A DNA stretch of 64,000 bases from Tistrella mobilis (GTDB lineage: Bacteria; Pseudomonadota; Alphaproteobacteria; Tistrellales; Tistrellaceae). Made by a program: the position numbers and the translations under genes. A model generated the notes under the pieces. The model worked only from the letters and a program-made list of their open reading frames with translations, was not told where the DNA came from and made no database searches. The stretch is taken from the NCBI RefSeq assembly GCF_041468085.1, contig NZ_CP121017.1, forward strand, positions 2,917,676 to 2,981,675, given 5' to 3'. Positions 1 to 64,000 of this stretch are shown piece after piece (within the stretch, counting starts at the first letter, position 1; each line of letters opens with the position of its first letter).

Positions 1-1
1 C

Positions 2-214
2 GCCGCCGACGAGGCCCTGACCAGCCTGCGCGACGCCATCGAAGACCTGCCCCGCTATGCCGCCCCCAGGATCGACGGTGACGGCAACATCATCATGCGC
101 CGCCTGCCCCGGCAGGATCCCCCGCTTGACGGCGACAAGGCGCCGGACGAACGCGAGGGCGAGAGGCCGGACCGGGGACGGCCGGTGGAGCGGGATGGCG
201 GGGTGTGGCTGTAA
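2..214 (+). CDS. C-terminal end of an unidentified protein (partial)
   Basis: An open frame enters from the left edge and runs 70 codons to a TAA at 212-214. The visible tail starts AADEALTSLRDAIEDLPRY and becomes very rich in Asp, Glu, Arg and Pro, as expected of a disordered C-terminus. No domain can be named from this fragment. Base composition fits coding sequence, and the next gene (the RND permease) ends convergently 61 bp away, which supports a true gene end here. The antisense frame is also open but looks like a GC shadow. Confidence 0.45.
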   Translation, partial: AADEALTSLRDAIEDLPRYAAPRIDGDGNIIMRRLPRQDPPLDGDKAPDEREGERPDRGRPVERDGGVWL

Positions 215-275
215 CGAAAACGCTCCGTTTCCCGATATGACCGGGCTCGCCGGACCGGACTCGACTTTGCGGGCA

Positions 276-3200
276 TCACGGCACGTCCGGCGGCTGTGAC
301 GGCGTGCCCCGACGGGCGCGCCACCAGCCCGCCAGTCGCTCGCGGCCGCCGATCACGAACACGAAAAAGCCGGGCACGAAGAAGATCGCCAGAAGCGTGG
401 CCGTGACCATGCCCCCGAAGACGCCGGTGCCGATGGCCCGCTGGGTTTCGGCACTGGCACCGTGTGCAAGCATCAGCGGCACGACCCCCAGGCCGAAGGC
501 GAGCGAGGTCATCAGAACCGGGCGCAGACGCAGTCGGGCTGCGGTCACTGCCGCCTCCGTCACATCCATGCCGCGCGCGTGCAGCTGCCGGGCGAATTCC
601 ACGATCAGGATGGCGTTCTTGGCCGACAGGCCGATCACGGTGATCAGGCCGACCTTGAAGAACACATCGTCGGGCATGCCCCGCAGCATCACCGCCGCCA
701 CCGCGCCGATCAGACCCAGCGGCACCACCAGCATGACCGAGAGCGGAATCGACCAGCTCTCGTAAAGGGCGGCCAGAACCAGGAACACCACCAGCATCGA
801 CAGAGCCATCAACAGGGGCGCCTGCGCAGCCGACATGCGCTCCTGCAGGGATTGACCGCTCCACTCGACCAGGAAACCGGGGGGCAGCTGCGCCGCCAGC
901 CGCTCCATTTCGGCCATGGCGTCGCCGCTGGAGACACCGGGCGCGGGGCTGCCGGAAATGCTGGAGGACAGGCTCCCCTGATAGCGCTGCACCTGCAGGG
1001 GCATATCCTGCCAGACGGGCGTGACGATCGCGGACAGCGGTACCATGCCGCCATCGGCATTGCGCACGGTCAGCTTCAGCACATCATCCACCTGCATACG
1101 GGCGGCAGCGTCTGCCTGGATGATCACCTGCCGCAGACGGCCTTCATGGGGGAAATCGTCGACATAGAGCGAGCCCGTGGCGGCCGACAGGGTATCGCCG
1201 ATCGCGGCGAACGACACCCCCAACGCCTCGGCCTTCTGGCGGTCGATGTCCAGGCGGACGCCGGTCCCGGCCGGCAGGCCGTCGGCATAGACATTGGCAA
1301 GCCGGTCGCTCTGCCCCGCCAGCTCCAGCAGCCTGGCCGTCGCCGCCTCCAGGGCGTCATGCCCCCGACCGGAGCGGTCGAGGAGGCTCAGGCTGAAGCC
1401 CGAAGACGTGCCCATCTCGTCGATCGCAGGCGGCAGAAGGCTCGTCACCGTGCCGTCGGTGATGTCCGCCATCGCCTCGTCGACGCGCCGGGCCTCGTCG
1501 GCCGCCGTGGCGCCGCCGCGCCGGTCCCAGTCGCTCAGCATCGCGAAGGCCTGGGCCGTGTTCGCCCCCGACCCCGAGAAGCCGAAGCCCAGGATGACCA
1601 TGTTCGAGGTAATCGCCGGCCGACCGGCAAGATGGGTCTCCAGGCGCCGGACGACATCGAGCGTGCGTTCGCGCGTGGCATCCGCAGGCAGCTGAACCGA
1701 GGTCATGAAATAGCCCTGATCCTCTTCGGGCAGAAATGCGGATGGCAGGGTGCGCAGGGCCAGAACCAGCAGCACGGTGATCGCCACGAAGGCCACCATC
1801 ACCCGTCCGCTGCGCCGCACGACCGCGACGAGACGGGTTTCATAGGACCGGGTCATGTGATTGAAGCGCCGGTTGAACCAGCCGAAGAAGCCCCGTCGGT
1901 CATGCGCGCCGGGGCCGACCGGCTTCAGAAGCGTGGCACAAAGGGCCGGCGTCAGACTGAGGGCCAGGAGGGCCGAAAACAGGATCGACACCACCATCGA
2001 CAGGGCGAACTGGCGATAGATCACCCCCACCGAGCCGTCGGCCAGGGCAATGGGAATGAACACCGCCGTCAGCACCAGGGTGATGCCGATCACGGCACCG
2101 GTGATCTCTTTCATGGCCTTGCGGGTGGCGTCGCGGGGCGACAGCCCTTCGGTCGCCATCAGCCGTTCGACATTCTCGACCACCACGATCGCATCGTCGA
2201 CGATGATGCCGATGGCCAGCACCATGCCGAACATGGTGAGCACGTTGATCGAGAATCCCGCCACCAGCATGACCGTGAAGGTGCCGAGCAGCGCGATCGG
2301 CGCCACGATGGCCGGGATCAGCGTGTAGCGGAGATTCTGGAGAAACAGCAGCATCACCAGGAACACCAGCACCATCGCCTCGATCAGGGTGTAGATGACC
2401 TTCTCGATCGAGATCTTGACGAAAGGGGCCGTGTTGAACGGGGTGGCGATGCTCATCCCCGCCGGCATGCTCTGGCTCAACGTGTCGAGCCGCGCCTCGA
2501 CCGCGGCAGCGGTCCGTACCGCATTCGCCCCCGGGGAGAGCTGAACGGCGGCGAGTGTCGCGGGTTTGCCGTTCTCGCGGTTCGCGAAGCTGTAGGTTTC
2601 CGCACCGGTCTCGATCCGTGCGACATCGCCCAGCACCACCCGCGAGCCGTCGGCCGCGGCACGCAGCACGATGCCGGCAAAGGCCTCCGGCGTCTGCAAC
2701 TGCCCGTCCACCGTCAGGGGCACGCTCACCCGCTGCCCCGGCACGGCCGGTGCATCGCCCAGCCGCCCGGGGGCGATTCGGGCGTTCTGCTGCAGGATCG
2801 CCGCCGACAGATCGGTCATCGACAGGCCGAAAGCGATCAGCCGCGACGGATCGACCCAGATGCGCAGCGCCTGTTCGGCGCCGAACAGCTGCACCCGGCC
2901 GACACCGTCGATGCGGCGCAGTTCCTCGATCACATTGCGGGCCAGATAGTCGCTCAGTTCCGTCTCGTCGAACCGGCCATCCTCGGATTTCAGGCTGATC
3001 AGCATCAGAAAGCCGGAGGTCGCGGACTCGACCGTCAGGCCGTTCTGGCGAACGGCCTGCGGCAGGCGGGGCTCGACGGCCTTCAGCCGGTTCTGCACAT
3101 CCACCTGCGCCAGTTCCAGATCGGTGCCGGGCTTGAAGGTGACGGTGACCTGTGCCGTGCCCGAACTATCGGCGGATGATTCGAAATAGAGCAGGTTCCT

Positions 3201-3416
3201 CACGCCCGACAGCTCCCGCTCGATCGGAACCAGAACGGAATCGTTCATCGTCTGGGGGCTGGCGCCGGTATAGGTGGCATAGATGCTGACCGTGGGCGGG
3301 GCCACCGAGGGATAGCGGGCGATGGGCAGCCGGGGCAGCGCAAGCACGCCTGCCAGAATGATGAACAGTGCGACCACCCAGGCGAATACCGGGCGATCGA
3401 TAAAGAACTGCGGCAT
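276..3416 (-). CDS. RND multidrug efflux permease, AcrB/AdeB (HAE1) family
   Basis: Inner-membrane proton/drug antiporter of the hydrophobe/amphiphile efflux class, 1046 aa, the usual length. It begins MPQFFIDRPVFAWVVALFI, the standard first helix, followed by LPIARYPSVAPP. The proton-relay aspartates fall at D407 and D408 in GIIVDDAIVVVEN, the same numbering as E. coli AcrB, and the TM10 lysine is in GLSAKNAILIVEFAR. It follows the membrane fusion protein gene by 15 bp with a GGAGAG ribosome site, so the two form one transcript. No outer-membrane channel gene follows, so it presumably borrows one. Substrate range cannot be read from sequence. The neighbouring AdeRS-like regulators suggest it is inducible. 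Confidence 0.95.
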   Translation of the reverse strand: MPQFFIDRPVFAWVVALFIILAGVLALPRLPIARYPSVAPPTVSIYATYTGASPQTMNDSVLVPIERELSGVRNLLYFESSADSSGTAQVTVTFKPGTDLELAQVDVQNRLKAVEPRLPQAVRQNGLTVESATSGFLMLISLKSEDGRFDETELSDYLARNVIEELRRIDGVGRVQLFGAEQALRIWVDPSRLIAFGLSMTDLSAAILQQNARIAPGRLGDAPAVPGQRVSVPLTVDGQLQTPEAFAGIVLRAAADGSRVVLGDVARIETGAETYSFANRENGKPATLAAVQLSPGANAVRTAAAVEARLDTLSQSMPAGMSIATPFNTAPFVKISIEKVIYTLIEAMVLVFLVMLLFLQNLRYTLIPAIVAPIALLGTFTVMLVAGFSINVLTMFGMVLAIGIIVDDAIVVVENVERLMATEGLSPRDATRKAMKEITGAVIGITLVLTAVFIPIALADGSVGVIYRQFALSMVVSILFSALLALSLTPALCATLLKPVGPGAHDRRGFFGWFNRRFNHMTRSYETRLVAVVRRSGRVMVAFVAITVLLVLALRTLPSAFLPEEDQGYFMTSVQLPADATRERTLDVVRRLETHLAGRPAITSNMVILGFGFSGSGANTAQAFAMLSDWDRRGGATAADEARRVDEAMADITDGTVTSLLPPAIDEMGTSSGFSLSLLDRSGRGHDALEAATARLLELAGQSDRLANVYADGLPAGTGVRLDIDRQKAEALGVSFAAIGDTLSAATGSLYVDDFPHEGRLRQVIIQADAAARMQVDDVLKLTVRNADGGMVPLSAIVTPVWQDMPLQVQRYQGSLSSSISGSPAPGVSSGDAMAEMERLAAQLPPGFLVEWSGQSLQERMSAAQAPLLMALSMLVVFLVLAALYESWSIPLSVMLVVPLGLIGAVAAVMLRGMPDDVFFKVGLITVIGLSAKNAILIVEFARQLHARGMDVTEAAVTAARLRLRPVLMTSLAFGLGVVPLMLAHGASAETQRAIGTGVFGGMVTATLLAIFFVPGFFVFVIGGRERLAGWWRARRGTPSQPPDVP

Positions 3417-3431
3417 GGTCGCTCTCCGATC

Positions 3432-4604
3432 TCAGCCGGCATCGGCGCCCGGGCGCCACATCTGCGGCTCGACGCCGATCCCCTCGGCCAGCCTGTCCAC
3501 ACCCTCGACCACCACCCGTTGACCGGCTTCAAGGCCGGTGGCCACGCGATAGCGGTGATCGACCAGCTCCCCCAGCGTCACGGGCACCGGACGGACGGTG
3601 GCATCGGCGGCAACGGTCCAGACCTGCGGCACGCCGCCCGCCCGCGTCACGGCCTGCTGGGGGATCATCAGGGCGTCGTCGTATCCGGCCCGCGGCACAC
3701 GGGCGCGCACGAACATGCCCGGCAGCAGCTCGCGCGACGGGTTGTCGACCAGGACGCGCAGCAGCAGGTCGCCGGTGCCGGCATCGACGGTGATGCCCGA
3801 AAAGAGGATATGCCCGGTCACGCCGTAGGCCGTGCCGTCGCTGCGCAGGATCGTCACCGGCAGACCCCGCCTCTCTGCGTCCTGTCGGCCCGTCGACTGT
3901 CCGTCCGGCCCGATCTCACGTCTCAGGGCCTCACGCAGGGCCTCCAGCGAGCGCGCCGGCTGGCGCAGATCGACATAGACCTGATCCACCTGCTGAATGC
4001 GGGCCATGGGTGTGGCATCGGTTGGCGAGACAAGGGCACCCTCGCTCACCAGGGCCTGATCGATTCGGCCCGCGATCGGCGCCTCCACGGTGGTGAAGGC
4101 CAGATCCAGCCGGCGCCGGTCCAGGGTGGCGCGGGCCTCTGCGACCTCGGCAACGGCCTGGTCACGCTGCGCCACCGCATCGTCCAGAACCTGATCGCTG
4201 ATCGCATCGGCCCGATGCAGGGGTTCCAGCCGCCGGACCTGCTGGCCGGCCCGCGCCGCGGCGACCTCGGCCCGCCGCAAGGCAGCCGCTGCCATCCCGA
4301 CATCGGCCTGGAACGGGGCGGGGTTGATCTGGAACAGCGGGTCGCCGGCGCGGATATCGGCGCCCTGTTCGAACAGCCGGCGCTGCACGATGCCGCTGAT
4401 CTGCGGGCGGATCTCGGCCACACGCACCGCAACGACACGCCCGGGAAGATCCTCGACGACCTCCAGCCGCTCGGGCGCAACCTCCACCACCGCCACCCGG
4501 GGCAGCGGCGTGGGTGCCCTGGGCGTCGTCTCGTTGCACCCGGCCAGGACAATCATCGCCAGGGTGAGCCCTGCACTGCCGCGGAGCAGGCGTTCCATCC
4601 TCAT
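3432..4604 (-). CDS. RND efflux membrane fusion lipoprotein (AcrA/AdeA-like)
   Basis: Periplasmic adaptor linking the downstream permease to an outer-membrane channel. I start it at ATG 4604, 8 bp after an AAAGG ribosome site. That gives 390 aa with a lipoprotein signal peptide ending in the lipobox LAGC at residues 20-23. The open frame extends 60 codons further upstream, but that stretch lacks protein-like character and would bury the signal peptide. A lipoyl/barrel-sandwich half (VVAVRVAEIRPQISGIVQRR), a helical hairpin and a C-terminal beta barrel (GQRVVVEGVDRLAEG) are visible. First gene of the leftward efflux operon, divergent from the response regulator. Confidence 0.92.
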   Translation of the reverse strand: MRMERLLRGSAGLTLAMIVLAGCNETTPRAPTPLPRVAVVEVAPERLEVVEDLPGRVVAVRVAEIRPQISGIVQRRLFEQGADIRAGDPLFQINPAPFQADVGMAAAALRRAEVAAARAGQQVRRLEPLHRADAISDQVLDDAVAQRDQAVAEVAEARATLDRRRLDLAFTTVEAPIAGRIDQALVSEGALVSPTDATPMARIQQVDQVYVDLRQPARSLEALREALRREIGPDGQSTGRQDAERRGLPVTILRSDGTAYGVTGHILFSGITVDAGTGDLLLRVLVDNPSRELLPGMFVRARVPRAGYDDALMIPQQAVTRAGGVPQVWTVAADATVRPVPVTLGELVDHRYRVATGLEAGQRVVVEGVDRLAEGIGVEPQMWRPGADAG

Positions 4605-4636
4605 GCATCGACCTTTCAGGGAACACGTCTGCGCGT

Positions 4637-4696
4637 CGTTTCCGCCCGAGGCGGGACGAGCGGCGCGAACCCTATGCCGGGGGAATGGCGTTTCCG
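4637..4696. promoter_or_regulatory. Divergent efflux/regulator promoter region with CGTTTCCG direct repeat
   Basis: The 145-bp gap between the fusion protein gene and the regulator gene contains CGTTTCCG twice in direct orientation (4637-4644 and 4689-4696), 52 bp start to start, plus a small CCGCC-CGA-GGCGG inverted repeat beside the first copy. Direct repeats in the intergenic spacer are how AdeR recognises its target in Acinetobacter, so these are reasonable operator candidates. The assignment is inference from position and repetition only. Confidence 0.35.
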
Positions 4697-4749
4697 TCGA
4701 CGGCGTGTGGAGATAGAGTGGAGGCCGCCCGCAAACATGCAGATCAGCC

Positions 4750-5502
4750 ATGCCCCACCCGCCGATCCCCGCCTCCCGGGTCACCGCGTCTCGGCCTCCC
4801 GCCCCCCGGGCGCTGATCCTCGTCGCCGAGGACGAACCCGAGATCGCCGAGATCCTGTGCGCCTATCTCGACCGCAACGGCCTGCGCAGCGTCCGTGCCG
4901 ATGACGGGCGTCAGGCGCTCGACCTGCATCTGTCGCTCAAGCCCGATCTGGTTCTGCTGGATGTGGGCATGCCGCGCCTGGACGGCTGGCAGGTTCTGTC
5001 CGAAATCCGCCGTCGCGGCGAGACGCCGGTCATCATGCTGACCGCCATGGATCAGGACATGGACAAGCTGACCGGCCTGCGGATCGGTGCCGACGACTAC
5101 ATCGTGAAGCCGTTCAATCCGGCGGAAGTGATCGCGCGGGTGAATGCGGTCCTGCGCCGCTCCCGGCCGGCCGGTCACAGCCCCGGCCGGGAGGTCATCC
5201 GCGTCGGCCGGCTGCATGCGGACATGGAAAGCCACGAGATCCGGCTGTGCAGCCCGGATGGCGACCGGCCCCTGACGCTGACCCTGACCGAGTTCAGACT
5301 GCTGACCCATCTGATGCATGCGCCGCGGCGGGTGTTCAGTCGCGGGGAATTGCTGATGGCCTGCCTGCCCGAGGGAGAGACCCTGGAACGCACGGTGGAC
5401 AGCCATATCAGCAAGCTTCGCAAGAAGCTTGAGGCAGCCGGTCTGGAAGCCCAGCCGGTCAGCATACGCGGGGTCGGCTATCGGCTGGGAGAAGCGTCGT
5501 GA
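4750..5502 (+). CDS. OmpR-family response regulator, AdeR-like
   Basis: DNA-binding regulator of 250 aa, receiver plus winged helix. The receiver shows the acidic pair E27/D28, phospho-acceptor D71 in LVLLDVGMP, T98 and K120 in IVKPFNP. The C-terminal half carries a winged helix (LTEFRLLTHLM, RTVDSHISKLRKKLE, RGVGYRLG). Stretches such as ADDYIVKPFNPAEVIARV and ERTVDSHISKLRKKLE match Acinetobacter AdeR closely, and the divergent neighbour is an AdeAB-like pump, so control of that pump is the obvious role. Its stop overlaps the GTG of the kinase gene by 4 bp. The first ~20 residues precede the receiver and could be a start-site over-extension. Confidence 0.9.
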   Translation: MPHPPIPASRVTASRPPAPRALILVAEDEPEIAEILCAYLDRNGLRSVRADDGRQALDLHLSLKPDLVLLDVGMPRLDGWQVLSEIRRRGETPVIMLTAMDQDMDKLTGLRIGADDYIVKPFNPAEVIARVNAVLRRSRPAGHSPGREVIRVGRLHADMESHEIRLCSPDGDRPLTLTLTEFRLLTHLMHAPRRVFSRGELLMACLPEGETLERTVDSHISKLRKKLEAAGLEAQPVSIRGVGYRLGEAS

Positions 5503-6614
5503 CCGGCAATGGCGGTCTCAGCCGCCGCATCATCCGGTCGATGGTCTCTCTCGCCCTGATCGTCAGCGCACTGGCGCTGCTCGGCACCTACATCTTCTAT
5601 ACGCTCTGGTTCGCCCTCTTCCCCACGAGCATCCCCGGCCCCGAAGACAGCGGCTGGATTCCGACGACACCGGAATGGGGGTGGATGGCGCTGACCGCGT
5701 TGACGGCACTCGGTCTCGGGGTCCTCTGGGCGCTCAGGCTGGCACGACGCATCCTGATGCCGATCAACGCCGTGGCCGGCGGTCTGCACCGGCTGGCGGA
5801 GGGTGATCTGTCGGCGCGGGCCACGGCCGATGATCCGCTGCCCGACGAGGCTACGCAGCTGGTGCATGATTTCAATGCCATGGCCGACCGGCTGGAGCGC
5901 GTGGAACACGAGCGCCGGTTCTGGAACGCGGCCATCGCCCATGAATTGCGGACACCGGTGACGGTGCTGCGCGGCCGTCTTCAGGGGCTGACCGACGGGA
6001 TTTTCGAGCCGACGCCGCAACTGCATCGGTCCCTGCTGACCCAGGTCGAAGGGCTGGGGCGTCTGATCGACGATCTGCGGCTGGTCGGCCTGGCCGAGAA
6101 CGACCGGCTGGATCTGCAACTCAAGGCTGTTGATTTGCCCTCAGAAGTCGCGGCCGTGGTGCAGGTGGTGGAGCCACGGCTGGCGGAAGCCGGGTTCGAC
6201 CTGGTCTGTGTGCCGGGGCTGACGGAGCCGGTCGACTGCGACCCCGTCCGCATCCGTCAGGCGCTGCTGGCTGTGCTGGAAAATGCCCGACACCACGCGA
6301 CGCCGGGGCCGCTGCGCATCACGACCGCCTGCAAGGACGGAGTCTGCCATCTGATGGTGGAGGATAGCGGGCCCGGCGTGCCCGAGGGGATGGCAGGCGA
6401 AATCTTCAAGGCCTTCCGGCGTGGCGATCCCCATGGCCGCGGCAGCGGCCTGGGGCTCGCCGTGGTTCAGGCGATCGCCCGTGCCCATGGCGGCGATGTG
6501 ACCTGCCGCCCGTCATCCCTGGGCGGAACCGTCTTCGACCTCAGCTGGCCGGCCGCTTCGGGGGCTGCCCGCCGTCACTCCACTGTTACCGACTTCGCCA
6601 GATTGCGCGGCTGA
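5499..6614 (+). CDS. Sensor histidine kinase, AdeS-like
   Basis: Membrane sensor kinase of 371 aa starting at GTG 5499. Two transmembrane segments (about 15-40 and 62-82) flank a very short periplasmic loop, followed by a HAMP linker, HisKA with H149 in AIAHELRTPVTVL, and an ATPase domain with N box LENARHH, G1 DSGPGVP and G2 GSGLGLAVVQ. H149 is also the phosphorylated residue number reported for AdeS. Translationally coupled to the regulator. Its last 13 codons overlap the 3' end of glmS on the other strand by 40 bp, so the two genes share DNA at their ends and no terminator lies between them. Confidence 0.9.
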   Translation: MTGNGGLSRRIIRSMVSLALIVSALALLGTYIFYTLWFALFPTSIPGPEDSGWIPTTPEWGWMALTALTALGLGVLWALRLARRILMPINAVAGGLHRLAEGDLSARATADDPLPDEATQLVHDFNAMADRLERVEHERRFWNAAIAHELRTPVTVLRGRLQGLTDGIFEPTPQLHRSLLTQVEGLGRLIDDLRLVGLAENDRLDLQLKAVDLPSEVAAVVQVVEPRLAEAGFDLVCVPGLTEPVDCDPVRIRQALLAVLENARHHATPGPLRITTACKDGVCHLMVEDSGPGVPEGMAGEIFKAFRRGDPHGRGSGLGLAVVQAIARAHGGDVTCRPSSLGGTVFDLSWPAASGAARRHSTVTDFARLRG

Positions 6615-8401
6615 TCGACATCCGTGCCCTTCAGCACGGCGGTGTGATAGGCGAGCAACTGCACCGGAATCGCGTAGAGCAAAGGCGCCACCACCGGGTC
6701 GACCGTCGGCAGCACCACCACTTCCGCCACCAGATCGGCCAGGCGCCCGGCGCCGGCCTCGTCGGTGATCAGGATCACCCGGCCGCGGCGGGCGACGATC
6801 TCTTCGACATTCGACGCCGTCTTCTCGAACAGCGGGCCGGACGGCGCCAGCGCTACCACCGGCAGCCCGTCGTCGATCAGCGCGATCGGGCCGTGCTTCA
6901 GCTCGCCCGCCGCATAGGCTTCGGCGTGGATGTAGCTGATTTCCTTGAATTTGAGCGCACCTTCCAGCGCGATCGGATAAGAGGTGCCACGGCCGACGTA
7001 AAGCACACCGGTCACATGCACCAGGCTTTCGGCGATGCTGCGCATCCGGTCGTCGTTGTTCAGCACGTCCGCCACGCGTGAGGGCACTTCGGCGATCGCC
7101 TGGGTCAGCTTCTGGTCACGGGCGGCATCGATGGTGCCGCGGGCACGGCCAAGGCCGATGGCGAGGCAGGCGAGTGTCACCAGCTGGCAGGTGAAGGCCT
7201 TGGTCGAGGCGACGCCGATCTCGGGGCCGGCCTTGGTGCGCAGCACCAGATCCGCCTCGCGCGCCATGCTGCTTTCCGGCACGTTGACCACGGCGATGGT
7301 GATCAGCCCGGCGGCCTTGGCATGGCGCATGGCGGCGAGTGTATCCGCCGTCTCGCCCGACTGAGAGATGAACACCGCCACCTCGCCCGGGATCAGCGGC
7401 GTGTCGCGGTAGCGGAATTCCGAGGCGATGTCGACATCGACCGGCAGCCGCGCCAGCTGTTCCACCCAGTACTTGGCCACCATGCCGGCATAGGCCGAGG
7501 TGCCGCAGGCGACGATCATCATGCGGGTCAGCGTCTTCGGGTCGAAGGGCATCTCCTTCATCTCGATCGTGCCGCGGCCGGGATCCAGATAGGTCCTGAG
7601 GCTGTCGCCGATCACGGCCGGCTGCTCGTAGATCTCCTTCAGCATGTAATGCCGGTGGCCGCCTTTGCCGACCGCCCCGCTGGAGAGTTCCGTCCGCCGC
7701 CGCGGCCGTACGACTTCCGCCCCGCCTGCGTCGTAGATGGTCATGCCCGCGCGGGTCAGAACCACCATGTCGCCTTCGTCGAGATAGGTGATCTCGCGCG
7801 TGAAGGGCACCAGCGCCATGGCATCGGAGCCCAGATACATGCACCCCTCGCCATGACCCACGGCAAGCGGGCTGCCGCGGCGGGCGCCGATCAGCAGTTC
7901 CTGTTCGCCCGCGAAGACCAGGCCCAGGGCGAAGGCGCCTTCGAAGCGCTTCAACGCCGCCTTGCAGGCATCGACCGGATCCAGCCCCTGTTCGATCAGC
8001 GCCGTGATCAGCTGGGGGATCACTTCGGTATCGGTCTGGCTGACGAAGACCCGGCCCGCCGCCTGCAGCTCGGCACGCAGATCGCGATAATTCTCGATGA
8101 TGCCATTATGCACCGCCGCCACCCGGCCGGTGGCATGGGGATGGGCATTGGCCTCGGTCGGTGCGCCATGGGTGGCCCAGCGGGTATGGCCGATGCCGGT
8201 CATGCCCGAAACCGGCCGCTCGGCGACCAGCGCCTCAAGCCGGGCGATGCGCCCCTCGGCCCGGCGCCGCTCGATCCGGCCTGCGGCATCCAGCACGGCG
8301 ATGCCGGCACTGTCATAGCCGCGATATTCCAGCCGGCGCAGCCCCTCGATCAGCACCGCCGCCGCATCCGCAACACCAACGACACCAACGATGCCACACA
8401 T
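6575..8401 (-). CDS. glmS: Glutamine--fructose-6-phosphate aminotransferase
   Basis: Makes glucosamine-6-phosphate from fructose-6-phosphate and glutamine, the first step to UDP-GlcNAc for peptidoglycan and LPS. I start at ATG 8401 so that the protein begins MCGIVGVVGV and Cys2 becomes the N-terminal nucleophile of the glutaminase domain. A further upstream ATG would block this. 608 aa, the normal length. Glutaminase motifs RWATHGAPTEANAHPH and HNGIIENYRDLR are followed by two SIS sugar-isomerase domains (SQSGETADTLAAM, ALEGALKFKEISYIHAEAYAAGELKHG) and the conserved end NLAKSVTVE. Stands alone here. No glmU neighbour and no ribozyme-like leader was seen. Confidence 0.97.
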   Translation of the reverse strand: MCGIVGVVGVADAAAVLIEGLRRLEYRGYDSAGIAVLDAAGRIERRRAEGRIARLEALVAERPVSGMTGIGHTRWATHGAPTEANAHPHATGRVAAVHNGIIENYRDLRAELQAAGRVFVSQTDTEVIPQLITALIEQGLDPVDACKAALKRFEGAFALGLVFAGEQELLIGARRGSPLAVGHGEGCMYLGSDAMALVPFTREITYLDEGDMVVLTRAGMTIYDAGGAEVVRPRRRTELSSGAVGKGGHRHYMLKEIYEQPAVIGDSLRTYLDPGRGTIEMKEMPFDPKTLTRMMIVACGTSAYAGMVAKYWVEQLARLPVDVDIASEFRYRDTPLIPGEVAVFISQSGETADTLAAMRHAKAAGLITIAVVNVPESSMAREADLVLRTKAGPEIGVASTKAFTCQLVTLACLAIGLGRARGTIDAARDQKLTQAIAEVPSRVADVLNNDDRMRSIAESLVHVTGVLYVGRGTSYPIALEGALKFKEISYIHAEAYAAGELKHGPIALIDDGLPVVALAPSGPLFEKTASNVEEIVARRGRVILITDEAGAGRLADLVAEVVVLPTVDPVVAPLLYAIPVQLLAYHTAVLKGTDVDQPRNLAKSVTVE

Positions 8402-8666
8402 CAGGCCAACTCCGTCTCTGGTCTGTCCGCCCGCAGCCATCAGGCCGCAGTTCCAGGTTCAGGGGGTAGCAGAGCCGGATGGCCCCTGCCAATCACTTCG
8501 CGTTACGAATTGTTGCAGATGCGGCATGGGCGCGGCCCGGCGGATGGCCCATCACGAAACTGCAATCTGCCTGCGATCACCCGCTTGACAGGCCCGGTGC
8601 GTGGCCATATAAAGCGCCCACCTCAGGCGGCCGGAACGGCGAAAGCCGGCATCGACCAGATCCTGC

Positions 8667-8741
8667 GGGCGCGTAGCTCAGCGGTAGAGCACACCCTTCA
8701 CACGGGTGGGGTCACAGGTTCAATCCCTGTCGCGCCCACCA
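8667..8741 (+). tRNA. tRNA-Val (anticodon CAC)
   Basis: A 75-nt cloverleaf with encoded CCA: acceptor GGGCGCG paired with CGCGCCC, D arm GCTC/GAGC, anticodon stem CACCC/GGGTG with loop TTCACAC (anticodon CAC, reading GUG), T arm ACAGG/CCTGT with loop TTCAATC, discriminator A at 8738 and CCA at 8739-8741. A UUCG-capped terminator hairpin follows 8 bp later. The 3' end faces the phage-like block, a typical prophage insertion position, but I found no second copy of its 3' end beyond the block. Confidence 0.95.
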
Positions 8742-8748
8742 ATTCGAC

Positions 8749-8784
8749 AAGGCCCCCTGCATCTTCGGATGCCGGGGGCTTTGT
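8749..8784. terminator. Hairpin terminator with UUCG tetraloop, shared by tRNA-Val and the virion cluster
   Basis: Stem AAGGCCCCC-T-GCATC, loop TTCG closed by C-G, then GATGC-C-GGGGGCTTT, with a single T/C mismatch. A short T run follows on the + strand. It lies just after tRNA-Val (+) and 25 bp past the stop of the last virion gene (-), so it can end both transcripts. Confidence 0.8.
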
Positions 8785-8808
8785 TCATATCGGGCCTCCT
8801 GATCCGTC

Positions 8809-10257
8809 TCAGGCGCCGATGCGCACGGCGATCTCGGCCATGTCAGGGCCAAGCCGGCGCCAGACCCGCCCCAGGATCCGCGGATCGCACGGGTCATCCA
8901 GCCGCTCGTCGGGCCCCAGGCAGCGGGCCAGGATCTCCCCTGCCCCGCCGGCCATGGCAATCGCCACCCGCCCCGGCACCACCGGCCCGGTCAACCGCAG
9001 GGGCACCCGGCCGGCGAAGGCAATCCGTGCACCATCCCCGCCAGTATCGCCGCCCACCAGCGCCGGCGCGGTCGACACGACGGCAAAGGCGATAGCCGCG
9101 CCGAACCGGCCGGTCACCCGCCCGTCCTGATCGATGCCGACCGCAGCCGCCGGTGACGCCGGCGGGCAATCCGGCGCCAGGGGGACATATTCAGCGAAAT
9201 CCGCCCCGACGGCATTGATCGTGCCGGCAGCATTCAGGGAACGTCCGGTCGTCCCGTTCACCCCCAGCGCAAGGGCACAGGCCGGGCCGCCGCCCGATCC
9301 GGCAACGTTGTAGAACCGGGCCGTCACTCCGGCATGGCCGCCGATCATCGCGGCCTCCGCCCCTTCGGCCGCCGTCACGCTGCGCAGCCTCAGCATGGCC
9401 GTGCCGACGCCGGCATCCATCACCTCCAGATGGCCCTCGGCGGTCTGGATCAGGTCCCAGCTCCGTGCCGCCCCGCCCGTCGCCTGCAGGCGGAGCCCCA
9501 CGGCGGAACCGGCCAGATGCAGCCCCCGCGCCGGTGCCGTGGTGCCGATGCCGAGTGCCGCCCGATCGGCCGGCACGGTCAGCCGATCCACCCCCTGGGT
9601 CGCCAGCACCAGCGGTGCGGCAATGTCGGTCCGCAGCCGCAGCGTGCCGCCCTGCCAGGCCAGAGCTGCCTTGCGGCTGCCGGCCTCCCGCAGCGCCAGC
9701 GCCGCCTCGCCGCCGGCATTCACATGGGCCGAAACCGCGGCCGCGGTCGCATGGCGCACCACCAGCCCCTCGCCATCCACCGCGCTGCTGTCGCCCACCA
9801 CCAGCTTCTGCCCGATATCCAGCCGGCCGGTGACGACATCGCCGGCTTTCGAAACCCGGGTCGCAAGTGCTGCATCCAGCCCGGTCACCTCGGTGGTGGC
9901 ATGGGTATGGGCCAGCATGGTGGTCGCGGTCCAGGCGCCGGCCCGGCGGACGACGAAGGCCTGTTCGGCCTCGACCAGAACCACCCAGCCGTCGCGGGCG
10001 GTGACGAACCGCCAGCCGCCCGCGGTCCAGAGCGCCAGCTGCCCGTCGCGCCAGGCCCAGGCGCCCGAGGCCCCGGGTGGTATCAGATAGGCATCGCCCT
10101 CGGCCGGGCTGGCGGGGGGCAGGGTCTGGCTGCGGCTCTTGACCGCGATCTGCGCCAGAACATCCAGCAGGGCGAGCGCTTCGTTATGGGTGACGTGTTT
10201 CTGCGCCTGGGCGGCCGCAAGCAGCGGCAGTCCCAGGCGCGGCGTGGCATCGGCCAT
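8809..10257 (-). CDS. DUF2793 tail fibre/baseplate-type protein
   Basis: 482 aa from ATG 10257 (AAAGG ribosome site; a longer upstream frame is poor). The N-terminus TPRLGLPLLAAAQAQKHVTHNEAL is the hallmark of DUF2793, a domain of alphaproteobacterial phage and GTA-like tail proteins. About residues 1-110 form that domain. The middle is Ala/Gly-rich and low in motifs, as in fibre shafts. The end includes INAVGADFAEYV, a sequence often seen near the tip of phage fibres. Last gene of the virion block, 43 bp after the gp15-like gene. Likely a receptor-binding or fibre component; its target is unknown. Confidence 0.8.
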   Translation of the reverse strand: MADATPRLGLPLLAAAQAQKHVTHNEALALLDVLAQIAVKSRSQTLPPASPAEGDAYLIPPGASGAWAWRDGQLALWTAGGWRFVTARDGWVVLVEAEQAFVVRRAGAWTATTMLAHTHATTEVTGLDAALATRVSKAGDVVTGRLDIGQKLVVGDSSAVDGEGLVVRHATAAAVSAHVNAGGEAALALREAGSRKAALAWQGGTLRLRTDIAAPLVLATQGVDRLTVPADRAALGIGTTAPARGLHLAGSAVGLRLQATGGAARSWDLIQTAEGHLEVMDAGVGTAMLRLRSVTAAEGAEAAMIGGHAGVTARFYNVAGSGGGPACALALGVNGTTGRSLNAAGTINAVGADFAEYVPLAPDCPPASPAAAVGIDQDGRVTGRFGAAIAFAVVSTAPALVGGDTGGDGARIAFAGRVPLRLTGPVVPGRVAIAMAGGAGEILARCLGPDERLDDPCDPRILGRVWRRLGPDMAEIAVRIGA

Positions 10258-10300
10258 GGCCGGACCTTTCGGAATCTGACGGAAAAGACGGACCGCGCCC

Positions 10301-13300
10301 TCAGGGCACCACGGTCGCATAGCGCGCCGGGCCGGGCCCGGTCGCCGCACCGATCTGTGCGACCTTCAGGCCAAGAGTGGCGGGGGAGGTGAAGAAGTCG
10401 GCATATTGCTGTGCGGCGGAATAACTCCAGCTGCTCGCGCCCTCGACGATCACCGTGCGGCGGACGGCTGCCGTCTCGATCGGGCTCGCCAGGATGTCCA
10501 GCTGGTAGCGCTCGGCCGTCTCGCTCATCGGTTCGTCGGCGCCATCGGTCCAGCCGGCCAGGCGGTCGGCCCGCAGCCAGCGGATCAGCACCGAGCCGTC
10601 GGTCTGGCGCTTCGCCTGGAGATCGACCGGCCGGAACGGCTGCAGCCCGGCGCCGGTCAGGCTGTGGATGCGGGTCGGGCCGATGGTACCCGCAAGCGTA
10701 ATCGCCCGGAAATACAACAGCCTACCGATATCCGCCGGCCGCCAGCCCATCACCGCCAGCCGCTCCGGATCGAGCAGATGGACGGCTTCACCGATCACAT
10801 GGGCACCGACCGCCGCTTCGGTACCGCGCAACCCACGCCGCAGCCGCGACAGCCGCCAGAGGCCGGCCGACAGACGCTCGATCGCCCCGAAGCTCAGGAT
10901 CTCGGCCCCGACCAGGGCCAGGCTGCGGCCGCTTTCGGCATCGGCCTCGGTGATCCCGGCATCGACCCGCAGATCGTCGCCGAAATCGACCGTGACGCCG
11001 GCCAGATCATCGCGGAGCGTCAGCGGCCCAGCGGCCAGCAGGGTGGTTGTCGTACCGCTTGCCGCCGGTGCCAGCACCGCCACCTCCCGCCAGGGGCCGC
11101 CGGGGGTGTCTGCCACTTCCACCCGTGCCGCGCGCAGACCGCCGCCACCGCCGGTCACCATCACGACCAGCCCGGGATCGGGGGCGGGTTCCACAACCGG
11201 CGGCAGGTCGAGCACCGTCACCTCGGGCAGGCCCTCAGTCAGCGCCGGGGCCGCCGTCACGGGGGGAATGGCATCGGCGCCGGGGCGGGCGGTGCCGTGC
11301 AGCCCGTCATGATCGGCCACGGCCTCCACCTCGATCAGCCCGGGCGTGCCGAAAGCCATGCGTTCGATCCGAAGCCGGGCCGGCATCATCGGCAGGCGTG
11401 GATCGGCCGCAAGCGCAATCACGTCGCCCGGCTCCAGCAGCAGATCGCCGAAACCCAGACGGAAGCGCCAGCGATCGCGCCCCACCAGCGCCTCGTCGGC
11501 AAGGGTGCGGGCGATGCGTGCCGCCTCGTCCGCCGTCAGCACCAGCGGCAGTTCCACAGCCTGGCGATCCTCCGCGCCGGGAACGCTGCGCCGGGCGCGG
11601 GCAAGCCCCGGCCGGCCGTCGGCGGCACCGTCGATAAAGGCGACGCCGATCTCGCGCGGCATCTCGGCCTGCTGGATACGGGTGCGCTCCACCAGCGGCG
11701 GCGGCTCGTCGCCGGCACCATGCGCGCCCAGCCGGCCCGGCTCGATCACGGCGGCGACCGGCCCGCCGCGGGGTACGAAGGCCAGTCGGCCGTCGCGCTC
11801 CACCGCATCCACGAACCAGCTGGCAAGCAGGGGCTCCAGCGCCTCGCGCGCGCTGCCCTGGCGGGCGACGACATAGCCGCGCAGCGTCATGCCGCCGACA
11901 CCGGTCAGGTCCAGCTCGTCCGGATCCACACCGGCAGCCGCGGCCAGATCGGCGATCACCGCCCCCAGATCCGCGGTCTCCGCCGGCCGGGTGAGCGCCA
12001 GCCAGCGGTCGATCCAGGCGGCATTGTCTCCCGCCGGCACCCAGGGCACCGCCATCAGCCGCCCGCCCCCCGCGGCGAAACCGACCACATGGCCAGGCTC
12101 GATCTCGACCGGCGTCGTCACCACCCGCCCCGCCCGATCGATCAGCGCCACCCGATCGGTGAAGACCACGCCGACGATTCCGTCCGCCGCCCGGTGCAGG
12201 CCGACCGGCCGCTGATCCGGCCAGGGGGTGAGCGTCTGGTCCCGATCGGCGGTGGCGGTCAGCCCCGCAAGATGGCGCAGCCGCGCCCCCGACAGCAGCA
12301 GCAGGCCGTCATCGTCGCCGCGCATCAGCGTCCGTGCCGCCGGCAGGCCATCCAGGATCATCGTGGCATCCGCATCGCTGCCGCCGTCGTCCAGCGCCCA
12401 GAGCGCCAGCGTTCCGCCCGGTCGCCCGCCCAGGATCCAGATCCGCGTTCCCCAGGCGGTAACGCCGCGAACATCGCCCGCCACCATCCCGGGCAGCGCC
12501 ACCAGCCGATGGCGGCCGGTCTCGATCTCCACGAACACCGCCGCCGCCTCGCCGTCGCGCGCATAAAGCTGGACCGGGCGGTCGGCCGGCGCCCAGGCGC
12601 AGCCGCGCCGGGCCGAGGTCAGCGGGATCGCGTGGCTCCAGCGTTCCTCCGCCAGCCAGCGGCCGGCAGAGCTGCGCTGGCGGGCGACATGACGGACGCG
12701 GTTGACCATGTCGCTGGCGGTCACATGGCGGACGATCGCGCCATCCTCCGCGCCGCCATCCATCAAGGTACAGGCATCCGTCCAGGCATAGGCGTTGTCG
12801 CCGGCAATCCCGCCCGCCGGCCCCGTCAGCGCGTCGATCGGCGCGCCCGCGATCAGCGAGGGCAGCCGCCGCAGGCCGTCGCGGGCGACCGGGGTGACGC
12901 TGGCAAAAGCGGCGGGATCCACCCCCGCCACCACGGGGCTGCCACGCACGATTTCGGCCTCGATCAGCGGCACCCGGTTGCCATAGGGGCCAAGCGGCAG
13001 ATTCTGGAAGACGAGATAGGCGAGATCGCGGAAGGCGGGGGTCGCCGCGGGCCCTTCATGGGCCAGGATCAGCGGATCGGGTGCCTGATCCGCCGTGCCG
13101 CGATGGAGCCTGAAATACCGGCCGGGCGCCGCAGAAGCGGCAATGCCCGCCAGCCCCGCCGCGGGATCGGCCGACCAGATCAGCGTCTCGTCGGCCCAGA
13201 TCCGCCGGATGCCCAGGATCGGGCCCTGGGCGAACCCCACGGCGAAGCTCGCGAAGTACTCGTACTCCACCCGTCCGGCCGACAGCAGCCGGCCGGCGCC

Positions 13301-13591
13301 CAGACTGCCGAACAAGCCGCCGGACGTGGTGACGGGGATGATGCGGCGACGTTCGCTGATCGGCCGCGCCCAGATGATGTTGCCCGCCAGCCGCACGCTG
13401 CCATAGACCCGCGGAATGATCCGGCCATGGCCGGTGGTCTGGACCGCCAGATCCTGCAGCCGCGGCCCCTCGCGCGGCTCGAACCCGCCGCTCGCCGCCC
13501 GGCGCGCCAGGCTGCCCAAGGCATCCCCCAGCCCGCCCGAGGGCAGCAGCCCGCTGATCAGCGAGGTGAGAAAGAACCCGGCCATGATCAC
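10301..13591 (-). CDS. GTA gp15-like tail host-specificity protein
   Basis: Large baseplate/tail-tip protein of 1096 aa. An N-terminal hydrophobic stretch is followed by the typical GTA/phage opening (QDLAVQTTGHGRIIPRVYG, GNIIWARPI). A central region (ADLAAAAGVDPDELDLTG, ALEPLLASWFVDAVERDGR) and later segment match the Phage-tail_3 type family (PF13550). The canonical RcGTA protein is about 1300 aa and has a TIM-barrel glycosidase-like part, which I do not recognise here. Start is either GTG 13591 (GGAG at good spacing, overlapping the DUF2163 stop) or ATG 13585. The NlpC/P60 gene that normally precedes it is absent. Confidence 0.82.
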   Translation of the reverse strand: MIMAGFFLTSLISGLLPSGGLGDALGSLARRAASGGFEPREGPRLQDLAVQTTGHGRIIPRVYGSVRLAGNIIWARPISERRRIIPVTTSGGLFGSLGAGRLLSAGRVEYEYFASFAVGFAQGPILGIRRIWADETLIWSADPAAGLAGIAASAAPGRYFRLHRGTADQAPDPLILAHEGPAATPAFRDLAYLVFQNLPLGPYGNRVPLIEAEIVRGSPVVAGVDPAAFASVTPVARDGLRRLPSLIAGAPIDALTGPAGGIAGDNAYAWTDACTLMDGGAEDGAIVRHVTASDMVNRVRHVARQRSSAGRWLAEERWSHAIPLTSARRGCAWAPADRPVQLYARDGEAAAVFVEIETGRHRLVALPGMVAGDVRGVTAWGTRIWILGGRPGGTLALWALDDGGSDADATMILDGLPAARTLMRGDDDGLLLLSGARLRHLAGLTATADRDQTLTPWPDQRPVGLHRAADGIVGVVFTDRVALIDRAGRVVTTPVEIEPGHVVGFAAGGGRLMAVPWVPAGDNAAWIDRWLALTRPAETADLGAVIADLAAAAGVDPDELDLTGVGGMTLRGYVVARQGSAREALEPLLASWFVDAVERDGRLAFVPRGGPVAAVIEPGRLGAHGAGDEPPPLVERTRIQQAEMPREIGVAFIDGAADGRPGLARARRSVPGAEDRQAVELPLVLTADEAARIARTLADEALVGRDRWRFRLGFGDLLLEPGDVIALAADPRLPMMPARLRIERMAFGTPGLIEVEAVADHDGLHGTARPGADAIPPVTAAPALTEGLPEVTVLDLPPVVEPAPDPGLVVMVTGGGGGLRAARVEVADTPGGPWREVAVLAPAASGTTTTLLAAGPLTLRDDLAGVTVDFGDDLRVDAGITEADAESGRSLALVGAEILSFGAIERLSAGLWRLSRLRRGLRGTEAAVGAHVIGEAVHLLDPERLAVMGWRPADIGRLLYFRAITLAGTIGPTRIHSLTGAGLQPFRPVDLQAKRQTDGSVLIRWLRADRLAGWTDGADEPMSETAERYQLDILASPIETAAVRRTVIVEGASSWSYSAAQQYADFFTSPATLGLKVAQIGAATGPGPARYATVVP

Positions 13592-14421
13592 GTCGTCTCC
13601 AGCGCGCCCGGATCGGGGGTGAAGGGAAAGCCGCGGAAATTGACCGCGTTGTTGAAGCGTGCGGCACAGGTGGTGATCCGCTTGTCACAGCCGACCCGAA
13701 GCCGGTAGCCGCAACCGGCAAGGGGGGCCGTGGGCAGCGGCCGGGCAAGGACGATGCCACCGGGGGTACTGGTCGCGACATCGACCACCAGCCCGTCCAG
13801 CGCACCGTCCAGGATCGTCAGACGGCCGCCATCGAACCAGCCGGCCGGCTCGGTCCGGGCCGGATCGGCGATCGCAGTGGCGGTTGCCGCGGCAATCACC
13901 CCCTCGACCTCGAACCCTGTCCCCGCCAGCGCCACGCCACAGCGGAGGTCGGCGAAATCGGCTGCGCAATCGGGGCCGTAGGCGATGCCGATGCCCTGCT
14001 GCAGGCGCTGTGACACGCCGCGCAGTTCCGCCCGCCAGCGGCTGGCCGTCATGGAAATCTCGCCGATGCGGCCCGCCGCCAGCAGCAGCCGTCCGGCTTC
14101 GGGCTCCGTCCAGTCGGCAATGGCGAAGTCCACCCGCGCATCATCGAACCGCCCGCAGGCGATATCGGTGGCCGAGACCGCGCCGTCATCCAGCGGTCCG
14201 CCGACATCCAGCCCGTCGACGCCCAGCCCGATACGGGCGTCCACCGCCCCCGGCACCATGCCGGCACGGGCGCGATAGAGCGTGCCTTCCACCTGAAGGT
14301 CGTGATCGTGATCGGTCAGGCCGATCACCACACCGTCACGACGCTCCACCCGCCAGAGCCTGGCCAGGCTGCCCAGCGGCCGGGCCAGTGCAGCTGCAAG
14401 CGCCGCCGAAGTCGTGCGCAT
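13588..14421 (-). CDS. DUF2163 tail protein (GTA gp13-like)
   Basis: 277 aa, the usual family length. Family features are visible: LARLWRVERRDGVVIGLTDHD near the N-terminus, GISMTAS-like segment EISMTASRWRAELRG, and the Cys-containing YGPDCAADFADLRCGVAL. In RcGTA this is one of the iron-sulfur-type hub proteins of the baseplate, and the conserved cysteines (DCAADFADLRC, GCGYRLRVGCDKRITTC) fit that. Lies 14 bp after the DUF2460 gene and overlaps the start of the gp15-like gene by 4 bp. Confidence 0.88.
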   Translation of the reverse strand: MRTTSAALAAALARPLGSLARLWRVERRDGVVIGLTDHDHDLQVEGTLYRARAGMVPGAVDARIGLGVDGLDVGGPLDDGAVSATDIACGRFDDARVDFAIADWTEPEAGRLLLAAGRIGEISMTASRWRAELRGVSQRLQQGIGIAYGPDCAADFADLRCGVALAGTGFEVEGVIAAATATAIADPARTEPAGWFDGGRLTILDGALDGLVVDVATSTPGGIVLARPLPTAPLAGCGYRLRVGCDKRITTCAARFNNAVNFRGFPFTPDPGALETT

Positions 14422-14435
14422 GGCTCAAGCCCTCC

Positions 14436-15071
14436 TCAAAGCCGGATCTCGACCAGCGGCACGGCGCGCAGGGCCCCGATGCCATAGTCTTCAAGCGTCG
14501 CCGGCAGATGGTCGGTATCGAAGCGGACCGGCACGTCGAAGGCGAAGCCGGCGGTGAGCACCGCTCCCGCCGCCGGCGCCACCGCGAAGGTGACAAGGCC
14601 GGTGGTCGCATCGACGGAAAAAGCCGCCTCGGGCAGCTCCCCGCCGTCAGCCGCCACCCGCACGCTGCCCGCGACCGGCTTGACGATCCGCCGGTCCACA
14701 TGCCAGGGCGGCGCCTCATAGCGCTTGATCAGGGCGAAGCTGGTGGTGCTGCCGTCCCCCTGGCCCAGCGGCTGATCCAGCGGCCCCGGCGGACCGTTGC
14801 CGGCATGGCTGCTGCAATCGGTCCAGTCCTTGAAGCGGAAGCCGCAGGCCCGGCCGCGGCGGGCGCGGAAGAAGGCGATCAACCGGGCCAGCTGCTCAAG
14901 TCCGCGCACGCCCATGGCGATGTCATACCGGGCGCGCGCCTCGGCCCAGTCGGCATTGCGCCGTTCATGGCCCGAGGCCAGCACCACCACATCGGTGGAA
15001 AACACCGGCCCGCCGGCAGATCCCCAGGCGATGTCCTCGGGGAAGCGGGTGTCGTGAAAATCCTCGATCAT
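14436..15071 (-). CDS. DUF2460 tail protein (GTA gp12-like, distal tail protein)
   Basis: 211 aa, typical length. Begins MIEDFHDTRFPEDIAWGSAGG and contains RRNADWAEARARYDIA, FFRARRGRACGFRFKDWTD and RIVKPVAGSVRVA, all recognisable DUF2460 (TIGR02217) segments. In RcGTA the homologue forms the distal tail ring that joins the tail tube to the baseplate. Preceded by only 12 bp from the 50-aa gene. The tape-measure gene expected at this position is not there. Confidence 0.92.
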   Translation of the reverse strand: MIEDFHDTRFPEDIAWGSAGGPVFSTDVVVLASGHERRNADWAEARARYDIAMGVRGLEQLARLIAFFRARRGRACGFRFKDWTDCSSHAGNGPPGPLDQPLGQGDGSTTSFALIKRYEAPPWHVDRRIVKPVAGSVRVAADGGELPEAAFSVDATTGLVTFAVAPAAGAVLTAGFAFDVPVRFDTDHLPATLEDYGIGALRAVPLVEIRL

Positions 15072-15083
15072 CGCATCCGACCA

Positions 15084-15236
15084 TCAACCATCGCGGCGGC
15101 GCGCCCGTTCGGCCGCCTCTGCCGCGGCACGGGCCGCCCAGGCGCGACCCGGCTCCAGCCGGTCGCGCCGGCCGGCCCGGCCGGCAAGTTCATCTGCCGC
15201 GGCGGGTCGCGGCGCGGTATCGACCGTCTCGGTCAT
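15084..15236 (-). CDS. Small 50-aa protein in tail cluster (chaperone/gp10-like position)
   Basis: Begins at ATG 15236 after a strong GAGGAG ribosome site and ends 12 bp before DUF2460. It is charged and Ala/Arg-rich (MTETVDTAPRPAAADELAGR, then an alpha-helical AARAAAEAAERARRRDG). Its position between the tail-tube candidate and DUF2460 is where tail chaperones and the tape measure occur in GTAs. It is far too short to be a tape measure. Homology cannot be assigned from sequence alone. Confidence 0.6.
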   Translation of the reverse strand: MTETVDTAPRPAAADELAGRAGRRDRLEPGRAWAARAAAEAAERARRRDG

Positions 15237-15249
15237 GTCTCTTCTCTCC

Positions 15250-16041
15250 TCAAAATTCCGTACAGGTCGGGGGTGCGGCCGCCATGGCCTCAAGGGCGAG
15301 CGACGCGCCATCGAAACCGCCGGCGCCGATCAGGCCGGGCGGCAGCGCCAGCCGGCGCCCGGATCCGGCCCGGCCCAGTTCCAGGGTCGCGGCCACCGGC
15401 CCGGCCTGGGCCAGCCGGCTGGCGAGCGTTCCAGACGTCACCCCCGGTACCAGCCGGAGCGTCAGCTCCACGCGCCCGCCAAGCCAGGCAACCGGCGCCG
15501 GCTGATCCGGCGCGGTCATGGCATGAAGCCGGGCCTCCATGGTGAGCCGGCAGCGCCGGAGCGGCATCACCGCCGCCCCGTCGAGCGACAGCCGGAGATC
15601 GCCTCCCGTCAGGCGCGGCGACCCGTCCGCCGGCCCGAAATCCGCCGCCGTCTCCGGCACCGCCACGAGGCCGCGGAACAGCGCCACGAACCGCGGCGGG
15701 CCGGTCTCATCGAAGTCGAGCACCAGCCGCGCCAGACGGGCACCGGTGATCCGGCTCGCGAGCCCGCCCGCCGACGGGCCGAGCCGCACGGTCAGGGCCG
15801 GCTCCGCGCCCATCGACGGCAGAAGCAGGTCGACCAGGGCCAGGCTTGCGGGCATTTCCAGCGCCAGCGTCGGCGCGGCCGACCCGGCCGGCAGGACCTT
15901 CTGGCCCCGCCGGGCCGGATCGGCGCCGGTGCGGATCGGATGCCTGATCTGAATGTCCAGCGCCGTCACCACCGGCACCAGGCGGGTGCCGCTCATCGTC
16001 TCCAGCTGTACCGCCAGGGGCGCCGGGCTTCGGATCTGCAT
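15250..16041 (-). CDS. Probable major tail (tube) protein or tail-associated protein, unknown family
   Basis: 263 aa from ATG 16041 with GAGGAG ribosome site. Beta-rich composition, motifs such as LAVQLETMSGTRLVPVVTAL and GGDLRLSLDGAAVMPLRRC. The gene lies after the tail-terminator-like gene and before the small chaperone-position gene, the standard slot for the tail tube protein. I do not recognise a family signature, so the role rests on gene order. Confidence 0.55.
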   Translation of the reverse strand: MQIRSPAPLAVQLETMSGTRLVPVVTALDIQIRHPIRTGADPARRGQKVLPAGSAAPTLALEMPASLALVDLLLPSMGAEPALTVRLGPSAGGLASRITGARLARLVLDFDETGPPRFVALFRGLVAVPETAADFGPADGSPRLTGGDLRLSLDGAAVMPLRRCRLTMEARLHAMTAPDQPAPVAWLGGRVELTLRLVPGVTSGTLASRLAQAGPVAATLELGRAGSGRRLALPPGLIGAGGFDGASLALEAMAAAPPTCTEF

Positions 16042-16056
16042 GCGATGCTCTCCTCC

Positions 16057-16485
16057 TCACGCGCCGTCGATCCGCCAGAGCACCGCCAGGGCCAGCCTTG
16101 CGCCCTCGGGATCCAGCATCAGAGCGGCGCGGCTGACCGCGGTGAGTTCAGCCATCACCCCGCCGCCCGCCTCCAGCGCCGTGCCGGGCGGGAAGGCCGC
16201 GAGCACGACATCCGCGGCGGCATCGAGCGCCGCCATGCCGCTGCCGGGTGGTGCCACCACCTCGACGGCCTGGCGGCCGGTCAGCATGGCATGGCCGCCG
16301 GTGCCGGCGGTCACCGCCTCCATCGGACCGGGGGACGGCACCAGCCAGGCACCCGCGGCAGGCGGGGGGCCGCCGCGGGTGTTGGGCCAGCGCACCGGCA
16401 GGCCGGCCGTCGCCGCCGCCGCCCCCAGCCGGGCATCGAAAGCGGCGCGCAGCCGCGCCTGCACGTCCTGAGCGAGCGAGGTCAT
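16057..16485 (-). CDS. Tail-terminator/completion-like protein
   Basis: 142 aa starting at ATG 16485, overlapping the preceding stop by 4 bp (ATGA). The N-terminal helix MTSLAQDVQARLRAAFDARL and the following segments (VRWPNTRGGPPPAAGAWLVP) are what DUF4128-type tail terminators look like: a short protein beginning with a helix that binds the tube end and a phrase reading 'pv..pn....p....yi.p'. Identification is by size, this pattern and gene order. Confidence 0.6.
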   Translation of the reverse strand: MTSLAQDVQARLRAAFDARLGAAAATAGLPVRWPNTRGGPPPAAGAWLVPSPGPMEAVTAGTGGHAMLTGRQAVEVVAPPGSGMAALDAAADVVLAAFPPGTALEAGGGVMAELTAVSRAALMLDPEGARLALAVLWRIDGA

Positions 16486-16874
16486 GACCCGCCCTCCCCG
16501 GCGGCGGGCGCCCTGAGCTGCAGCCGCCAGAGATCGAGCACCGCCACCGGGCGGATCGCCTCTTCGATCCGCCACTCGGCCGTGCCGACCACGATCAGGT
16601 CGCCGGGGACGGGGGCGATGCCCAGCCCTTCGACCAGGGCCGGCCGTCGGGCCGTGGAAGCGGCCGAGAGGTCGGGCATCTGGCCGGCGGCGACGGGATC
16701 GCGCCCCCAGATCAGCCGCCCCGACGCCATCCGGCTCCGGGTCTCGGTGGCAAGCCCGTTCGCCGGATCGAAGGCAGCGGTCACCCGGTCCAGCGCACAG
16801 CCGAGCGCAAGCCCGCCCGCCCCTGCCAGCAGATCGCCCAGCATCCGGCCGAGCACGGCATCGATCCGGGTCAT
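16482..16874 (-). CDS. Small head-tail joining protein candidate
   Basis: 130 aa. Overlaps its upstream and downstream genes by 4 bp each. Contains a beta-rich middle (LIVVGTAEWRIEEAIRPVAVLD) similar in style to head-closure proteins that hold a 'Dilvi.g..y.v' segment. No confident family assignment. Position between the adaptor-like protein and the terminator-like protein suggests a head-closure or stopper role. Confidence 0.55.
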   Translation of the reverse strand: MTRIDAVLGRMLGDLLAGAGGLALGCALDRVTAAFDPANGLATETRSRMASGRLIWGRDPVAAGQMPDLSAASTARRPALVEGLGIAPVPGDLIVVGTAEWRIEEAIRPVAVLDLWRLQLRAPAAGEGGS

Positions 16875-17332
16875 GTCCGCACGAGCCGGCGACGATGACG
16901 CACCGGTGCCAGCGGTGCCAGCAGACGGGCGGCAAGGGCCAGCGCACCGCCGGCCCCCGCCGCCGCGCCCGGGGTCTCGCCGTAATCGATGGCGACATCA
17001 CCCAGCGTCAGCCGCCGGGCGGCACTGCCCGCCGCCTGTTCGGCAAGCGGCCGGTCCAGCGCCGCCAGCGCCAGTTCGATACAGGCCTGCACGACCGGGG
17101 CCGGCGCGGCGGCGCCGTCCAGCCCGATGCCGGTCGCGACCCGCGGCCAGGCCAGAGGCTGGGCGGGATCGGCCGGCCGGCCGACGAAATCGTGGAAGGC
17201 ATCGATATGGGCCGTGGCCTCGACCAGCGCCGCCTGGCGCCGGTCGGCCGGGGCTTCGGCCCAAAGGGTCCGGCCGCGGGCGGCGTGATGGGCATCGGCC
17301 CGGGCGAGATCGGCATAGGTGGCGGCGGTCAT
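16871..17332 (-). CDS. Head-tail adaptor / DnaT-like phage connector protein
   Basis: 153 aa from ATG 17332, 21 bp after the capsid gene with a GAGAGGGGGGA ribosome site. Starts TAATYADLARADAHHAARGR and continues with a mostly helical sequence (RRQAALVEATAHIDAFHDFVGRP) typical of the 'putative DnaT-like' phage connector proteins that sit after the capsid gene. The helical N-terminal half and gene order support a gp6-type adaptor that docks on the portal. Confidence 0.6.
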   Translation of the reverse strand: MTAATYADLARADAHHAARGRTLWAEAPADRRQAALVEATAHIDAFHDFVGRPADPAQPLAWPRVATGIGLDGAAAPAPVVQACIELALAALDRPLAEQAAGSAARRLTLGDVAIDYGETPGAAAGAGGALALAARLLAPLAPVRHRRRLVRT

Positions 17333-17353
17333 CGGACGGTCCCCCCTCTCGCC

Positions 17354-18331
17354 TCAGGCCACGGTCAGCCGCACGCCGGCCAGGCTCTTCGGATCGGTGG
17401 CCACGGCCTGCCAGTTGGTCCCGATCTCAAGGCCCGCATCGGTGGGATTGATGCCGCCGCCCACCACATCCCAGGCAAAGCCGCGCAGCCGGACGTTGAA
17501 GGCATATTCGCCCTGGATGCGCATCACCAGGTTCTCAAGCCCGGTGATCACATCCGAGACGATCGAGCGCTCCTCGCTCTCCGCCACCTCGATCGCATCC
17601 TCGACCAGCCCGAGCACCCGATAGCGGTCGGGGGTTCCCGGCGCCACCAGCGCCGGGCTGTCGATCACCAGGGTCGGCCGGCCGAAACTCGCCACCGTGC
17701 CCTGATAGATCGTGACCCCGGCCACCTCGAACACCTTGTCGGCGATGCTCTGCGCCATCAGGTCGTAATAGGGCTTGGAATGCATCACGAAGCACGAGAT
17801 GCGGCCGCCGGCATCGCCCAGCCGGGCCATGGCCCGGACCAGCGCACCATGGGCGAGGCCCGGCTCGGCCTCGCCCGAGATGTCGAGATTGAGCGCAGTC
17901 ACCCTCGACAGCGCCGCCGAGGCGGCCCTCAGGGCGGTATCGACATAGTCGACCGCCACCGCCTTGCCGATCTGCCGGCCGAGCAGGAACGACATCTCGC
18001 CCGGATCGCGGCCCAGCTTGCGCAGACTGTCGAGGGTATTGGCCACCGGGCCGATCCGGCGGTTGATCTTGATGCCCACCGTCTCGGCCTGGGCAAGCGG
18101 CGTGTCGGCCACGCCCGTCACCGCATCGATGTCGCGGCGGGTGACGAGCGAGGCGACGCGCGAGATGAAGCTCTCGGCCGCATAATGGCCGCGGCGGCGC
18201 TCCGGCACCAGCCGGATGGCCCCGCCAGAGGCGGCGTTGAAGGCATCGGCGTTCTGTTCAACGACTTCCACCATGCCGCCGAAGAACTCTTCGGGTGCAA
18301 TGCGGAAGTCCTGCTGGGTTCCAATGGTCAT
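17354..18331 (-). CDS. Major capsid protein, Gp13-like type
   Basis: 325 aa coat subunit. Features resembling the Gp13-like major capsid family: MTIGTQQDFRIAPEEFFGGM, NAASGGAIRLVP, a long helical region with LGRQIGKAVAVDYVDTALRAA, CFVMHSKPYYDLMAQSIAD and the C-terminal beta segment EYAFNVRLRGFAWDV. It does not carry the HK97-protease fusion seen in RcGTA g5-type operons, and no protease gene is next to it, so maturation would have to be uncleaved. 33 bp after the scaffold-like gene. The ribosome site (AGAGGAAA) is about 15 bp from the start, rather far. Confidence 0.8.
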   Translation of the reverse strand: MTIGTQQDFRIAPEEFFGGMVEVVEQNADAFNAASGGAIRLVPERRRGHYAAESFISRVASLVTRRDIDAVTGVADTPLAQAETVGIKINRRIGPVANTLDSLRKLGRDPGEMSFLLGRQIGKAVAVDYVDTALRAASAALSRVTALNLDISGEAEPGLAHGALVRAMARLGDAGGRISCFVMHSKPYYDLMAQSIADKVFEVAGVTIYQGTVASFGRPTLVIDSPALVAPGTPDRYRVLGLVEDAIEVAESEERSIVSDVITGLENLVMRIQGEYAFNVRLRGFAWDVVGGGINPTDAGLEIGTNWQAVATDPKSLAGVRLTVA

Positions 18332-18364
18332 GGCAGTTTGTGTTTCCTCTGAAGGATCTGAAGA

Positions 18365-18925
18365 TCAGGGATCGAGGTCGAGATAGGCGGCGCGGCCATG
18401 CTCGCGGATGAAGCGCGCGCGTTCGGCCGGCCCGCCCAGATCGGCGCGGCGGCGATGACGGCCGGCACCGGGCTCGGCCCGGGCGCCGCCGCCATGGCTG
18501 TCGGGGGCGGCGAGATAGGCGGCCCCCTCTCCCGCCGCCCAGTCGGCGACGAAATCGGGCAAGGGCCGCGTGCTGCCATCGGCAAGCCGGGCGGTCAGTG
18601 CGCGCGCCCCCTCATCGCCCGCCACCTCGATCAACGGGCGGAGCAGGGCCGCCGCCCCCGCCACCAGTGCCGGCGCCACGCCGGCCCGGGTGAGCGCGGT
18701 TTGCAGCCCCTGATCGACGAGCAGGCGGTGCAGTTCGCTGCGTTCGCGCTCCATGCCCGCCGCAAGGCTGGCAAGCTCCGCGCGATGCCGACGGTCGAGC
18801 CGGGCGCGCAGCGCGGCCAGGGCCGCGGCCTCGTCGGATGCGGGTGCGGCATCGCCGCCATCAGGCAATAAGGGATCCTCGGGCAGTGCCGGCGGTGCTG
18901 CCGGATCCCGGGTCTGGTCGGTCAT
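18365..18925 (-). CDS. Scaffold-like protein upstream of the capsid gene
   Basis: 186 aa, acidic and Pro/Ala-rich at the N-terminus followed by a long predicted helix (AALAALRARLDRRHRAELASL, then AAGMERERSELHRLLVDQG). A basic Arg-rich patch (GAGRHRRRADLGG) lies near the C-terminus. Disordered, helical, non-enzymatic proteins just ahead of the coat gene are usually scaffolds. Only 12 bp after the portal gene. No family recognised. Confidence 0.6.
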   Translation of the reverse strand: MTDQTRDPAAPPALPEDPLLPDGGDAAPASDEAAALAALRARLDRRHRAELASLAAGMERERSELHRLLVDQGLQTALTRAGVAPALVAGAAALLRPLIEVAGDEGARALTARLADGSTRPLPDFVADWAAGEGAAYLAAPDSHGGGARAEPGAGRHRRRADLGGPAERARFIREHGRAAYLDLDP

Positions 18926-18937
18926 GATCGGATGTCC

Positions 18938-20326
18938 TCAGGGCTCTGCGGCTGCGCCGGAAGCGGCGCCGGCCGGCAGGATTTCACCGCGGGTGAGTGC
19001 CCGACGCAGTTCGCCGCGGGCGATCGCCCCGCTTTGCCAGGCCTCGACCAGCGCGGTCAGTTCGTCGGCCGCCATCGGCCGGGGCCAGTAATCGGTGTTC
19101 AGCGCCACCCGCGCCGGCGCCGCCGGTTCGATGCCAAGCCAGGGGGCCGCAAGATCCAGCGCCCGGCCAAGCCCGTCTCCCGCCGCCTGGGCAAGCGCCG
19201 CGAGGGCGGAATTCTCTCCCTGGCGATGGATCTCGGCGGTCAGCGCCGCTTCGGCGGCCTTCTTCTCGGGCGCCAGCATGCGGGCGCCGAGCGCCGCCAT
19301 CTGCGCTTCCTTGCGATCGAGCAGGCGTTCGAGCACGCCCAGGCCCTCGCCGCGGAACTCCAGAAAGAAGGCTTTGGCCTCGGGCGCCTCCAGCACCCAG
19401 GCCTCGCCGGCGCCGATCGCCAGAGGTTCCATGCCGTCGAAACGCTGGCCGGTCACCACAGCGGTCGGCAGGCCGGTGTAATGGGCGCCATGCTCCAGAT
19501 CGGCGCTGGTGCGGTAATGCGAGAGGTTGACCTCCACCAGGTCGAGCAGCGGCGGCCGCGCCACCTCCAGCCCCGGGCCGCGCGGGCCGATGCACAGAAA
19601 GGGGATGCGGCCGAGCGGGCGGCCGGCGGCGCGCGGCTCGATCTCGGCCACCAGGGTCGGCCGGTCGCCACCGCCACCGGCCCAGAGCCGCTGGCGATAG
19701 ACGCCGTCGGGGTCGAGATCCAGGCTCCGGCGGCGCCGGATGCCCGCCTCATCCTCGCCCTCGTCCAGAAGGACATAAACCAGGCGCGGCACGGCGCGGC
19801 CATGGCCGCGGGCCAGCCGCCAGTCCAGAACCGCCTCGGCCGGATAGGTCGCCAGATAGGGCAGCCGGCCGGCTTCGGCCGCGGCTGCCCGGGTGGGTGG
19901 CGGTGCCTCGTCGCCGGGCGGATGGTCGACCAGCAGGCCGATACGGCCGGTGGTGAGCAGTTCCGCCACGACATGTTCGGCCAGGCGCCGGAAGCCGTCG
20001 CCGGTGCCGGTCGGATCGGCGATCACCGGGGCAAGGCCGGGTGCCGCGTCGATCTCGGGCGGTTTGCGAAAGACCAGCCCGCTCAGGCCATCGATGGTGC
20101 GGGCGGTGGCGTTGTAGAACAGGGCCCGGTCGCGATAGGCGCGATATGCCGCTTCGCTCTGGCCATCCAGCCGTGGCAGATAGCGTTCGCCGGCGGCATG
20201 CACTGCCTCCTGTCCCGCCGCGACGTCGCGGCAGCGGGTCCAGGCGGCCCGGCGGGCGGCGTGGGCAGGATGGACGCGGTCGGCCGCGCCCGGCGCACCG
20301 GGCGGGCCCGGTCCGAATGTCGTCAT
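18938..20326 (-). CDS. Phage portal protein, DUF4055 family
   Basis: 462 aa, forms the DNA-packaging ring at one vertex. Family-like segments are RYLPRLDGQSEAAYRAYRDRA, LFYNATARTIDGLSGLVFRKPP, LTTGRIGLLVDHP, EVNLSHYRTSADLEHGAHYTGLP and EGLGVLERLLDRKEAQMAALGARML, the last being characteristic of DUF4055. Starts at ATG 20326 after GGAAAG and lies 35 bp beyond the terminase gene. Intact. Confidence 0.85.
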   Translation of the reverse strand: MTTFGPGPPGAPGAADRVHPAHAARRAAWTRCRDVAAGQEAVHAAGERYLPRLDGQSEAAYRAYRDRALFYNATARTIDGLSGLVFRKPPEIDAAPGLAPVIADPTGTGDGFRRLAEHVVAELLTTGRIGLLVDHPPGDEAPPPTRAAAAEAGRLPYLATYPAEAVLDWRLARGHGRAVPRLVYVLLDEGEDEAGIRRRRSLDLDPDGVYRQRLWAGGGGDRPTLVAEIEPRAAGRPLGRIPFLCIGPRGPGLEVARPPLLDLVEVNLSHYRTSADLEHGAHYTGLPTAVVTGQRFDGMEPLAIGAGEAWVLEAPEAKAFFLEFRGEGLGVLERLLDRKEAQMAALGARMLAPEKKAAEAALTAEIHRQGENSALAALAQAAGDGLGRALDLAAPWLGIEPAAPARVALNTDYWPRPMAADELTALVEAWQSGAIARGELRRALTRGEILPAGAASGAAAEP

Positions 20327-20361
20327 CGGATCTTTCCTCGATATGTTTGAACAACGCGGAC

Positions 20362-21771
20362 CTAAAGACCGCCCAGCTTCAGGCGGACCACACGCCCGCG
20401 TTCGGCATCCAGCCAGGACAGCAGCTGGCTCAGCGCGTCGACCTGGTCGTCATGGGCGGCATTGGGGAAGATCGTCGCCTCGCGAACGAAATCCCCGGCC
20501 CAGTCTGCCCCCGCCTCGATCGTGAAGCCGCCCGCCTCCAGCCGCGGCGTGGTAACCGCCAGCCGGGTAAGTTTGTCGGTCACCGGCCGCACCGCCTGGA
20601 CCGGCAGGCGGCCGGGCATGGCCTTCAGATCCTGGATCAGCGACTGGCCCGAGGCCTTGTCCTCGACCAGGATCACCGAGGGTCGCCAGCGCGCGGCCAG
20701 GCGGGCCGCCTCGCGGCGCAGGGCCGGATATTCCAGCCGCTCGCGGAACACCTCCGCCAGATGCAGCCCGTCTTCATGTTCGATGACCGTCAGGCAGACG
20801 CTCGGATCGTTGAGCGCATCCGCCTTGTAGGCGGTGTCCCAGCTCTGCAGCACCCGCCGGATGCGTGCCGGATCCGGCATGGCCGCCGGCCGCAGCCAGG
20901 CAGCCTTGATCAGCCCGCCGGCGGCCGGGGCCGGTCGCTGCAGATACTGCGCAGCATAGCCCGCCTCGCCCAGCATGCGCCGGGCCTCGGCCAGTTCCTC
21001 TTTGCCTTCGCGTTCGGGATGCAGCGGCGTGCCCGGTTGACGCACCATCCGCAGCCGGCCGAAATGGATGCGCTGAACGCTGTCCACCTCGGCCGGCAGC
21101 GACAGATGGGTCCAGCCGCCACGGGCCAGCAGATGGCCCGAAAGGTCGGCCTCGTGCAGGCGCTGCATCACCACGATCATCGCGCCCCGGCGCTTGTCGT
21201 TCAGCCGGGTGGAAAAGGTCTGATCGAACCAGGTCAGTGCTGCCTCACGCAGTGCCGTCGATCGGGCACGGCGCGGATCATGCGGATCGTCGACGATCAG
21301 CAGATCGCCGCCGTCGCCGGTCAGCGTGCCGCCGATCGAGGTCGCAAAACGAAAGCCGTTGGCGGTGGTGGTGAAGCGCTGGGCGCGGTCACGTCCGCGG
21401 CGGATCCGGGTCTCGGGAAAAAGATACCGGTACCAGCCGCTCTTCATCACCTCGCGGGTGTCGAGCGAATGGCGCAGGGCCAGTTCATGGGCATAAGAGG
21501 CGACGATGATCCTGAGCGTCGGATCATGCCCCAGCCGCCAGGCCGGATAGGCCACGGAAACGGTCAGGGATTTGAGCGACCGCGGCGGTACATTGATGAT
21601 CAGCCGCCGGATCTCGCCCCGGCGCACCGCCTCCAGATACTCGGCCATCAGATCGATATGCCAGTTGCCCAGAAACAGGCTGCCGGGGTCGACGGTGCCG
21701 AAGCAGCGGGCAATAAAGCTGGGGAAATGGTCCGCAGCAAGCAGGTCCAGCGCAGTCCCCGGTGTCGTCAC
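20362..21771 (-). CDS. Phage terminase large subunit (DNA packaging ATPase/nuclease)
   Basis: 469 aa motor protein that cuts and pumps DNA into the capsid. ATPase motifs: variant Walker A NVPPRSLKS (residues 60-68), Walker B LLIVDD (157-162), and the arginine/Q-motif region RTL-like LGNWHIDLMAEYL near the start. The C-terminal RNase H-like nuclease carries QSWDTAYKA, VLVEDKASGQSL and NAAHDDQVDALSQLL. Start is GTG 21771, with no clear ribosome site of its own; a 14-codon upstream frame ends in a GTGA overlap and may provide coupling. No small terminase gene was identified. First gene of the virion block. Confidence 0.93.
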   Translation of the reverse strand: MTTPGTALDLLAADHFPSFIARCFGTVDPGSLFLGNWHIDLMAEYLEAVRRGEIRRLIINVPPRSLKSLTVSVAYPAWRLGHDPTLRIIVASYAHELALRHSLDTREVMKSGWYRYLFPETRIRRGRDRAQRFTTTANGFRFATSIGGTLTGDGGDLLIVDDPHDPRRARSTALREAALTWFDQTFSTRLNDKRRGAMIVVMQRLHEADLSGHLLARGGWTHLSLPAEVDSVQRIHFGRLRMVRQPGTPLHPEREGKEELAEARRMLGEAGYAAQYLQRPAPAAGGLIKAAWLRPAAMPDPARIRRVLQSWDTAYKADALNDPSVCLTVIEHEDGLHLAEVFRERLEYPALRREAARLAARWRPSVILVEDKASGQSLIQDLKAMPGRLPVQAVRPVTDKLTRLAVTTPRLEAGGFTIEAGADWAGDFVREATIFPNAAHDDQVDALSQLLSWLDAERGRVVRLKLGGL

Positions 21772-21812
21772 CTGGGGAAACGGCCGCTGCGCTGCCGCAG
21801 AAAACCCGTCAT
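21768..21812 (-). CDS. Possible 14-aa leader peptide coupled to the terminase
   Basis: ATG 21812 follows a GGAGACGAAC ribosome site and encodes MTGFLRQRSGRFPR. Its TGA overlaps the GTG of the terminase gene. Because the terminase GTG lacks its own ribosome site, translation coupling through this mini-frame is plausible. It could instead be the remnant of a lost upstream gene such as a small terminase. Very short, so chance is a real alternative. Confidence 0.3.
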   Translation of the reverse strand: MTGFLRQRSGRFPR

Positions 21813-21964
21813 GTTCGTCTCCGGCTATGTTGAAAGAACAGGGTAAAGATGGCGGAAAACCGCCGGCATCGCCGGGGGTAACTCGCCATCATGGTGAAAT
21901 AGTTACATCAAAATCGGCCAATGGTTGCATGGGAAGTTGCTGCAACACCGCCCTGGCCATCGTG

Positions 21965-22486
21965 TCAGCCGGCCGCGGCCTCGGACAACCCATGGATGCG
22001 CTGGAAGATCAGGAAATCAAGCGGTGGGGGTGCGACCTCGGTCTGGGTCAGCATGTCGTGGGCCTGACCGCGATGATGGGTCTGATGGTTGAACCAGTGG
22101 CCCAGGAACAGGGCCAGCTGGTCCGAGAACCGGTCGCCGCGGGTGGTGGTGTAGGTGAAGGGTTCGGCGAAGCGCGACAGCGGCAGGGCGGTGATGGTGC
22201 CCAGAATGCGCTGATCCAGCCCGGCACGTGCACTGCGCAGGTCGTTGAAATGGGTCCAGGGCTGGGCATTCAGGGGCCGGTCCGGCGGAGTGGTGCCGTT
22301 CAGCCGGGCAAGAAACAGTTCGTCGACCACCATCATGTGGTTGAGCACACCACGGATGCTGCCGAAGAACGCCGCCCGCGGTCGCTCGAACTCCACCGCC
22401 GGCAGGCGCGCCACCGCGTCATAGAGTCTGAGATTCGCCCAGGCATTGTAGCGGGCGAGGATGCCGAAATAGCTTGGCATGTCCAT
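21965..22486 (-). CDS. DinB family protein
   Basis: 173-aa four-helix-bundle protein of the DinB/YfiT superfamily, metal-dependent thiol transferases and related proteins. Begins MDMPSYFGILARYNAWANLRLYDA. The probable metal ligands are H50 in GVLNHMMVVDE and the pair in GHWFNHQTHHRGQAHDML. Ends RIHGLSEAAAG. Transcribed toward the virion block, with 193 bp between its stop and the terminase start. Substrate unknown. Ordinary chromosomal gene that marks the right border of the phage-like block. Confidence 0.85.
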   Translation of the reverse strand: MDMPSYFGILARYNAWANLRLYDAVARLPAVEFERPRAAFFGSIRGVLNHMMVVDELFLARLNGTTPPDRPLNAQPWTHFNDLRSARAGLDQRILGTITALPLSRFAEPFTYTTTRGDRFSDQLALFLGHWFNHQTHHRGQAHDMLTQTEVAPPPLDFLIFQRIHGLSEAAAG

Positions 22487-22711
22487 AAGGGTACAACTCC
22501 GACTGGCAGTTGGCGGCGGAACGTCGTGCCATCATGACCCGCCGCCACGCGCAGGGATATGGCGGGGTCGAAGAAAATCGCGAAAGGAAAACATCCCTAA
22601 CGAGATATTAAACCACAATTTGTCACTTTTGCGCGCATATCATCGAATGATCTTGCCTTATTGCGCGAATGTCCTCTAGTCTCGCCTCACACGGTAATCC
22701 GGGGGCGTGTC

Positions 22712-23659
22712 ATGTATCGACGGACGGGACGGGCACTGCTGGTGATGCTGATGCTGATCCTTGCCGGCTGTGCCCGCGATGCTGCACCGGAGCTGCCCGC
22801 CGCACCGAGCCCGGTGGTTGAGCGCGCGGCACAGTGGCGTGGCATCGCCGAGGACGCGGCACTGCAGATCGGGGCGGGCCTTCCGCCCGGGGCACGGCTG
22901 GTGGTCGCCTCATCCGACCGCCGAAGTGCCTTCGCGGATCGCCTGCCCGACCTGCTCGCCGCGGCGCTCATCCGCCAGGGTTTCGCGGTCTGGTCGGTAC
23001 CGCCCGGCGATGCCGCCCCCCTTGTCCAGGCGGCCGCCCCGGGCTTCGATCTTCAGCCGGCCGGGGCACCGATGGGTCTGCTTCGGGTCGAGACCCGCAT
23101 CTCCGCAGTCGGCCATGATGCCGAGGACACCCGCAGCCTGCTTGAGGCCGGCCACTACACACTGCTCGCCACCGGCCTCTATCTGCTGGAGAAGGCCGGC
23201 CGCGAGGGGGTTGATCTGGTCGCCAATCCGGGCTGGCTGATCGGCGCGGGCATCGCCGCCGACCTCGCGACCTGGGCGGAGCGGCCGACGCCGTCCACCG
23301 AACTGGTGCTGGGAGTGCGGGTGCTGGACGGTACCCGCTATGTCACCGCCACCGACCGGGTCTATCTGATCCGCGACGGCGATCGCGGCCTTTACACCGG
23401 CCGGCCGCGGGCCTCGCCCGACGCGATCACCGTGCTCTACGATCCGCGCGGCGACAGCCTCTCCGATGCCCGGCAGGCCGCGGCCCGCCACTGCGCACAG
23501 ACGGCGCGACAGCCGATGCTCGCCACCCGCTGGGCGCCGGCTCCCGATCTGCCCGAAAACCCGGTCGATCTGGCCGTGGTGACCCTCATCGACGATGGCG
23601 GTCGGCAGCCACGCCATGGCGCCCGTTTCGATTGCGTCGACGGCGATGCGCGGTTCTGA
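22712..23659 (+). CDS. Predicted lipoprotein of unknown function
   Basis: 315 aa from ATG 22712. Signal peptide MYRRTGRALLVMLMLILAGC with lipobox LAGC at 17-20. After it comes IAEDAALQIGAGLPPGARLVVASSDRRSAFADRLPDLLAAALIRQGF, reminiscent of the FlgO-like pattern in which a small outer-membrane lipoprotein has an alpha/beta domain predicting '...allrqGf.v', but the match is weak. The rest is alpha/beta with no catalytic motif seen. Preceded by a 225-bp AT-richer intergenic region likely to hold its promoter. Stands alone; the next gene converges on it over a hairpin. Confidence 0.7.
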   Translation: MYRRTGRALLVMLMLILAGCARDAAPELPAAPSPVVERAAQWRGIAEDAALQIGAGLPPGARLVVASSDRRSAFADRLPDLLAAALIRQGFAVWSVPPGDAAPLVQAAAPGFDLQPAGAPMGLLRVETRISAVGHDAEDTRSLLEAGHYTLLATGLYLLEKAGREGVDLVANPGWLIGAGIAADLATWAERPTPSTELVLGVRVLDGTRYVTATDRVYLIRDGDRGLYTGRPRASPDAITVLYDPRGDSLSDARQAAARHCAQTARQPMLATRWAPAPDLPENPVDLAVVTLIDDGGRQPRHGARFDCVDGDARF

Positions 23660-23666
23660 ACCGCAT

Positions 23667-23701
23667 GCGACCCGGCGCCGATCGGCGCGCAACCGGGTCG
23701 C
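23667..23701. terminator. Bidirectional hairpin between convergent genes
   Basis: Perfect 9-bp inverted repeat GCGACCCGG (23667-23675) / CCGGGTCGC (23693-23701) enclosing a 12-bp perfect palindrome CGCCGATCGGCG (23676-23687). It sits in the 48-bp gap between the lipoprotein gene and the oppositely oriented dehydratase gene. There is no T run, so termination may rely on Rho or on structure alone. Confidence 0.6.
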
Positions 23702-23707
23702 CCGCCG

Positions 23708-24967
23708 TCAGATCGGATGGCCGCGATCGGCCTGCGCATCGGTCAGCGCTTTCGCGAAGGTGTCCGGATCGACATTGCCGCCGGTCAGCACCACCATCAC
23801 CGTCCGCCCGGCAACCGGTACCCGCCCGGCCAGAACCGCCGCCAGCGCCGCAGCACCGCCCGGTTCCACCACCAGCTTGAAGCGGGCGAAGGCATACAGC
23901 ATGGCACGCGCCACATCGGCATCGGTCACCGCCACCGCGGCATCGACCACCTGAGCGTTGATCGCGAAGGTCAGCGCGCCGGGGATGGGTGTCGCCAGCG
24001 CATCGCAGATGGTGCGCACGCCCGGCGCATTGCCGATCCGCCGCCCTTCGGCGATCGACCGGGCGGTATCGTCATGCCCGGCCGGCTCGGCGATCACCAG
24101 GGCCGGCCGGTCGGGCAGCGCCTGCAGGCAAAGACCCGTCCCCGCCGCCAACCCGCCGCCGCCGCAGGGTATCACCACCACATCGGGCCGCTGCCCCAGG
24201 CTTTCTGCCTGATCCAGCATCTCCACCGCGATCGAGCCCTGTCCGGCGATGACGTCGCGATCGTCATAAGCCGAGACCACGGTCATGCCGCGCTCCGCGC
24301 CGATCCGGCGGGTGATTCCGACCCGGTCGTCCGACAGGCGGTCGTAGAACACGATCTCGGCGCCATAGGCGAGCACCCCCTCGATCTTGGTGCGCGGCGC
24401 ATCGGCCGGCATCACGATGACCGCAGGTGCCCCGAATTCCCGCGCGGCCGCCGCCAGCCCCTGGGCATGATTGCCCGAGGAATAGCCGACCACGCCGCGC
24501 GCCCGCATCTCGGGCGACATCAGCTCCAGCCGGTTATAGGCACCGCGATACTTGAAAGAGCCGGTATGTTGCAGCACCTCGGCCTTGACCAGCAGCCGCC
24601 CGCCCAGTTCGGCATCCACCCGGGCCGACCGCAGCAGCGGGGTCTCGATCATCGACGATCGCATGCGGATCCAGGTTCGCCGCAGCACCGACAGGGTCGG
24701 CCAGTTCGAGGCCTGGATCTGCTGCAGGCTCGGCCGGGCCCGCTCGGGCAGGATCACGGTACCGGCGCGGTCGGCATCGATCACCGGCAGGTCCGTTGCG
24801 TCTTCCGGACGGCGGAGCCCGCCCCAGAGGTTCAGCGCCGGCTCCAGCGGCACGCCGGCACGCGCCCGCGCCGCCGCACTCAGCGGCCGGGCGGCAGGCT
24901 TGGGACCGGGGGCATAGGCCGACGAAGCGGCGGTGGTCGAGGTCGGACGGTCCGGGTCGAAGGGCAT
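23708..24967 (-). CDS. Threonine/serine dehydratase-like PLP enzyme with N-terminal extension
   Basis: Fold-type II PLP enzyme of 419 aa. The Schiff-base lysine is in HTGSFKYRGAYNR, the phosphate-binding glycine loop in IPCGGGGLAAGTG, and the substrate loop in SSGNHAQG. This looks like a catabolic threonine dehydratase or a serine/threonine ammonia-lyase-type enzyme. The catalytic part begins only about 80 residues in. The preceding stretch (ALNLWGGLRRPEDATDLPVI, LQQIQASNWPTLSVLRRTW) is unusual for the family. Start assigned at ATG 24967; still later starts are possible. No C-terminal ACT domain, so no isoleucine feedback is expected. Confidence 0.82.
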   Translation of the reverse strand: MPFDPDRPTSTTAASSAYAPGPKPAARPLSAAARARAGVPLEPALNLWGGLRRPEDATDLPVIDADRAGTVILPERARPSLQQIQASNWPTLSVLRRTWIRMRSSMIETPLLRSARVDAELGGRLLVKAEVLQHTGSFKYRGAYNRLELMSPEMRARGVVGYSSGNHAQGLAAAAREFGAPAVIVMPADAPRTKIEGVLAYGAEIVFYDRLSDDRVGITRRIGAERGMTVVSAYDDRDVIAGQGSIAVEMLDQAESLGQRPDVVVIPCGGGGLAAGTGLCLQALPDRPALVIAEPAGHDDTARSIAEGRRIGNAPGVRTICDALATPIPGALTFAINAQVVDAAVAVTDADVARAMLYAFARFKLVVEPGGAAALAAVLAGRVPVAGRTVMVVLTGGNVDPDTFAKALTDAQADRGHPI

Positions 24968-25158
24968 GGCATCGCCGTCTGAATCGGGACAGGAAGCCTC
25001 AGCATATATCACGCCCGGCCCGGCGCCGACCATCGGCCCGGTCCGCAATGCTCCGGCGAAAAAAGCTCACACCTTCGATGATCCGCCGTGATTATAAGCG
25101 GACCGGAGACGGCGCCGCGGCAGCGCTGCCCCCCTGTTCGACGCGTGGAGGACCGCCG

Positions 25159-27090
25159 ATGGAACTTGCCAACCAGCTGATCTTCGTAGGCGCCGCCCTC
25201 GTCCTGATCAGCATCGGGGCCAGCCTGGTCTCCTCCCGTTTCGGCATGCCGCTGCTGCTGGTTTTCCTTCTGCTCGGCCTTGCCGCCGGGCCGGAAGGTC
25301 TGGGCGGCATCGTCTTCGCCGATATAGATTCCGCCGCCCTGATCGGCTCGCTCGCCCTGGCGGTGATCCTGTTCGACGGCGGCCTCAAGACCAAGGGGGA
25401 GAATTTCCGCGTCGCCCTCTGGCCGGCAACGTCGCTTGCCACCATCGGCGTGCTGATCACGGCCGGCCTGACCGGGTTGATCGGCTGGGCGCTGTTCGAC
25501 CAGCTGGGCCTGATGGCCGGCCTGCTGCTCGGCGCCATCCTCAGCCCCACCGACGCCGCCGCCGTGTTCTTCCTGCTCGGCAATCGGGGGCTGGTGCTGA
25601 AGGAACGGGTCGGCGCCACGCTGGAGATCGAAAGCGGCAGCAACGATCCGATGGCCGTGTTCCTCACCATCGGCCTGGTCGAACTGCTGCTTGCCGGGGC
25701 CTCGGGTGGCGACGGGCTGGGCGTCGTCGAACTCGCCGGCATCTTCGCCCTGCAGATGGGGCTCGGCACCGCCTTCGGCGTCGGTGCCGGCCATGTCCTG
25801 GCGCTGGCCATCAACCGGCTGCGCCTCGCCTCGGGCCTCTACCCGCTGCTTGCCCTGGCGGGCGCCCTCTTCACCTTCGGCCTCACCGCCGTGCTCGGCG
25901 GCAGCGGCTTCCTGGCCGTCTATCTGATGGGTCTGATGCTCGGCAACCGGAAGCTTCAGGGCTTCCACAACATCATGCGCTTCCATGACGGCCTCACCTG
26001 GCTCGCCCAGATCGTGATGTTCCTGATGCTTGGGCTGATGGTGCTGCCGTCGGGGCTGATCGCCATCGCACCGCTGGCCCTGCCGCTCGCCTTCGTGCTG
26101 ATGCTGGTGGTCCGGCCGATTGCGGTCTGGGTCTCGCTGCTGCCGTTCAACTTTTCGAAGGCGGAACAGGCCTTCATCTCGTGGGTGGGCCTGCGCGGCG
26201 CAGTGCCGATGGTTCTCGCCCTCTTCCCGACGGCGGCGGGGCTTGACGTCGGCCCGCTCTATTTCGGCATCGCCTTCTGGGTCGTGGTCGTCTCACTGAC
26301 CGTCCAGGGCTGGACGATCACCCCGCTCGCCCGCTGGCTGAAGCTTGAAATCCCGTCGAAATCGGGGCCGATCGACCGCATCGAAATCTCGTTGCCCGAA
26401 CTTCCCGACCACGAGATCGTGGGCTATGCGATCGAAGAGGACAGCCCGCTGGTGGATCGCCATCCGCGCCTGCCGCCCTGGGCGCAGCCGCTGCTTCTGG
26501 TGCGGGAAAAAACCCTGAGCAGCCCGGTGCCCGGCTTCCGGCTGGCGGCAGGTGACACGCTCTACCTGCTGGCCCCGCCCTGGAAGCTGATCGACCTGGA
26601 CGCGGTCTTCGGCGGCCGGGCTGAAGAGGATGCGGCTTTCTTCGGCGCCTTCACCCTGAACGGCGAGGCCCGGCTCTCGGCACTGGGCGATGCCTATGGC
26701 GTGCCGGTGCCGGCCGAGGCGCTGCGCGAGACGCTGGCCGATTTCATCGATCGCCAGTTCAACCGCGCGCCGGTCGTCGGCGACGTGGTCTTCCTGGGCA
26801 ATGTCGCCCTGATCGTGCGCGAGCGCGACGAGACGGGCCGGGTCACCAAGGTGGGTCTCGACCTCGACGGGCTGAAGCGCCGCGCGCCGCGGGTGCCGTT
26901 CCTGCCCGACTGGCAGACCCTGGTCCGCGCCGCCCGCCATCTGGGCCCGGGCCCCGCCCGCGCGGTGCGCCGGCTGCGCGACCGCAGCCGCGGCACCACC
27001 GCCACCCCCGTCGCAGCCCGGCCCGCCGACAGCACCCGCCGCGGCCTGGCGGAGCGCCTGCGGCGGATGCTGAGGCGTAGCGAAAGGTAA
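25159..27090 (+). CDS. K+/H+ antiporter, NhaP2/CvrA type
   Basis: 643-aa cation:proton antiporter from ATG 25159 (GGAGG ribosome site). About 12-13 membrane helices (residues 1-400) with CPA1 motifs such as LFDGGLKTK, GAILSPTDAAAVFFLL and ESGSNDPMAVFLTIG. Then a TrkA-C type domain (about 410-500, IEISLPELPDHEIVGYAIEEDSPLVDR) and a CorC/HlyC-type domain (about 510-600, VPAEALRETLADFIDRQF, GDVVFLGNVALIVRE). That three-part layout is that of NhaP2/CvrA. It is divergent from the dehydratase gene and its stop lies 2 bp from the next convergent gene. Confidence 0.92.
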   Translation: MELANQLIFVGAALVLISIGASLVSSRFGMPLLLVFLLLGLAAGPEGLGGIVFADIDSAALIGSLALAVILFDGGLKTKGENFRVALWPATSLATIGVLITAGLTGLIGWALFDQLGLMAGLLLGAILSPTDAAAVFFLLGNRGLVLKERVGATLEIESGSNDPMAVFLTIGLVELLLAGASGGDGLGVVELAGIFALQMGLGTAFGVGAGHVLALAINRLRLASGLYPLLALAGALFTFGLTAVLGGSGFLAVYLMGLMLGNRKLQGFHNIMRFHDGLTWLAQIVMFLMLGLMVLPSGLIAIAPLALPLAFVLMLVVRPIAVWVSLLPFNFSKAEQAFISWVGLRGAVPMVLALFPTAAGLDVGPLYFGIAFWVVVVSLTVQGWTITPLARWLKLEIPSKSGPIDRIEISLPELPDHEIVGYAIEEDSPLVDRHPRLPPWAQPLLLVREKTLSSPVPGFRLAAGDTLYLLAPPWKLIDLDAVFGGRAEEDAAFFGAFTLNGEARLSALGDAYGVPVPAEALRETLADFIDRQFNRAPVVGDVVFLGNVALIVRERDETGRVTKVGLDLDGLKRRAPRVPFLPDWQTLVRAARHLGPGPARAVRRLRDRSRGTTATPVAARPADSTRRGLAERLRRMLRRSER

Positions 27091-27092
27091 GG

Positions 27093-27788
27093 TCACACCA
27101 CGTCGAAGGTCAGCTCACCCACATGTTCGATGCCGCAGCGGACCTTCTGGCCGCGGGCGATCGGGCCGACACCGGCAGGCGTGCCGGTGAAGACGATGTC
27201 GCCGGGCTTGAGCGCGATATAGCGCGACAGTTCGGCGATCACTTCGGCGGTGGTGCGGATCATCTGGTTGAGATCGGCCTGCTGGCGCATCTGGCCATCG
27301 ACCTCCAGCCAGATCCGGCCGCGCTGCGGATGTCCGAAGCTCTCGACGCGGGCAAGCGCACCCACCGGTGCCGCCTGATCGAAGCTCTTCGCCATGTCCC
27401 AGGGCCCGCCACGATCACGGGCGGCATTCTGCAGATCACGCCGGGTCAGATCCACGCCCACGGCATAGCCATAGACCAGCGACAGCGCCTGATCAGCCGG
27501 CACATTGGCGCCATCGCGGCCGATCGCTGCAACCAGCTCCACCTCGTGATGCAGGTTGGCGGTCATCGGCGGATAGGCGACCCGGGTGCCGTCGGCAACC
27601 ACACAATCGGCCGGTTTGATGAAGAACACCGCAGCTTCGGCACTCACATCCGTGCCGCCCATCTCGCGGATGTGGTCGGCGTAGTTCTTGCCGATACAGA
27701 ACACGCGGCGCACCGGAAACCGGATCGCCGAACCGCGAACCGGCAGCGTCGGTGCCTCCCAGGACGCCACCGCCAGACCGTAGGTCAT
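27093..27788 (-). CDS. Fumarylacetoacetate hydrolase family protein (acylpyruvase-like)
   Basis: 231 aa from ATG 27788 (GGAGGGAGC ribosome site). Short single-domain FAH fold: FCIGKNYADHIREMG, HHEVELVAAIGRDG (metal-binding Glu residues), GYAVGVDLTRRDLQ, GGPWDMAKSFDQAAPVG and PGDIVFTGTPAGVGPI. This form resembles FAHD1-type acylpyruvases and fumarylpyruvate hydrolases, which cleave C-C bonds of beta-diketo acids with Mg2+. Likely cytosolic. The exact substrate cannot be read from sequence and the neighbours give no aromatic-degradation context. Confidence 0.9.
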   Translation of the reverse strand: MTYGLAVASWEAPTLPVRGSAIRFPVRRVFCIGKNYADHIREMGGTDVSAEAAVFFIKPADCVVADGTRVAYPPMTANLHHEVELVAAIGRDGANVPADQALSLVYGYAVGVDLTRRDLQNAARDRGGPWDMAKSFDQAAPVGALARVESFGHPQRGRIWLEVDGQMRQQADLNQMIRTTAEVIAELSRYIALKPGDIVFTGTPAGVGPIARGQKVRCGIEHVGELTFDVV

Positions 27789-27938
27789 GCTCCCTCCCCC
27801 TTGGGTCGATCTCGTCCCGGGGCGCAGGGTCATGGATGCGGGTGCAGGCCGCCCTCGCCACCGGGGCGAGAAAGATACGTCTACACCCGGCCCATGTTAA
27901 GCCTTTGTGATATATCCGGCTGAGTTTGCGTCCGAAAG

Positions 27939-28931
27939 TTACGCCAGCCGGTCGCGCGGCGTCCCGCCGGCAAAAAAGGCATCCAGATTGTCCAGTGCCC
28001 GGAAGCCCATCGCGGCGCGGGTCTCGACGGTGGACGTGCCCATATGCGGCAGCAGATAGGCGTTGTCGAGGTCGGCCCAGCGCGGATCGAATTTGGGCTC
28101 ACCCGTGAAGACATCGAGCCCGGCGGCGCGCAGCCGGCCCGATCGCAGGGCCGCGATCGCCGCCTCGTCATCCACCAGCGGGCCCCGCGCGGTGTTGACC
28201 AGAATGGCCCCCGCGGGCAGACGGGCGATCCGTCCGGCATCGATCATGCCGATGGTCTCGGGCGTCGCCGGGCAGTGCAGCGACAGAACATCGGCCACCG
28301 CCACCAGGTCGTCCAGCGTCTCGTGATAGACCGCATCGGCGAGATCCTGTCCCAGAGCCTCCGCATCCAGCCGGCGGCGCTGATGATAATGGATGGTCAT
28401 GCCGAAGGCCTTCGCCCGACGTGCCGTTGCCTGGCCGATGCGCCCGAAGCCCACCAGCCCCAGCCGCTTGCCGCGAAGATCGGTGCCCAGCATGAAGGTC
28501 GGCGACCAGCCGGACCAGCCGCCGGTCCGCAGCATGCGCTGGCCTTCATAGGCGCGGCGTGCGGCCCCCAGCATGACCAGCATGGCGATATCCGCCGTTG
28601 CCTCCGCCACGACGTCCGGCGTGTTGAACACCTGAAGCCCGCGCGCCTTCGCCGCCGCAAGATCGATATGGTCATAGCCGACCGAGAAGGTCGCGATCGC
28701 CTCGACGCAGGCGGGCAGCCCGTCGATCGCCGCCCGGTCCATGCCCTCGGTCGGTGTGAGCAGGATGCCGCGGGCCGCGTTGTCGGCCGCCAGTGCCGCC
28801 AGCTCCGCCGCCGGAACCGGCCGGTCTTCCGTCAGGCGGATCACGTGATAGTCGCGGGCCGCCCGTTCCTCGACGGCATCGGGCAGGTGGCGGGTAACGA
28901 CCAGGACCGGACGATCGGCAGCGGCGGACAT
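27939..28931 (-). CDS. D-isomer-specific 2-hydroxyacid dehydrogenase (glyoxylate/hydroxypyruvate reductase type)
   Basis: 330 aa from ATG 28931. NAD(P)-binding GFGRIGQATARRAKAFGM, catalytic Arg in NTARGPLVDDEA, Glu in DVFTGEPKFDP and His in LPHMGTSTVETR. SVGYDHIDLAAAKARGLQVFNTP is standard for GhrB/GyaR enzymes reducing glyoxylate or hydroxypyruvate. Monocistronic with a 150-bp gap before the FAH gene. Its promoter region overlaps, back to back, that of the sulfur-assimilation genes. Confidence 0.92.
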   Translation of the reverse strand: MSAAADRPVLVVTRHLPDAVEERAARDYHVIRLTEDRPVPAAELAALAADNAARGILLTPTEGMDRAAIDGLPACVEAIATFSVGYDHIDLAAAKARGLQVFNTPDVVAEATADIAMLVMLGAARRAYEGQRMLRTGGWSGWSPTFMLGTDLRGKRLGLVGFGRIGQATARRAKAFGMTIHYHQRRRLDAEALGQDLADAVYHETLDDLVAVADVLSLHCPATPETIGMIDAGRIARLPAGAILVNTARGPLVDDEAAIAALRSGRLRAAGLDVFTGEPKFDPRWADLDNAYLLPHMGTSTVETRAAMGFRALDNLDAFFAGGTPRDRLA

Positions 28932-29166
28932 GGGGGCATTTCTCCCGGATCTGATGATTGGGTGGCAGCATATCCCGAGCCTGCCGGGCTCCGCCACCCC
29001 ACATTCGACATTAAAATTCTGTGATTTCCAGAAACTACTCGATAAATATGTGTTGTTTATAGGATCCACCGGACCTACATTGCATTCCAACATGCTGATC
29101 CGTATTCAACAGACCGGATCCGTTTTTCCGCATCCCGCACGCCTTCGCCGGCGTGGGAGGAGACCG

Positions 29167-29826
29167 ATGACCGCGCTGCTGCCCGTTTCGCTCGATCTGC
29201 GCCGCCTGCCCGTCGCCGTGGCCGGACATGGAGAGAAGGCGCTCACCCGTCTCGCCATGATCGTCGAGGCGGGGGCGATCCAGCCTCGTGTCTACGCGCC
29301 GGATGCCACGGCGGATTTCATCGCCCGGGCAGAGGCGCTGGGTGGGGTGGTGGTCGACCGGCTGCCGACCGATGCCGAACTCGATGACCTTCGGGTGCTG
29401 TTCGTCGCCGATCTCGATGTCGAGACGGCCCGTCCGCTTCATGATCGGGCCGAGGCGTACAAGGTGCTGGTGAATGTCGAGGATGTGGTGCCGCTCTGCG
29501 CCCTGCAGGTGCCGTCGGTCCTGCGTCGCGGCGATCTGGCGATCGCCATCTCGACCGCCGGCGCCAGCCCGAGCCTTGCCATCGCCATGAAGCGCGAGCT
29601 TGCCCGCCTGATCGGCCCGGAATGGGCGGAGAGGACGGCCGCCATCCGCCGTCTGCGCATGGCCCTGCGCGGCGCGGGCACACCGCCCGCGGCCGTGAAA
29701 GCTGCAACCGACGACATGATCCGGCGTGAAGGCTGGCTGCCGCTCGGCAGCACCGCCCCGGGGGCTGCCGGCGCCGCTGCCGACACCACCACACCGACCG
29801 ACCATCCCCGCCGTGTGAAGGCCTGA
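29167..29826 (+). CDS. Siroheme synthase N-terminal-like (precorrin-2 dehydrogenase/ferrochelatase)
   Basis: 219 aa from ATG 29167 after GGGAGGAG. Met8p/CysG-N fold: VAVAGHGEKALTRLAMIVEAGA (dinucleotide-binding loop, here AGHGEKAL rather than the usual GGGxVAxRK), LVNVEDVVPLCALQVPSVLRRGDLAIAISTAGASPSLAIAMKRELARLIG. The latter is diagnostic of the family. Makes siroheme cofactor for sulfite reductase from precorrin-2. No methyltransferase domain is fused. Starts a + strand group with APS reductase and CysQ, matching a role in sulfate assimilation. Confidence 0.88.
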   Translation: MTALLPVSLDLRRLPVAVAGHGEKALTRLAMIVEAGAIQPRVYAPDATADFIARAEALGGVVVDRLPTDAELDDLRVLFVADLDVETARPLHDRAEAYKVLVNVEDVVPLCALQVPSVLRRGDLAIAISTAGASPSLAIAMKRELARLIGPEWAERTAAIRRLRMALRGAGTPPAAVKAATDDMIRREGWLPLGSTAPGAAGAAADTTTPTDHPRRVKA

Positions 29827-29892
29827 TCCTTCCCCTCCCCGGAAGGTCAGTGCCGGAGGAACGACAAAAGACCGCGAAAGGTCCGGATCACC

Positions 29893-30603
29893 ATGGCCGT
29901 GATCGAGAATGCGCTCTACGACGAGTTGAACTTCCGCCTGGGTCGCCTTGACGGGATCGAACTGATCGCCGCCGCTGCCTATGGCCCGCTCGGCGGCCGC
30001 CTCGCGCTGGTGTCGTCCTTCGGCACCGAAGCGGCGGTCCTGCTGCACATGATCTCGCGGGTCGACCGCGACCTGCCGGTCATTTTCCTTGAAACCGGCA
30101 TGCTCTTCCCCGAGACGCTGGCCTATCGCGATCAGCTGATCGACCGGCTGGGCCTGCGCAACGTCCAGTCCGAAACCCCTGATCCGGTCGACCACGCCCG
30201 CGAGGACCCGGAAGACGAACTCTGGATCACCAACCCCGATGCCTGCTGCGCTTTCCGCAAGGTCCGGCCGCTGGCCAGGGCGCTCTCGCGCGTCGACGGC
30301 TGGATCTCGGGCCTGAAGCGCCATCACGGCGGCGGGCGGGCCGAGGTGATGCCGGTGGAACGCGACGGCCGGCGGGTGAAGCTCAACCCGCTCGCCTTCT
30401 GGGACCGCGAGCAGATCCTCGGATATTTCGAGACCCACGATCTGCCCCGCCATCCGCTGGAGGCGCAGGGCTATGCCTCGATCGGCTGCATCCCCTGCAC
30501 CAGCCGCACCCGGCCGGGCGACGACATCCGCAGCGGCCGCTGGTCGGGGCGTGCCAAGACGGAATGCGGCATCCACACCATGTCCGATGGCGCCGGCATC
30601 TGA
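29893..30603 (+). CDS. cysH: Assimilatory adenylyl-sulfate (APS) reductase
   Basis: 236 aa. Reduces APS to sulfite using thioredoxin or glutathione. The SSFGTEAAVLLHM P-loop-like motif is at 41-53. The [4Fe-4S] cysteine pairs are CC at 118-119 and CxxC at 199-202 (GCIPC), which mark the APS-using rather than the PAPS-using form. The catalytic Cys225 lies in KTECGIH at the C-terminus. Lies 66 bp after the siroheme gene and 95 bp before cysQ. The sulfite reductase gene expected nearby is not in the window. Confidence 0.95.
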   Translation: MAVIENALYDELNFRLGRLDGIELIAAAAYGPLGGRLALVSSFGTEAAVLLHMISRVDRDLPVIFLETGMLFPETLAYRDQLIDRLGLRNVQSETPDPVDHAREDPEDELWITNPDACCAFRKVRPLARALSRVDGWISGLKRHHGGGRAEVMPVERDGRRVKLNPLAFWDREQILGYFETHDLPRHPLEAQGYASIGCIPCTSRTRPGDDIRSGRWSGRAKTECGIHTMSDGAGI

Positions 30604-30698
30604 CCGTCTGCGGCTGGCCGCCGCCGGTTGACCGCAGCCGGCAGGACGCGGATGATCGGCGGCACGCCCTGCCCCCCGAAGACCGGAGCCTCGCCCTG

Positions 30699-31523
30699 AT
30701 GCCGACCGATCTGCCTGCCGACCGCGCCGATGCCGGTATCACCCTGCCGCCGCTCGATGCGCTGGTCGATCTCGCGCGCCGTGCCGGTGAGGCGATCATG
30801 GCGCTCTACGGCCCCGGCGTCGAACGCTGGACCAAGGCCGATGAAAGCCCGGTGACCGCGGCCGATCTGGCGGCGAACGAGGTGCTGACCGCCGGTCTCT
30901 CCGCCCTTACCCCCGGCGTGCCTGTGATCAGCGAGGAAGCCGTCACCGAGGCGGAGCTTGCCGCCGGCGCGCCGGCCCCGGCCTTCTGGCTGGTCGACCC
31001 GCTCGACGGCACCCGCGAATTCCTGTCGCGCAATGGCGAGTTCACGGTCAACGCCGCCCTGGTGGTCGATGGCCGCCCGGTGGCAGGCGTGGTCGGCGTG
31101 CCGGCGACGGGGCGAATTTATGCCGGCTGCCCCGATGGCGCGGTGGTGGTGGAAGCCGATGGCAGCCGCCGGCAGATCCGGGTGCGCGCCGTGCCCGCCG
31201 ACGGGCCGGTCGCCCTGATCAGCCGCAGCCATCTGGATCCGCGCACCCGCGACTGGCTGGCGGCTCACGAGGTGGAACGCAGCCGCCAGGCCGGCTCCAG
31301 CCTGAAACTCTGCCTGATCGCCGAGGGCGAGGCCGATCTTTATCCCCGGCTCGGGCGTACCATGGAATGGGACATCGCCGCCGGCCATGCGGTGCTCGCG
31401 GCCGCCGGCGGCCATGTCGACACCCTGGCCGGGCCTCCGCTCACCTATGGCAAGCCGGGGCTCGACAATCCCCATTTCCTCGCCCGCGGTCCCTGGACCA
31501 CCGGCGAGGCGGCAGACGCATGA
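30699..31523 (+). CDS. cysQ: 3'(2'),5'-bisphosphate nucleotidase
   Basis: 274 aa from ATG 30699. Inositol-monophosphatase fold with Mg2+ motifs WTKADESPVTAADLAANEVL, VISEEAV, WLVDPLDGTREFLSRNGEFTVN and the C-terminal WDIAAGHAVLAAAGG. Degrades the PAP by-product of sulfur metabolism or balances PAPS pools. Belongs to the cys group (siroheme dehydrogenase, cysH, cysQ), and its stop overlaps the recX start by 4 bp. Confidence 0.93.
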   Translation: MPTDLPADRADAGITLPPLDALVDLARRAGEAIMALYGPGVERWTKADESPVTAADLAANEVLTAGLSALTPGVPVISEEAVTEAELAAGAPAPAFWLVDPLDGTREFLSRNGEFTVNAALVVDGRPVAGVVGVPATGRIYAGCPDGAVVVEADGSRRQIRVRAVPADGPVALISRSHLDPRTRDWLAAHEVERSRQAGSSLKLCLIAEGEADLYPRLGRTMEWDIAAGHAVLAAAGGHVDTLAGPPLTYGKPGLDNPHFLARGPWTTGEAADA

Positions 31524-32122
31524 ACGGCGGGATCGACAGCCGCCTGCTCTCTCGTCTGGTTTCTGCCCTCACCGCCAGCGCCGGCCGCCATCCGGCAAGC
31601 CGGGCGGATCTGGAGCGCCGTGCCCGCAGCCGGCTGACCCGCTGGCAGGAGGCCGCCGCCCTGCCGCCCGAGACGCTGGATGCCATGGTCGCCCGGGCCC
31701 TCGACAAGGTCGCCGCCGCCGGACTGATCGATGATGACGCCTATGGCCGGCTCAGGGCCCGCAGCCTGCGCAATCGCGGCCGGCCCCGCGCCGGTATCGC
31801 GCGCGACCTGTCGCTGCGCGGGCTGGAAGCGGACCGGATCGAAGGCGTGCTCTCGGACATGGCCGAGGATGAGGGCGGCGCCGATGACCGGATCGGCGCC
31901 ATCGCCTATGCCCGCCGTCGCAGGCTGGGCCCCTGGCGGCCGGACGTGGCCCGCGACGGCACCCGCCAGCGCGACATCGCCGCCATGGCCCGCGCGGGCT
32001 ACTACCCCGATCTCGCCCGCCGGGTGATCGATGCGATCAACGTCGAAGCCCTGGATGACTGGGCCGCCGACCCCGACGCCCTGCCCGACCGGCGCCGGCC
32101 GGGCAGCACGGTCGAAGACTGA
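31520..32122 (+). CDS. recX: RecX family regulatory protein
   Basis: 200 aa, start ATG 31520 in an ATGA overlap with cysQ. Three-helix RecX repeats are visible (AGLIDDDAYGRLRARSLRNRGRPRAGIARDLSLRGLEADRI; a C-terminal repeat with ARDGTRQRDIAAMARAGYYPDLARRVIDA). RecX proteins modulate RecA filaments. The link to a cys gene instead of recA is unusual but not unique. Gene function is inferred from the fold pattern only. Confidence 0.8.
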   Translation: MNGGIDSRLLSRLVSALTASAGRHPASRADLERRARSRLTRWQEAAALPPETLDAMVARALDKVAAAGLIDDDAYGRLRARSLRNRGRPRAGIARDLSLRGLEADRIEGVLSDMAEDEGGADDRIGAIAYARRRRLGPWRPDVARDGTRQRDIAAMARAGYYPDLARRVIDAINVEALDDWAADPDALPDRRRPGSTVED

Positions 32123-32126
32123 CGCA

Positions 32127-32753
32127 TCAGCCCAGGCTGCGCTCGATCTCGTCGGCCAGCGCCTCCAGTTCCTGGGCGGCGGCAGAACGCGGCTCGGTTT
32201 CCGAGACCGCAAGCCCGTCGAGCAGCGAGGCCGCAAAGCCGGTCCGGTTGGCGAAGCGGGTGGCCGCGACCGGCGCGCCCAGCTCGGTCACCGCGTCGAT
32301 CATCGCCTGGGCCAGGCGCGCGCGGGGGGCCACCCGGTTCAGCACCAGCAGCACCCGCCGGCGTTCGGCGCGCACCAGTTCCAGCGTCGGCCGTGTCGCC
32401 CCCACATCGAAGGGATTGGGCTGCACCGGGACCAGCACCAGATCGGCGGCGCGCACCGCACGGCGGGCGTCGTTCTCGGCCTCGGGCGGCGTGTCGACGA
32501 TGACCACGTCGTGCTCGCGCCCAAGCCCCGCCAGTTCGCCATCCAGACGCCAGCCCGACAGGGCGCGCATGGTGACCGGTGGCCGGTTCGGGCTGCGCTC
32601 CGACCGCCAGCCCGCCCAGCGCGCCAGGCTGCCCTGGTCGTCGATGTCCACCACCGCGACCCGGCGGCCGCGAGCCGCCCAGCATCCCGCCAGCTGCGCC
32701 GCCAGTGTCGTCTTGCCGGCGCCGCCCTTCTGCTGTGCGATGGTCAGGATCAT
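32127..32753 (-). CDS. ParA-family ATPase
   Basis: 208 aa from ATG 32753 (GGGGAGACGG ribosome site). Deviant Walker A KGGAGKTT (residues 9-16, QQKGGAGKTTLA), DIDDQGSLARW, switch motif VIVDTPPEAENDARRAV and LVPVQPNPFDVGATRPTLEL. This small single-domain form without ParB partner is common on alphaproteobacterial chromosomes as an orphan ParA or MinD-like positioning ATPase. No parB or parS was seen near it. Convergent with recX, separated by 4 bp. Confidence 0.85.
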   Translation of the reverse strand: MILTIAQQKGGAGKTTLAAQLAGCWAARGRRVAVVDIDDQGSLARWAGWRSERSPNRPPVTMRALSGWRLDGELAGLGREHDVVIVDTPPEAENDARRAVRAADLVLVPVQPNPFDVGATRPTLELVRAERRRVLLVLNRVAPRARLAQAMIDAVTELGAPVAATRFANRTGFAASLLDGLAVSETEPRSAAAQELEALADEIERSLG

Positions 32754-32949
32754 CTGCCGTCTCCCCGATACGTTCCTCATCCGGCGTTGCAGTCACCCGC
32801 CGATATCCAAGCCGAAGCGTGACCTCTGCGACGGCTGGCCGCAAGTCTCGTGCGCGGTTGCGTCGCGCGCCGCGGACCGGCATAGTCGGCGGATACCGAC
32901 CCTGTGGCGCCGGCCGGTTCCGGTGCCCGCCCCGTGCGGAGACAACCAC

Positions 32950-33210
32950 ATGCTCAGCGCCGAAGAGAGCCTGAACTTCATCCGTGAACGGATCGACGCC
33001 CTCGGGCATGGCAGCAAGCATCATGAGCGGGCCGCCCATGATGCTTTGACGCTGCTGTCGAAGCACTGGTCCGAAGAAAGCGGCGAGTCCATGGACAACG
33101 ACCTCGCCGTCATCGAAATGATCGGCCAGGATCTGGCCGACCTGCAGCGCCACATCGCCGATCTGCAGCATGCCTATCTGAAGGCGCTTTTCGGCGACAA
33201 GCCCGACTGA
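32950..33210 (+). CDS. Small helical protein of unknown function
   Basis: 86 aa from ATG 32950, GGAG ribosome site upstream. Mostly helical (SAEESLNFIRERIDALGHGS, then KHHERAAHDALTLLSKHWSE and a C-terminal DLQRHIADLQHAYLKALFGD), with four His residues in the first half. I recognise no family. It is 11 bp upstream of the tRNA-modification gene and probably co-transcribed with it. Confidence 0.65.
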   Translation: MLSAEESLNFIRERIDALGHGSKHHERAAHDALTLLSKHWSEESGESMDNDLAVIEMIGQDLADLQRHIADLQHAYLKALFGDKPD

Positions 33211-33221
33211 CACCCGCACCC

Positions 33222-34265
33222 GTGACCTCTGAAACCACCCGCCGGCTGAAGGTGGCGGTCGATCCGGTCAGTGCGGATGACCGCCGCGCCGTGGACGAAG
33301 CGGCGGCGCTGGTCGCCGCCGGCCGGCTCGTTGCATTCCCCACCGAAACCGTCTACGGCCTCGGCGCCGACGCCACATCCGCAGCAGCCGTCGCCCGGGT
33401 CTATGCCGCGAAGGGCCGGCCGGCCCGCAACCCGTTGATCGTTCATGCGCCGGATGCCGAACAGGGGCTGAGGATTGCGCGTGCGGACGATCGGGCGCGT
33501 CTGCTCGCCAGCCTGTTCTGGCCCGGGCCGCTGACCATGGTGATGAACCGCCGCGCCGATTGCCGCATCGCCGATGCCGCCACGGCCGGCGGACCCACGG
33601 TTGCCGTCCGGGTTCCGGCACTTTCGGCGGCACGCGCGCTGATCAAGGCGGCCGGCGTGCCGATGGTGGGGCCCAGCGCCAACCGTTCGGGCCATGTCAG
33701 CCCCACCACCGCCGATCATGTCCTGGCCGACCTGAACGGGCGCATCGCCGCGGTGCTGGATGCCGGGCCCTGCCCGGTGGGCGTCGAATCCACGGTCATC
33801 GACCTTTCGGGTCCGCAGATGCGCGTGCTTCGGCCCGGCGCCGTCACCATCTCGATGCTGCGGGCCGCACTCGGTACCGATGATCTGGCCGGTTCCCTGG
33901 ATTCTGCAGATCTGCCGGCCGATGACGGGCTCTCCGCCCTGCCCTCGCCCGGCATGCTCGGCAGCCACTATGCCCCCCGCCATGCGGTGCGGCTGGATGC
34001 GACCGCCCCCCTTCCCGGCCGGCGCGAGGTGCTGCTTGCCTTCGGTCCGCCGCCGCCCGGCTTTGCCCGGGTGCTGCAGCTGTCGGCCGATGCCCGGCCG
34101 CGCGAAGCCGCCCGCAGGCTCTATGCCCTGCTGCGCACCGCCGACGGCCTCGACGTCGACGGCATCGCCGTCGCCCCCTTGCAGCTCCCCGCCGCCGATC
34201 CCGACGGCGAGATCCTGGCCGCTCTTGCCGACCGGCTGGGGCGTGCAGCAGCTCCGAGAGACTGA
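33222..34265 (+). CDS. tsaC: Threonylcarbamoyl-AMP synthase, Sua5 type
   Basis: 347 aa beginning at GTG 33222. YrdC-like domain at about 10-215 (VAAGRLVAFPTETVYGLGADA, KGRPARNPLIVHA, FWPGPLTMVM, VAVRVPAL, VGPSANRSGHVSPTTADHVLADL, VGVESTVIDLSG) followed by a C-terminal Sua5 domain (SPGMLGSHYAPRHAVRLDA). Makes threonylcarbamoyl-AMP for t6A37 in tRNAs reading ANN codons. The two-domain form is longer than E. coli TsaC. Co-directional with the 86-aa gene. Confidence 0.95.
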   Translation: MTSETTRRLKVAVDPVSADDRRAVDEAAALVAAGRLVAFPTETVYGLGADATSAAAVARVYAAKGRPARNPLIVHAPDAEQGLRIARADDRARLLASLFWPGPLTMVMNRRADCRIADAATAGGPTVAVRVPALSAARALIKAAGVPMVGPSANRSGHVSPTTADHVLADLNGRIAAVLDAGPCPVGVESTVIDLSGPQMRVLRPGAVTISMLRAALGTDDLAGSLDSADLPADDGLSALPSPGMLGSHYAPRHAVRLDATAPLPGRREVLLAFGPPPPGFARVLQLSADARPREAARRLYALLRTADGLDVDGIAVAPLQLPAADPDGEILAALADRLGRAAAPRD

Positions 34266-34306
34266 GCCCTGATGCCGTCATCACCCCGACATGGAGAGGC
34301 TCTAAG

Positions 34307-35653
34307 GTGAGCGATCTTTTCGATCGCAAAAGCGGAGCGGTGATGCGGCAAACCAGGGAGGAGGATCTCGACCGGCTGATCGCACTTGCCCTCGCCGCAC
34401 CGGGTGATACCGGCAGCGCCATCGGCGACATGCCGGCACCGGGCGACTGGCGGGCGGGCGCGATTGCGTTGCGCGCCACGCCGATCGCCGCGACCACCCA
34501 TTGCATGGATGTGGTCGATCGCTTTCTTCGGGATCCGACCCTGCCGGCCCTGGCCGTGGTGGACGGCAATGACCGGCCGATCGGCCTGGTCGGACGTACT
34601 CATCTGCTCTACGAATTTGCCCGTCCGTTCATCCGCGATCTGTATGCCCGCCGACCGATCCGCGAGTTGATGGCGCGTGATCCGCTGGTGGTCGATGAAG
34701 AGACCGGCATCGAGGCGCTGGGCGCCGAGATCACCGCAGCCGGCGGCGGCGCCTTTTCGGCCGGTTTCGTGGTCACCGCCGGCGGGCGCTATCTGGGGGT
34801 GGGCTCGGCACTCGACGTGATGCGCCGCCTGGTGGCCCGCATGGCCGAACACAACCGCGCCCTGGACCGGGCGGTCGAAGAGGCCGAACGTGCCAATGCC
34901 GCCAAGACCGCCTTCCTCGCCAATATGAGCCATGAACTGCGCACGCCGCTGAACGCGGTTCTGGGCTTTTCGGAAATCATCATGACCCAGATGCTGGGGC
35001 CCGTCGGCCATGCCCGCTATCTGGAATATATTGGCGACATTCATTCCTCGGCTGAGCATCTGCTGTCGCTGATCAACGATCTGCTCGACATTGCCAAGGC
35101 CGATGCCACCGGGCTGCCGCTCGACATCGAACCGGTCGACGTCATAAGCCTTGCCGCCGAGACCCTGCGTATGGTGGCACCGCGGGCCGAAAAGGCCGGG
35201 GTCGTCCTTGCCGCCGACCTGCCGGAGCGGATGCCGGTGATCACCGGCGATCGCCGGCGCCTGCGTCAGATCCTGCTGAACCTGTTGTCGAACGCGGTAA
35301 AATTCACCCCCGACGGCGGCGAGGTGCGGCTGATCCTGGAAGACCTGCCGGCCGAGCCGGGCGAGCCGGCCCGGATCCGGATGATGGTCGCCGATACCGG
35401 CATCGGCATGACGGCCGAACAGATCCCGATCGCCCTGTCACGCTTCGGCCAGATCGATTCCAGCCTGACCCGCCGCCATGACGGCACCGGCCTGGGGCTG
35501 CCGCTGTCGCGGGCGCTGGCCGAGATGCATGGCGGCGGGCTCACCATCGACAGCACGCCCGGCTTCGGCACGACGATCACGGTGACCCTGCCTCACCGGG
35601 CGATGGTACGTCCGGCCGGAACGGATCCGGTCAAAGCAGACCAAGGGCTCTGA
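34307..35653 (+). CDS. CBS-domain sensor histidine kinase, cytosolic
   Basis: 448 aa, GTG start 34307, no transmembrane helix visible. A CBS pair occupies about 55-175 (RATPIAATTHCMDVVDRFL, PIGLVGRTHLLYEFARPFIRDLYARRPIRELM, GGRYLGVGSALDVM). Such domains usually sense adenine nucleotides or similar ligands. Then HisKA with H209 in FLANMSHELRTPLNAVLGFSE and HATPase with LLSNAVKF, VADTGIGM and GTGLGLPLS. The histidine-kinase part resembles alphaproteobacterial PdhS/PleC-type kinases. No partner regulator is nearby, so signal and target are unknown. Its 3' end overlaps the next gene by 23 bp. Confidence 0.9.
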   Translation: MSDLFDRKSGAVMRQTREEDLDRLIALALAAPGDTGSAIGDMPAPGDWRAGAIALRATPIAATTHCMDVVDRFLRDPTLPALAVVDGNDRPIGLVGRTHLLYEFARPFIRDLYARRPIRELMARDPLVVDEETGIEALGAEITAAGGGAFSAGFVVTAGGRYLGVGSALDVMRRLVARMAEHNRALDRAVEEAERANAAKTAFLANMSHELRTPLNAVLGFSEIIMTQMLGPVGHARYLEYIGDIHSSAEHLLSLINDLLDIAKADATGLPLDIEPVDVISLAAETLRMVAPRAEKAGVVLAADLPERMPVITGDRRRLRQILLNLLSNAVKFTPDGGEVRLILEDLPAEPGEPARIRMMVADTGIGMTAEQIPIALSRFGQIDSSLTRRHDGTGLGLPLSRALAEMHGGGLTIDSTPGFGTTITVTLPHRAMVRPAGTDPVKADQGL

Positions 35654-36062
35654 GTTCCGCCGCAAGCTTCGGGTCACCGCCTTCGGCGCTGCCGGCCCGG
35701 CGATCGGCGGGCGCATCCTCGGGCTTCAGATAGCGCCAGCCCTGATGCGGCTTGCGCGACTGGGTCTCCGTCTCGACCAGCTCCGGGTCCAGCACCAGCG
35801 CACAGCGGCGCACACCGTCGCTCCCCTCCACCGGCTCCAGCGCCACAAGACGCTGACGGGCGGAGACCAGGCCGCGGATCACCCAATAGAGCGAGCCGCC
35901 ATCCAGCAGGGCCGCCGTTTCCTTGGGCGTCTGGCGAGTGACGTGGACAAGCAGCGGCGGTCGGCCCGCAGCGCGGGCCTCAACCAGCCGGGCGGCCTGG
36001 AGTTCGGCGAGATGTTCGACCGAGTTGACCCCGACCGCGAGTTTGAGAAGATGCAGCGTCAT
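35631..36062 (-). CDS. DUF1489 family protein
   Basis: 143 aa from ATG 36062. TLHLLKLAVGVNSVEHLAELQ, VTRQTPKETAALLDGGSLYWVIRGLVSARQ and the late PHQGWRYLKPEDAPAD are the family signature of DUF1489, small proteins widespread in alphaproteobacteria and of unknown function. The C-terminus overlaps the histidine kinase gene by 23 bp on the opposite strand. The gap to the divergent FAD-oxidase gene is 94 bp. Confidence 0.88.
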   Translation of the reverse strand: MTLHLLKLAVGVNSVEHLAELQAARLVEARAAGRPPLLVHVTRQTPKETAALLDGGSLYWVIRGLVSARQRLVALEPVEGSDGVRRCALVLDPELVETETQSRKPHQGWRYLKPEDAPADRRAGSAEGGDPKLAAELRALGLL

Positions 36063-36156
36063 GGCGCGCACTCTATGCCGTCCCGTGCCGCCGCGCCAGA
36101 GGCTGCCATGCGCCCACCTCCCCCGACCACGCCGTTCCCCCGGAAGGCCCTGCCCC

Positions 36157-37590
36157 ATGCCCACACCGCTGAACCACCCCTCGCCCGCGATTCTGGACCG
36201 CATCCGCACCGTGGTGGGCCCGAAGGGCTGGCGTGACGAGCCGGCGGCGATGGAGCCGCATCTGAAGGAATGGCGCGGCCTCTGGACCGGAAAAACCCCT
36301 GCCGTGGTGATGCCCGCAACCACGGAAGAGGTCGCGGCCGTGGTGACGATCGCGGCCGAAGCCGGCATAGCGCTCGTCCCCCAGGGCGGCAATACCGGCC
36401 TGGTCGGCGGTGGTGTGCCCACCGAGACCGGTGACGAGCTGCTGATCAGCCTCGCCCGGATGAACCGGATCCGCGATGTCGATGCCGCCGGCGGCAGTCT
36501 CGTTGCCGAGGCCGGCTGCATCCTGGCCGATGTCCAGGCCGCGGCGGCGGAAGCCGGCCGACTGTTCCCGCTCAGCCTCGCCTCGGAAGGCAGTGCCCGG
36601 ATCGGCGGGCTGATCTCCACCAATGCCGGCGGCGTGCATGTGCTGCGCTATGGCAGCATGCGCGATCTGGTGCTGGGGCTGGAGGTGGTGCTGCCCGACG
36701 GGCGGGTGTGGAACGGGCTGCGCCGGCTGCGCAAGGACAATACCGGCTATGCGCTGCGCCAGCTCTTCGCCGGCGCCGAGGGTACGCTCGGCATCATCAC
36801 GGCGGCGGCACTCGAACTGGTGCCGATGCCGCGCCACCGGGCGGCGGCCTTCGTCGCCATGGGCTCCCCCGAAGCTGCCCTCGACCTCTTCGCCCGCGCC
36901 CGCGCCCATGCGGGTGACCTGCTCGAAGCCTTCGAGCTGATCAATGCCACGCCGATGGGCTTTGCGCTCCGCCACATTCCGGGCCTCGGCGACCCGCTGC
37001 CCGATGCCGCCGGGCCCTGGTTCGTACTGATCGAACTCGCCGGCCCCATTCCGCTGGGGGAGCTGCTCGAAGGTCTGCTCGGCGAGGCGCTGGAGGAAGG
37101 TGCGATCGAGGACGCCGCCATCGCCCAGTCCGAGACCCAGCGCAATGCCTTCTGGTCGCTGCGCGAGGGCCTGTCCGAGGCGCAGAAACCCGAGGGCGCC
37201 AGCATCAAACACGACGTCTCGGTACCGGTCTCGGCCATCCCGGCCCTGATCCGCCGCGGCGGCCGGCTGGTCGAAGAGCTGATCCCCGGCGCCCGGCTCT
37301 GTCCCTTCGGCCACATGGGCGACGGCAATATTCACTTCAACGTCAGCCGGCCGGTCGACATGACCGATGCCGATTTTCTGGCCCGCTGGCACGAGGTCGC
37401 CACCGCCGTACATGATCTGGTGGCGGAGCTGGGGGGCAGCTTCTCGGCCGAACACGGCGTCGGCCGGCTCAAGACCGCCGACCTCACGCGCTATCGCTCC
37501 GAGGTCGAGGTCGGGCTGATGCGGGCGATCAAGAACGTCATCGACCCGGCCGGCATCATGTCCCCCGGCCGGGTGCTGTCGCGGGATTGA
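36157..37590 (+). CDS. FAD-linked D-2-hydroxyacid dehydrogenase (D2HGDH/D-lactate type)
   Basis: 477 aa from ATG 36157 (GGAAGG upstream). FAD_binding_4 domain with VPQGGNTGLVGGGVP and SEGSARIGGLISTNAGGVHVLRYGSMRDLVLGLEVVLPDG, followed by the C-terminal oxidase domain with metal-binding HMGDGNIHFNV, LGGSFSAEHGVGRLK and NVIDPAGIMSPGRVL. Closest in feel to D-2-hydroxyglutarate or D-lactate dehydrogenases. No iron-sulfur partner (GlcF-like) is adjacent, so a stand-alone enzyme passing electrons to an ETF or quinone is likely. Confidence 0.92.
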   Translation: MPTPLNHPSPAILDRIRTVVGPKGWRDEPAAMEPHLKEWRGLWTGKTPAVVMPATTEEVAAVVTIAAEAGIALVPQGGNTGLVGGGVPTETGDELLISLARMNRIRDVDAAGGSLVAEAGCILADVQAAAAEAGRLFPLSLASEGSARIGGLISTNAGGVHVLRYGSMRDLVLGLEVVLPDGRVWNGLRRLRKDNTGYALRQLFAGAEGTLGIITAAALELVPMPRHRAAAFVAMGSPEAALDLFARARAHAGDLLEAFELINATPMGFALRHIPGLGDPLPDAAGPWFVLIELAGPIPLGELLEGLLGEALEEGAIEDAAIAQSETQRNAFWSLREGLSEAQKPEGASIKHDVSVPVSAIPALIRRGGRLVEELIPGARLCPFGHMGDGNIHFNVSRPVDMTDADFLARWHEVATAVHDLVAELGGSFSAEHGVGRLKTADLTRYRSEVEVGLMRAIKNVIDPAGIMSPGRVLSRD

Positions 37591-37606
37591 TACGACAAGG
37601 CGGCCG

Positions 37607-38419
37607 TCAGCCGATGAAGGCCGCCATCACCGCCTTCAGCACCGGCCGGATGCGGGCCGCGCGTTCCGGCAGGAAGCTGAAGGGCGGGCCGTTCTCTTCC
37701 ATATAGGTCTCCTGGACCAGTTCCATCTGGATCGCCTCGACACCCTGATCCGGGCGGCCATAGTTGCGGGTGATGTGGCCGCCGACAAAGCGGCCGTCGA
37801 CCACATGGCCATAGCCCGCCGCTCCGGCCGCCGCCTCCGCCGCCGCGGCGACCCGCGCCCTGCGCTCCGGGCTCATGCTTGCGCCGCGGGCGGTGCCGAT
37901 GTTCAGATCCGGCAGCCGCCCCTCGAACAGCCGCGGCACCACGCCGCGGATCGAATGGGCATCCCAGAGCAGCGCATGGCCATGGGCGGCCCTGGCCCGG
38001 TCGAGTTCCGCCGCCAGCGCCGCATGATAGGGCTGCCAATAGCTGGCCACCCGCCCGGCGATCTCGGCCGCGTCCGGTTCCGCACCGGCCAGATAGAGCG
38101 GCCGGCCGTCGAACAGCGTCGTCGGGCAGAGCCCGGTGGTCGCCTGGCCGGGATAGAGGCTCTCGCCCGAGGACGGCCGGTTCAGGTCGACCACATAGCG
38201 CGACAGTCGGGCGGCGATGATCGTGGCATCGAAGTCCGCCGCGAAGTCATAGAGTTCGGGGATGTGCCAGTCGGTATCGGCCAGATCCAGCGCCTCGGGC
38301 GTCAGCCGCGCCTCCAGCCCGTCGAACAGCCCCGTGCCGCAATGGGGCATGCTCACCACCAGCGCGGAACCGCCGCGGCGAAGGGTGTAAACCTCGTGCA
38401 CCGTCGTCTCACCGGTCAT
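37607..38419 (-). CDS. hutG: N-formylglutamate deformylase
   Basis: 270 aa. Hydrolyses N-formylglutamate to glutamate and formate, the last step of the five-enzyme histidine route. [61 protein letters not shown] (metal-binding His/Asp) and [28 protein letters not shown] are characteristic. Start overlaps the hutH stop by 4 bp. Third gene in the leftward hutF-hutH-hutG operon. Confidence 0.96.
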
Positions 38420-39972
38420 CCGGCCATGCCCTCCCTCTCCAGGCTCACCTCGGTCAGGTCGCAGAAGCGGCCTTCGCGCACCATGTTGCCCGCTGCCGTC
38501 AGGTCCGGGGCGAAATAGCGGTCGGTGTCGTAAGACGGCACCACCGCGCGGATCCGCGCCACCGCCTCTTCGACCTTGGCCGCCGCGCGGAGTGGCCGGT
38601 GGAACTCCAGCCCCTGCGCCGCCGCCAGCAGCTCGATGCCCACGATCTCCGACACATTGTCGGCGATGTCGCCCAGCCGCCGGGCGGCAAAGGTCGCCAT
38701 GCTGACATGATCTTCCTGATTGGCCGAGGTCGGCAGGCTGTCGACGCTGGCCGGATGGGCCAGGGTCTTGTTCTCGGACGCCAGCGCCGCGGCGGTCACA
38801 TGGGCGATCATGAAGCCTGAATTGAGCCCGGCATCCGCCACCAGGAAAGCCGGCAGGCCGCTGATCGAGGCGTCGATCAGCATCGCGATCCGCCGCTCCG
38901 CCAGCGCGCCGATCTCGGAAGCCGCGATCGCCAGCTGGTCGGCGGCCATGGCCACCGGCTCGGCATGGAAGTTACCGCCCGAGATCACCTCGCCCGTGTC
39001 GGTCATCACCAGCGGGTTGTCGGTCACGCCGTTGGCCTCGATGGTCAGCGTACGCGCCGCCATGCGCATCTGGTCCAGCACCGCGCCCATCACCTGCGGC
39101 TGGCAGCGCAGCGAATACGGGTCCTGCACCCGGTGGCAGTCGGGTCCCTGATGGGCGGCGTTCAGCGGGCTGTCCGCCAGCAGGTCACGATAGGCTGCCG
39201 CCGCATCGATCTGGCCGGGCTGGCCGCGCAGCGCATGGATGCGCGGATCGAAGGGCCGATGGCTGCCCATCACCGCCTCGACCGCGATTGCGCCCGAAAC
39301 CAGGGCGGAACGATAGCAGCGCTCGATCCGGAACAGCCCGTCCAGCGCCAGCGCGGTCGACACCTGGGTGCCGTTGATCAGCGCCAGACCTTCCTTGGCC
39401 CCCAGATCGAAGGGGGCGAGCCCGGCATGCGCCAGCCCGTCCGTGGCCGGCAGACGCTCGCCGCCAACCGTCACCTCGCCGATCCCCAGCAGCACGCCGC
39501 AGAGATGGGCAAGCGGCGCCAGATCGCCAGAGGCACCGACGCTGCCCTTGGACGGGATCACCGGCAGCACGTCCGCGGCATGCAGCGCCAGCAGCGCTTC
39601 CACCAGTTCCCTCCGCACGCCCGAGGCGCCCACCGCCAGGCTCGCCGCTTTGATCGCCAGGATCAGCCGCACCACCGGTGCCGCAAGCGGCGCCCCCACG
39701 CCTGTCGCATGCGACAGGATCAGATTGCGCTGCAGGCGGGTGAGGTCACCGGCGGCGATCCGCTTCTGGGCCAGCTTGCCGAACCCGGTATTGATGCCAT
39801 AGACGGCCTCTTCGCCGGCCGCGATGCGCTCGACGATCGCGGCCGACGCCGCCATCCGTGCCGGCGCCTCACCGTCCAGCACCAGGTGTGGCCGCTCCGC
39901 CCAGATCCGGCGAAGATCGTCGAGCGGGATCCGGCCGGGTGCCAGGACCAGGGTCTCGGTGGTCTCGGTCAT
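38416..39972 (-). CDS. hutH: Histidine ammonia-lyase
   Basis: 518 aa. Converts L-histidine to urocanate and ammonia. The MIO cofactor triad Ala-Ser-Gly sits at 147-149 in [15 protein letters not shown], and Tyr58 lies in YGINTGFG. Later conserved stretches are [32 protein letters not shown] and QGLEFHRPL. Starts ATG 39972, overlapping the hutF stop by 4 bp. Upstream in-frame residues are not used because they have antisense-shadow character. Confidence 0.97.
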
Positions 39973-41336
39973 GCATGCAGCCTTTCGAGCGCGGCCCGGA
40001 AGCGGCGGGCGATGGCGTCCTCGTGAATATGCCGGCCGCCCGCCACGACATGGCGACCCCCGGCGAAAACATCGGTGACCAGCGGGCGGTTGGCGGCGAA
40101 AATCCAGCCGTCGAGCACGCTTTCCGGCCGGCGGCCGGTCAGCAAGGCATCCGCGGCGTCCAGCACCACGATATCGGCGCGCGCCCCCGGCGCGATGCGC
40201 CCGGCATCGATCCCCAGCGCCCCGGCACCGCCCTCTACCGCCGTCAGGTGCAGCGTCTCGCCGGTCGATCTGCCGGCGCCGCCCGACAGCACGGTGCGCC
40301 GGCCACTCACCAGCCGCTGGCCGTATTCCAGCAGCCGCAACTCCTCGGCGACGCCGATCGAGACATGGCTGTCGGTGCCGATACCGAAGCGCCCGCCCTC
40401 GGCCAGGAAGGCCTCGGCCGGAAAGATGCCGTCGCCCAGATTGGCCTCGGTCACCGGGCAGAGCCCGGCCACGGCGCCGCTCCGCGCGATACGGCCGCGC
40501 TCGCCTTCGGTGATATGGGTCGCATGCACCAGGCACCAGCGCCCGTCGACCTCGGCATGGTCATACAGCCAGTCGACCGGCCGGGCGCCGGTGGTGGCCA
40601 GGCAATCGGCCACCTCGCGCGGCTGTTCGGCGATGTGGACATGCACGGGGCCCGTCGGCCGCGCCGCCAGCACCTCGGCCAGCAGAGCCGGCGGCACGGC
40701 GCGCAGGGAATGCGGGGCGATGCCGACCACCAGATGCGGATCGGTCGCGGCTTCGCTCTCCAGCCGCGCGACCAGGGCCAGGAAGCGATCGGCATCCAGG
40801 ATGAAACGGCGCTGGCCTTCCGTCGGCGGCAGGCCGCCGAAGCCCGATGCGGCGTAAAGCACCGGCAGCATGGTCAGCGCGATGCCGGTCTCGCGCGCGG
40901 CAGCGACGGCGCGCAGGCTCATCTCCGCCGGATCGGCATAGGGGCTGCCGTCAAGGTCGTGATGCAGGTAATGGAACTCGCCGAGTGCGGTGAAGCCCGC
41001 CTTCAGCATCTCGACCTGGCCCCAGGCGGCCACGGCCTCGAAATCTTCGGGCGTCATCCGGCCGAGCGCCCGATACATGGCGGCCCGCCAGCTCCAGAAA
41101 CTGTCGGCGCCTTCGGCCCCGGCCCGCTCCCCGAAGCCGGCGATCGCCCGCTGATGGGCATGGCCGTGCAGGTTCGGCATGCCGGGCACGGCATAACCAT
41201 CGAAACGCGGCACGTCGCCCGCCGGCACGGTGTCGGTGTCGACTGCGGCGATCCGGCCGGCCGCGTCTATTGTGACCAGAACATCACGCGCCCAGCCCGC
41301 AGGCAGGCGGGCAGTCTTCAGGAACAGTCTCTGCAT
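39969..41336 (-). CDS. hutF: Formimidoylglutamate deiminase
   Basis: 455 aa amidohydrolase from ATG 41336 (GGAGCCAG ribosome site). Converts N-formimino-L-glutamate to N-formylglutamate, defining the HutF-HutG branch. Metal sites: [18 protein letters not shown], then [20 protein letters not shown] and [10 protein letters not shown]. The substrate-facing FHYLHHD and the sequence [10 protein letters not shown] are typical of HutF. First gene of the leftward hut operon. HutC-like operator half-sites lie just upstream. Confidence 0.95.
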
Positions 41337-41352
41337 CTGGCTCCGCTCCGGT

Positions 41353-41396
41353 CTTGACCTAGACAAGCCTATACAAGCTTAGACAAGTCTGACAAG
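41353..41396. promoter_or_regulatory. hutC operator: Divergent hut promoter with HutC-like half-sites
   Basis: Between hutF and hutI the sequence holds four ACAAG-ending half-sites, at 41362-41367 (GACAAG), 41373-41378 (TACAAG), 41382-41387 (GACAAG) and 41391-41396 (GACAAG), with start-to-start steps of 11, 9 and 9 bp, plus an opposing CTTG at 41353. AGACAAGTCT (41381-41390) has palindromic arms. HutC of the GntR family binds CTTGT/ACAAG-type sites in other proteobacteria, and a hutC gene is in this locus. The repeats lie where they could repress both operons in the absence of urocanate. Confidence 0.65.
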
Positions 41397-41432
41397 ATCG
41401 TTCTCGACGCGACCGGAATGGAGACGACGGCC

Positions 41433-42698
41433 ATGACCACGGCACCCCGCTGGGACCGGATCTGGGTGAACCTGCATGTGGCAACCATGGTCCCGGGCGA
41501 CGAGGCCTATGGGGCGATCGGCGATGCCGCGATTGCCGTAAAGGACGGCCGCATCGCCTGGGTCGGCCCGGCACGGGATCTGCCGGGGCTGCCCGGCGCC
41601 CTGGCGGCCGACGTGATCGATGCCGGCGGCGCCTGGATGACGCCCGGGCTGATCGACTGCCATACCCATCTGGTCCATGGCGGCAACCGCGCGCGGGAAT
41701 TCGAGCTGCGCCTGAACGGCGCCTCTTACGAAGAGATCGCAAAGGCCGGCGGCGGCATTCTTTCCACCGTCACCGCCACCCGTGCCGCCGATCAGGACCG
41801 GCTGGTCGCCGACGCCCTGCCCCGGTTGGATGCGCTGCTCGCCGAGGGTGTCACCACCGTCGAGATCAAGTCCGGCTACGGGCTTGAGACCGATACCGAG
41901 CTGCGCATGCTGCGCGCCGCCCGGGCACTCGGCACCCGCCGTCCGGTCGACATCCGCACCACCCTGCTTGGTGCTCATGCCCTGCCGCCCGAATTCGCCG
42001 ACGATGCCGAGGCCTATGTCGATCTGGTGGCGCGCGAGATGATCCCGGCGGCTGCCGAGGCCGGCCTCGCCGATGCGGTGGATGCCTTCTGCGAGCGGAT
42101 CGCCTTCTCCACCGACCAGACCAGGCGGGTGTTCGAGGCGGCACGCGCCGCCGGCCTGCCGGTCAAGCTGCATGCCGAACAGTTGAGCGACCAGAAGGGC
42201 GCGGTGCTCGCCGCCGAATTCGGCGCGCTGTCGGCCGATCACCTGGAATATCTCGGGGCCGACGGCGTGCGGGCCATGGCCGCCGCCGGTACGGTCGCGG
42301 TGCTGCTGCCCGGCGCCTTCTACATGCTGCGCGAAAAGCAGCTGCCGCCGATCCTGGAACTCAGGTCGGCCGGCGTGCCTATCGCCATTTCCACCGACTG
42401 CAACCCCGGCACCTCGCCGGTGACCTCGCTGCTGCTGATGATCAACATGGCCTGCACCCTGTTCCGATTGACGCCCGAAGAGGCGCTGGCCGGGGTCACC
42501 CGGGTGGCCGCGCAGGCGCTTGGGCTTGACGATCGCGGCACCATCGCGGCGGGCCAGCGTGCCGACCTGGCCCTCTGGCGCATCGGTACCCCCGCCGAGC
42601 TTGCCTATATGGTCGGCTTCAACCCCTGCATCCAGGTGGTCCAGGCCGGCCGGCCGCGGGATCCGCGCATGGGCTTCGCACAGGCCGCCGCCGCATGA
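41433..42698 (+). CDS. hutI: Imidazolonepropionase
   Basis: 421 aa from ATG 41433, preferred over an ATG 15 bp upstream because GGAG precedes it at good spacing. Hydrolyses 4-imidazolone-5-propionate to formimino-L-glutamate. Metal motifs [42 protein letters not shown] and [11 protein letters not shown], along with [12 protein letters not shown] and EIKSGYGL, are the family signature. Overlaps hutC by 4 bp. The urocanase gene hutU, whose product is this enzyme's substrate source, is not in the window. Confidence 0.97.
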
Positions 42699-43429
42699 CC
42701 CAGCCGCTCTACCGCCGGATCAAGGAAGCGATCCGCGCCCGGGTGGTCGAAGGCGACTGGCCCGAAGGCAGCCAGCTGCCGTCGGAGAACCGCCTGCTCG
42801 AAGAATTCGGCGTCAGCCGGATGACCGTGCATCGCGCCCTGCGTGAACTGACCGACGAGGGCCTGCTCGCCCGCGTCCAGGGGGTCGGCACCTTCGTCGC
42901 CGAGCGCCGGCCCGGGGTTTCGGTGGTGGAGCTGCGATCGATCGCCGACGAGATCACCACCCGCGGCAATCGCCACGCCGCGCGGGTGGAGGTGCTGGAC
43001 GAGGTGCGGGCCGATGCCGCCCTCGCCCGGCAGATGAACCTGCCCGAGGGCGCCCGGCTCTGGCACTCGATCGTGCTGCATACCGAAAACGACGTGCCGA
43101 TCCAGCATGAAGAGCGCTGGGTGAACCCGGTTCTGGCGCCGGACTATCCGGCCCAGGATTTCACCCGTATCACCCCCACCGCCTATCTCTCGGGCCTCCA
43201 TGCCGCGCCCGAGGTCGAGCATGTGATCGAGGCGACCGCCGCCCCCAAGACCATTGCCGCCCGGCTGGGCATCGCCCGCAACGACCCGTGCCTCAGGCTC
43301 ACCCGCCGCACCTGGGTCGATCGGGGCGTGGTCACGCTCGCGATCCTCACCCATCCGGGCACCCGGTTCCGGCTTGGCACCCGCTTCCGCGCCGGCCCCG
43401 GCACCATGCCGCTGGCGGCGGGTTTCTGA
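42695..43429 (+). CDS. hutC: Histidine utilization repressor, GntR/HutC family
   Basis: 244 aa. N-terminal winged helix (residues 1-70) with [41 protein letters not shown], then a UTRA ligand-binding domain (about 90-235; NEIEER-like [46 protein letters not shown]). Urocanate is the known effector in other species. Start overlaps the hutI stop by 4 bp. The gene ends 2 bp from the next convergent gene. Confidence 0.94.
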
Positions 43430-43431
43430 TC

Positions 43432-44883
43432 TCAACCGCTGGCACGCGCCAGCAGCCGGCCCATGGTGCGGATCACCGCCGCCCCGACGCTTCGCCGCTT
43501 CGGGCCCAGGATGGCATCGGTCGGCCCCCGCCCCTCGATCGCCAGATGCCGGCCCAGCGTGCTGCCGAAGCCCGCCAGCCACACCGCCGAGAACCGGTTC
43601 ACCCGGCCCAGGATCGAGCGCATGTCGACATACATCACCCGGACGGTCTCGTCGCTGTCGGGATGTTTCTTGGTCAGGGGCAGCGGCTTGCCGCCCACCG
43701 CCTGATACATCGGCACAAGGCGGGGGATGGCATCGAACAGCATGAAGCGCACGCCCATCGACAGGCTCAGCCGCTCCACCTCGCGGAACAGATCATAGCG
43801 GATGCGGTTGCCGCGGAAATCCGGATGGACGACCAGCCGCGAGACCTCGACGAAACCACCCTCCCAGAACTGTTCGGGCACCGGCACCTGAGCCTGCAAT
43901 TCGCTCAGCGACCGGTCACCGCCATTGACCACCAGCCGGGCGGTGGCGATCGGCTTGTCGCCCAGATAGGCCAGAAACAGGAGCGACGAGCCGTCCAGCC
44001 GGTCGGCCCAGTCGGCCGGGTCGCGCGCCTCGGGCCGGCGCCCGTAGAACTGATTGGCATCGCGCCGGAGCGCGCGGGCCGTCACCATATCCGCCGCCCC
44101 CGCCGCCGGCACCACGCGCAGATGCCGCATCAGCCCGCGCGGCTTCAGCCCATGGGTCCAGAGCGCCTGAATACCGAATCCCGGCGCCGTACAGGCCGCC
44201 AGAACCGCCGCCCGGTCGATCGCGGTCGGGTCGGCCATGCGCAGCAGGACGCGCACCGCTTCCCCTCCGCTCTCCACCCCGATGATCCGGCTGCACAACC
44301 GGAAAGGCGCGGCCCATGGGCGTACCACGGTCAGGGTCATCAGCGTGCCCGGCACCAGCAGGGCCGCCGGGCCGGTCACCTCCGCCACCGCTTCATAGGG
44401 GCCGATGGCCGTGACCAGAGCCGGCAGCCGCCGGCGGTTCAGGCTCCGCCCGTCCAGCATCGCCGGCAGCGGCCCGGTCGGACATGGCAGCTGATCCACC
44501 ACCGGCGCCGGGATCGCGGCCTCCAGCCGGATGGCGCCCCGGTCGGCATCCACCGAGGTACGGACAAGCCGGAGCGGCCCCAGCCGCCGGCGGCGGATCG
44601 CCCGCCGGTCGACCCGGGGCTCGACCGCCACCGCCGCCGCCGGATCGGCCAGCCGCCCGGCAACCACATCCGGCAACCGCCCGGCCGCAGCCATGAAGCA
44701 CCAGCCGCCATCGGCCTCCAGCGCCAGCCGCCCGTTCAGCCGTTCCGTCCCGACATGCAGGCAGACGGCGACTGCGTGCGGCGGCGGCAGCCCGACCGCC
44801 GCCATCGGAGATGGCGCGCGCGTCGCCTCCGCAGCTTCAGGCCCGGCCATTGCATCTCTGACAGGCAGATCGATCAGCGTCAT
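43432..44883 (-). CDS. Two-part acyltransferase, GNAT/FeeM-like C-terminus (paralogue A)
   Basis: 483 aa from ATG 44883 with a GGGGAGG ribosome site. Residues about 30-240 are beta-rich, contain RSLNRRRLPALVTAIGPYEAVAE and have no clear PilZ RxxxR/DxSxxG motif. Residues about 255-480 form a GNAT-like domain: RRDANQFYGRRP, DKPIATARLVVNG, EQFWEGGFVEVSRLVVHPDFRGNRI, LFREVERL and LFDAIPRLVPMYQAVGG. The 'E-x-SRLvV-x-P-x-FRGnrI' core recalls N-acyl amino acid synthases (FeeM) and related acyltransferases. Acyl substrate and acceptor are unknown. A close paralogue lies at 47218-48675, and L-diaminopropionate genes lie between them. Confidence 0.75.
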   Translation of the reverse strand: MTLIDLPVRDAMAGPEAAEATRAPSPMAAVGLPPPHAVAVCLHVGTERLNGRLALEADGGWCFMAAAGRLPDVVAGRLADPAAAVAVEPRVDRRAIRRRRLGPLRLVRTSVDADRGAIRLEAAIPAPVVDQLPCPTGPLPAMLDGRSLNRRRLPALVTAIGPYEAVAEVTGPAALLVPGTLMTLTVVRPWAAPFRLCSRIIGVESGGEAVRVLLRMADPTAIDRAAVLAACTAPGFGIQALWTHGLKPRGLMRHLRVVPAAGAADMVTARALRRDANQFYGRRPEARDPADWADRLDGSSLLFLAYLGDKPIATARLVVNGGDRSLSELQAQVPVPEQFWEGGFVEVSRLVVHPDFRGNRIRYDLFREVERLSLSMGVRFMLFDAIPRLVPMYQAVGGKPLPLTKKHPDSDETVRVMYVDMRSILGRVNRFSAVWLAGFGSTLGRHLAIEGRGPTDAILGPKRRSVGAAVIRTMGRLLARASG

Positions 44884-44937
44884 GGCGCGCCTCCCCAGTG
44901 GCGGGTGGGTCTTTTGAATTATGATATCTTTGATTGT

Positions 44938-45067
44938 AAATGATAATCACCATGGGTTGATAATCAAAATCACGTCTCACGAAATGAGATTCTCACCCTG
45001 AACCCGGCCCGGAGGGGCCACGGGATGAGGGCGCCGGAGCGGGGAACGTTTCGCGGTTGATAATCAA
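44938..45067. promoter_or_regulatory. AT-rich sbnAB promoter island with three TGATAATCA motifs (Fur-like)
   Basis: In this GC-rich genome the 289-bp gap before sbnA is strikingly AT-rich. TGATAATCA occurs three times: 44941-44949 (as AATGATAATCA), 44958-44966 and 45058-45066 (both inside TTGATAATCAA, 100 bp apart exactly). The core matches half of the classical Fur box GATAATGATAATCATTATC. The first copy is followed by AT-rich promoter-like bases. The island also serves the divergent acyltransferase gene. Iron-dependent control is inference. Confidence 0.5.
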
Positions 45068-45172
45068 CCATTGAATGATATTCTTTTTGCTTATACGCGG
45101 CATGATTTTCACGGTCCGCGCATCCTTTTCGCGGATGGCCGCGACCACCTGCGCCTCGGCGGAGGGTTCGCC

Positions 45173-46156
45173 ATGCACATAGAAGACCTCACGGCCCTGA
45201 TTCAGGATGACGTCTTCCTGCCGGTCCGCATCGATGCGGGTGGCGGTATCGATATCCTGCTCAAGATCGAAGGGCTGAACCCCGCAGGCTCGATCAAGTT
45301 CAAGACCGCGGTCGCGATGATCGCCGATATGGAACGGTCCGGCCGGCTGAAGCCCGGCGCCACGGTGGTCGAAAGCTCGTCAGGCAATCTGGGGCTGGCG
45401 CTCAGCATCGTCTGTCGGGCGCTCGGCTATGGTTTCGTCTGCGTCTCGGACCCCAACATCTCTCCCGCCACCCGCGACATGATCGAGGCCACCGGCGGCC
45501 GGATGGAACCGGTGACGGAGACTGACGAGAACGGCGGTTATCTCGGCACGCGGCTCAGGCGGATCGCCGCCCTGCTCGACCGCCATGCCGGCTGGGTGTG
45601 GACCAATCAATACGGCAATCCGGCCGCGAAATGGGCCCATCACCGCTGGACCGGCCCTGCCGTGCGCCGGCGGGTCGATCGGCCGGATTTCCTGTTCGTC
45701 GGTGTCGGAACCGCCGGTACGGCCATGGGCTGTGCGGAATATTTCCGCATCAACGCCCCCCAGACCCGGGTGATCGGCGTCGACAGTGTCGGCTCGGTGA
45801 CCTTCGGCCAGGTCCCCGGCCGGCGCTATCTGCCAGGGCTCGGCGCCAGCCAGCAGCCGCCGCTTTTCGAGGCGGCGATGCTGGATGCACAGGTGATCGT
45901 ACCCGAGACCGAAACCGTCACCGCCTGCTGGCGTTTCCGCCGCCGGCACGGCTTCCTGATCGGCGCCTCCACCGGCACCGTTCTGGCCGGCATCGCCCGC
46001 CATGCCGCCGCTGGCGCCATCCCGCCCGGAGCCACGGTCGTCGCCCTCTCGCCCGATCTGGGCGACCGCTATGCGGCCACGCTCTACGACGCCGCCTGGA
46101 TCGGCAGCCGCTATGCCGATCTGCCCCCCGACATTGCCGAGGCCCTTGCCGCATGA
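45173..46156 (+). CDS. sbnA: SbnA-like O-phosphoserine-dependent synthase for L-2,3-diaminopropionate
   Basis: 327 aa from ATG 45173 (GGAGGG ribosome site). Cysteine-synthase fold, PLP lysine K42 in LNPAGSIKFKTAVAMI, cofactor phosphate loop VESSSGNLGLALSIV, and GVGTAGTAMGCAEY plus GASTGTVLAGI near the C-terminus. SbnA uses O-phospho-L-serine and L-glutamate to form ACEGA. The adjacent SbnB-like gene, start overlapping its stop by 4 bp, makes the assignment firm in context. The only reason to doubt it is similarity to ordinary cysteine synthases. Confidence 0.88.
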   Translation: MHIEDLTALIQDDVFLPVRIDAGGGIDILLKIEGLNPAGSIKFKTAVAMIADMERSGRLKPGATVVESSSGNLGLALSIVCRALGYGFVCVSDPNISPATRDMIEATGGRMEPVTETDENGGYLGTRLRRIAALLDRHAGWVWTNQYGNPAAKWAHHRWTGPAVRRRVDRPDFLFVGVGTAGTAMGCAEYFRINAPQTRVIGVDSVGSVTFGQVPGRRYLPGLGASQQPPLFEAAMLDAQVIVPETETVTACWRFRRRHGFLIGASTGTVLAGIARHAAAGAIPPGATVVALSPDLGDRYAATLYDAAWIGSRYADLPPDIAEALAA

Positions 46157-47193
46157 CCGATGATCGCATGCTTCAGCCGGCCCCCTTCACCGTCATCGGT
46201 GCCGAGGCCGTCCGCCGTGCCCTTGCCGCCCGCCCCGGCCATCTGGTCGCCCTGGTGCGGGACACATATCTCGCCCATGATGCCGGCCTGACCGTCAATC
46301 CCGACAGCTATTTCCTGCGCTTTCCCGACCGTCCCGGCGACAGGATCATCGCCCTGCCGGCCGCGATCGGCGGCGATGCGCCGGTTTCCGGCATCAAGTG
46401 GATCGCCAGCTTTCCGGGAAATCTCGCCCGCGGCATCGACCGCGCCTCGGCGGTGCTCGTCCTGAACGACGCCCAGACCGGCTACCCCTTCGCCTGCCTG
46501 GAAAGCTCGATCATCAGCGCCGCCCGCACCGCCGCCTCGGCCGTGCTCGGGGCCGAACTGCTCCACGGCCCGGAAAGGCGGGCGCGACAGGTGGCGGTGA
46601 TCGGCGCCGGGCCGATCGCCCGGGCGATCACCGACATGCTTTTTGCCACCGGCTGGCATGCGGGCGGCCTGGTGGTCCATGATCTCGACCTCGCCCGCGC
46701 CACCGCCTTCGCCGATGCGATCGGGCTGCGCCGGCGGATTGCGACCCGGGCAACGGCGGATATCTCGTCGGCGATCCGTCACGCCGATCTGGTGATCTTC
46801 GCCACCACCGCCGGCCGGCCGCATGTGATGGACGCGGAGCTCTTCGCCCATGCGCCGACCGTGCTTCACGTCTCGCTGCGCGATCTGGGGCCGGAGGTGA
46901 TCCTGTCGGCCTGGAATCTGGTCGACGATGTCGATCACGCCCTTAAGGCCGATACCTCGCTGCATCTGGTGGAAAAGGCGCGTGGCGATCGCGGCTTCGT
47001 TGCCGGGACCGTCGCCGATGCGGTGCATGGGCGCATCGCACCCGACCGCAGCCGGCCCAGGATCTTCTCGCCCTTCGGCATGGGCATTCTGGATCTGGCC
47101 CTCGGCCTCGATGTCTGGAAGGCGGTCACCGGCCAGGGCGGCGGGATCGCGGTGCCCGATTTCTTCCCGCGCACGGCGACCCTCGGTCTCTGA
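46153..47193 (+). CDS. sbnB: SbnB-like oxidase releasing L-2,3-diaminopropionate
   Basis: 346 aa, NAD-dependent, ornithine-cyclodeaminase/mu-crystallin fold. NPDSYFLRFPDRPGDRIIALPA, GIKWIASFPGNLARGIDRASAVLVLNDAQTGYPFACLESSIISAARTAASA and the nucleotide loop VAVIGAGPIARAI match SbnB, which oxidises ACEGA to L-2,3-diaminopropionate and 2-oxoglutarate. It is not the arginine-to-proline ornithine cyclodeaminase by these motifs. Translationally coupled to sbnA and ending 24 bp before the second acyltransferase paralogue. Confidence 0.9.
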   Translation: MTDDRMLQPAPFTVIGAEAVRRALAARPGHLVALVRDTYLAHDAGLTVNPDSYFLRFPDRPGDRIIALPAAIGGDAPVSGIKWIASFPGNLARGIDRASAVLVLNDAQTGYPFACLESSIISAARTAASAVLGAELLHGPERRARQVAVIGAGPIARAITDMLFATGWHAGGLVVHDLDLARATAFADAIGLRRRIATRATADISSAIRHADLVIFATTAGRPHVMDAELFAHAPTVLHVSLRDLGPEVILSAWNLVDDVDHALKADTSLHLVEKARGDRGFVAGTVADAVHGRIAPDRSRPRIFSPFGMGILDLALGLDVWKAVTGQGGGIAVPDFFPRTATLGL

Positions 47194-47217
47194 TACCCGC
47201 CCGGCGGTGATGTCCGC

Positions 47218-48675
47218 TCAGCCGCCCGGCCACGCCAGAAGCCGGCCCATGCCGCGGATCACCGCCGCGGCGGGGCTGCGCCGGTCGGGCCCCAGGATCA
47301 CATCGGTCGGCCCCCGCCCTGCAATCGCCAGATGCCGGCCCAGCGTGCCGCCGAAGCCTGCCAGCCACACCGCCGAGAACCGGTTCACCCGGCCCAGGAT
47401 CGCGCGCATGTCGACATACATGACCTGCTCGATCTCGTCGCTGTCCTGATGCTTCTTGGTCAGCGGCAGCCGGCGGCCGCCCACCGCCTCGTAAAGCGGG
47501 GCAAGCTTGGGGATGGCGTCGAACAGCAGATAGCGCACCCCCAGCCCCAGGGCCAGCCGCTCCACCTCCCGGAACATGTCGAGGCGGATGCGGTTGCCGC
47601 GGAAATCCGGATGCACCACCAGCCGGGACACCTCGACGAAGCCGCCCTCCCAGAATTCCTCCGGCACCGGCACCAGGGCCTGCAATTCGCTTCTGGACCG
47701 GTCGCTGCCATTGACCACCAGCCGGGCGGTGGCGATCGGCTTGTCGCCCAGCAGGCCCAGAAACAGGATCGAGCAGGCATCGAGCGGATCGGCCCAGGCC
47801 TCCGGGTCATGGGCATCGGGCCTGCGGCCATAGAACTGGTTGGCATCCCGCCGCAGCCTGTAGACGGTCGCCATGTCGGCCAGCCCCGCTACCGGCACCA
47901 CCCGCAGATGCCGCATCAGCCCACGGGGCTTCAGCCCATAGGTCCAGAGCGCATGGATGCCGAAACCCGGCGCGGTGCAGGTGGCCAGCACCGCCGCCCG
48001 GTCCACCGAGGCAGGATCGGCCATGCGCAGCACGATCCGTGCCCCGGCATCGTCCCCTCGCATCTCTGCGGCAACGATCCGGCCACGCAGTCGGAAGGGG
48101 GCCGCCCAGGGCCGTGTCACGGTCAGGGTCATCATCGTGCCCGGGATCAGCAGGGCGGCCGGCCCCGTGATCTCGGCCACCGCCTCATACGGCCCGATGG
48201 CGGTAACCAGGGCCGGCAATCGCCGCCGGTTCAGGCTGCGCCCGTCCAGCATCGCCGGCAGCGGTTCGGCCGGACGCGGCAGCCGGTCGGCCACCGGCCC
48301 GCAGATCGCCGCCGTCAGCCGGATCACGCCCGCGCCCGCATCGACCGAGGCAACCGCCAGCCTGAGCGGACCCACCCGCAGGTGGCGGAGCGCACGGCGG
48401 TCGATCTCGGGCATCACCGCCACGGCGATCGCCGGATCCGCAAGCCGCTGCACCACCCGTTCGGGCAGGTATCCGGTGGCCGCCGTAAAACACCAGCCGG
48501 CAGCGGGGTCACCCGAAAGCCGTCCGTCTATCCGCTCCGGGCCGATATCGAGACGGACCGCGACGGCATGGGGCGGCGGCAACCCGGCAGCACCTGCCGG
48601 GTTCTGGGCCGGCAGGCCGGTGATGCGTCTGGTTTCCGGTGCCCGTCCGATGACGGGCAGATCGATCAGGGTCAT
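47218..48675 (-). CDS. Two-part acyltransferase, GNAT/FeeM-like C-terminus (paralogue B)
   Basis: 485 aa from ATG 48675, with ribosome site GGGGAGG. Same architecture as the paralogue at 43432-44883 and, by eye, largely identical in the C-terminal domain (RDANQFYGRRP, GFVEVSRLVVHPDFRGNRI, LFDAIPKLAPLYEAVGGRR, MYVDMRAILGRVNRFSAVWLAGFG), with more variable N-terminal and junction regions. So the pair is a relatively recent duplication, or both conserved for distinct jobs, flanking sbnAB as direct repeats. Divergent from the exporter gene across a 161-bp gap. Confidence 0.75.
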   Translation of the reverse strand: MTLIDLPVIGRAPETRRITGLPAQNPAGAAGLPPPHAVAVRLDIGPERIDGRLSGDPAAGWCFTAATGYLPERVVQRLADPAIAVAVMPEIDRRALRHLRVGPLRLAVASVDAGAGVIRLTAAICGPVADRLPRPAEPLPAMLDGRSLNRRRLPALVTAIGPYEAVAEITGPAALLIPGTMMTLTVTRPWAAPFRLRGRIVAAEMRGDDAGARIVLRMADPASVDRAAVLATCTAPGFGIHALWTYGLKPRGLMRHLRVVPVAGLADMATVYRLRRDANQFYGRRPDAHDPEAWADPLDACSILFLGLLGDKPIATARLVVNGSDRSRSELQALVPVPEEFWEGGFVEVSRLVVHPDFRGNRIRLDMFREVERLALGLGVRYLLFDAIPKLAPLYEAVGGRRLPLTKKHQDSDEIEQVMYVDMRAILGRVNRFSAVWLAGFGGTLGRHLAIAGRGPTDVILGPDRRSPAAAVIRGMGRLLAWPGG

Positions 48676-48836
48676 GGCACGCCTCCCCGGTCCTGGTCGC
48701 GTCCCCTGAAACAGGATGCCGGAGATTGTGGACCATATCTACTTTCAGTTGATCAATAAAACGACGTGCTGTCGCCAGGGGTCGCCGCTATCATCGATCC
48801 ACCCCCCCCTTGTTTCCATGCCGGAGCCTGGTCCGC

Positions 48837-49475
48837 ATGACGCCGATCGACGCCACCCTGGCCTTCACCCTGGCCGCCCTGTTGATGACCCTGACCCCCG
48901 GCCTCGATACGGCGCTGGTGTTGCGCACCGCGGCGGTGGAGGGGCCGAAGCGCGGCATGCAGGCGGGGGCCGGCATCTGCATCGGCGTGCTTGCCTGGGG
49001 CGTGATGGCTGCGGTCGGGCTGGGTGCCGTGCTGGCGGTCTCGCAGTTCGCCTATGAAACCCTCAGGATCATCGGTGCCGCCTGGCTCATCTGGATGGGC
49101 ATCTCGATGATCCGCGGCGCGCGCACCGGCGGCGCGGCGCTGGATGCCACGGCCACGGCGGCAGCGCCGCGGGCCCGCGGCCAGGGCTGGTTCATGCGCG
49201 GCCTGCTCACGAACCTGCTCAACCCCAAGGTCGGCGTGTTCTACGTCACCTTTCTGCCGCAATTCATTCCGGCAGGCGGCGACGTGCTCACCTGGAGCCT
49301 CGCCTTCGCCGGCATCCACGCCGTCGAAGGCCTGCTCTGGTTCCTGGCCATCACCCTTGCCACGCGCCGTCTCGCCTCGATCCTCAGGCGCGGCGCGGTG
49401 GTCGCCTGGCTCGACCGGGTGACCGGCGGGGTTCTGGTGCTGTTCGGTCTCAAGCTCGCCGTCGACGTCCGCTGA
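48837..49475 (+). CDS. LysE/RhtB family amino-acid exporter
   Basis: 212 aa from ATG 48837 (GGAG ribosome site), with five to six membrane helices. Family motifs: LMTLTPGLDTALVLRTAAVEGPKRGMQAGAGICIGVLAWG, LRIIGAAWLIWMGISMIR and FMRGLLTNLLNPKVGVFYVTFLPQFIP. These carriers export amino acids or derivatives with proton exchange. Its place after the diaminopropionate genes and before a GNAT-like gene suggests it may export a product or protect against it. An 8-base C run (48802-48809) lies in its 5' region, 27 bp upstream of the start. Confidence 0.9.
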   Translation: MTPIDATLAFTLAALLMTLTPGLDTALVLRTAAVEGPKRGMQAGAGICIGVLAWGVMAAVGLGAVLAVSQFAYETLRIIGAAWLIWMGISMIRGARTGGAALDATATAAAPRARGQGWFMRGLLTNLLNPKVGVFYVTFLPQFIPAGGDVLTWSLAFAGIHAVEGLLWFLAITLATRRLASILRRGAVVAWLDRVTGGVLVLFGLKLAVDVR

Positions 49476-49518
49476 GTCGCGGCCGGCGCCGGCACTCGCC
49501 CAAAGGAGGTCCAAACGC

Positions 49519-50394
49519 ATGGCGGTCCGGATCCGGCGCGCGGTCGAAAGCGATATGTTCGCCGTCTACAAACTGCTGCGGTCATCGACCCTGAATGCCC
49601 GCAATCTGCCGCTCGATGCCCGGCGGCGCATGTTCCGCCCGGTCTGGGGCGGTAACGAGGGCTATTACGGCTTCCTGATGGAAGACGAGAAAGAGGTGAC
49701 CGGCTTTCTGGGCACCCTGTTCACCACCCGCGAGATCGACGGCCAGCCGCAGGATTTCTGCGAGATTCACAGCTGGTATGTCCGCGACAGCCATCGCGAT
49801 GAAAGCCTGAACCTGCTGCTGCCGGTGATCGGCATGCGCAAGCGCACCATCGTCAATCACACGCCCACCCAGACGGTCTACGATATCGGCGCGCGTTTCG
49901 GCTTCAGGGATCTGGAGACCGGTGTCGTCGCCTTCTATCCCCTGCCGACCAGCCTTGGCCGGCCGGATTACCGGGTCGGCAACCGGCTGGTGCCGGACCG
50001 GATCGATCCCGCGTCGCTCCGCATCCTGGCCGAGCATCGCGACCTGCGTAACTGCCACCATGTCGCGATCGAGGATCCCGACGGCCCGCCGGTCTATGCC
50101 ATGTTCAAGACCGTGCGCCGGCGCTGGTTCGAGCCTTTCGGCCGGCTGATCCACACCAGCGATCCGGCGGCTTTCGGCCGGCTGGCCGGGCGCATTGCCT
50201 GGCGGCTGTGTCTGCGCCATCGCTGGCAGGCGATCATCGCCAATCAGACGATCTTTGACGGCGTGTCGCTTACCGGTGTCACCCGCAGGGTCGGCCGCGA
50301 CGTGCCCTCGCAATTCCGCTCGAAGACGCTGGAAGCCCGCCAGATCGACCAGCTCTGCTCGCAACCCCTCCTCCAGGGCTACCGGCTGCACTGA
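49519..50394 (+). CDS. GNAT-like acyltransferase of unknown specificity
   Basis: 291 aa with a textbook ribosome site AAAGGAGG. N-terminal acetyltransferase-like start MAVRIRRAVESDMFAVYKLLRSS, FLGTLFTTREIDGQPQDFCEIHSWYVRDSHRDES, then a second half (RRRWFEPFGRLIHTSDPAAFG, RHRWQAIIANQTIFDGVSL) typical of two-lobed GNAT proteins seen near polysaccharide or N-acyl-amino-acid loci. No catalytic residue can be assigned. Follows the exporter by 43 bp, so the two are likely co-transcribed. Confidence 0.7.
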   Translation: MAVRIRRAVESDMFAVYKLLRSSTLNARNLPLDARRRMFRPVWGGNEGYYGFLMEDEKEVTGFLGTLFTTREIDGQPQDFCEIHSWYVRDSHRDESLNLLLPVIGMRKRTIVNHTPTQTVYDIGARFGFRDLETGVVAFYPLPTSLGRPDYRVGNRLVPDRIDPASLRILAEHRDLRNCHHVAIEDPDGPPVYAMFKTVRRRWFEPFGRLIHTSDPAAFGRLAGRIAWRLCLRHRWQAIIANQTIFDGVSLTGVTRRVGRDVPSQFRSKTLEARQIDQLCSQPLLQGYRLH

Positions 50395-50413
50395 TCGAAA
50401 CGACCGCCTCGGG

Positions 50414-52660
50414 TCAATCCCGATCGGCCATGGCCGCTGCCTTGAGCGGGATCGGCCGGCCACTGCTGCGTCGGGGGCGCGGCGAGGTGGTCACCACCGG
50501 GCGACCGGCGGCCGGCTCTGCGGCAACCGGCGTGGCCGGTGCGACCGGTCCGGCTGCCGCATGCCGTGTCTCGACGGCGGTTTCCACTGCCGCAGCCTCG
50601 CTCGCCACCGGCTGATCGCGGTCGTCGATCCGGAAGCCTGCCACCATTTCGGCCAGCTGGTCGGCATCGCCGATCAGTTCGGCTGCCGCCTCGGCGCTGG
50701 TGCGGGCGGCGATGCGGTTGTCGGCCGATGCAGCCCCCAGCGCCTCCAGCTCGCGCAGCACCGCATCTCCGGCTTCTCGCGCCTGGACCGAAGCTTCGGC
50801 CACTTCGCCTGCTGCACGCGCCACTTCGGCGCTGCTGCCGGCGATTTCATCGGCTGCTCCGGCCTGCTCCGCCACCGCCTGGGCGATGGCAAACGCCGCA
50901 CCATCGGCCCGGCCGACCGCTTCGGCGATCCGGGCCATACCGGCCTCGATCCGCCCGATCCGGGTTTCCAGATCGGCCATGGCCGCGACCACCTCGCCCA
51001 CCACAGCCTGGCTGGCGACGATCTTGGCGCCGATCTCTTCGGCCGCATCGGCCGACTGGGCGGCAAGGCGCTTCACTTCGCCTGCCACCACCGCAAAGCC
51101 GCGCCCGGCCTCGCCCGCGCGTGCGGCCTCGATCTGGGCGTTCAGCGCCAGCATGTGCGTCTGCTGGGCGATATCCAGGATCACCTGATTGACCGAGCCG
51201 ATGCTGCGGCTCGATTCGTCCAGCCGGTTGACCGAACGGGTCGCGGCATGGGCGGCTTCGGCACCGTCGGCGACGATCCGGCCGACCTCGCGGCCTTCAT
51301 CGACGGCGGCCCGCATCGCCTCGGTCACCGAACGCGCATGGCCATCCAGATTGCGATTGGCGACGACGATGCGCTGCACCGCATCCGATGCCGCAGCGGC
51401 GCTTGCCGACAGTTCTTCCGCGATCGAGCCAAGCCCCGAGATGACGTTCATCGCCCGTCCGGCCGCATCGCGCGCGCCGGCCGCCCGGCCGTCGGTCTGG
51501 TCGGCGGCCTGGCCCAGCCGGCCACCCATCCGGTCCAGATCGCGTGAGCGCACCGCCAGCGAGGCGCCGACATCACGCACCCGGCCCAGATCGCCGCGCA
51601 GCCGGGCCAGCATATGGTCCAGATCACGGGCCATGGCGCCGACCTCGTCATTGCGTCGGCCGCCGTCATGCTCGGCGGTCAGGTCGCCTTCCGCCGCACG
51701 GGCCAGCACCTTGCGCATGCCGCCGATCGGCCGGGTAACCGCCCGTCCGATGATCAGCCCGGCAAGCAGGGCCGCCACGGCCGCCACCACGGCCAGGGCG
51801 ATCATTGCGAACCGGGTATCGGCGGTGGCGGCGGCCTCGGCGGCGCCGCGGGCATCGGCGGTCTCGGTCAGGCTGCGCCGGGTTTCGGCCAGCAGACGTG
51901 CCGCACTGGGCCCCAGCACCTCCACCGCCTCGGTCCGGCGTTCGGCAACCTGGCCGACCAGTTCACGCAGGGTCTTCGCCCCCTTGGCCAGATCATTACG
52001 CAAGGTCGAAATCTTCGACAGCGTCTCCAGACGCCCCGGATGCATCATCTTCAGTTCCAGCGACAGCACCGCCCGCTTGGTCTCAGCCAGCGCCGCATCC
52101 ATCGCATCGGCATGGGCCATGTTGCCCGACGCCATGAACAGGCCCGCTTCTTCCCGCGCCGTCAGCAGGAAACGCTGGATCACCGCCGCCTGATAGGCCG
52201 ACTGGATGTCCTGATCGATATAGCTTTCGCGGATGATGTCGGTCAGCCCACCTTCCGAGGTTCTGAAGGCCGGCTCCATCTGTTCCCGCCAGAGCGTGCC
52301 GCGGGCAATCTCCACCTCGGCCAGTTCCTCGACCGCCTTGCCGAAAGCCTGGGTCGCCGCCGCGACCTCGGCCGCCGCGGCCCCCAGATCGTCGATGCGA
52401 TCCTCGGCTGCCCGGACATGGCTGCGGAATGCCTCCAGCCGTGCCGGATCGCCCGTTGCGACCAGCAGATCCGCCGCTGCACCGGCAGCGACAAGGTCGG
52501 CCTCGGCCGCAGCCATGGCACGGGCGGCACCGACATCGTCCTTATAGGCGGCAAGCCCGGTGCCGGCCCTGTCCAGTGCCACCACCGCCGCGCCAAAGCC
52601 TGCCACGGCCAGAACCAGCAGAACGGCAAAGCCGATCGTCAGCTTGCGACGGATGGTCAT
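50414..52660 (-). CDS. Methyl-accepting chemotaxis protein, helical (HBM-like) sensor
   Basis: 748 aa from ATG 52660. Two membrane helices at about 7-28 and 317-340 enclose a roughly 290-residue all-helical periplasmic part, larger than a 4-helix bundle and in line with a bimodular helical sensor. Then HAMP and a signalling hairpin with [49 protein letters not shown] proline- and alanine-rich tail ([17 protein letters not shown]) follows in place of a methyl-transferase docking pentapeptide, as far as visible. Ligand unknown. Confidence 0.93.
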
Positions 52661-52808
52661 GGAACGCACGCTCCCGAACCGATTGGCGAACGGTCCCCCC
52701 AAAACCGGGGAGACCAATTTGCCAACAGGTATAGGGTGGTGATGACAACCGCATGACGGTGCAATGACATTTAATGAACGAGTCATTCACCCGCATGCCT
52801 GGGTGCGA

Positions 52809-54158
52809 TCACGCCGTCATCGTCCAGGGCAGCGTCACCGTCATCTCCAGCCCGCCGGTCGACCGGTTGGCGGCGATGATCCGCCCGCCATGGGCCTCGA
52901 CCGTGCGCCGGGCGATGGCGAGGCCCAGGCCGTAGCCCTGGTTGCGGCTGCCATCGGGGCCCCGCACGAAGGGCTCGAAGATCGAGGCCAGCATCTCGGG
53001 CGGCACCCCCGGCCCCCGGTCGCGGACCTTGAGCACATGGCGACGCCCGCGTTCGTCGATATCCACCGACACGGTGACCGCCCCGCCTTCGGGCGAGAAT
53101 TTCAGGGCGTTGCGGATGATGTTCTCGACCGCCCGCCGCATCAGTTCGGCGCTGCCCTTGATCAGCATCGCGCCGCCCGTAAGGCTCGCCGCCGGGGTGA
53201 CGTGGCTCTCCACCGTCACCCCGGCGGGCCCGGCCTCGAACCGGGCATCGGCGACCACCGAGGCCACCAGCCCGTGCAGATCGAAATAGTCCTCCCGGCG
53301 GGGGGCGTCGTTCTCCACCCGCGAGAGTGTCAGCAACTCACCCACCAGCGTGTCCAGCCGCGCCGTTTCAAGCTCCAGCCGGTCCAGCGTCACCGCCACC
53401 CGGTCGGGCGACTGACGCACCAGCCCCACCGCCATGTGCAGCCGGGCGAGCGGCGAGCGCAGCTCGTGCGAGACGTCGTGCAGCAGCCGGTCGCGCGCCG
53501 CCACCGTCTGTTCCAACCGCGCCGCCATGACGTCGAAATCCCGGGCCAGATCGGCAAGCTCGTCACGTCGTCGCCCCATCGCCGGCCCCAGCCGCACGGC
53601 CAGATCGCCCCCGGCCAGGTCGTCGAAGCCCCGGCGCAACCGCAGGATCGGGCGGATCAGATAGCGGGCGAGCGCGGTGCTGAACACCAGCCCGCCGCCC
53701 ACCCCCAACATGATGATCTCGGGCGGCAGCCGGAACGGCCCGCCCGGACGCGGCGGCATGCGCAGGTCCGACAGGTCGCGCGACAGCTGCCAGACCGACC
53801 CGTCGGGCGCCGTGACAGACCGGATCAGCACCTCATCCCGGCGGATGACGACAGAGGCGGCCGGTGTGCCATGATCGGCCGGCCGCACCACCAGCCCTGC
53901 CCGCTCACTCTCGGGCCAGGCGGCGATCAGGCGTCGCAGCGCCGGCAGGCCGCCGCTTTCCAGCACGGCCGCCGCCGAGGCCAGTTCTACCGGCGCCAGC
54001 CGGTCCTCGAACAGGTGTACGATCGGCCGCGGTGGATCGTCGAACAGCTGGATGGCAACCCAGAGTGTCTGGACCATCAGGAAAAAGGTCAGGCCGAAGC
54101 CGAACAGGATCTTCCAGAACAGCCGGCCCCTCAGGGCGGCCAGGACGGGCGTGGTCAT
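52809..54158 (-). CDS. Sensor histidine kinase, CpxA-like
   Basis: 449 aa envelope-type sensor. One N-terminal membrane helix (about 14-36), a short periplasmic domain, a second helix near 147-165, HAMP, HisKA with H231 in LLHDVSHELRSPLARLHMAVGL, and HATPase with IIRNALKFSPEGG, RDRGPGVPPEML and GYGLGLAIARRTVEAHGG. The E. coli CpxA motif HELRSPL is kept. Start ATG 54158 overlaps the stop of the regulator gene by 4 bp. Confidence 0.9.
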   Translation of the reverse strand: MTTPVLAALRGRLFWKILFGFGLTFFLMVQTLWVAIQLFDDPPRPIVHLFEDRLAPVELASAAAVLESGGLPALRRLIAAWPESERAGLVVRPADHGTPAASVVIRRDEVLIRSVTAPDGSVWQLSRDLSDLRMPPRPGGPFRLPPEIIMLGVGGGLVFSTALARYLIRPILRLRRGFDDLAGGDLAVRLGPAMGRRRDELADLARDFDVMAARLEQTVAARDRLLHDVSHELRSPLARLHMAVGLVRQSPDRVAVTLDRLELETARLDTLVGELLTLSRVENDAPRREDYFDLHGLVASVVADARFEAGPAGVTVESHVTPAASLTGGAMLIKGSAELMRRAVENIIRNALKFSPEGGAVTVSVDIDERGRRHVLKVRDRGPGVPPEMLASIFEPFVRGPDGSRNQGYGLGLAIARRTVEAHGGRIIAANRSTGGLEMTVTLPWTMTA

Positions 54159-54844
54159 GCACGATTCACCCGATAGCCCACGCCGCGCACGGTCTCCAGC
54201 ACGGTCTCGTCGAGGCCGCGCTCGATCAGCTTGCGACGCAGATGGCTCATATGGACATCGATGCTGCGGTCATAGCTCTCATGCGGCCGGCCCAGCACCT
54301 CGCGCGACAGCTCGTCCTTGGCGACCACGCGGTTGCCGGCGCGGATCAGCCGTTCCAGCAGGTTGAACTCGGTGGCCGTCAGTTCGACGGCCTCGCCCGC
54401 CACCGTCACCCGCCGGGCCTCGGTCTCCAGCCGGATCGGCCCGGCCTCGATCGAAGCCGGGGCCACCAGCGCCGCCGCCTCGCTGCGGCGGAGCACCGCG
54501 CGCAGACGTGCGACCAGCTCGCGCGGATAGCAGGGCTTGGGCACATAGTCGTCGGCGCCCAGTTCCAGCCCGACCACACGGTCGACGTCGTCGCCGCGGG
54601 CGGTGAGCATGATCACCGGCACCCGGCTCGCGGCCCGCAGCCGGCGCAGCACGTCCAGCCCGCCGATCCGCGGCAGCATGATGTCGAGCAGCACGGCCGC
54701 ATAGCCGCCCCCGAGTGCCGCCTGCAGCCCGGCATCACCGGTGGTGACAAGCATGGTGTCGAAGCCTTCGCCGGCCAGATACTCGGTCAGCATGGCACCG
54801 AGTTCGGCATCGTCGTCGATCATCAGGATGCGCGGGCCGGACAT
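54155..54844 (-). CDS. OmpR-family response regulator, CpxR-like
   Basis: 229 aa. Receiver with D10/D11, phospho-acceptor D54 in AVLLDIMLP, K103 in YVPKPCYPRELVAR. Winged helix with LTATEFNLLERL, RPHESYDRSIDVHMSHLRRKLIERG and VRGVGYRVNR. First gene of the leftward pair with the kinase. A GTAAA-N6-GTAAA box, the known CpxR target in enterobacteria, lies upstream of it and of the divergent macAB operon, suggesting self-control and control of that pump. Confidence 0.92.
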   Translation of the reverse strand: MSGPRILMIDDDAELGAMLTEYLAGEGFDTMLVTTGDAGLQAALGGGYAAVLLDIMLPRIGGLDVLRRLRAASRVPVIMLTARGDDVDRVVGLELGADDYVPKPCYPRELVARLRAVLRRSEAAALVAPASIEAGPIRLETEARRVTVAGEAVELTATEFNLLERLIRAGNRVVAKDELSREVLGRPHESYDRSIDVHMSHLRRKLIERGLDETVLETVRGVGYRVNRA

Positions 54845-54921
54845 GGATCCCTCTGTGCCGTCATGACGTTGGGCCGAACATATACCGGCCCGCAGCCGGG
54901 TGTGAGGGGGCTCGCGTCGGT

Positions 54922-54937
54922 TTTACCGGGGTTTTAC
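54922..54937. promoter_or_regulatory. CpxR-type box (GTAAA-N6-GTAAA on the - strand)
   Basis: On the + strand TTTAC (54922-54926), six bases, then TTTAC (54933-54937), that is GTAAA-N6-GTAAA on the opposite strand. CpxR consensus is GTAAA-N4-8-GTAAA. It sits in the 188-bp gap between the CpxR-like gene and macA. Functional use is inference but the fit is good and the context exact. Confidence 0.6.
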
Positions 54938-55032
54938 GTATCATCGACACAGGCCTTACCGACGGCAGCCCTCCGCTCGGTTATGCTCGTGCCCGACTTC
55001 TCCGCGTCACTCAGGATCGAGCCGTTCATCCC

Positions 55033-56283
55033 GTGTCCTCCCCGTCCTCAGGTTCCTCCTCCGGCTTCGCCCGGCGCCTGCGCGCCCTGCGGCTGCCCGT
55101 GCTCATCCTCGTCCTCGCCGCCGGCGGTTACGGCGTCTGGCGCTATGCCTTCCCCGAAGCGCCGCCGGCGCCGCCGCCGACCGTTGCCGTTCACCGGGCG
55201 GATCTTGAAGACACCGTGCTTGCCAACGGCACGCTTGAAGCCGTGAACATGGTCAGCGTCGGTGCCCAGGTTTCGGGCCAGGTCAAGACGCTTGCGGTCG
55301 ATGTCGGCGACAAGGTCAAGGCCGGCGACCTGATTGCCGAGATCGATTCGCTCAACCAGCAGAACGATCTGCGCAATGCCGAAGCCGCGCTCGCCAATGT
55401 CCGCGCCCAGTATCGCGCCAAACAGGCTGCGCTGAAACAGGCGGAACTCGCCTTCCGGCGCGAACGCGAACTATTGGCCGGCCGCGCCGGGGCCCGGGCC
55501 GATTACGAGAGCGCCGAGGCGACGCTTGCGACCACGAAGGCCGAACTCGCAGCACTGGAAGCCCAGATCGCCCAGGCCGAAATCACCGTCGACACGGCGA
55601 AGGTCGATCTGGGCTACACCCGGATCACCGCGCCCATGGACGGCACGATCGTGGCCGTGGTCGCCAAAGAGGGTCAGACGGTGAATGCGGTGCAGAGCGC
55701 GCCGACCATCGTCATGCTGGCCCAGCTCGACACCATGACCGTCACCGCCGAGGTCTCGGAAGCCGACGTCATCCGCGTCGTGCCCGGCCAGGACGTCTAT
55801 TTCACCATTCTGGGCGAACCCGGCCAGCGCTATACCGGCAAGCTGCGCTCGGTCTATCCGGCGCCGGAATCGGTGGCCACCACCTCCAGCTCCACCACCG
55901 CCTCGTCGTCGTCGAGCAGCTCGTCCTCCTCGTCCAGCACGGCGATCTATTACGACGCGCTGTTCGACGTGCCCAATCCCGACGGCAAGCTCCGGATCTC
56001 GATGACCGCCCAGGTCTCGATCATCATCGAGCGGGCACCCGGCGCGCTGGTGATCCCTTCATCCGCTCTCGGCACCCGGGCAGCCGACGGCAGCTACACG
56101 GTTCAGGTGCTGGGCACGGACGGCACCGTCACTCCCCGTAAGGTGACGGTGGGCATCGACAACAATGTTCAGGCCCAGATCCTGACCGGGCTTGAAGAGG
56201 GGGAGCGGGTCGTCGCCACCAACACCGCCACCGTCGGCACCAACATGCAGCCGCGTCGCCCCCGTGGCCCGATGGGATTCTGA
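55033..56283 (+). CDS. macA: MacA-like periplasmic adaptor of an ABC efflux system
   Basis: 416 aa from GTG 55033. One membrane helix at about 21-38, then the lipoyl/barrel-sandwich ([32 protein letters not shown]), a helical hairpin (120-195), [19 protein letters not shown], and the beta-barrel and membrane-proximal domain ending near 410. Oddity: a Ser/Thr run at residues 283-303 (about 55879-55941, mixed Ser codons) interrupts the barrel region. Followed 4 bp later by macB. Confidence 0.9.
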
Positions 56284-56287
56284 GCCC

Positions 56288-58243
56288 GTGACCGGAACCG
56301 ATACCGCCAGAGACCCCCTGCTCAGGGTGCGCGGCCTGCGCCGCGAATTCCCGGCCGGCGACCGCATGGTTGCGGTGCTCCAGGATGTCGATCTCGACAT
56401 CGAAGCGGGCGAGATGGTCGCCATCATCGGCGCCTCCGGCTCGGGCAAGTCGACGCTGATGAACATCCTGGGCTGCCTGGACCGGCCCAGCGCCGGTTCC
56501 TATCGCATCGCCGGCCGCGACACCCGCGAGCTGGAGCCCGACGAGCTGGCCGAACTCCGCCGCGAGCATTTCGGCTTCATCTTCCAGCGCTACCACCTGC
56601 TCTCCACCCTGACCGCGGTCGAGAATGTCGAGATCCCGGCGGTCTATGCCGGCGGCGACCGCCGCAGCCGGCGGGAACGGGCGCTCGACCTGCTGGGCCG
56701 GCTGGGCCTCGGCGACCGCACCGGCCACCGGCCGAGCCAGCTGTCGGGCGGCCAGCAGCAGCGGGTCAGCGTTGCCCGCGCGCTGATGAACGGCGGCCGG
56801 GTGATCCTGGCCGACGAGCCCACCGGCGCGCTCGACAGCCGCAGCGGCGAAGAGATGCTGAAGCTGCTGGGCGAACTGCATCAGCAGGGCCACACCATCA
56901 TCATCGTGACCCACGATGCCAAGGTGGCGGCGATCGCCGACCGGATCATCGAGATCAGCGACGGCCGGATCATCGCCGACCGCCGCAAGCCCGATGCCGG
57001 TGCCCCCACCGGCGACCGCTTGCCGCCGGCCGGCCGGCGCGGCGGTTTCGGCATTGCCCGTCACCTCGAAGCCTTCCGTATGGCCCTGCGTGCGATGGTG
57101 GCCCATCGTCTGCGCACCTTCCTCACCATGCTCGGCATCATCATCGGCATCGCCTCGGTGGTCTCGGTGGTCGCCCTCGGCGAGGGCTCGCAGCAGGAAA
57201 TCCTGAAAAGCATCTCGTCGATCGGCACCAACACCATCGACGTGATGCCGGGCGAGAGCTTCGGCGACATGCGCGCCGGCCGCGTGCGGACCCTGCTGCC
57301 GTCGGATGCCGAAGCCCTGGCAAGCCAGCCCTATGTCGACAGCGTCACGCCGCAGGTCTCAAGCTCGGCGACGCTGCGCTACGGCAATGTCTCGCTCACC
57401 GCCTCGATCTCGGGCGTCGGGCCGCAATTCTTCCGGGTGCGCGGCTATACCATGGCCGACGGCCAGATCTTCGACGATCAGAGCGTCGAGCGGCGCGCCC
57501 AGGAAGCGGTGATCGACACCAAGACCCGCGACGAGGTGTTCAAGCATGGTGTCGACCCGATCGGCGAGGTGATCTTCCTCGGCACCGTGCCGGTGCGGGT
57601 GATCGGGGTCGCCAACACCCAGGACAGCGCCTTCGGCAGTTCCGACGCACTCAATGTCTGGATCCCCTACACGACCGCCATGAACCGGGTGCTGGGCCAG
57701 AACTACCTTCAGCGGATCACCGTCCGCGTCTCCGACGACGTGGCGAGCGACGTGGCCGAGCGGAACATCCAGGCGCTGCTGACCCGCCGTCACGGGGTGC
57801 GGGACTTCTTCATGATGAACACCGACACCATCCGCCAGACGATCGAGAGCACGACCCAGACCATGACCCTGCTGGTCTCGATGATCGCGCTCATCTCGCT
57901 GATCGTCGGCGGCATCGGGGTGATGAACATCATGCTGGTCTCGGTCACCGAGCGGACACGCGAGATCGGCGTGCGCATGGCGGTGGGTGCGCGCCAGGGC
58001 GATATCCTGCGCCAGTTCCTGATCGAGGCGGTGCTGGTCTGCCTGCTGGGCGGTGCGCTGGGTGTCGGGCTCGCCTTCGCCATCGGCGCGCTGCTGGAGC
58101 AGAACGGCGTCGCCATGGTCTATTCCGGCACCTCGATCGTCGCCGCTTTCGCCTGCTCCACCCTGATCGGCATCATCTTCGGCTTCCTGCCCGCCCGTTC
58201 CGCCGCTCGGCTGGATCCGGTCGAGGCCCTGGCGCGGGAATGA
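56288..58243 (+). CDS. macB: MacB-like ABC transporter permease/ATPase
   Basis: 651 aa from GTG 56288, homodimeric mechanotransmission ABC pump. ATPase at 1-240: Walker [10 protein letters not shown] (48-56), signature LSGGQQQR (152-159), Walker B ILADEP (173-178), H-loop IIIVTHDAK. Four membrane helices: one near 280-305 ([25 protein letters not shown]), and three after a large periplasmic domain (about 310-530). Family end [26 protein letters not shown]. It probably exports macrolides, toxins, or lipidated peptides, as in other bacteria. Overlaps the nodT-like gene by 4 bp. Confidence 0.95.
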
Positions 58244-59655
58244 CCTCCATGACCCCTCTGCGCATCTCCCTCGCCCTGCTGGTCGCGACCGCGCTCACCG
58301 GTTGCGGCACCCTGCTCGAAACGCCCTATGACCGGCCGGCCCTTCAGCTTCCCGTCGGCTGGCAACAGGGCAGTACCGCCGACCGGGCCGTGGCGAAAAC
58401 CGTCGATGCGGCATCCGTCCGGGCCGATGCCTGGTGGGCAGTTTTCGGCGAACCGGAACTCGACCGGCTGATCGACCGGGCCTTCGCCCGCAACAACGAC
58501 CTCGCCGCCGCGGCGATCGCCGTCCGACGGGCCCAGCTCCAGGCCGGGCTTGCCGAGGACGACACCCTGCCGCAATTCGGATCGTCCACTCAGGCCTCGC
58601 GGGAGCGGGAGCTGGCCGACGACACCAGCGGCACCAGCTATTCCACCAACCTCACCGTCAGCTGGGAGCTGGATCTCTGGGGCCGGCTGGGGCGCACGCT
58701 CGATGCCGCCCGCTTCGAGGCCGCCGCTACCGAACAGGACCGGCAGGCGACCGCCCTCAGCCTGGCCGCCACCACGGCCGAGCTATACTGGACCCATGTC
58801 TATCTCACCCAGCGCCTGGCCCTGGCCGATGCCAGCCTGGACTACGCGCGGCGGATCGCCGACATCGTCGAAGTGCGCTGGCGCGCCGGTGCGGTCTCGG
58901 ATCTCGACCGCTTCCAGGCCCGGCAGAATGTCGAATCGCAGGAAGCCGCACGCCTGCTGATCCTGCAAAGCCAGGTGGAGAACGACAACGCGCTCTCGAT
59001 CCTGTTCGACGCCCCACCCCAGCCGGTGGATCTGGCCCGGGAGCGCCTGCCCGACGGCATGCTGCCGGCCATCCCTGCCGGGCTGCCGGCGGGCGTGCTG
59101 GCCCGCCGGCCCGACATCCGGGCGGCGGAACTCAGGCTGCGCGCCAATCTTGCCGATATCGACGCCACCCGCGCCAGCTATCTGCCGACCTTCTCGCTGA
59201 CCGGCAGCCTGGGCGGCAGCAGCGTGGCACTGCGCGACCTGCTCGCCAACCCGGTGGCGACGCTCGGCCTGGGGCTGACCCTGCCCTTCCTGAACTGGAC
59301 CGAACGCGACCTCACCATCCGCACGTCGGAAGCCGATTACGAGGCCGCGGTCGTCAATTTCCGCCAGACCCTCTATCAGGCCTTTGCCGATACCGAAAAC
59401 GCACTTTCGGCGCGAAGCCGCCGGGCCGACCGCGACCTGCGCCTTCAGGCGGCGCTGGACGCCGCCCGGGCCGCCGAACAGATCTACGAAACCCGCTACC
59501 GGGCAGGTGCCATCGACCTCCAGTCCTGGCTGGAGTCCCAGGAAACCCGCCGCACGGCGGAACTCAACCTGCTTGAAAACCGGCTGGAGGAAATCCGGGC
59601 GATGATCACCCTCTATCAGGCCCTCGGCGGCTCGGCCACGCCTGCCATTCCATAA
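58240..59655 (+). CDS. Outer-membrane efflux lipoprotein, NodT/OprM (TolC-like) family
   Basis: 471 aa. Signal peptide with lipobox LTGC at 19-22. Then two duplicated helical/beta units typical of RND-type outer-membrane factors: [50 protein letters not shown] and [40 protein letters not shown]. Forms the exit duct for MacAB. Start ATG 58240 overlaps the macB stop (or the next Met, 58249). Closest in type to NodT of alphaproteobacteria. The operon macA-macB-nodT is complete. Confidence 0.94.
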
Positions 59656-59699
59656 CCTCAGATAGTATCTTCAAACCGAAACACACCAGGGTTACCATC

Positions 59700-59734
59700 C
59701 GCTCATCCGGCACCGTCATCATGCCGGATGAGCG
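59700..59734. terminator. Perfect 13-bp inverted repeat between efflux operon and RTX gene
   Basis: CGCTCATCCGGCA (59700-59712), 9-nt loop, then TGCCGGATGAGCG (59722-59734). No T run follows, so it may be a Rho-dependent stop, an operator, or a stabilising hairpin. It sits 45 bp past the outer-membrane factor stop and 100 bp before the RTX gene start. Confidence 0.5.
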
Positions 59735-59833
59735 TCGCATCGCCTTCGGCCCGCAATTCTTCCGCACCCCGGCAGCCATGGCGCATACGCCTCATGTCCT
59801 GATGACCGACATGATCTTTCGAGGCATTTCAGC

Positions 59834-62656
59834 ATGGCAAACTTTGCGGGCGGGGCCGGCGCAGACCGGATCACCGGTACGATCGGTCACGACCTCATCC
59901 TGGGTCGTGCGGGAGACGATATCCTGGCAGGTCAGGGCGGGAACGACGTGCTCTCCGGCGAAAGCGGCAATGACCAGCTCGTGGGTGGCAACGACGACGA
60001 CACGATGGATGGCGGCGCCGGGAACGACATCCTGATCGTCTCAGGCGGCTTCGGAGCCGATACCTATATCGGCGGTGCCGGCACCGATACCATCCGGCTC
60101 ACTGCCAATGCCTGGACCACCCGCTTCACCGTCAAGACCACCGGCAGCATCGAACGTCTCGACATCGGCAATTACCAACTCTCCGGCACCATCGGCGCCG
60201 ACATCTTCGATCTCTCGGGCCTCGGCGGCTACACCGACCCCAACACCGTCATCGACCTCGGCGGCGGCAATGATCAGTTCACCGGCAGCGCCGTCACCGA
60301 TCTGGTCGATGGTGGCGACGGCAACGACCTTCTGAAAGGCGGTGCCGGCGACGATGCCCTTTATGGCGGCACCGGCAACGATCAGCTCGAAGGCGGCGCC
60401 GGCAACGACGTCTTTGAACTCGCCGGCCGCTTCGATGCCGACACCTATCTCGGCGGTGCCGGCACCGATACCATCCGGCTCATCGCCAATGCCTGGACCA
60501 CCCGCCTCACCGTCAAGGCCACCGACAGCGTCGAAAAGCTCGACATCGGCAATTACGACCTCTCCGGCTCCAGCAGCGCCGACATCTTCGATCTCTCGGG
60601 CCTCGGCGGCTACACCGACCCCAACACCGTCATCGACCTCGGCGGCGGCAATGATCAGTTCACCGGCAGCGCCGTCACCGATCTGGTCGATGGTGGCGAC
60701 GGCAACGACCTTCTGAAAGGCGGTGCCGGCGACGATGCCCTTTATGGCGGCACCGGCAACGATCAGCTCGACGGCGGCGCCGGCAACGACGTCTTTGAAC
60801 TCGCCGGCCGCTTCGATGCCGACACCTATCTCGGCGGTAGCGGCACCGATACCATCCGGCTCACCGCCAATGCCTGGACCACCCGCCTCACCGTCAAGGC
60901 CACCGACAGCGTCGAAAAGCTCGACATCGGCAATTACCAACTCTCCGGCACCATCGGCGCCGACATCTTCGATCTCTCGGGCCTCGGCGGCTACACCAAC
61001 CCCAATACCGTCATCGACCTCGGCGGCGGCAATGATCAGTTCACCGGCAGCGCCGTCACCGATCTGGTCGATGGTGGCGACGGCAACGACCTTCTGAAAG
61101 GCGGTGCCGGCGACGATGCCCTTTATGGCGGCACCGGCAACGATCAGCTCGAAGGCGGCGCCGGCAACGACGTCTTTGAACTCGCCGGCCGCTTCGATGC
61201 CGACACCTATCTCGGCGGTAGCGGCACCGATACCATCCGGCTCATCGCCAATGCCTGGACCACCCGCCTCACCGTCAAGGCCGCCGACAGCGTCGAAAAG
61301 CTCGACATCGGCAATTACGACCTCTCCGGCACCAGCAGCGCCGACATCTTCGATCTCTCGGGCCTCGGCGGCTACACCAACCCCAATACCGTCATCGACC
61401 TCGGCGGCGGCAATGATCAGTTCACCGGCAGCGCCGTCACCGATCTGGTCGATGGTGGCGACGGCAACGACCTTCTGAAAGGCGGTGCCGGCGACGATGC
61501 CCTTTATGGCGGCACCGGCAACGATCAGCTCGAAGGCGGCGCCGGCAACGACGTCTTTGAACTCGCCGGCCGCTTCGATGCCGACACCTATCTCGGCGGT
61601 AGCGGCACCGATACCATCCGGCTCATCGCCAATGCCTGGACCACCCGCCTCACCGTCAAGGCCGCCGACAGCGTCGAAAAGCTCGACATCGGCAATTACG
61701 ACCTCTCCGGCACCAGCAGCGCCGACATCTTCGATCTCTCGGGCCTCGGCGGCTACACCGACCCCAACACCGTCATCGACCTCGGCGGCGGCAATGATCA
61801 GTTCACCGGCAGCGCCGTCACCGATCTGGTCGATGGTGGCGACGGCAACGACCTTCTGAAAGGCGGTGCCGGCGACGATGCCCTTTATGGCGGCACCGGC
61901 AACGATCAGCTCGAAGGCGGCGCCGGCAACGACGTCTTTGAACTCGCCGGCCGCTTCGATGCCGACACCTATCTCGGCGGTGCCGGCACCGATACCATCC
62001 GGCTCACCGCCAATGCCTGGACCACCCGCCTCACCGTCAAGGCCACCGACAGCGTCGAAAAGCTCGACATCGGCAATTACGACCTCTCCGGCTCCAGCAG
62101 CGCCGACATCTTCGATCTCTCGGGCCTCGGCGGCTACACCGACCCCAACACCGTCATCGACCTCGGCGGCGGCAATGATCAGTTCACCGGCAGCGCCGTC
62201 ACCGATCTGGTCGATGGCGGCGACGGCAACGACCTTCTGAAAGGCGGTGCCGGCCGGGACCAGTTCTTCGGCAATCGTGGCAACGACACCATCTCCGGTG
62301 GCAATGACGCGGATCTGCTGATGGGGGGGGTGGGTGCAGACCAGCTCACTGGCGGTGCCGGTGGTGATCGCTTCATTTACACGGGCACCGGCGACAGTAC
62401 GACCGCCACCTCGGGCCGCGACACCATCGTCGATTTCAGGCGGGCGGATGGCGACAAGATCGACCTGTCGGCGTTCAACGGAACCTTCTCCTTCATCGGC
62501 ACGTCCGGCTTCACCGGCAAAGCCATGCAGCTCCACACGGTTTCCGCCACATCCGGCCTGCTGATCGAGGCGGACGTCAACGGCGATCGCCTTGCCGATT
62601 TCGCCATTTTCGTTGCCGGAGCAAGCGGCCTTGCCGCCGGCGACTTCATCCTCTGA
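59834..62656 (+). CDS. RTX calcium-binding protein with 127-aa repeats, secreted by type I
   Basis: 940 aa. It begins with classic glycine-rich nonapeptides (GGAGADRITG, GRAGDDILAG, GGNDVLSG, GGAGNDIL). About residues 80-805 are tandem copies of a 127-aa unit that combines a beta-rich module (GTDTIRLTANAWTTRLTVKATDSVEKLDIGNYDLSG, ADIFDLSGLGGYTDPNTVIDLGGGND) with RTX nonapeptides. The end (DTIVDFRRADGDKIDLSAF, ADVNGDRLADFAIFVAG) is the serralysin-type C-terminal export region. No enzymatic domain, so a structural or adhesive surface role is likely. A run of eight G at 62323-62330 lies in the coding sequence. No HlyB/HlyD genes nearby. Confidence 0.92.
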   Translation: MANFAGGAGADRITGTIGHDLILGRAGDDILAGQGGNDVLSGESGNDQLVGGNDDDTMDGGAGNDILIVSGGFGADTYIGGAGTDTIRLTANAWTTRFTVKTTGSIERLDIGNYQLSGTIGADIFDLSGLGGYTDPNTVIDLGGGNDQFTGSAVTDLVDGGDGNDLLKGGAGDDALYGGTGNDQLEGGAGNDVFELAGRFDADTYLGGAGTDTIRLIANAWTTRLTVKATDSVEKLDIGNYDLSGSSSADIFDLSGLGGYTDPNTVIDLGGGNDQFTGSAVTDLVDGGDGNDLLKGGAGDDALYGGTGNDQLDGGAGNDVFELAGRFDADTYLGGSGTDTIRLTANAWTTRLTVKATDSVEKLDIGNYQLSGTIGADIFDLSGLGGYTNPNTVIDLGGGNDQFTGSAVTDLVDGGDGNDLLKGGAGDDALYGGTGNDQLEGGAGNDVFELAGRFDADTYLGGSGTDTIRLIANAWTTRLTVKAADSVEKLDIGNYDLSGTSSADIFDLSGLGGYTNPNTVIDLGGGNDQFTGSAVTDLVDGGDGNDLLKGGAGDDALYGGTGNDQLEGGAGNDVFELAGRFDADTYLGGSGTDTIRLIANAWTTRLTVKAADSVEKLDIGNYDLSGTSSADIFDLSGLGGYTDPNTVIDLGGGNDQFTGSAVTDLVDGGDGNDLLKGGAGDDALYGGTGNDQLEGGAGNDVFELAGRFDADTYLGGAGTDTIRLTANAWTTRLTVKATDSVEKLDIGNYDLSGSSSADIFDLSGLGGYTDPNTVIDLGGGNDQFTGSAVTDLVDGGDGNDLLKGGAGRDQFFGNRGNDTISGGNDADLLMGGVGADQLTGGAGGDRFIYTGTGDSTTATSGRDTIVDFRRADGDKIDLSAFNGTFSFIGTSGFTGKAMQLHTVSATSGLLIEADVNGDRLADFAIFVAGASGLAAGDFIL
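60071..62250 (+). repeat. Near-perfect 381-bp tandem repeats within the RTX gene (five full and one partial copy)
   Basis: Units begin at 60071, 60452, 60833, 61214, 61595 and 61976. Each is exactly 381 bp (127 codons) except the last, cut at about 62250. Most positions are identical; differences are confined to a few switches: GGCGGTGCC versus GGCGGTAGC, ATCGCC versus ACCGCC, and the module after the LDI anchor (QLSGTIGAD versus DLSGSSSAD versus DLSGTSSAD). These mosaic switches look like gene conversion among copies. Confidence 0.95.
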
Positions 62657-62766
62657 CCCCGGGCCATCGCCTCAAGGCCGCCCCTGTCTTCACGATTTAC
62701 TTTGGCGGTGCCCTACCGCAGGATGCGAGCCAGAATTCCCGTCGCCTCACATGAAGTGGCAGATCC

Positions 62767-64000
62767 ATGGCAACCATCCGCGGCACCTCGGGCAATAACA
62801 GGCTCACCGGCACCGATGTTGCCGACACGCTCTACGGGCTCGACGGCAACGACGTCCTCGATGGCGGCGAGGGCAATGATCTCTATGACGGCGGCAACGG
62901 CAACGACACCTTCCTGATCTGGGGCGCGACCGGCATCGACACCTTCCGTGGCGGTGCCGGTACCGACACCATCCGGTTGACCGACGGGGCCAGTACCGCC
63001 AGCTTCGTGCTCGGCACCAAGGCGTCGGTGGAGCGGATCGATTTTGCCGGTTTCGACCTCACCGGCACGGAAGGCGACGACGTCTTCGATCTCGGGGGGG
63101 TGATCAGCCTGATCGGCCGGCGGACGATCTGGCTGAACGACGGCGATGACCGCTTCACCGGCTCGGCCGCCGGCGACAGCGTTCATGGCGGCACCGGCGA
63201 CGACCGCCTGGATGGCGGGGCCGGTGACGACATCCTCGAAGGCGGGATCGGCAACGACACGCTGATCGGAAATGACGGCAATGACCGCATCGTGCTGCAG
63301 GGGCGGACCGGCCAGGACAAGATCCTGGGCGGCGCCGGCACCGACCGTGTGGTGATCGCAGGCGGCACCCAGCTGAGCTATCTGTCGCTCAACGCATCGG
63401 CCTCGATCGAAATTCTGCGCTTCGAGACCGGTGCTGCGCTGGAAGGCACCAGCGGACGCGATACCATCGATCTCTCGGGCGTCACCGCCTATGAAAACCG
63501 TCAGACCATCCGTCTCGGATCGGGGGCCGACAGCTTCAACGGCTCAAAGGCCGGGGACATGGTCGACGGCGGCAACGGCGATGACCGGCTTCTGGGCGGC
63601 GACGGTAACGACATCCTGGAAGGCGGCGCCGGCAACGACGTGCTGAACGGCGGCAATGGCAACGACATCTTCCGCGTCCAGGGCGCCTTCGGGGTCGATT
63701 CCTATAGCGGCGGCACCGGCACCGACACGCTGGAGATCGTCGGCGGCGCCCAGACCAGCAGCCTGCGGCTGCCGGCCAGCACATCGGTCGAGGTCCTGAA
63801 GTTCAACGGCTTCGACCTGAGCGGCACGGATGACAACGATCATTTCGACTTCAGCGGCATCACCACGATCATCGGCCGGCGCACCATCTGGCTGAATGAC
63901 GGCGACGACGTCTTCACCGGCTCCGGAACCGTCGATGAGGTTCATGGCGGCGAGGGTGACGACCGCATCGAAGGCGGCGCCGGTAACGACATCATCGAAG
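62767..64000 (+). CDS. Second RTX calcium-binding protein (partial, runs off the right edge)
   Basis: Starts ATG 62767, 110 bp after the first RTX gene, and stays open to the window end (411 codons). Begins MATIRGTSGNNRLTGTDVAD and repeats RTX nonapeptides (GGEGNDLYDG, GGTGDDRLDGGAGDD, GGNGNDIFRVQ) with beta modules like those of the first gene (GTDTIRLTDG, AGFDLTGTEGDDVFDL, GRRTIWLNDGDDRFTGSA). Here the modules are less alike and not as exactly repeated. Seven G at 63094-63100. The C-terminal export signal would lie beyond the window. Confidence 0.88.
   Translation, partial: MATIRGTSGNNRLTGTDVADTLYGLDGNDVLDGGEGNDLYDGGNGNDTFLIWGATGIDTFRGGAGTDTIRLTDGASTASFVLGTKASVERIDFAGFDLTGTEGDDVFDLGGVISLIGRRTIWLNDGDDRFTGSAAGDSVHGGTGDDRLDGGAGDDILEGGIGNDTLIGNDGNDRIVLQGRTGQDKILGGAGTDRVVIAGGTQLSYLSLNASASIEILRFETGAALEGTSGRDTIDLSGVTAYENRQTIRLGSGADSFNGSKAGDMVDGGNGDDRLLGGDGNDILEGGAGNDVLNGGNGNDIFRVQGAFGVDSYSGGTGTDTLEIVGGAQTSSLRLPASTSVEVLKFNGFDLSGTDDNDHFDFSGITTIIGRRTIWLNDGDDVFTGSGTVDEVHGGEGDDRIEGGAGNDIIE

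Follow-up and report, generated by a model that had tools for sequence, protein, structure and literature searches.

Gene content and organization of the cluster

The window, i.e. the whole 64,000-nucleotide stretch of DNA analysed here, belongs to contig C4, which measures 4.9 Mb, in a Tistrella genome of 6.30 Mb in four contigs, and contains at positions 8809-21771 a series of 13 closely packed genes, all on the minus strand, that form one operon-like run. We named the genes from domain and family profile matches (Pfam, PHROG, NCBIfam) and from their position. The run begins with the gene for the large terminase TerL (20362..21771, 469 aa; Terminase_6C, phrog_38), in which the Walker-type ATPase motif PPRSLKS, the LLIVDDP motif and the nuclease acidic residues are intact in all three Tistrella species. 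It continues with the head genes, encoding a portal (18938..20326; DUF4055, phrog_145), a head scaffolding protein (18365..18925; phrog_206, E 1e-6), a Gp13-like major capsid protein (17354..18331; PF20036, E 2e-99), a head-tail adaptor Ad1 (16871..17332; phrog_477) and a head closure or stopper protein Hc1 (16482..16874), the last assigned from its position and a weak match to phrog_161 (E 0.003). The tail genes comprise a tail terminator (16057..16485; PF13554, i.e. Phage_tail_terminator_5, and phrog_179), a diverged tail tube of 263 aa (15250..16041), whose match to PF18906 (Phage_tube_2) is weak and below the cut-off, and a 50-aa ORF (15084..15236), delimited from the three-species alignment, which separates the tube gene from that of a distal tail protein of the RcGTA g12 family (14436..15071; DUF2460, TIGR02217). 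They are followed by a baseplate hub of the RcGTA g13 family (13588..14421; TIGR02218, Gp84_N, BR0599), a megatron-like baseplate protein resembling RcGTA g15 (10301..13591; Phage-tail_3, Rcc01698_C) and a protein of the fibre or spike type recognized by its DUF2793 domain (8809..10257), which probably starts at 10257 rather than at 10350. The matches to TIGR02217 and TIGR02218 score above the respective cut-offs, whereas the megatron-like protein scores below that of the NCBIfam GTA_megatron family. This gene content agrees with the original prediction, made from the sequence alone, of an intact and tightly packed virion cluster that joins an RcGTA g12/g13/g15-like tail to a head of the Gp13/DUF4055 type. 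The scaffold gene is an addition to the predicted list, and an ORF predicted to encode 75 aa has been corrected to the 50-aa protein starting at 15236.

Upstream of TerL, the alignment of the three species reveals a leader ORF of 14 codons (21768..21812, minus strand), the stop codon of which overlaps the GTG start of TerL; translational coupling of the two is possible. Further upstream lies the conserved element TGTAACTATTTCACCATGATGGCGAGTT (21880..21907, minus strand), with inverted ends AACT...AGTT, which, with as many as 3 mismatches allowed, has no second occurrence in the genome and is a putative promoter or operator; a scan for sigma-70 promoters yielded no match. The tRNA and terminator predicted beside the 3' end of the cluster are indeed there: a strong, bidirectional hairpin resembling an intrinsic terminator (8742..8800, minus strand) is common to the cluster and to a gene for tRNA-Val (8667-8741, plus strand), whose 3' end points toward the cluster.

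The absence of life-cycle, lysis and protease genes from the locus was also predicted correctly. Domain searches found no integrase, protease or linked replication genes at the locus, no small terminase accompanies the cluster, and no linked prophage gene set (integrase, repressor, replication, lysis) was found beside the structural genes, which are flanked by host genes on both sides in three species. No toxin or cargo gene is present within the cluster.

Vertical descent and selection

Tistrella is the sole genus of its family, and we compared three of its species (the window genome, G001 and G002), with T. mobilis KA081020-065 among the congeners. In all three the cluster is intact, keeps its gene order and occupies the same site, between glmS/tRNA-Val and a gene of the DinB family; a metagenomic contig (L009) represents a fourth near copy, comprising the first part of the cluster only. 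The capsid is 94% identical to its counterparts in both other species. Pairwise dN/dS values (about 0.1 for the capsid, about 0.1 for the portal, about 0.17 for TerL) do not exceed 0.30 for any gene except the tube, the fastest-evolving one (about 0.5), and indicate purifying selection; the rapid evolution of the tube had not been foreseen in the original prediction. Comparison of the window species with the other two gives dS values of 0.18 to 0.45 in the cluster and of 0.24 to 0.28 in the flanking glmS and DinB genes. The distances between G001 and G002 are smaller, in the cluster and its flanks alike, which is consistent with vertical descent.

The frames of the cluster, about 4,250 codons per species, contain no internal stop in any of the three, whereas means of 14 (GC-biased) to 54 stops are obtained when neutral evolution is simulated to the divergence observed, a contrast that makes decay untenable as an account of the cluster. 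The last residues of the G001 tube are altered by a one-base difference in a C run, possibly a sequencing error. The cluster is single-copy: the genome contains one hub and one Terminase_6C match and no full prophage with the same genes; the discovery of such a prophage had been named in advance as evidence that would speak against domestication. The plasmid collection gave no nucleotide match to the cluster, and we found no duplication of an att site at tRNA-Val. We consider it very likely that the cluster encodes a domesticated virion maintained by selection throughout the genus Tistrella.

Analysis of composition reveals a raised GC content at codon positions 1+2 (0.675 in the cluster vs 0.621 in neighbouring host genes, p=0.001) and similar values at position 3 (0.847 vs 0.838, p=0.46), the neighbouring ORFs being roughly called. 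With few GC-matched viruses in the comparison, viral relatives have lower side-chain carbon than the Tistrella protein in 0/19 cases for the portal, 0/9 for TerL, 7/69 for the capsid and 2/15 for the hub; DUF2460 shows no clear effect (7/16). It has been reported that RcGTA-like clusters have raised GC at positions 1+2, though not at position 3, and lower side-chain carbon than their viral homologues (Kogay et al., PMC7360931). The composition of the Tistrella cluster matches this signature, which is supportive rather than decisive.

A separate lysis and repressor locus

A search of the genome for GH108 identified two places. One belongs to a contractile-tail element (L139, C4 at about 3.02 Mb) with its own tape measure. 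The other is an isolated module (C4, about 3,598,025-3,600,665), about 660 kb from the cluster, so that lysis genes do exist elsewhere in the genome, in a conserved locus shared with a repressor. It encodes a LydA-type holin (PF16083), an endolysin (GH108 and PG_binding_3), a 126-aa ORF with a weak spanin-like match (phrog_17576), a divergently oriented CI/LexA-like XRE-S24 repressor matching phage repressors (phrog_4), and an HTH protein with a DUF6362 domain, for which no relatives were detected in viral contigs. In 3/3 species the module lies between the same neighbours, TNase/thrS and iron-ADH, and all its frames are intact, with dN/dS of 0.09-0.44 among the three species. No structural gene adjoins it, and no operator or regulatory motif common to this locus and the region upstream of TerL was found.

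Reading of its sequence indicates that the repressor retains the Ser (in GESM) and the Lys (in GLIK), 43 residues apart. In lambda CI the Ser-Lys dyad has the same spacing of 43 residues. Damage-triggered self-cleavage of the Tistrella repressor may therefore be possible.

In RcGTA the lysis genes are likewise unlinked, forming the separate locus rcc00555/6 (PMC9638019), and in Caulobacter a LexA/CI-like protein, RogA, represses the GTA (PMC9632790). From the complementary gene content of the two Tistrella loci and their parallel conservation we infer that the structural cluster and the lysis/repressor locus work together. If they do, the genes of the system as a whole would not fit into one head.

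Probable reduction of the tail

The region between the tube and DUF2460 genes contains no tape measure in 3/3 species, the 50-aa ORF being the only gene there, and between the hub and the megatron there is neither an NlpC/P60 gene nor a gap that could contain one, also in 3/3 species; both absences had been noted in the original prediction for the window. TIGR02219 (the g14 NlpC/P60 family) is absent from the whole genome, with Caulobacter among the positive controls.

The 50-aa ORF is 98-100% identical among the three species, with dN/dS of 0.04-0.05, and has its own ribosome-binding site; this near-invariance together with the ribosome-binding site makes it very probably a real gene. It matches no known family. 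One might speculate that it is a relic or miniature of a tape measure. In the RcGTA tape measure a helix of 113 residues corresponds to five tube discs with a pitch of 38.3 angstrom (PMC7296036); for a protein of 50 residues the maximum length would be about 7.5 nm, enough for one to two discs.

The match of the tube to PF18906 is weak in 3/3 species. A profile of the tube compared with other Phage_tube_2 proteins gave a negative result, no PDB sequence match was found, and structure prediction gave a pLDDT of 32 with no confident fold. The low Pfam score and the high dN/dS fit a former tube that has been released from the constraint of polymer formation.

A genome-wide search with the TMP_3 family of tape measures gave one match, located in a headless tail island (L155) on the 740-kb replicon C1. 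The island comprises a Phage_tube_2 tube, small ORFs, a TMP_3 tape measure of 1463 aa and two more proteins, and has no close plasmid relatives. We rejected it as a source of tail or tape measure for the cluster, since T. mobilis lacks the island at the corresponding site of pTM2.

Relatives of the cluster and comparison with known GTAs

Among 385 genomes of the class, a full-length match to the capsid was found in Tistrella only, the others being negligible, and relatives of the portal occur in other clusters of different composition. The capsid relatives are mostly phage proteins of 40-55% identity on contigs with another gene order, and the closest TerL outside Tistrella has 51% identity (L092). 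Like Tistrella, the IMG/VR phage contig L046 combines a DUF4055-type portal, Gp13 capsid, Ad1, DUF2460 and hub; unlike in Tistrella, a TMP_3 tape measure sits between these genes. In another phage contig (L077), in which the chaperone, NlpC and lysis genes were named by position and sequence, the tail genes follow the order tube, chaperone, 797-aa tape measure, DUF2460, hub, NlpC-type ORF, megatron, DUF2793 and lysis; the Tistrella order corresponds to this one without the chaperone, tape measure, peptidase and lysis genes. The tape measures of the two contigs have 786-797 aa, and the identities of their proteins to those of Tistrella are just 25-55%. The original prediction had inferred mixed parentage from the types of head and tail. 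These types are as described; the inference is weakened, because L046 joins a Gp13 capsid with DUF2460 and hub in one phage, and the combination was probably inherited from an ancestral phage rather than assembled later.

With the RcGTA-like GTAs (Rhodogtaviriformidae) the cluster shares the TIGR02217 distal tail protein, the TIGR02218 hub and a megatron-type baseplate protein in the same order, as well as vertical inheritance, an unlinked lysis locus, raised GC at positions 1+2 and low-carbon proteins. It differs in having a head with a Gp13 capsid and a DUF4055 portal and a scaffold instead of a protease, in lacking a tape measure at the locus, NlpC/P60 and the DUF6456 regulator GafA/GafZ, in a TerL without small terminase, and in its confinement to Tistrella in our sample. 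The portal family of RcGTA (PF04860) has no member in the Tistrella genome, and the capsid is Gp13-like instead of an HK97 capsid of the g5 type. The search for a GafA-like regulator elsewhere in the genome was equally negative: DUF6456 (PF20057, GafZ) is absent, the Caulobacter control being positive. Its head genes, its portal family and the absence of DUF6456 and TIGR02219 rule out that the Tistrella cluster belongs to the RcGTA family.

The GTA of Caulobacter crescentus (RogA-GafYZ) resembles the Tistrella system in its LexA/CI-like HTH-S24 repressor and separate auxiliary loci, a likeness of type: the Ser and Lys are still present in the Tistrella repressor, whereas RogA has lost the catalytic residues of S24 (PMC9632790), and GafZ is missing in Tistrella. 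BaGTA (Bartogtaviriformidae), which has a structural core of 11-14 kb maintained across its genus (PMC9662315), shares by description an independent alphaproteobacterial domestication and genus-wide retention; it differs in that neither a linked origin of replication nor a neighbourhood of secretion-system genes is seen in Tistrella. In the open literature searched we found nothing that links Tistrella to GTAs and no experiment on such particles.

Function and evolutionary interpretation

The original prediction proposed a GTA or domesticated particle. The intact locus under purifying selection in three species fits it; the missing regulator of the GafA/GafZ type does not. The most likely function, which we favour with moderate confidence, is that of a two-locus domesticated particle system acting as a DNA-transferring GTA of independent origin. 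What favours it is the retention of TerL, portal and capsid, whose motifs are intact and whose dN/dS is low. The cluster would supply the structural genes of a phage particle that the host has domesticated and passes on vertically, and the lysis/repressor locus would be its other half. Relief of CI/LexA-like repression would allow transcription of the operon downstream of TGTAACTATTTCACCATGATGGCGAGTT, and a scaffolded procapsid of the Gp13 type would assemble on the DUF4055 portal. TerL, having neither a small terminase nor a replicon of its own to recognise, would pack host DNA into the heads, which would be closed by the adaptor, stopper and terminator rings, and a baseplate of the RcGTA type would cap the particle. 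Following the loss of the tape measure and NlpC/P60, the tail would probably be a mere stub, with no more than one or two rings of the tube protein. Finally, the remote holin and endolysin would release the particles, and DNA would be delivered to kin. Packaging and transfer of DNA by Tistrella particles are deduced here from gene content and conservation. A more specific and tentative version, about which we have more doubt than confidence, is an independently arisen GTA, with head genes unrelated to those of RcGTA, that has lost its tape measure and tail peptidase and delivers DNA through a stub tail. The tube would serve there as an adaptor of one or two rings and the 50-residue protein would be the remnant of a ruler. 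In that case few known tailed particles that transfer DNA would be as reduced as this one.

It has been pointed out that new GTAs are hard to recognise, as they resemble defective prophages, and that the known ones represent few independent domestications (PMC11841831). If correct, the proposed system would add a further independent origin of GTAs, in an alphaproteobacterial lineage outside the orders that bear RcGTA and BaGTA. It also raises the structural question of whether a baseplate of the RcGTA type can function on a virion without a tape measure. Tistrella is culturable, and the two-locus layout is amenable to single-gene deletions. Several observations weigh against the proposed system: without tape measure and peptidase the tail may no longer function, constraint on the tube gene is relaxed, the GafZ regulator is missing, and no motif common to the two loci was found.

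Some of these would suit a domesticated particle that does not transfer DNA, e.g. a stub-tailed device of the bacteriocin-like, protein-delivery or defence/exclusion kind released by the remote lysis genes, as the losses in the tail would hamper delivery of DNA while the baseplate and DUF2793 fibre are conserved. Tailocins, however, drop heads and terminases, whereas the Tistrella cluster retains TerL, portal, scaffold and capsid at low dN/dS, the TerL motifs are intact and there is no cargo or toxin gene; we regard such a device as unlikely. About equally unlikely is that the two loci are unrelated, the cluster being regulated otherwise and the lysis/repressor locus serving programmed lysis or another prophage. 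The lack of a shared operator motif and of a structural gene next to the lysis genes would be explained in this way, but not the complementary contents of the two loci, each of which stays at its site and is selected for in all three species, in a split layout that resembles those of RcGTA and the Caulobacter GTA (PMC9638019, PMC9632790).

It is very unlikely that the cluster is part of a still-mobile prophage or satellite that relies on other elements of the genome to replicate, to obtain a tape measure or to package specifically. Candidate helpers exist in the contractile-tail element L139, with its own tape measure, and in the tail-only island L155 on C1, with its TMP_3 tape measure and Phage_tube_2 tube; the position and divergence of the cluster nevertheless track the host, and the absence of L155 from the pTM2 site in T. 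mobilis makes it an improbable conserved partner. The least probable account is a cryptic prophage remnant, inserted at tRNA-Val before the genus split and still to decay, as the orientation of the tRNA 3' end (typical of tRNA-targeted prophages) and the lost life-cycle, tape measure and peptidase genes might suggest, against which stand the lack of att duplication, the zero stops where 14-54 are expected, dN/dS far under 1 over 13 genes and the retention of the separate lysis/repressor locus as well.

Features of the Tistrella cluster

A 28-bp element located 5' of the gene for the large terminase, TerL (window 21880-21907), has inverted ends (AACT...AGTT), is conserved in all three Tistrella species compared, and was found only once in a search of the genome that contains the window. 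Within the cluster, the tube-like gene (15250-16041) has a dN/dS of about 0.5 and evolves at the protein level several-fold faster than most of its neighbours. The 6.2-kb metagenomic "viral" contig IMGVR_UViG_3300042248_000104 is a fragment of this cluster (93-95% for TerL, portal and capsid), i.e. a GTA-like locus entered in the catalogue as a virus.

Other virion-type loci

A candidate second GTA-like system is found in another alphaproteobacterial genus, in which three species possess its portal; two of them were compared in detail. The compact virion-type clusters (L125, G236:C2:126000-145900; L127, G317:C3:161000-180900) encode a terminase-like protein, a DUF4055-type portal, capsid, Ad1, tube, a tape measure of 812-837 aa and two large tail proteins, and include one gene in reversed orientation (94% identical), which looks like an aspartate/glutamate racemase.

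The 740-kb replicon of G000, the genome of the window, carries a tail-only island (L155:527-12022, C1 about 163,500-175,000), missing from the corresponding site of T. mobilis pTM2, which comprises tube, small ORFs, DUF1799, a TMP_3 tape measure (1463 aa) and two further proteins (1479 and 264 aa) and lacks head genes; possible identities for the island are an F-type tailocin and a remnant. The contractile-tail phage-like element L139 (G000:C4:3013000-3031000) encodes a PhageMin_Tail tape measure of 944 aa and its own GH108 endolysin.
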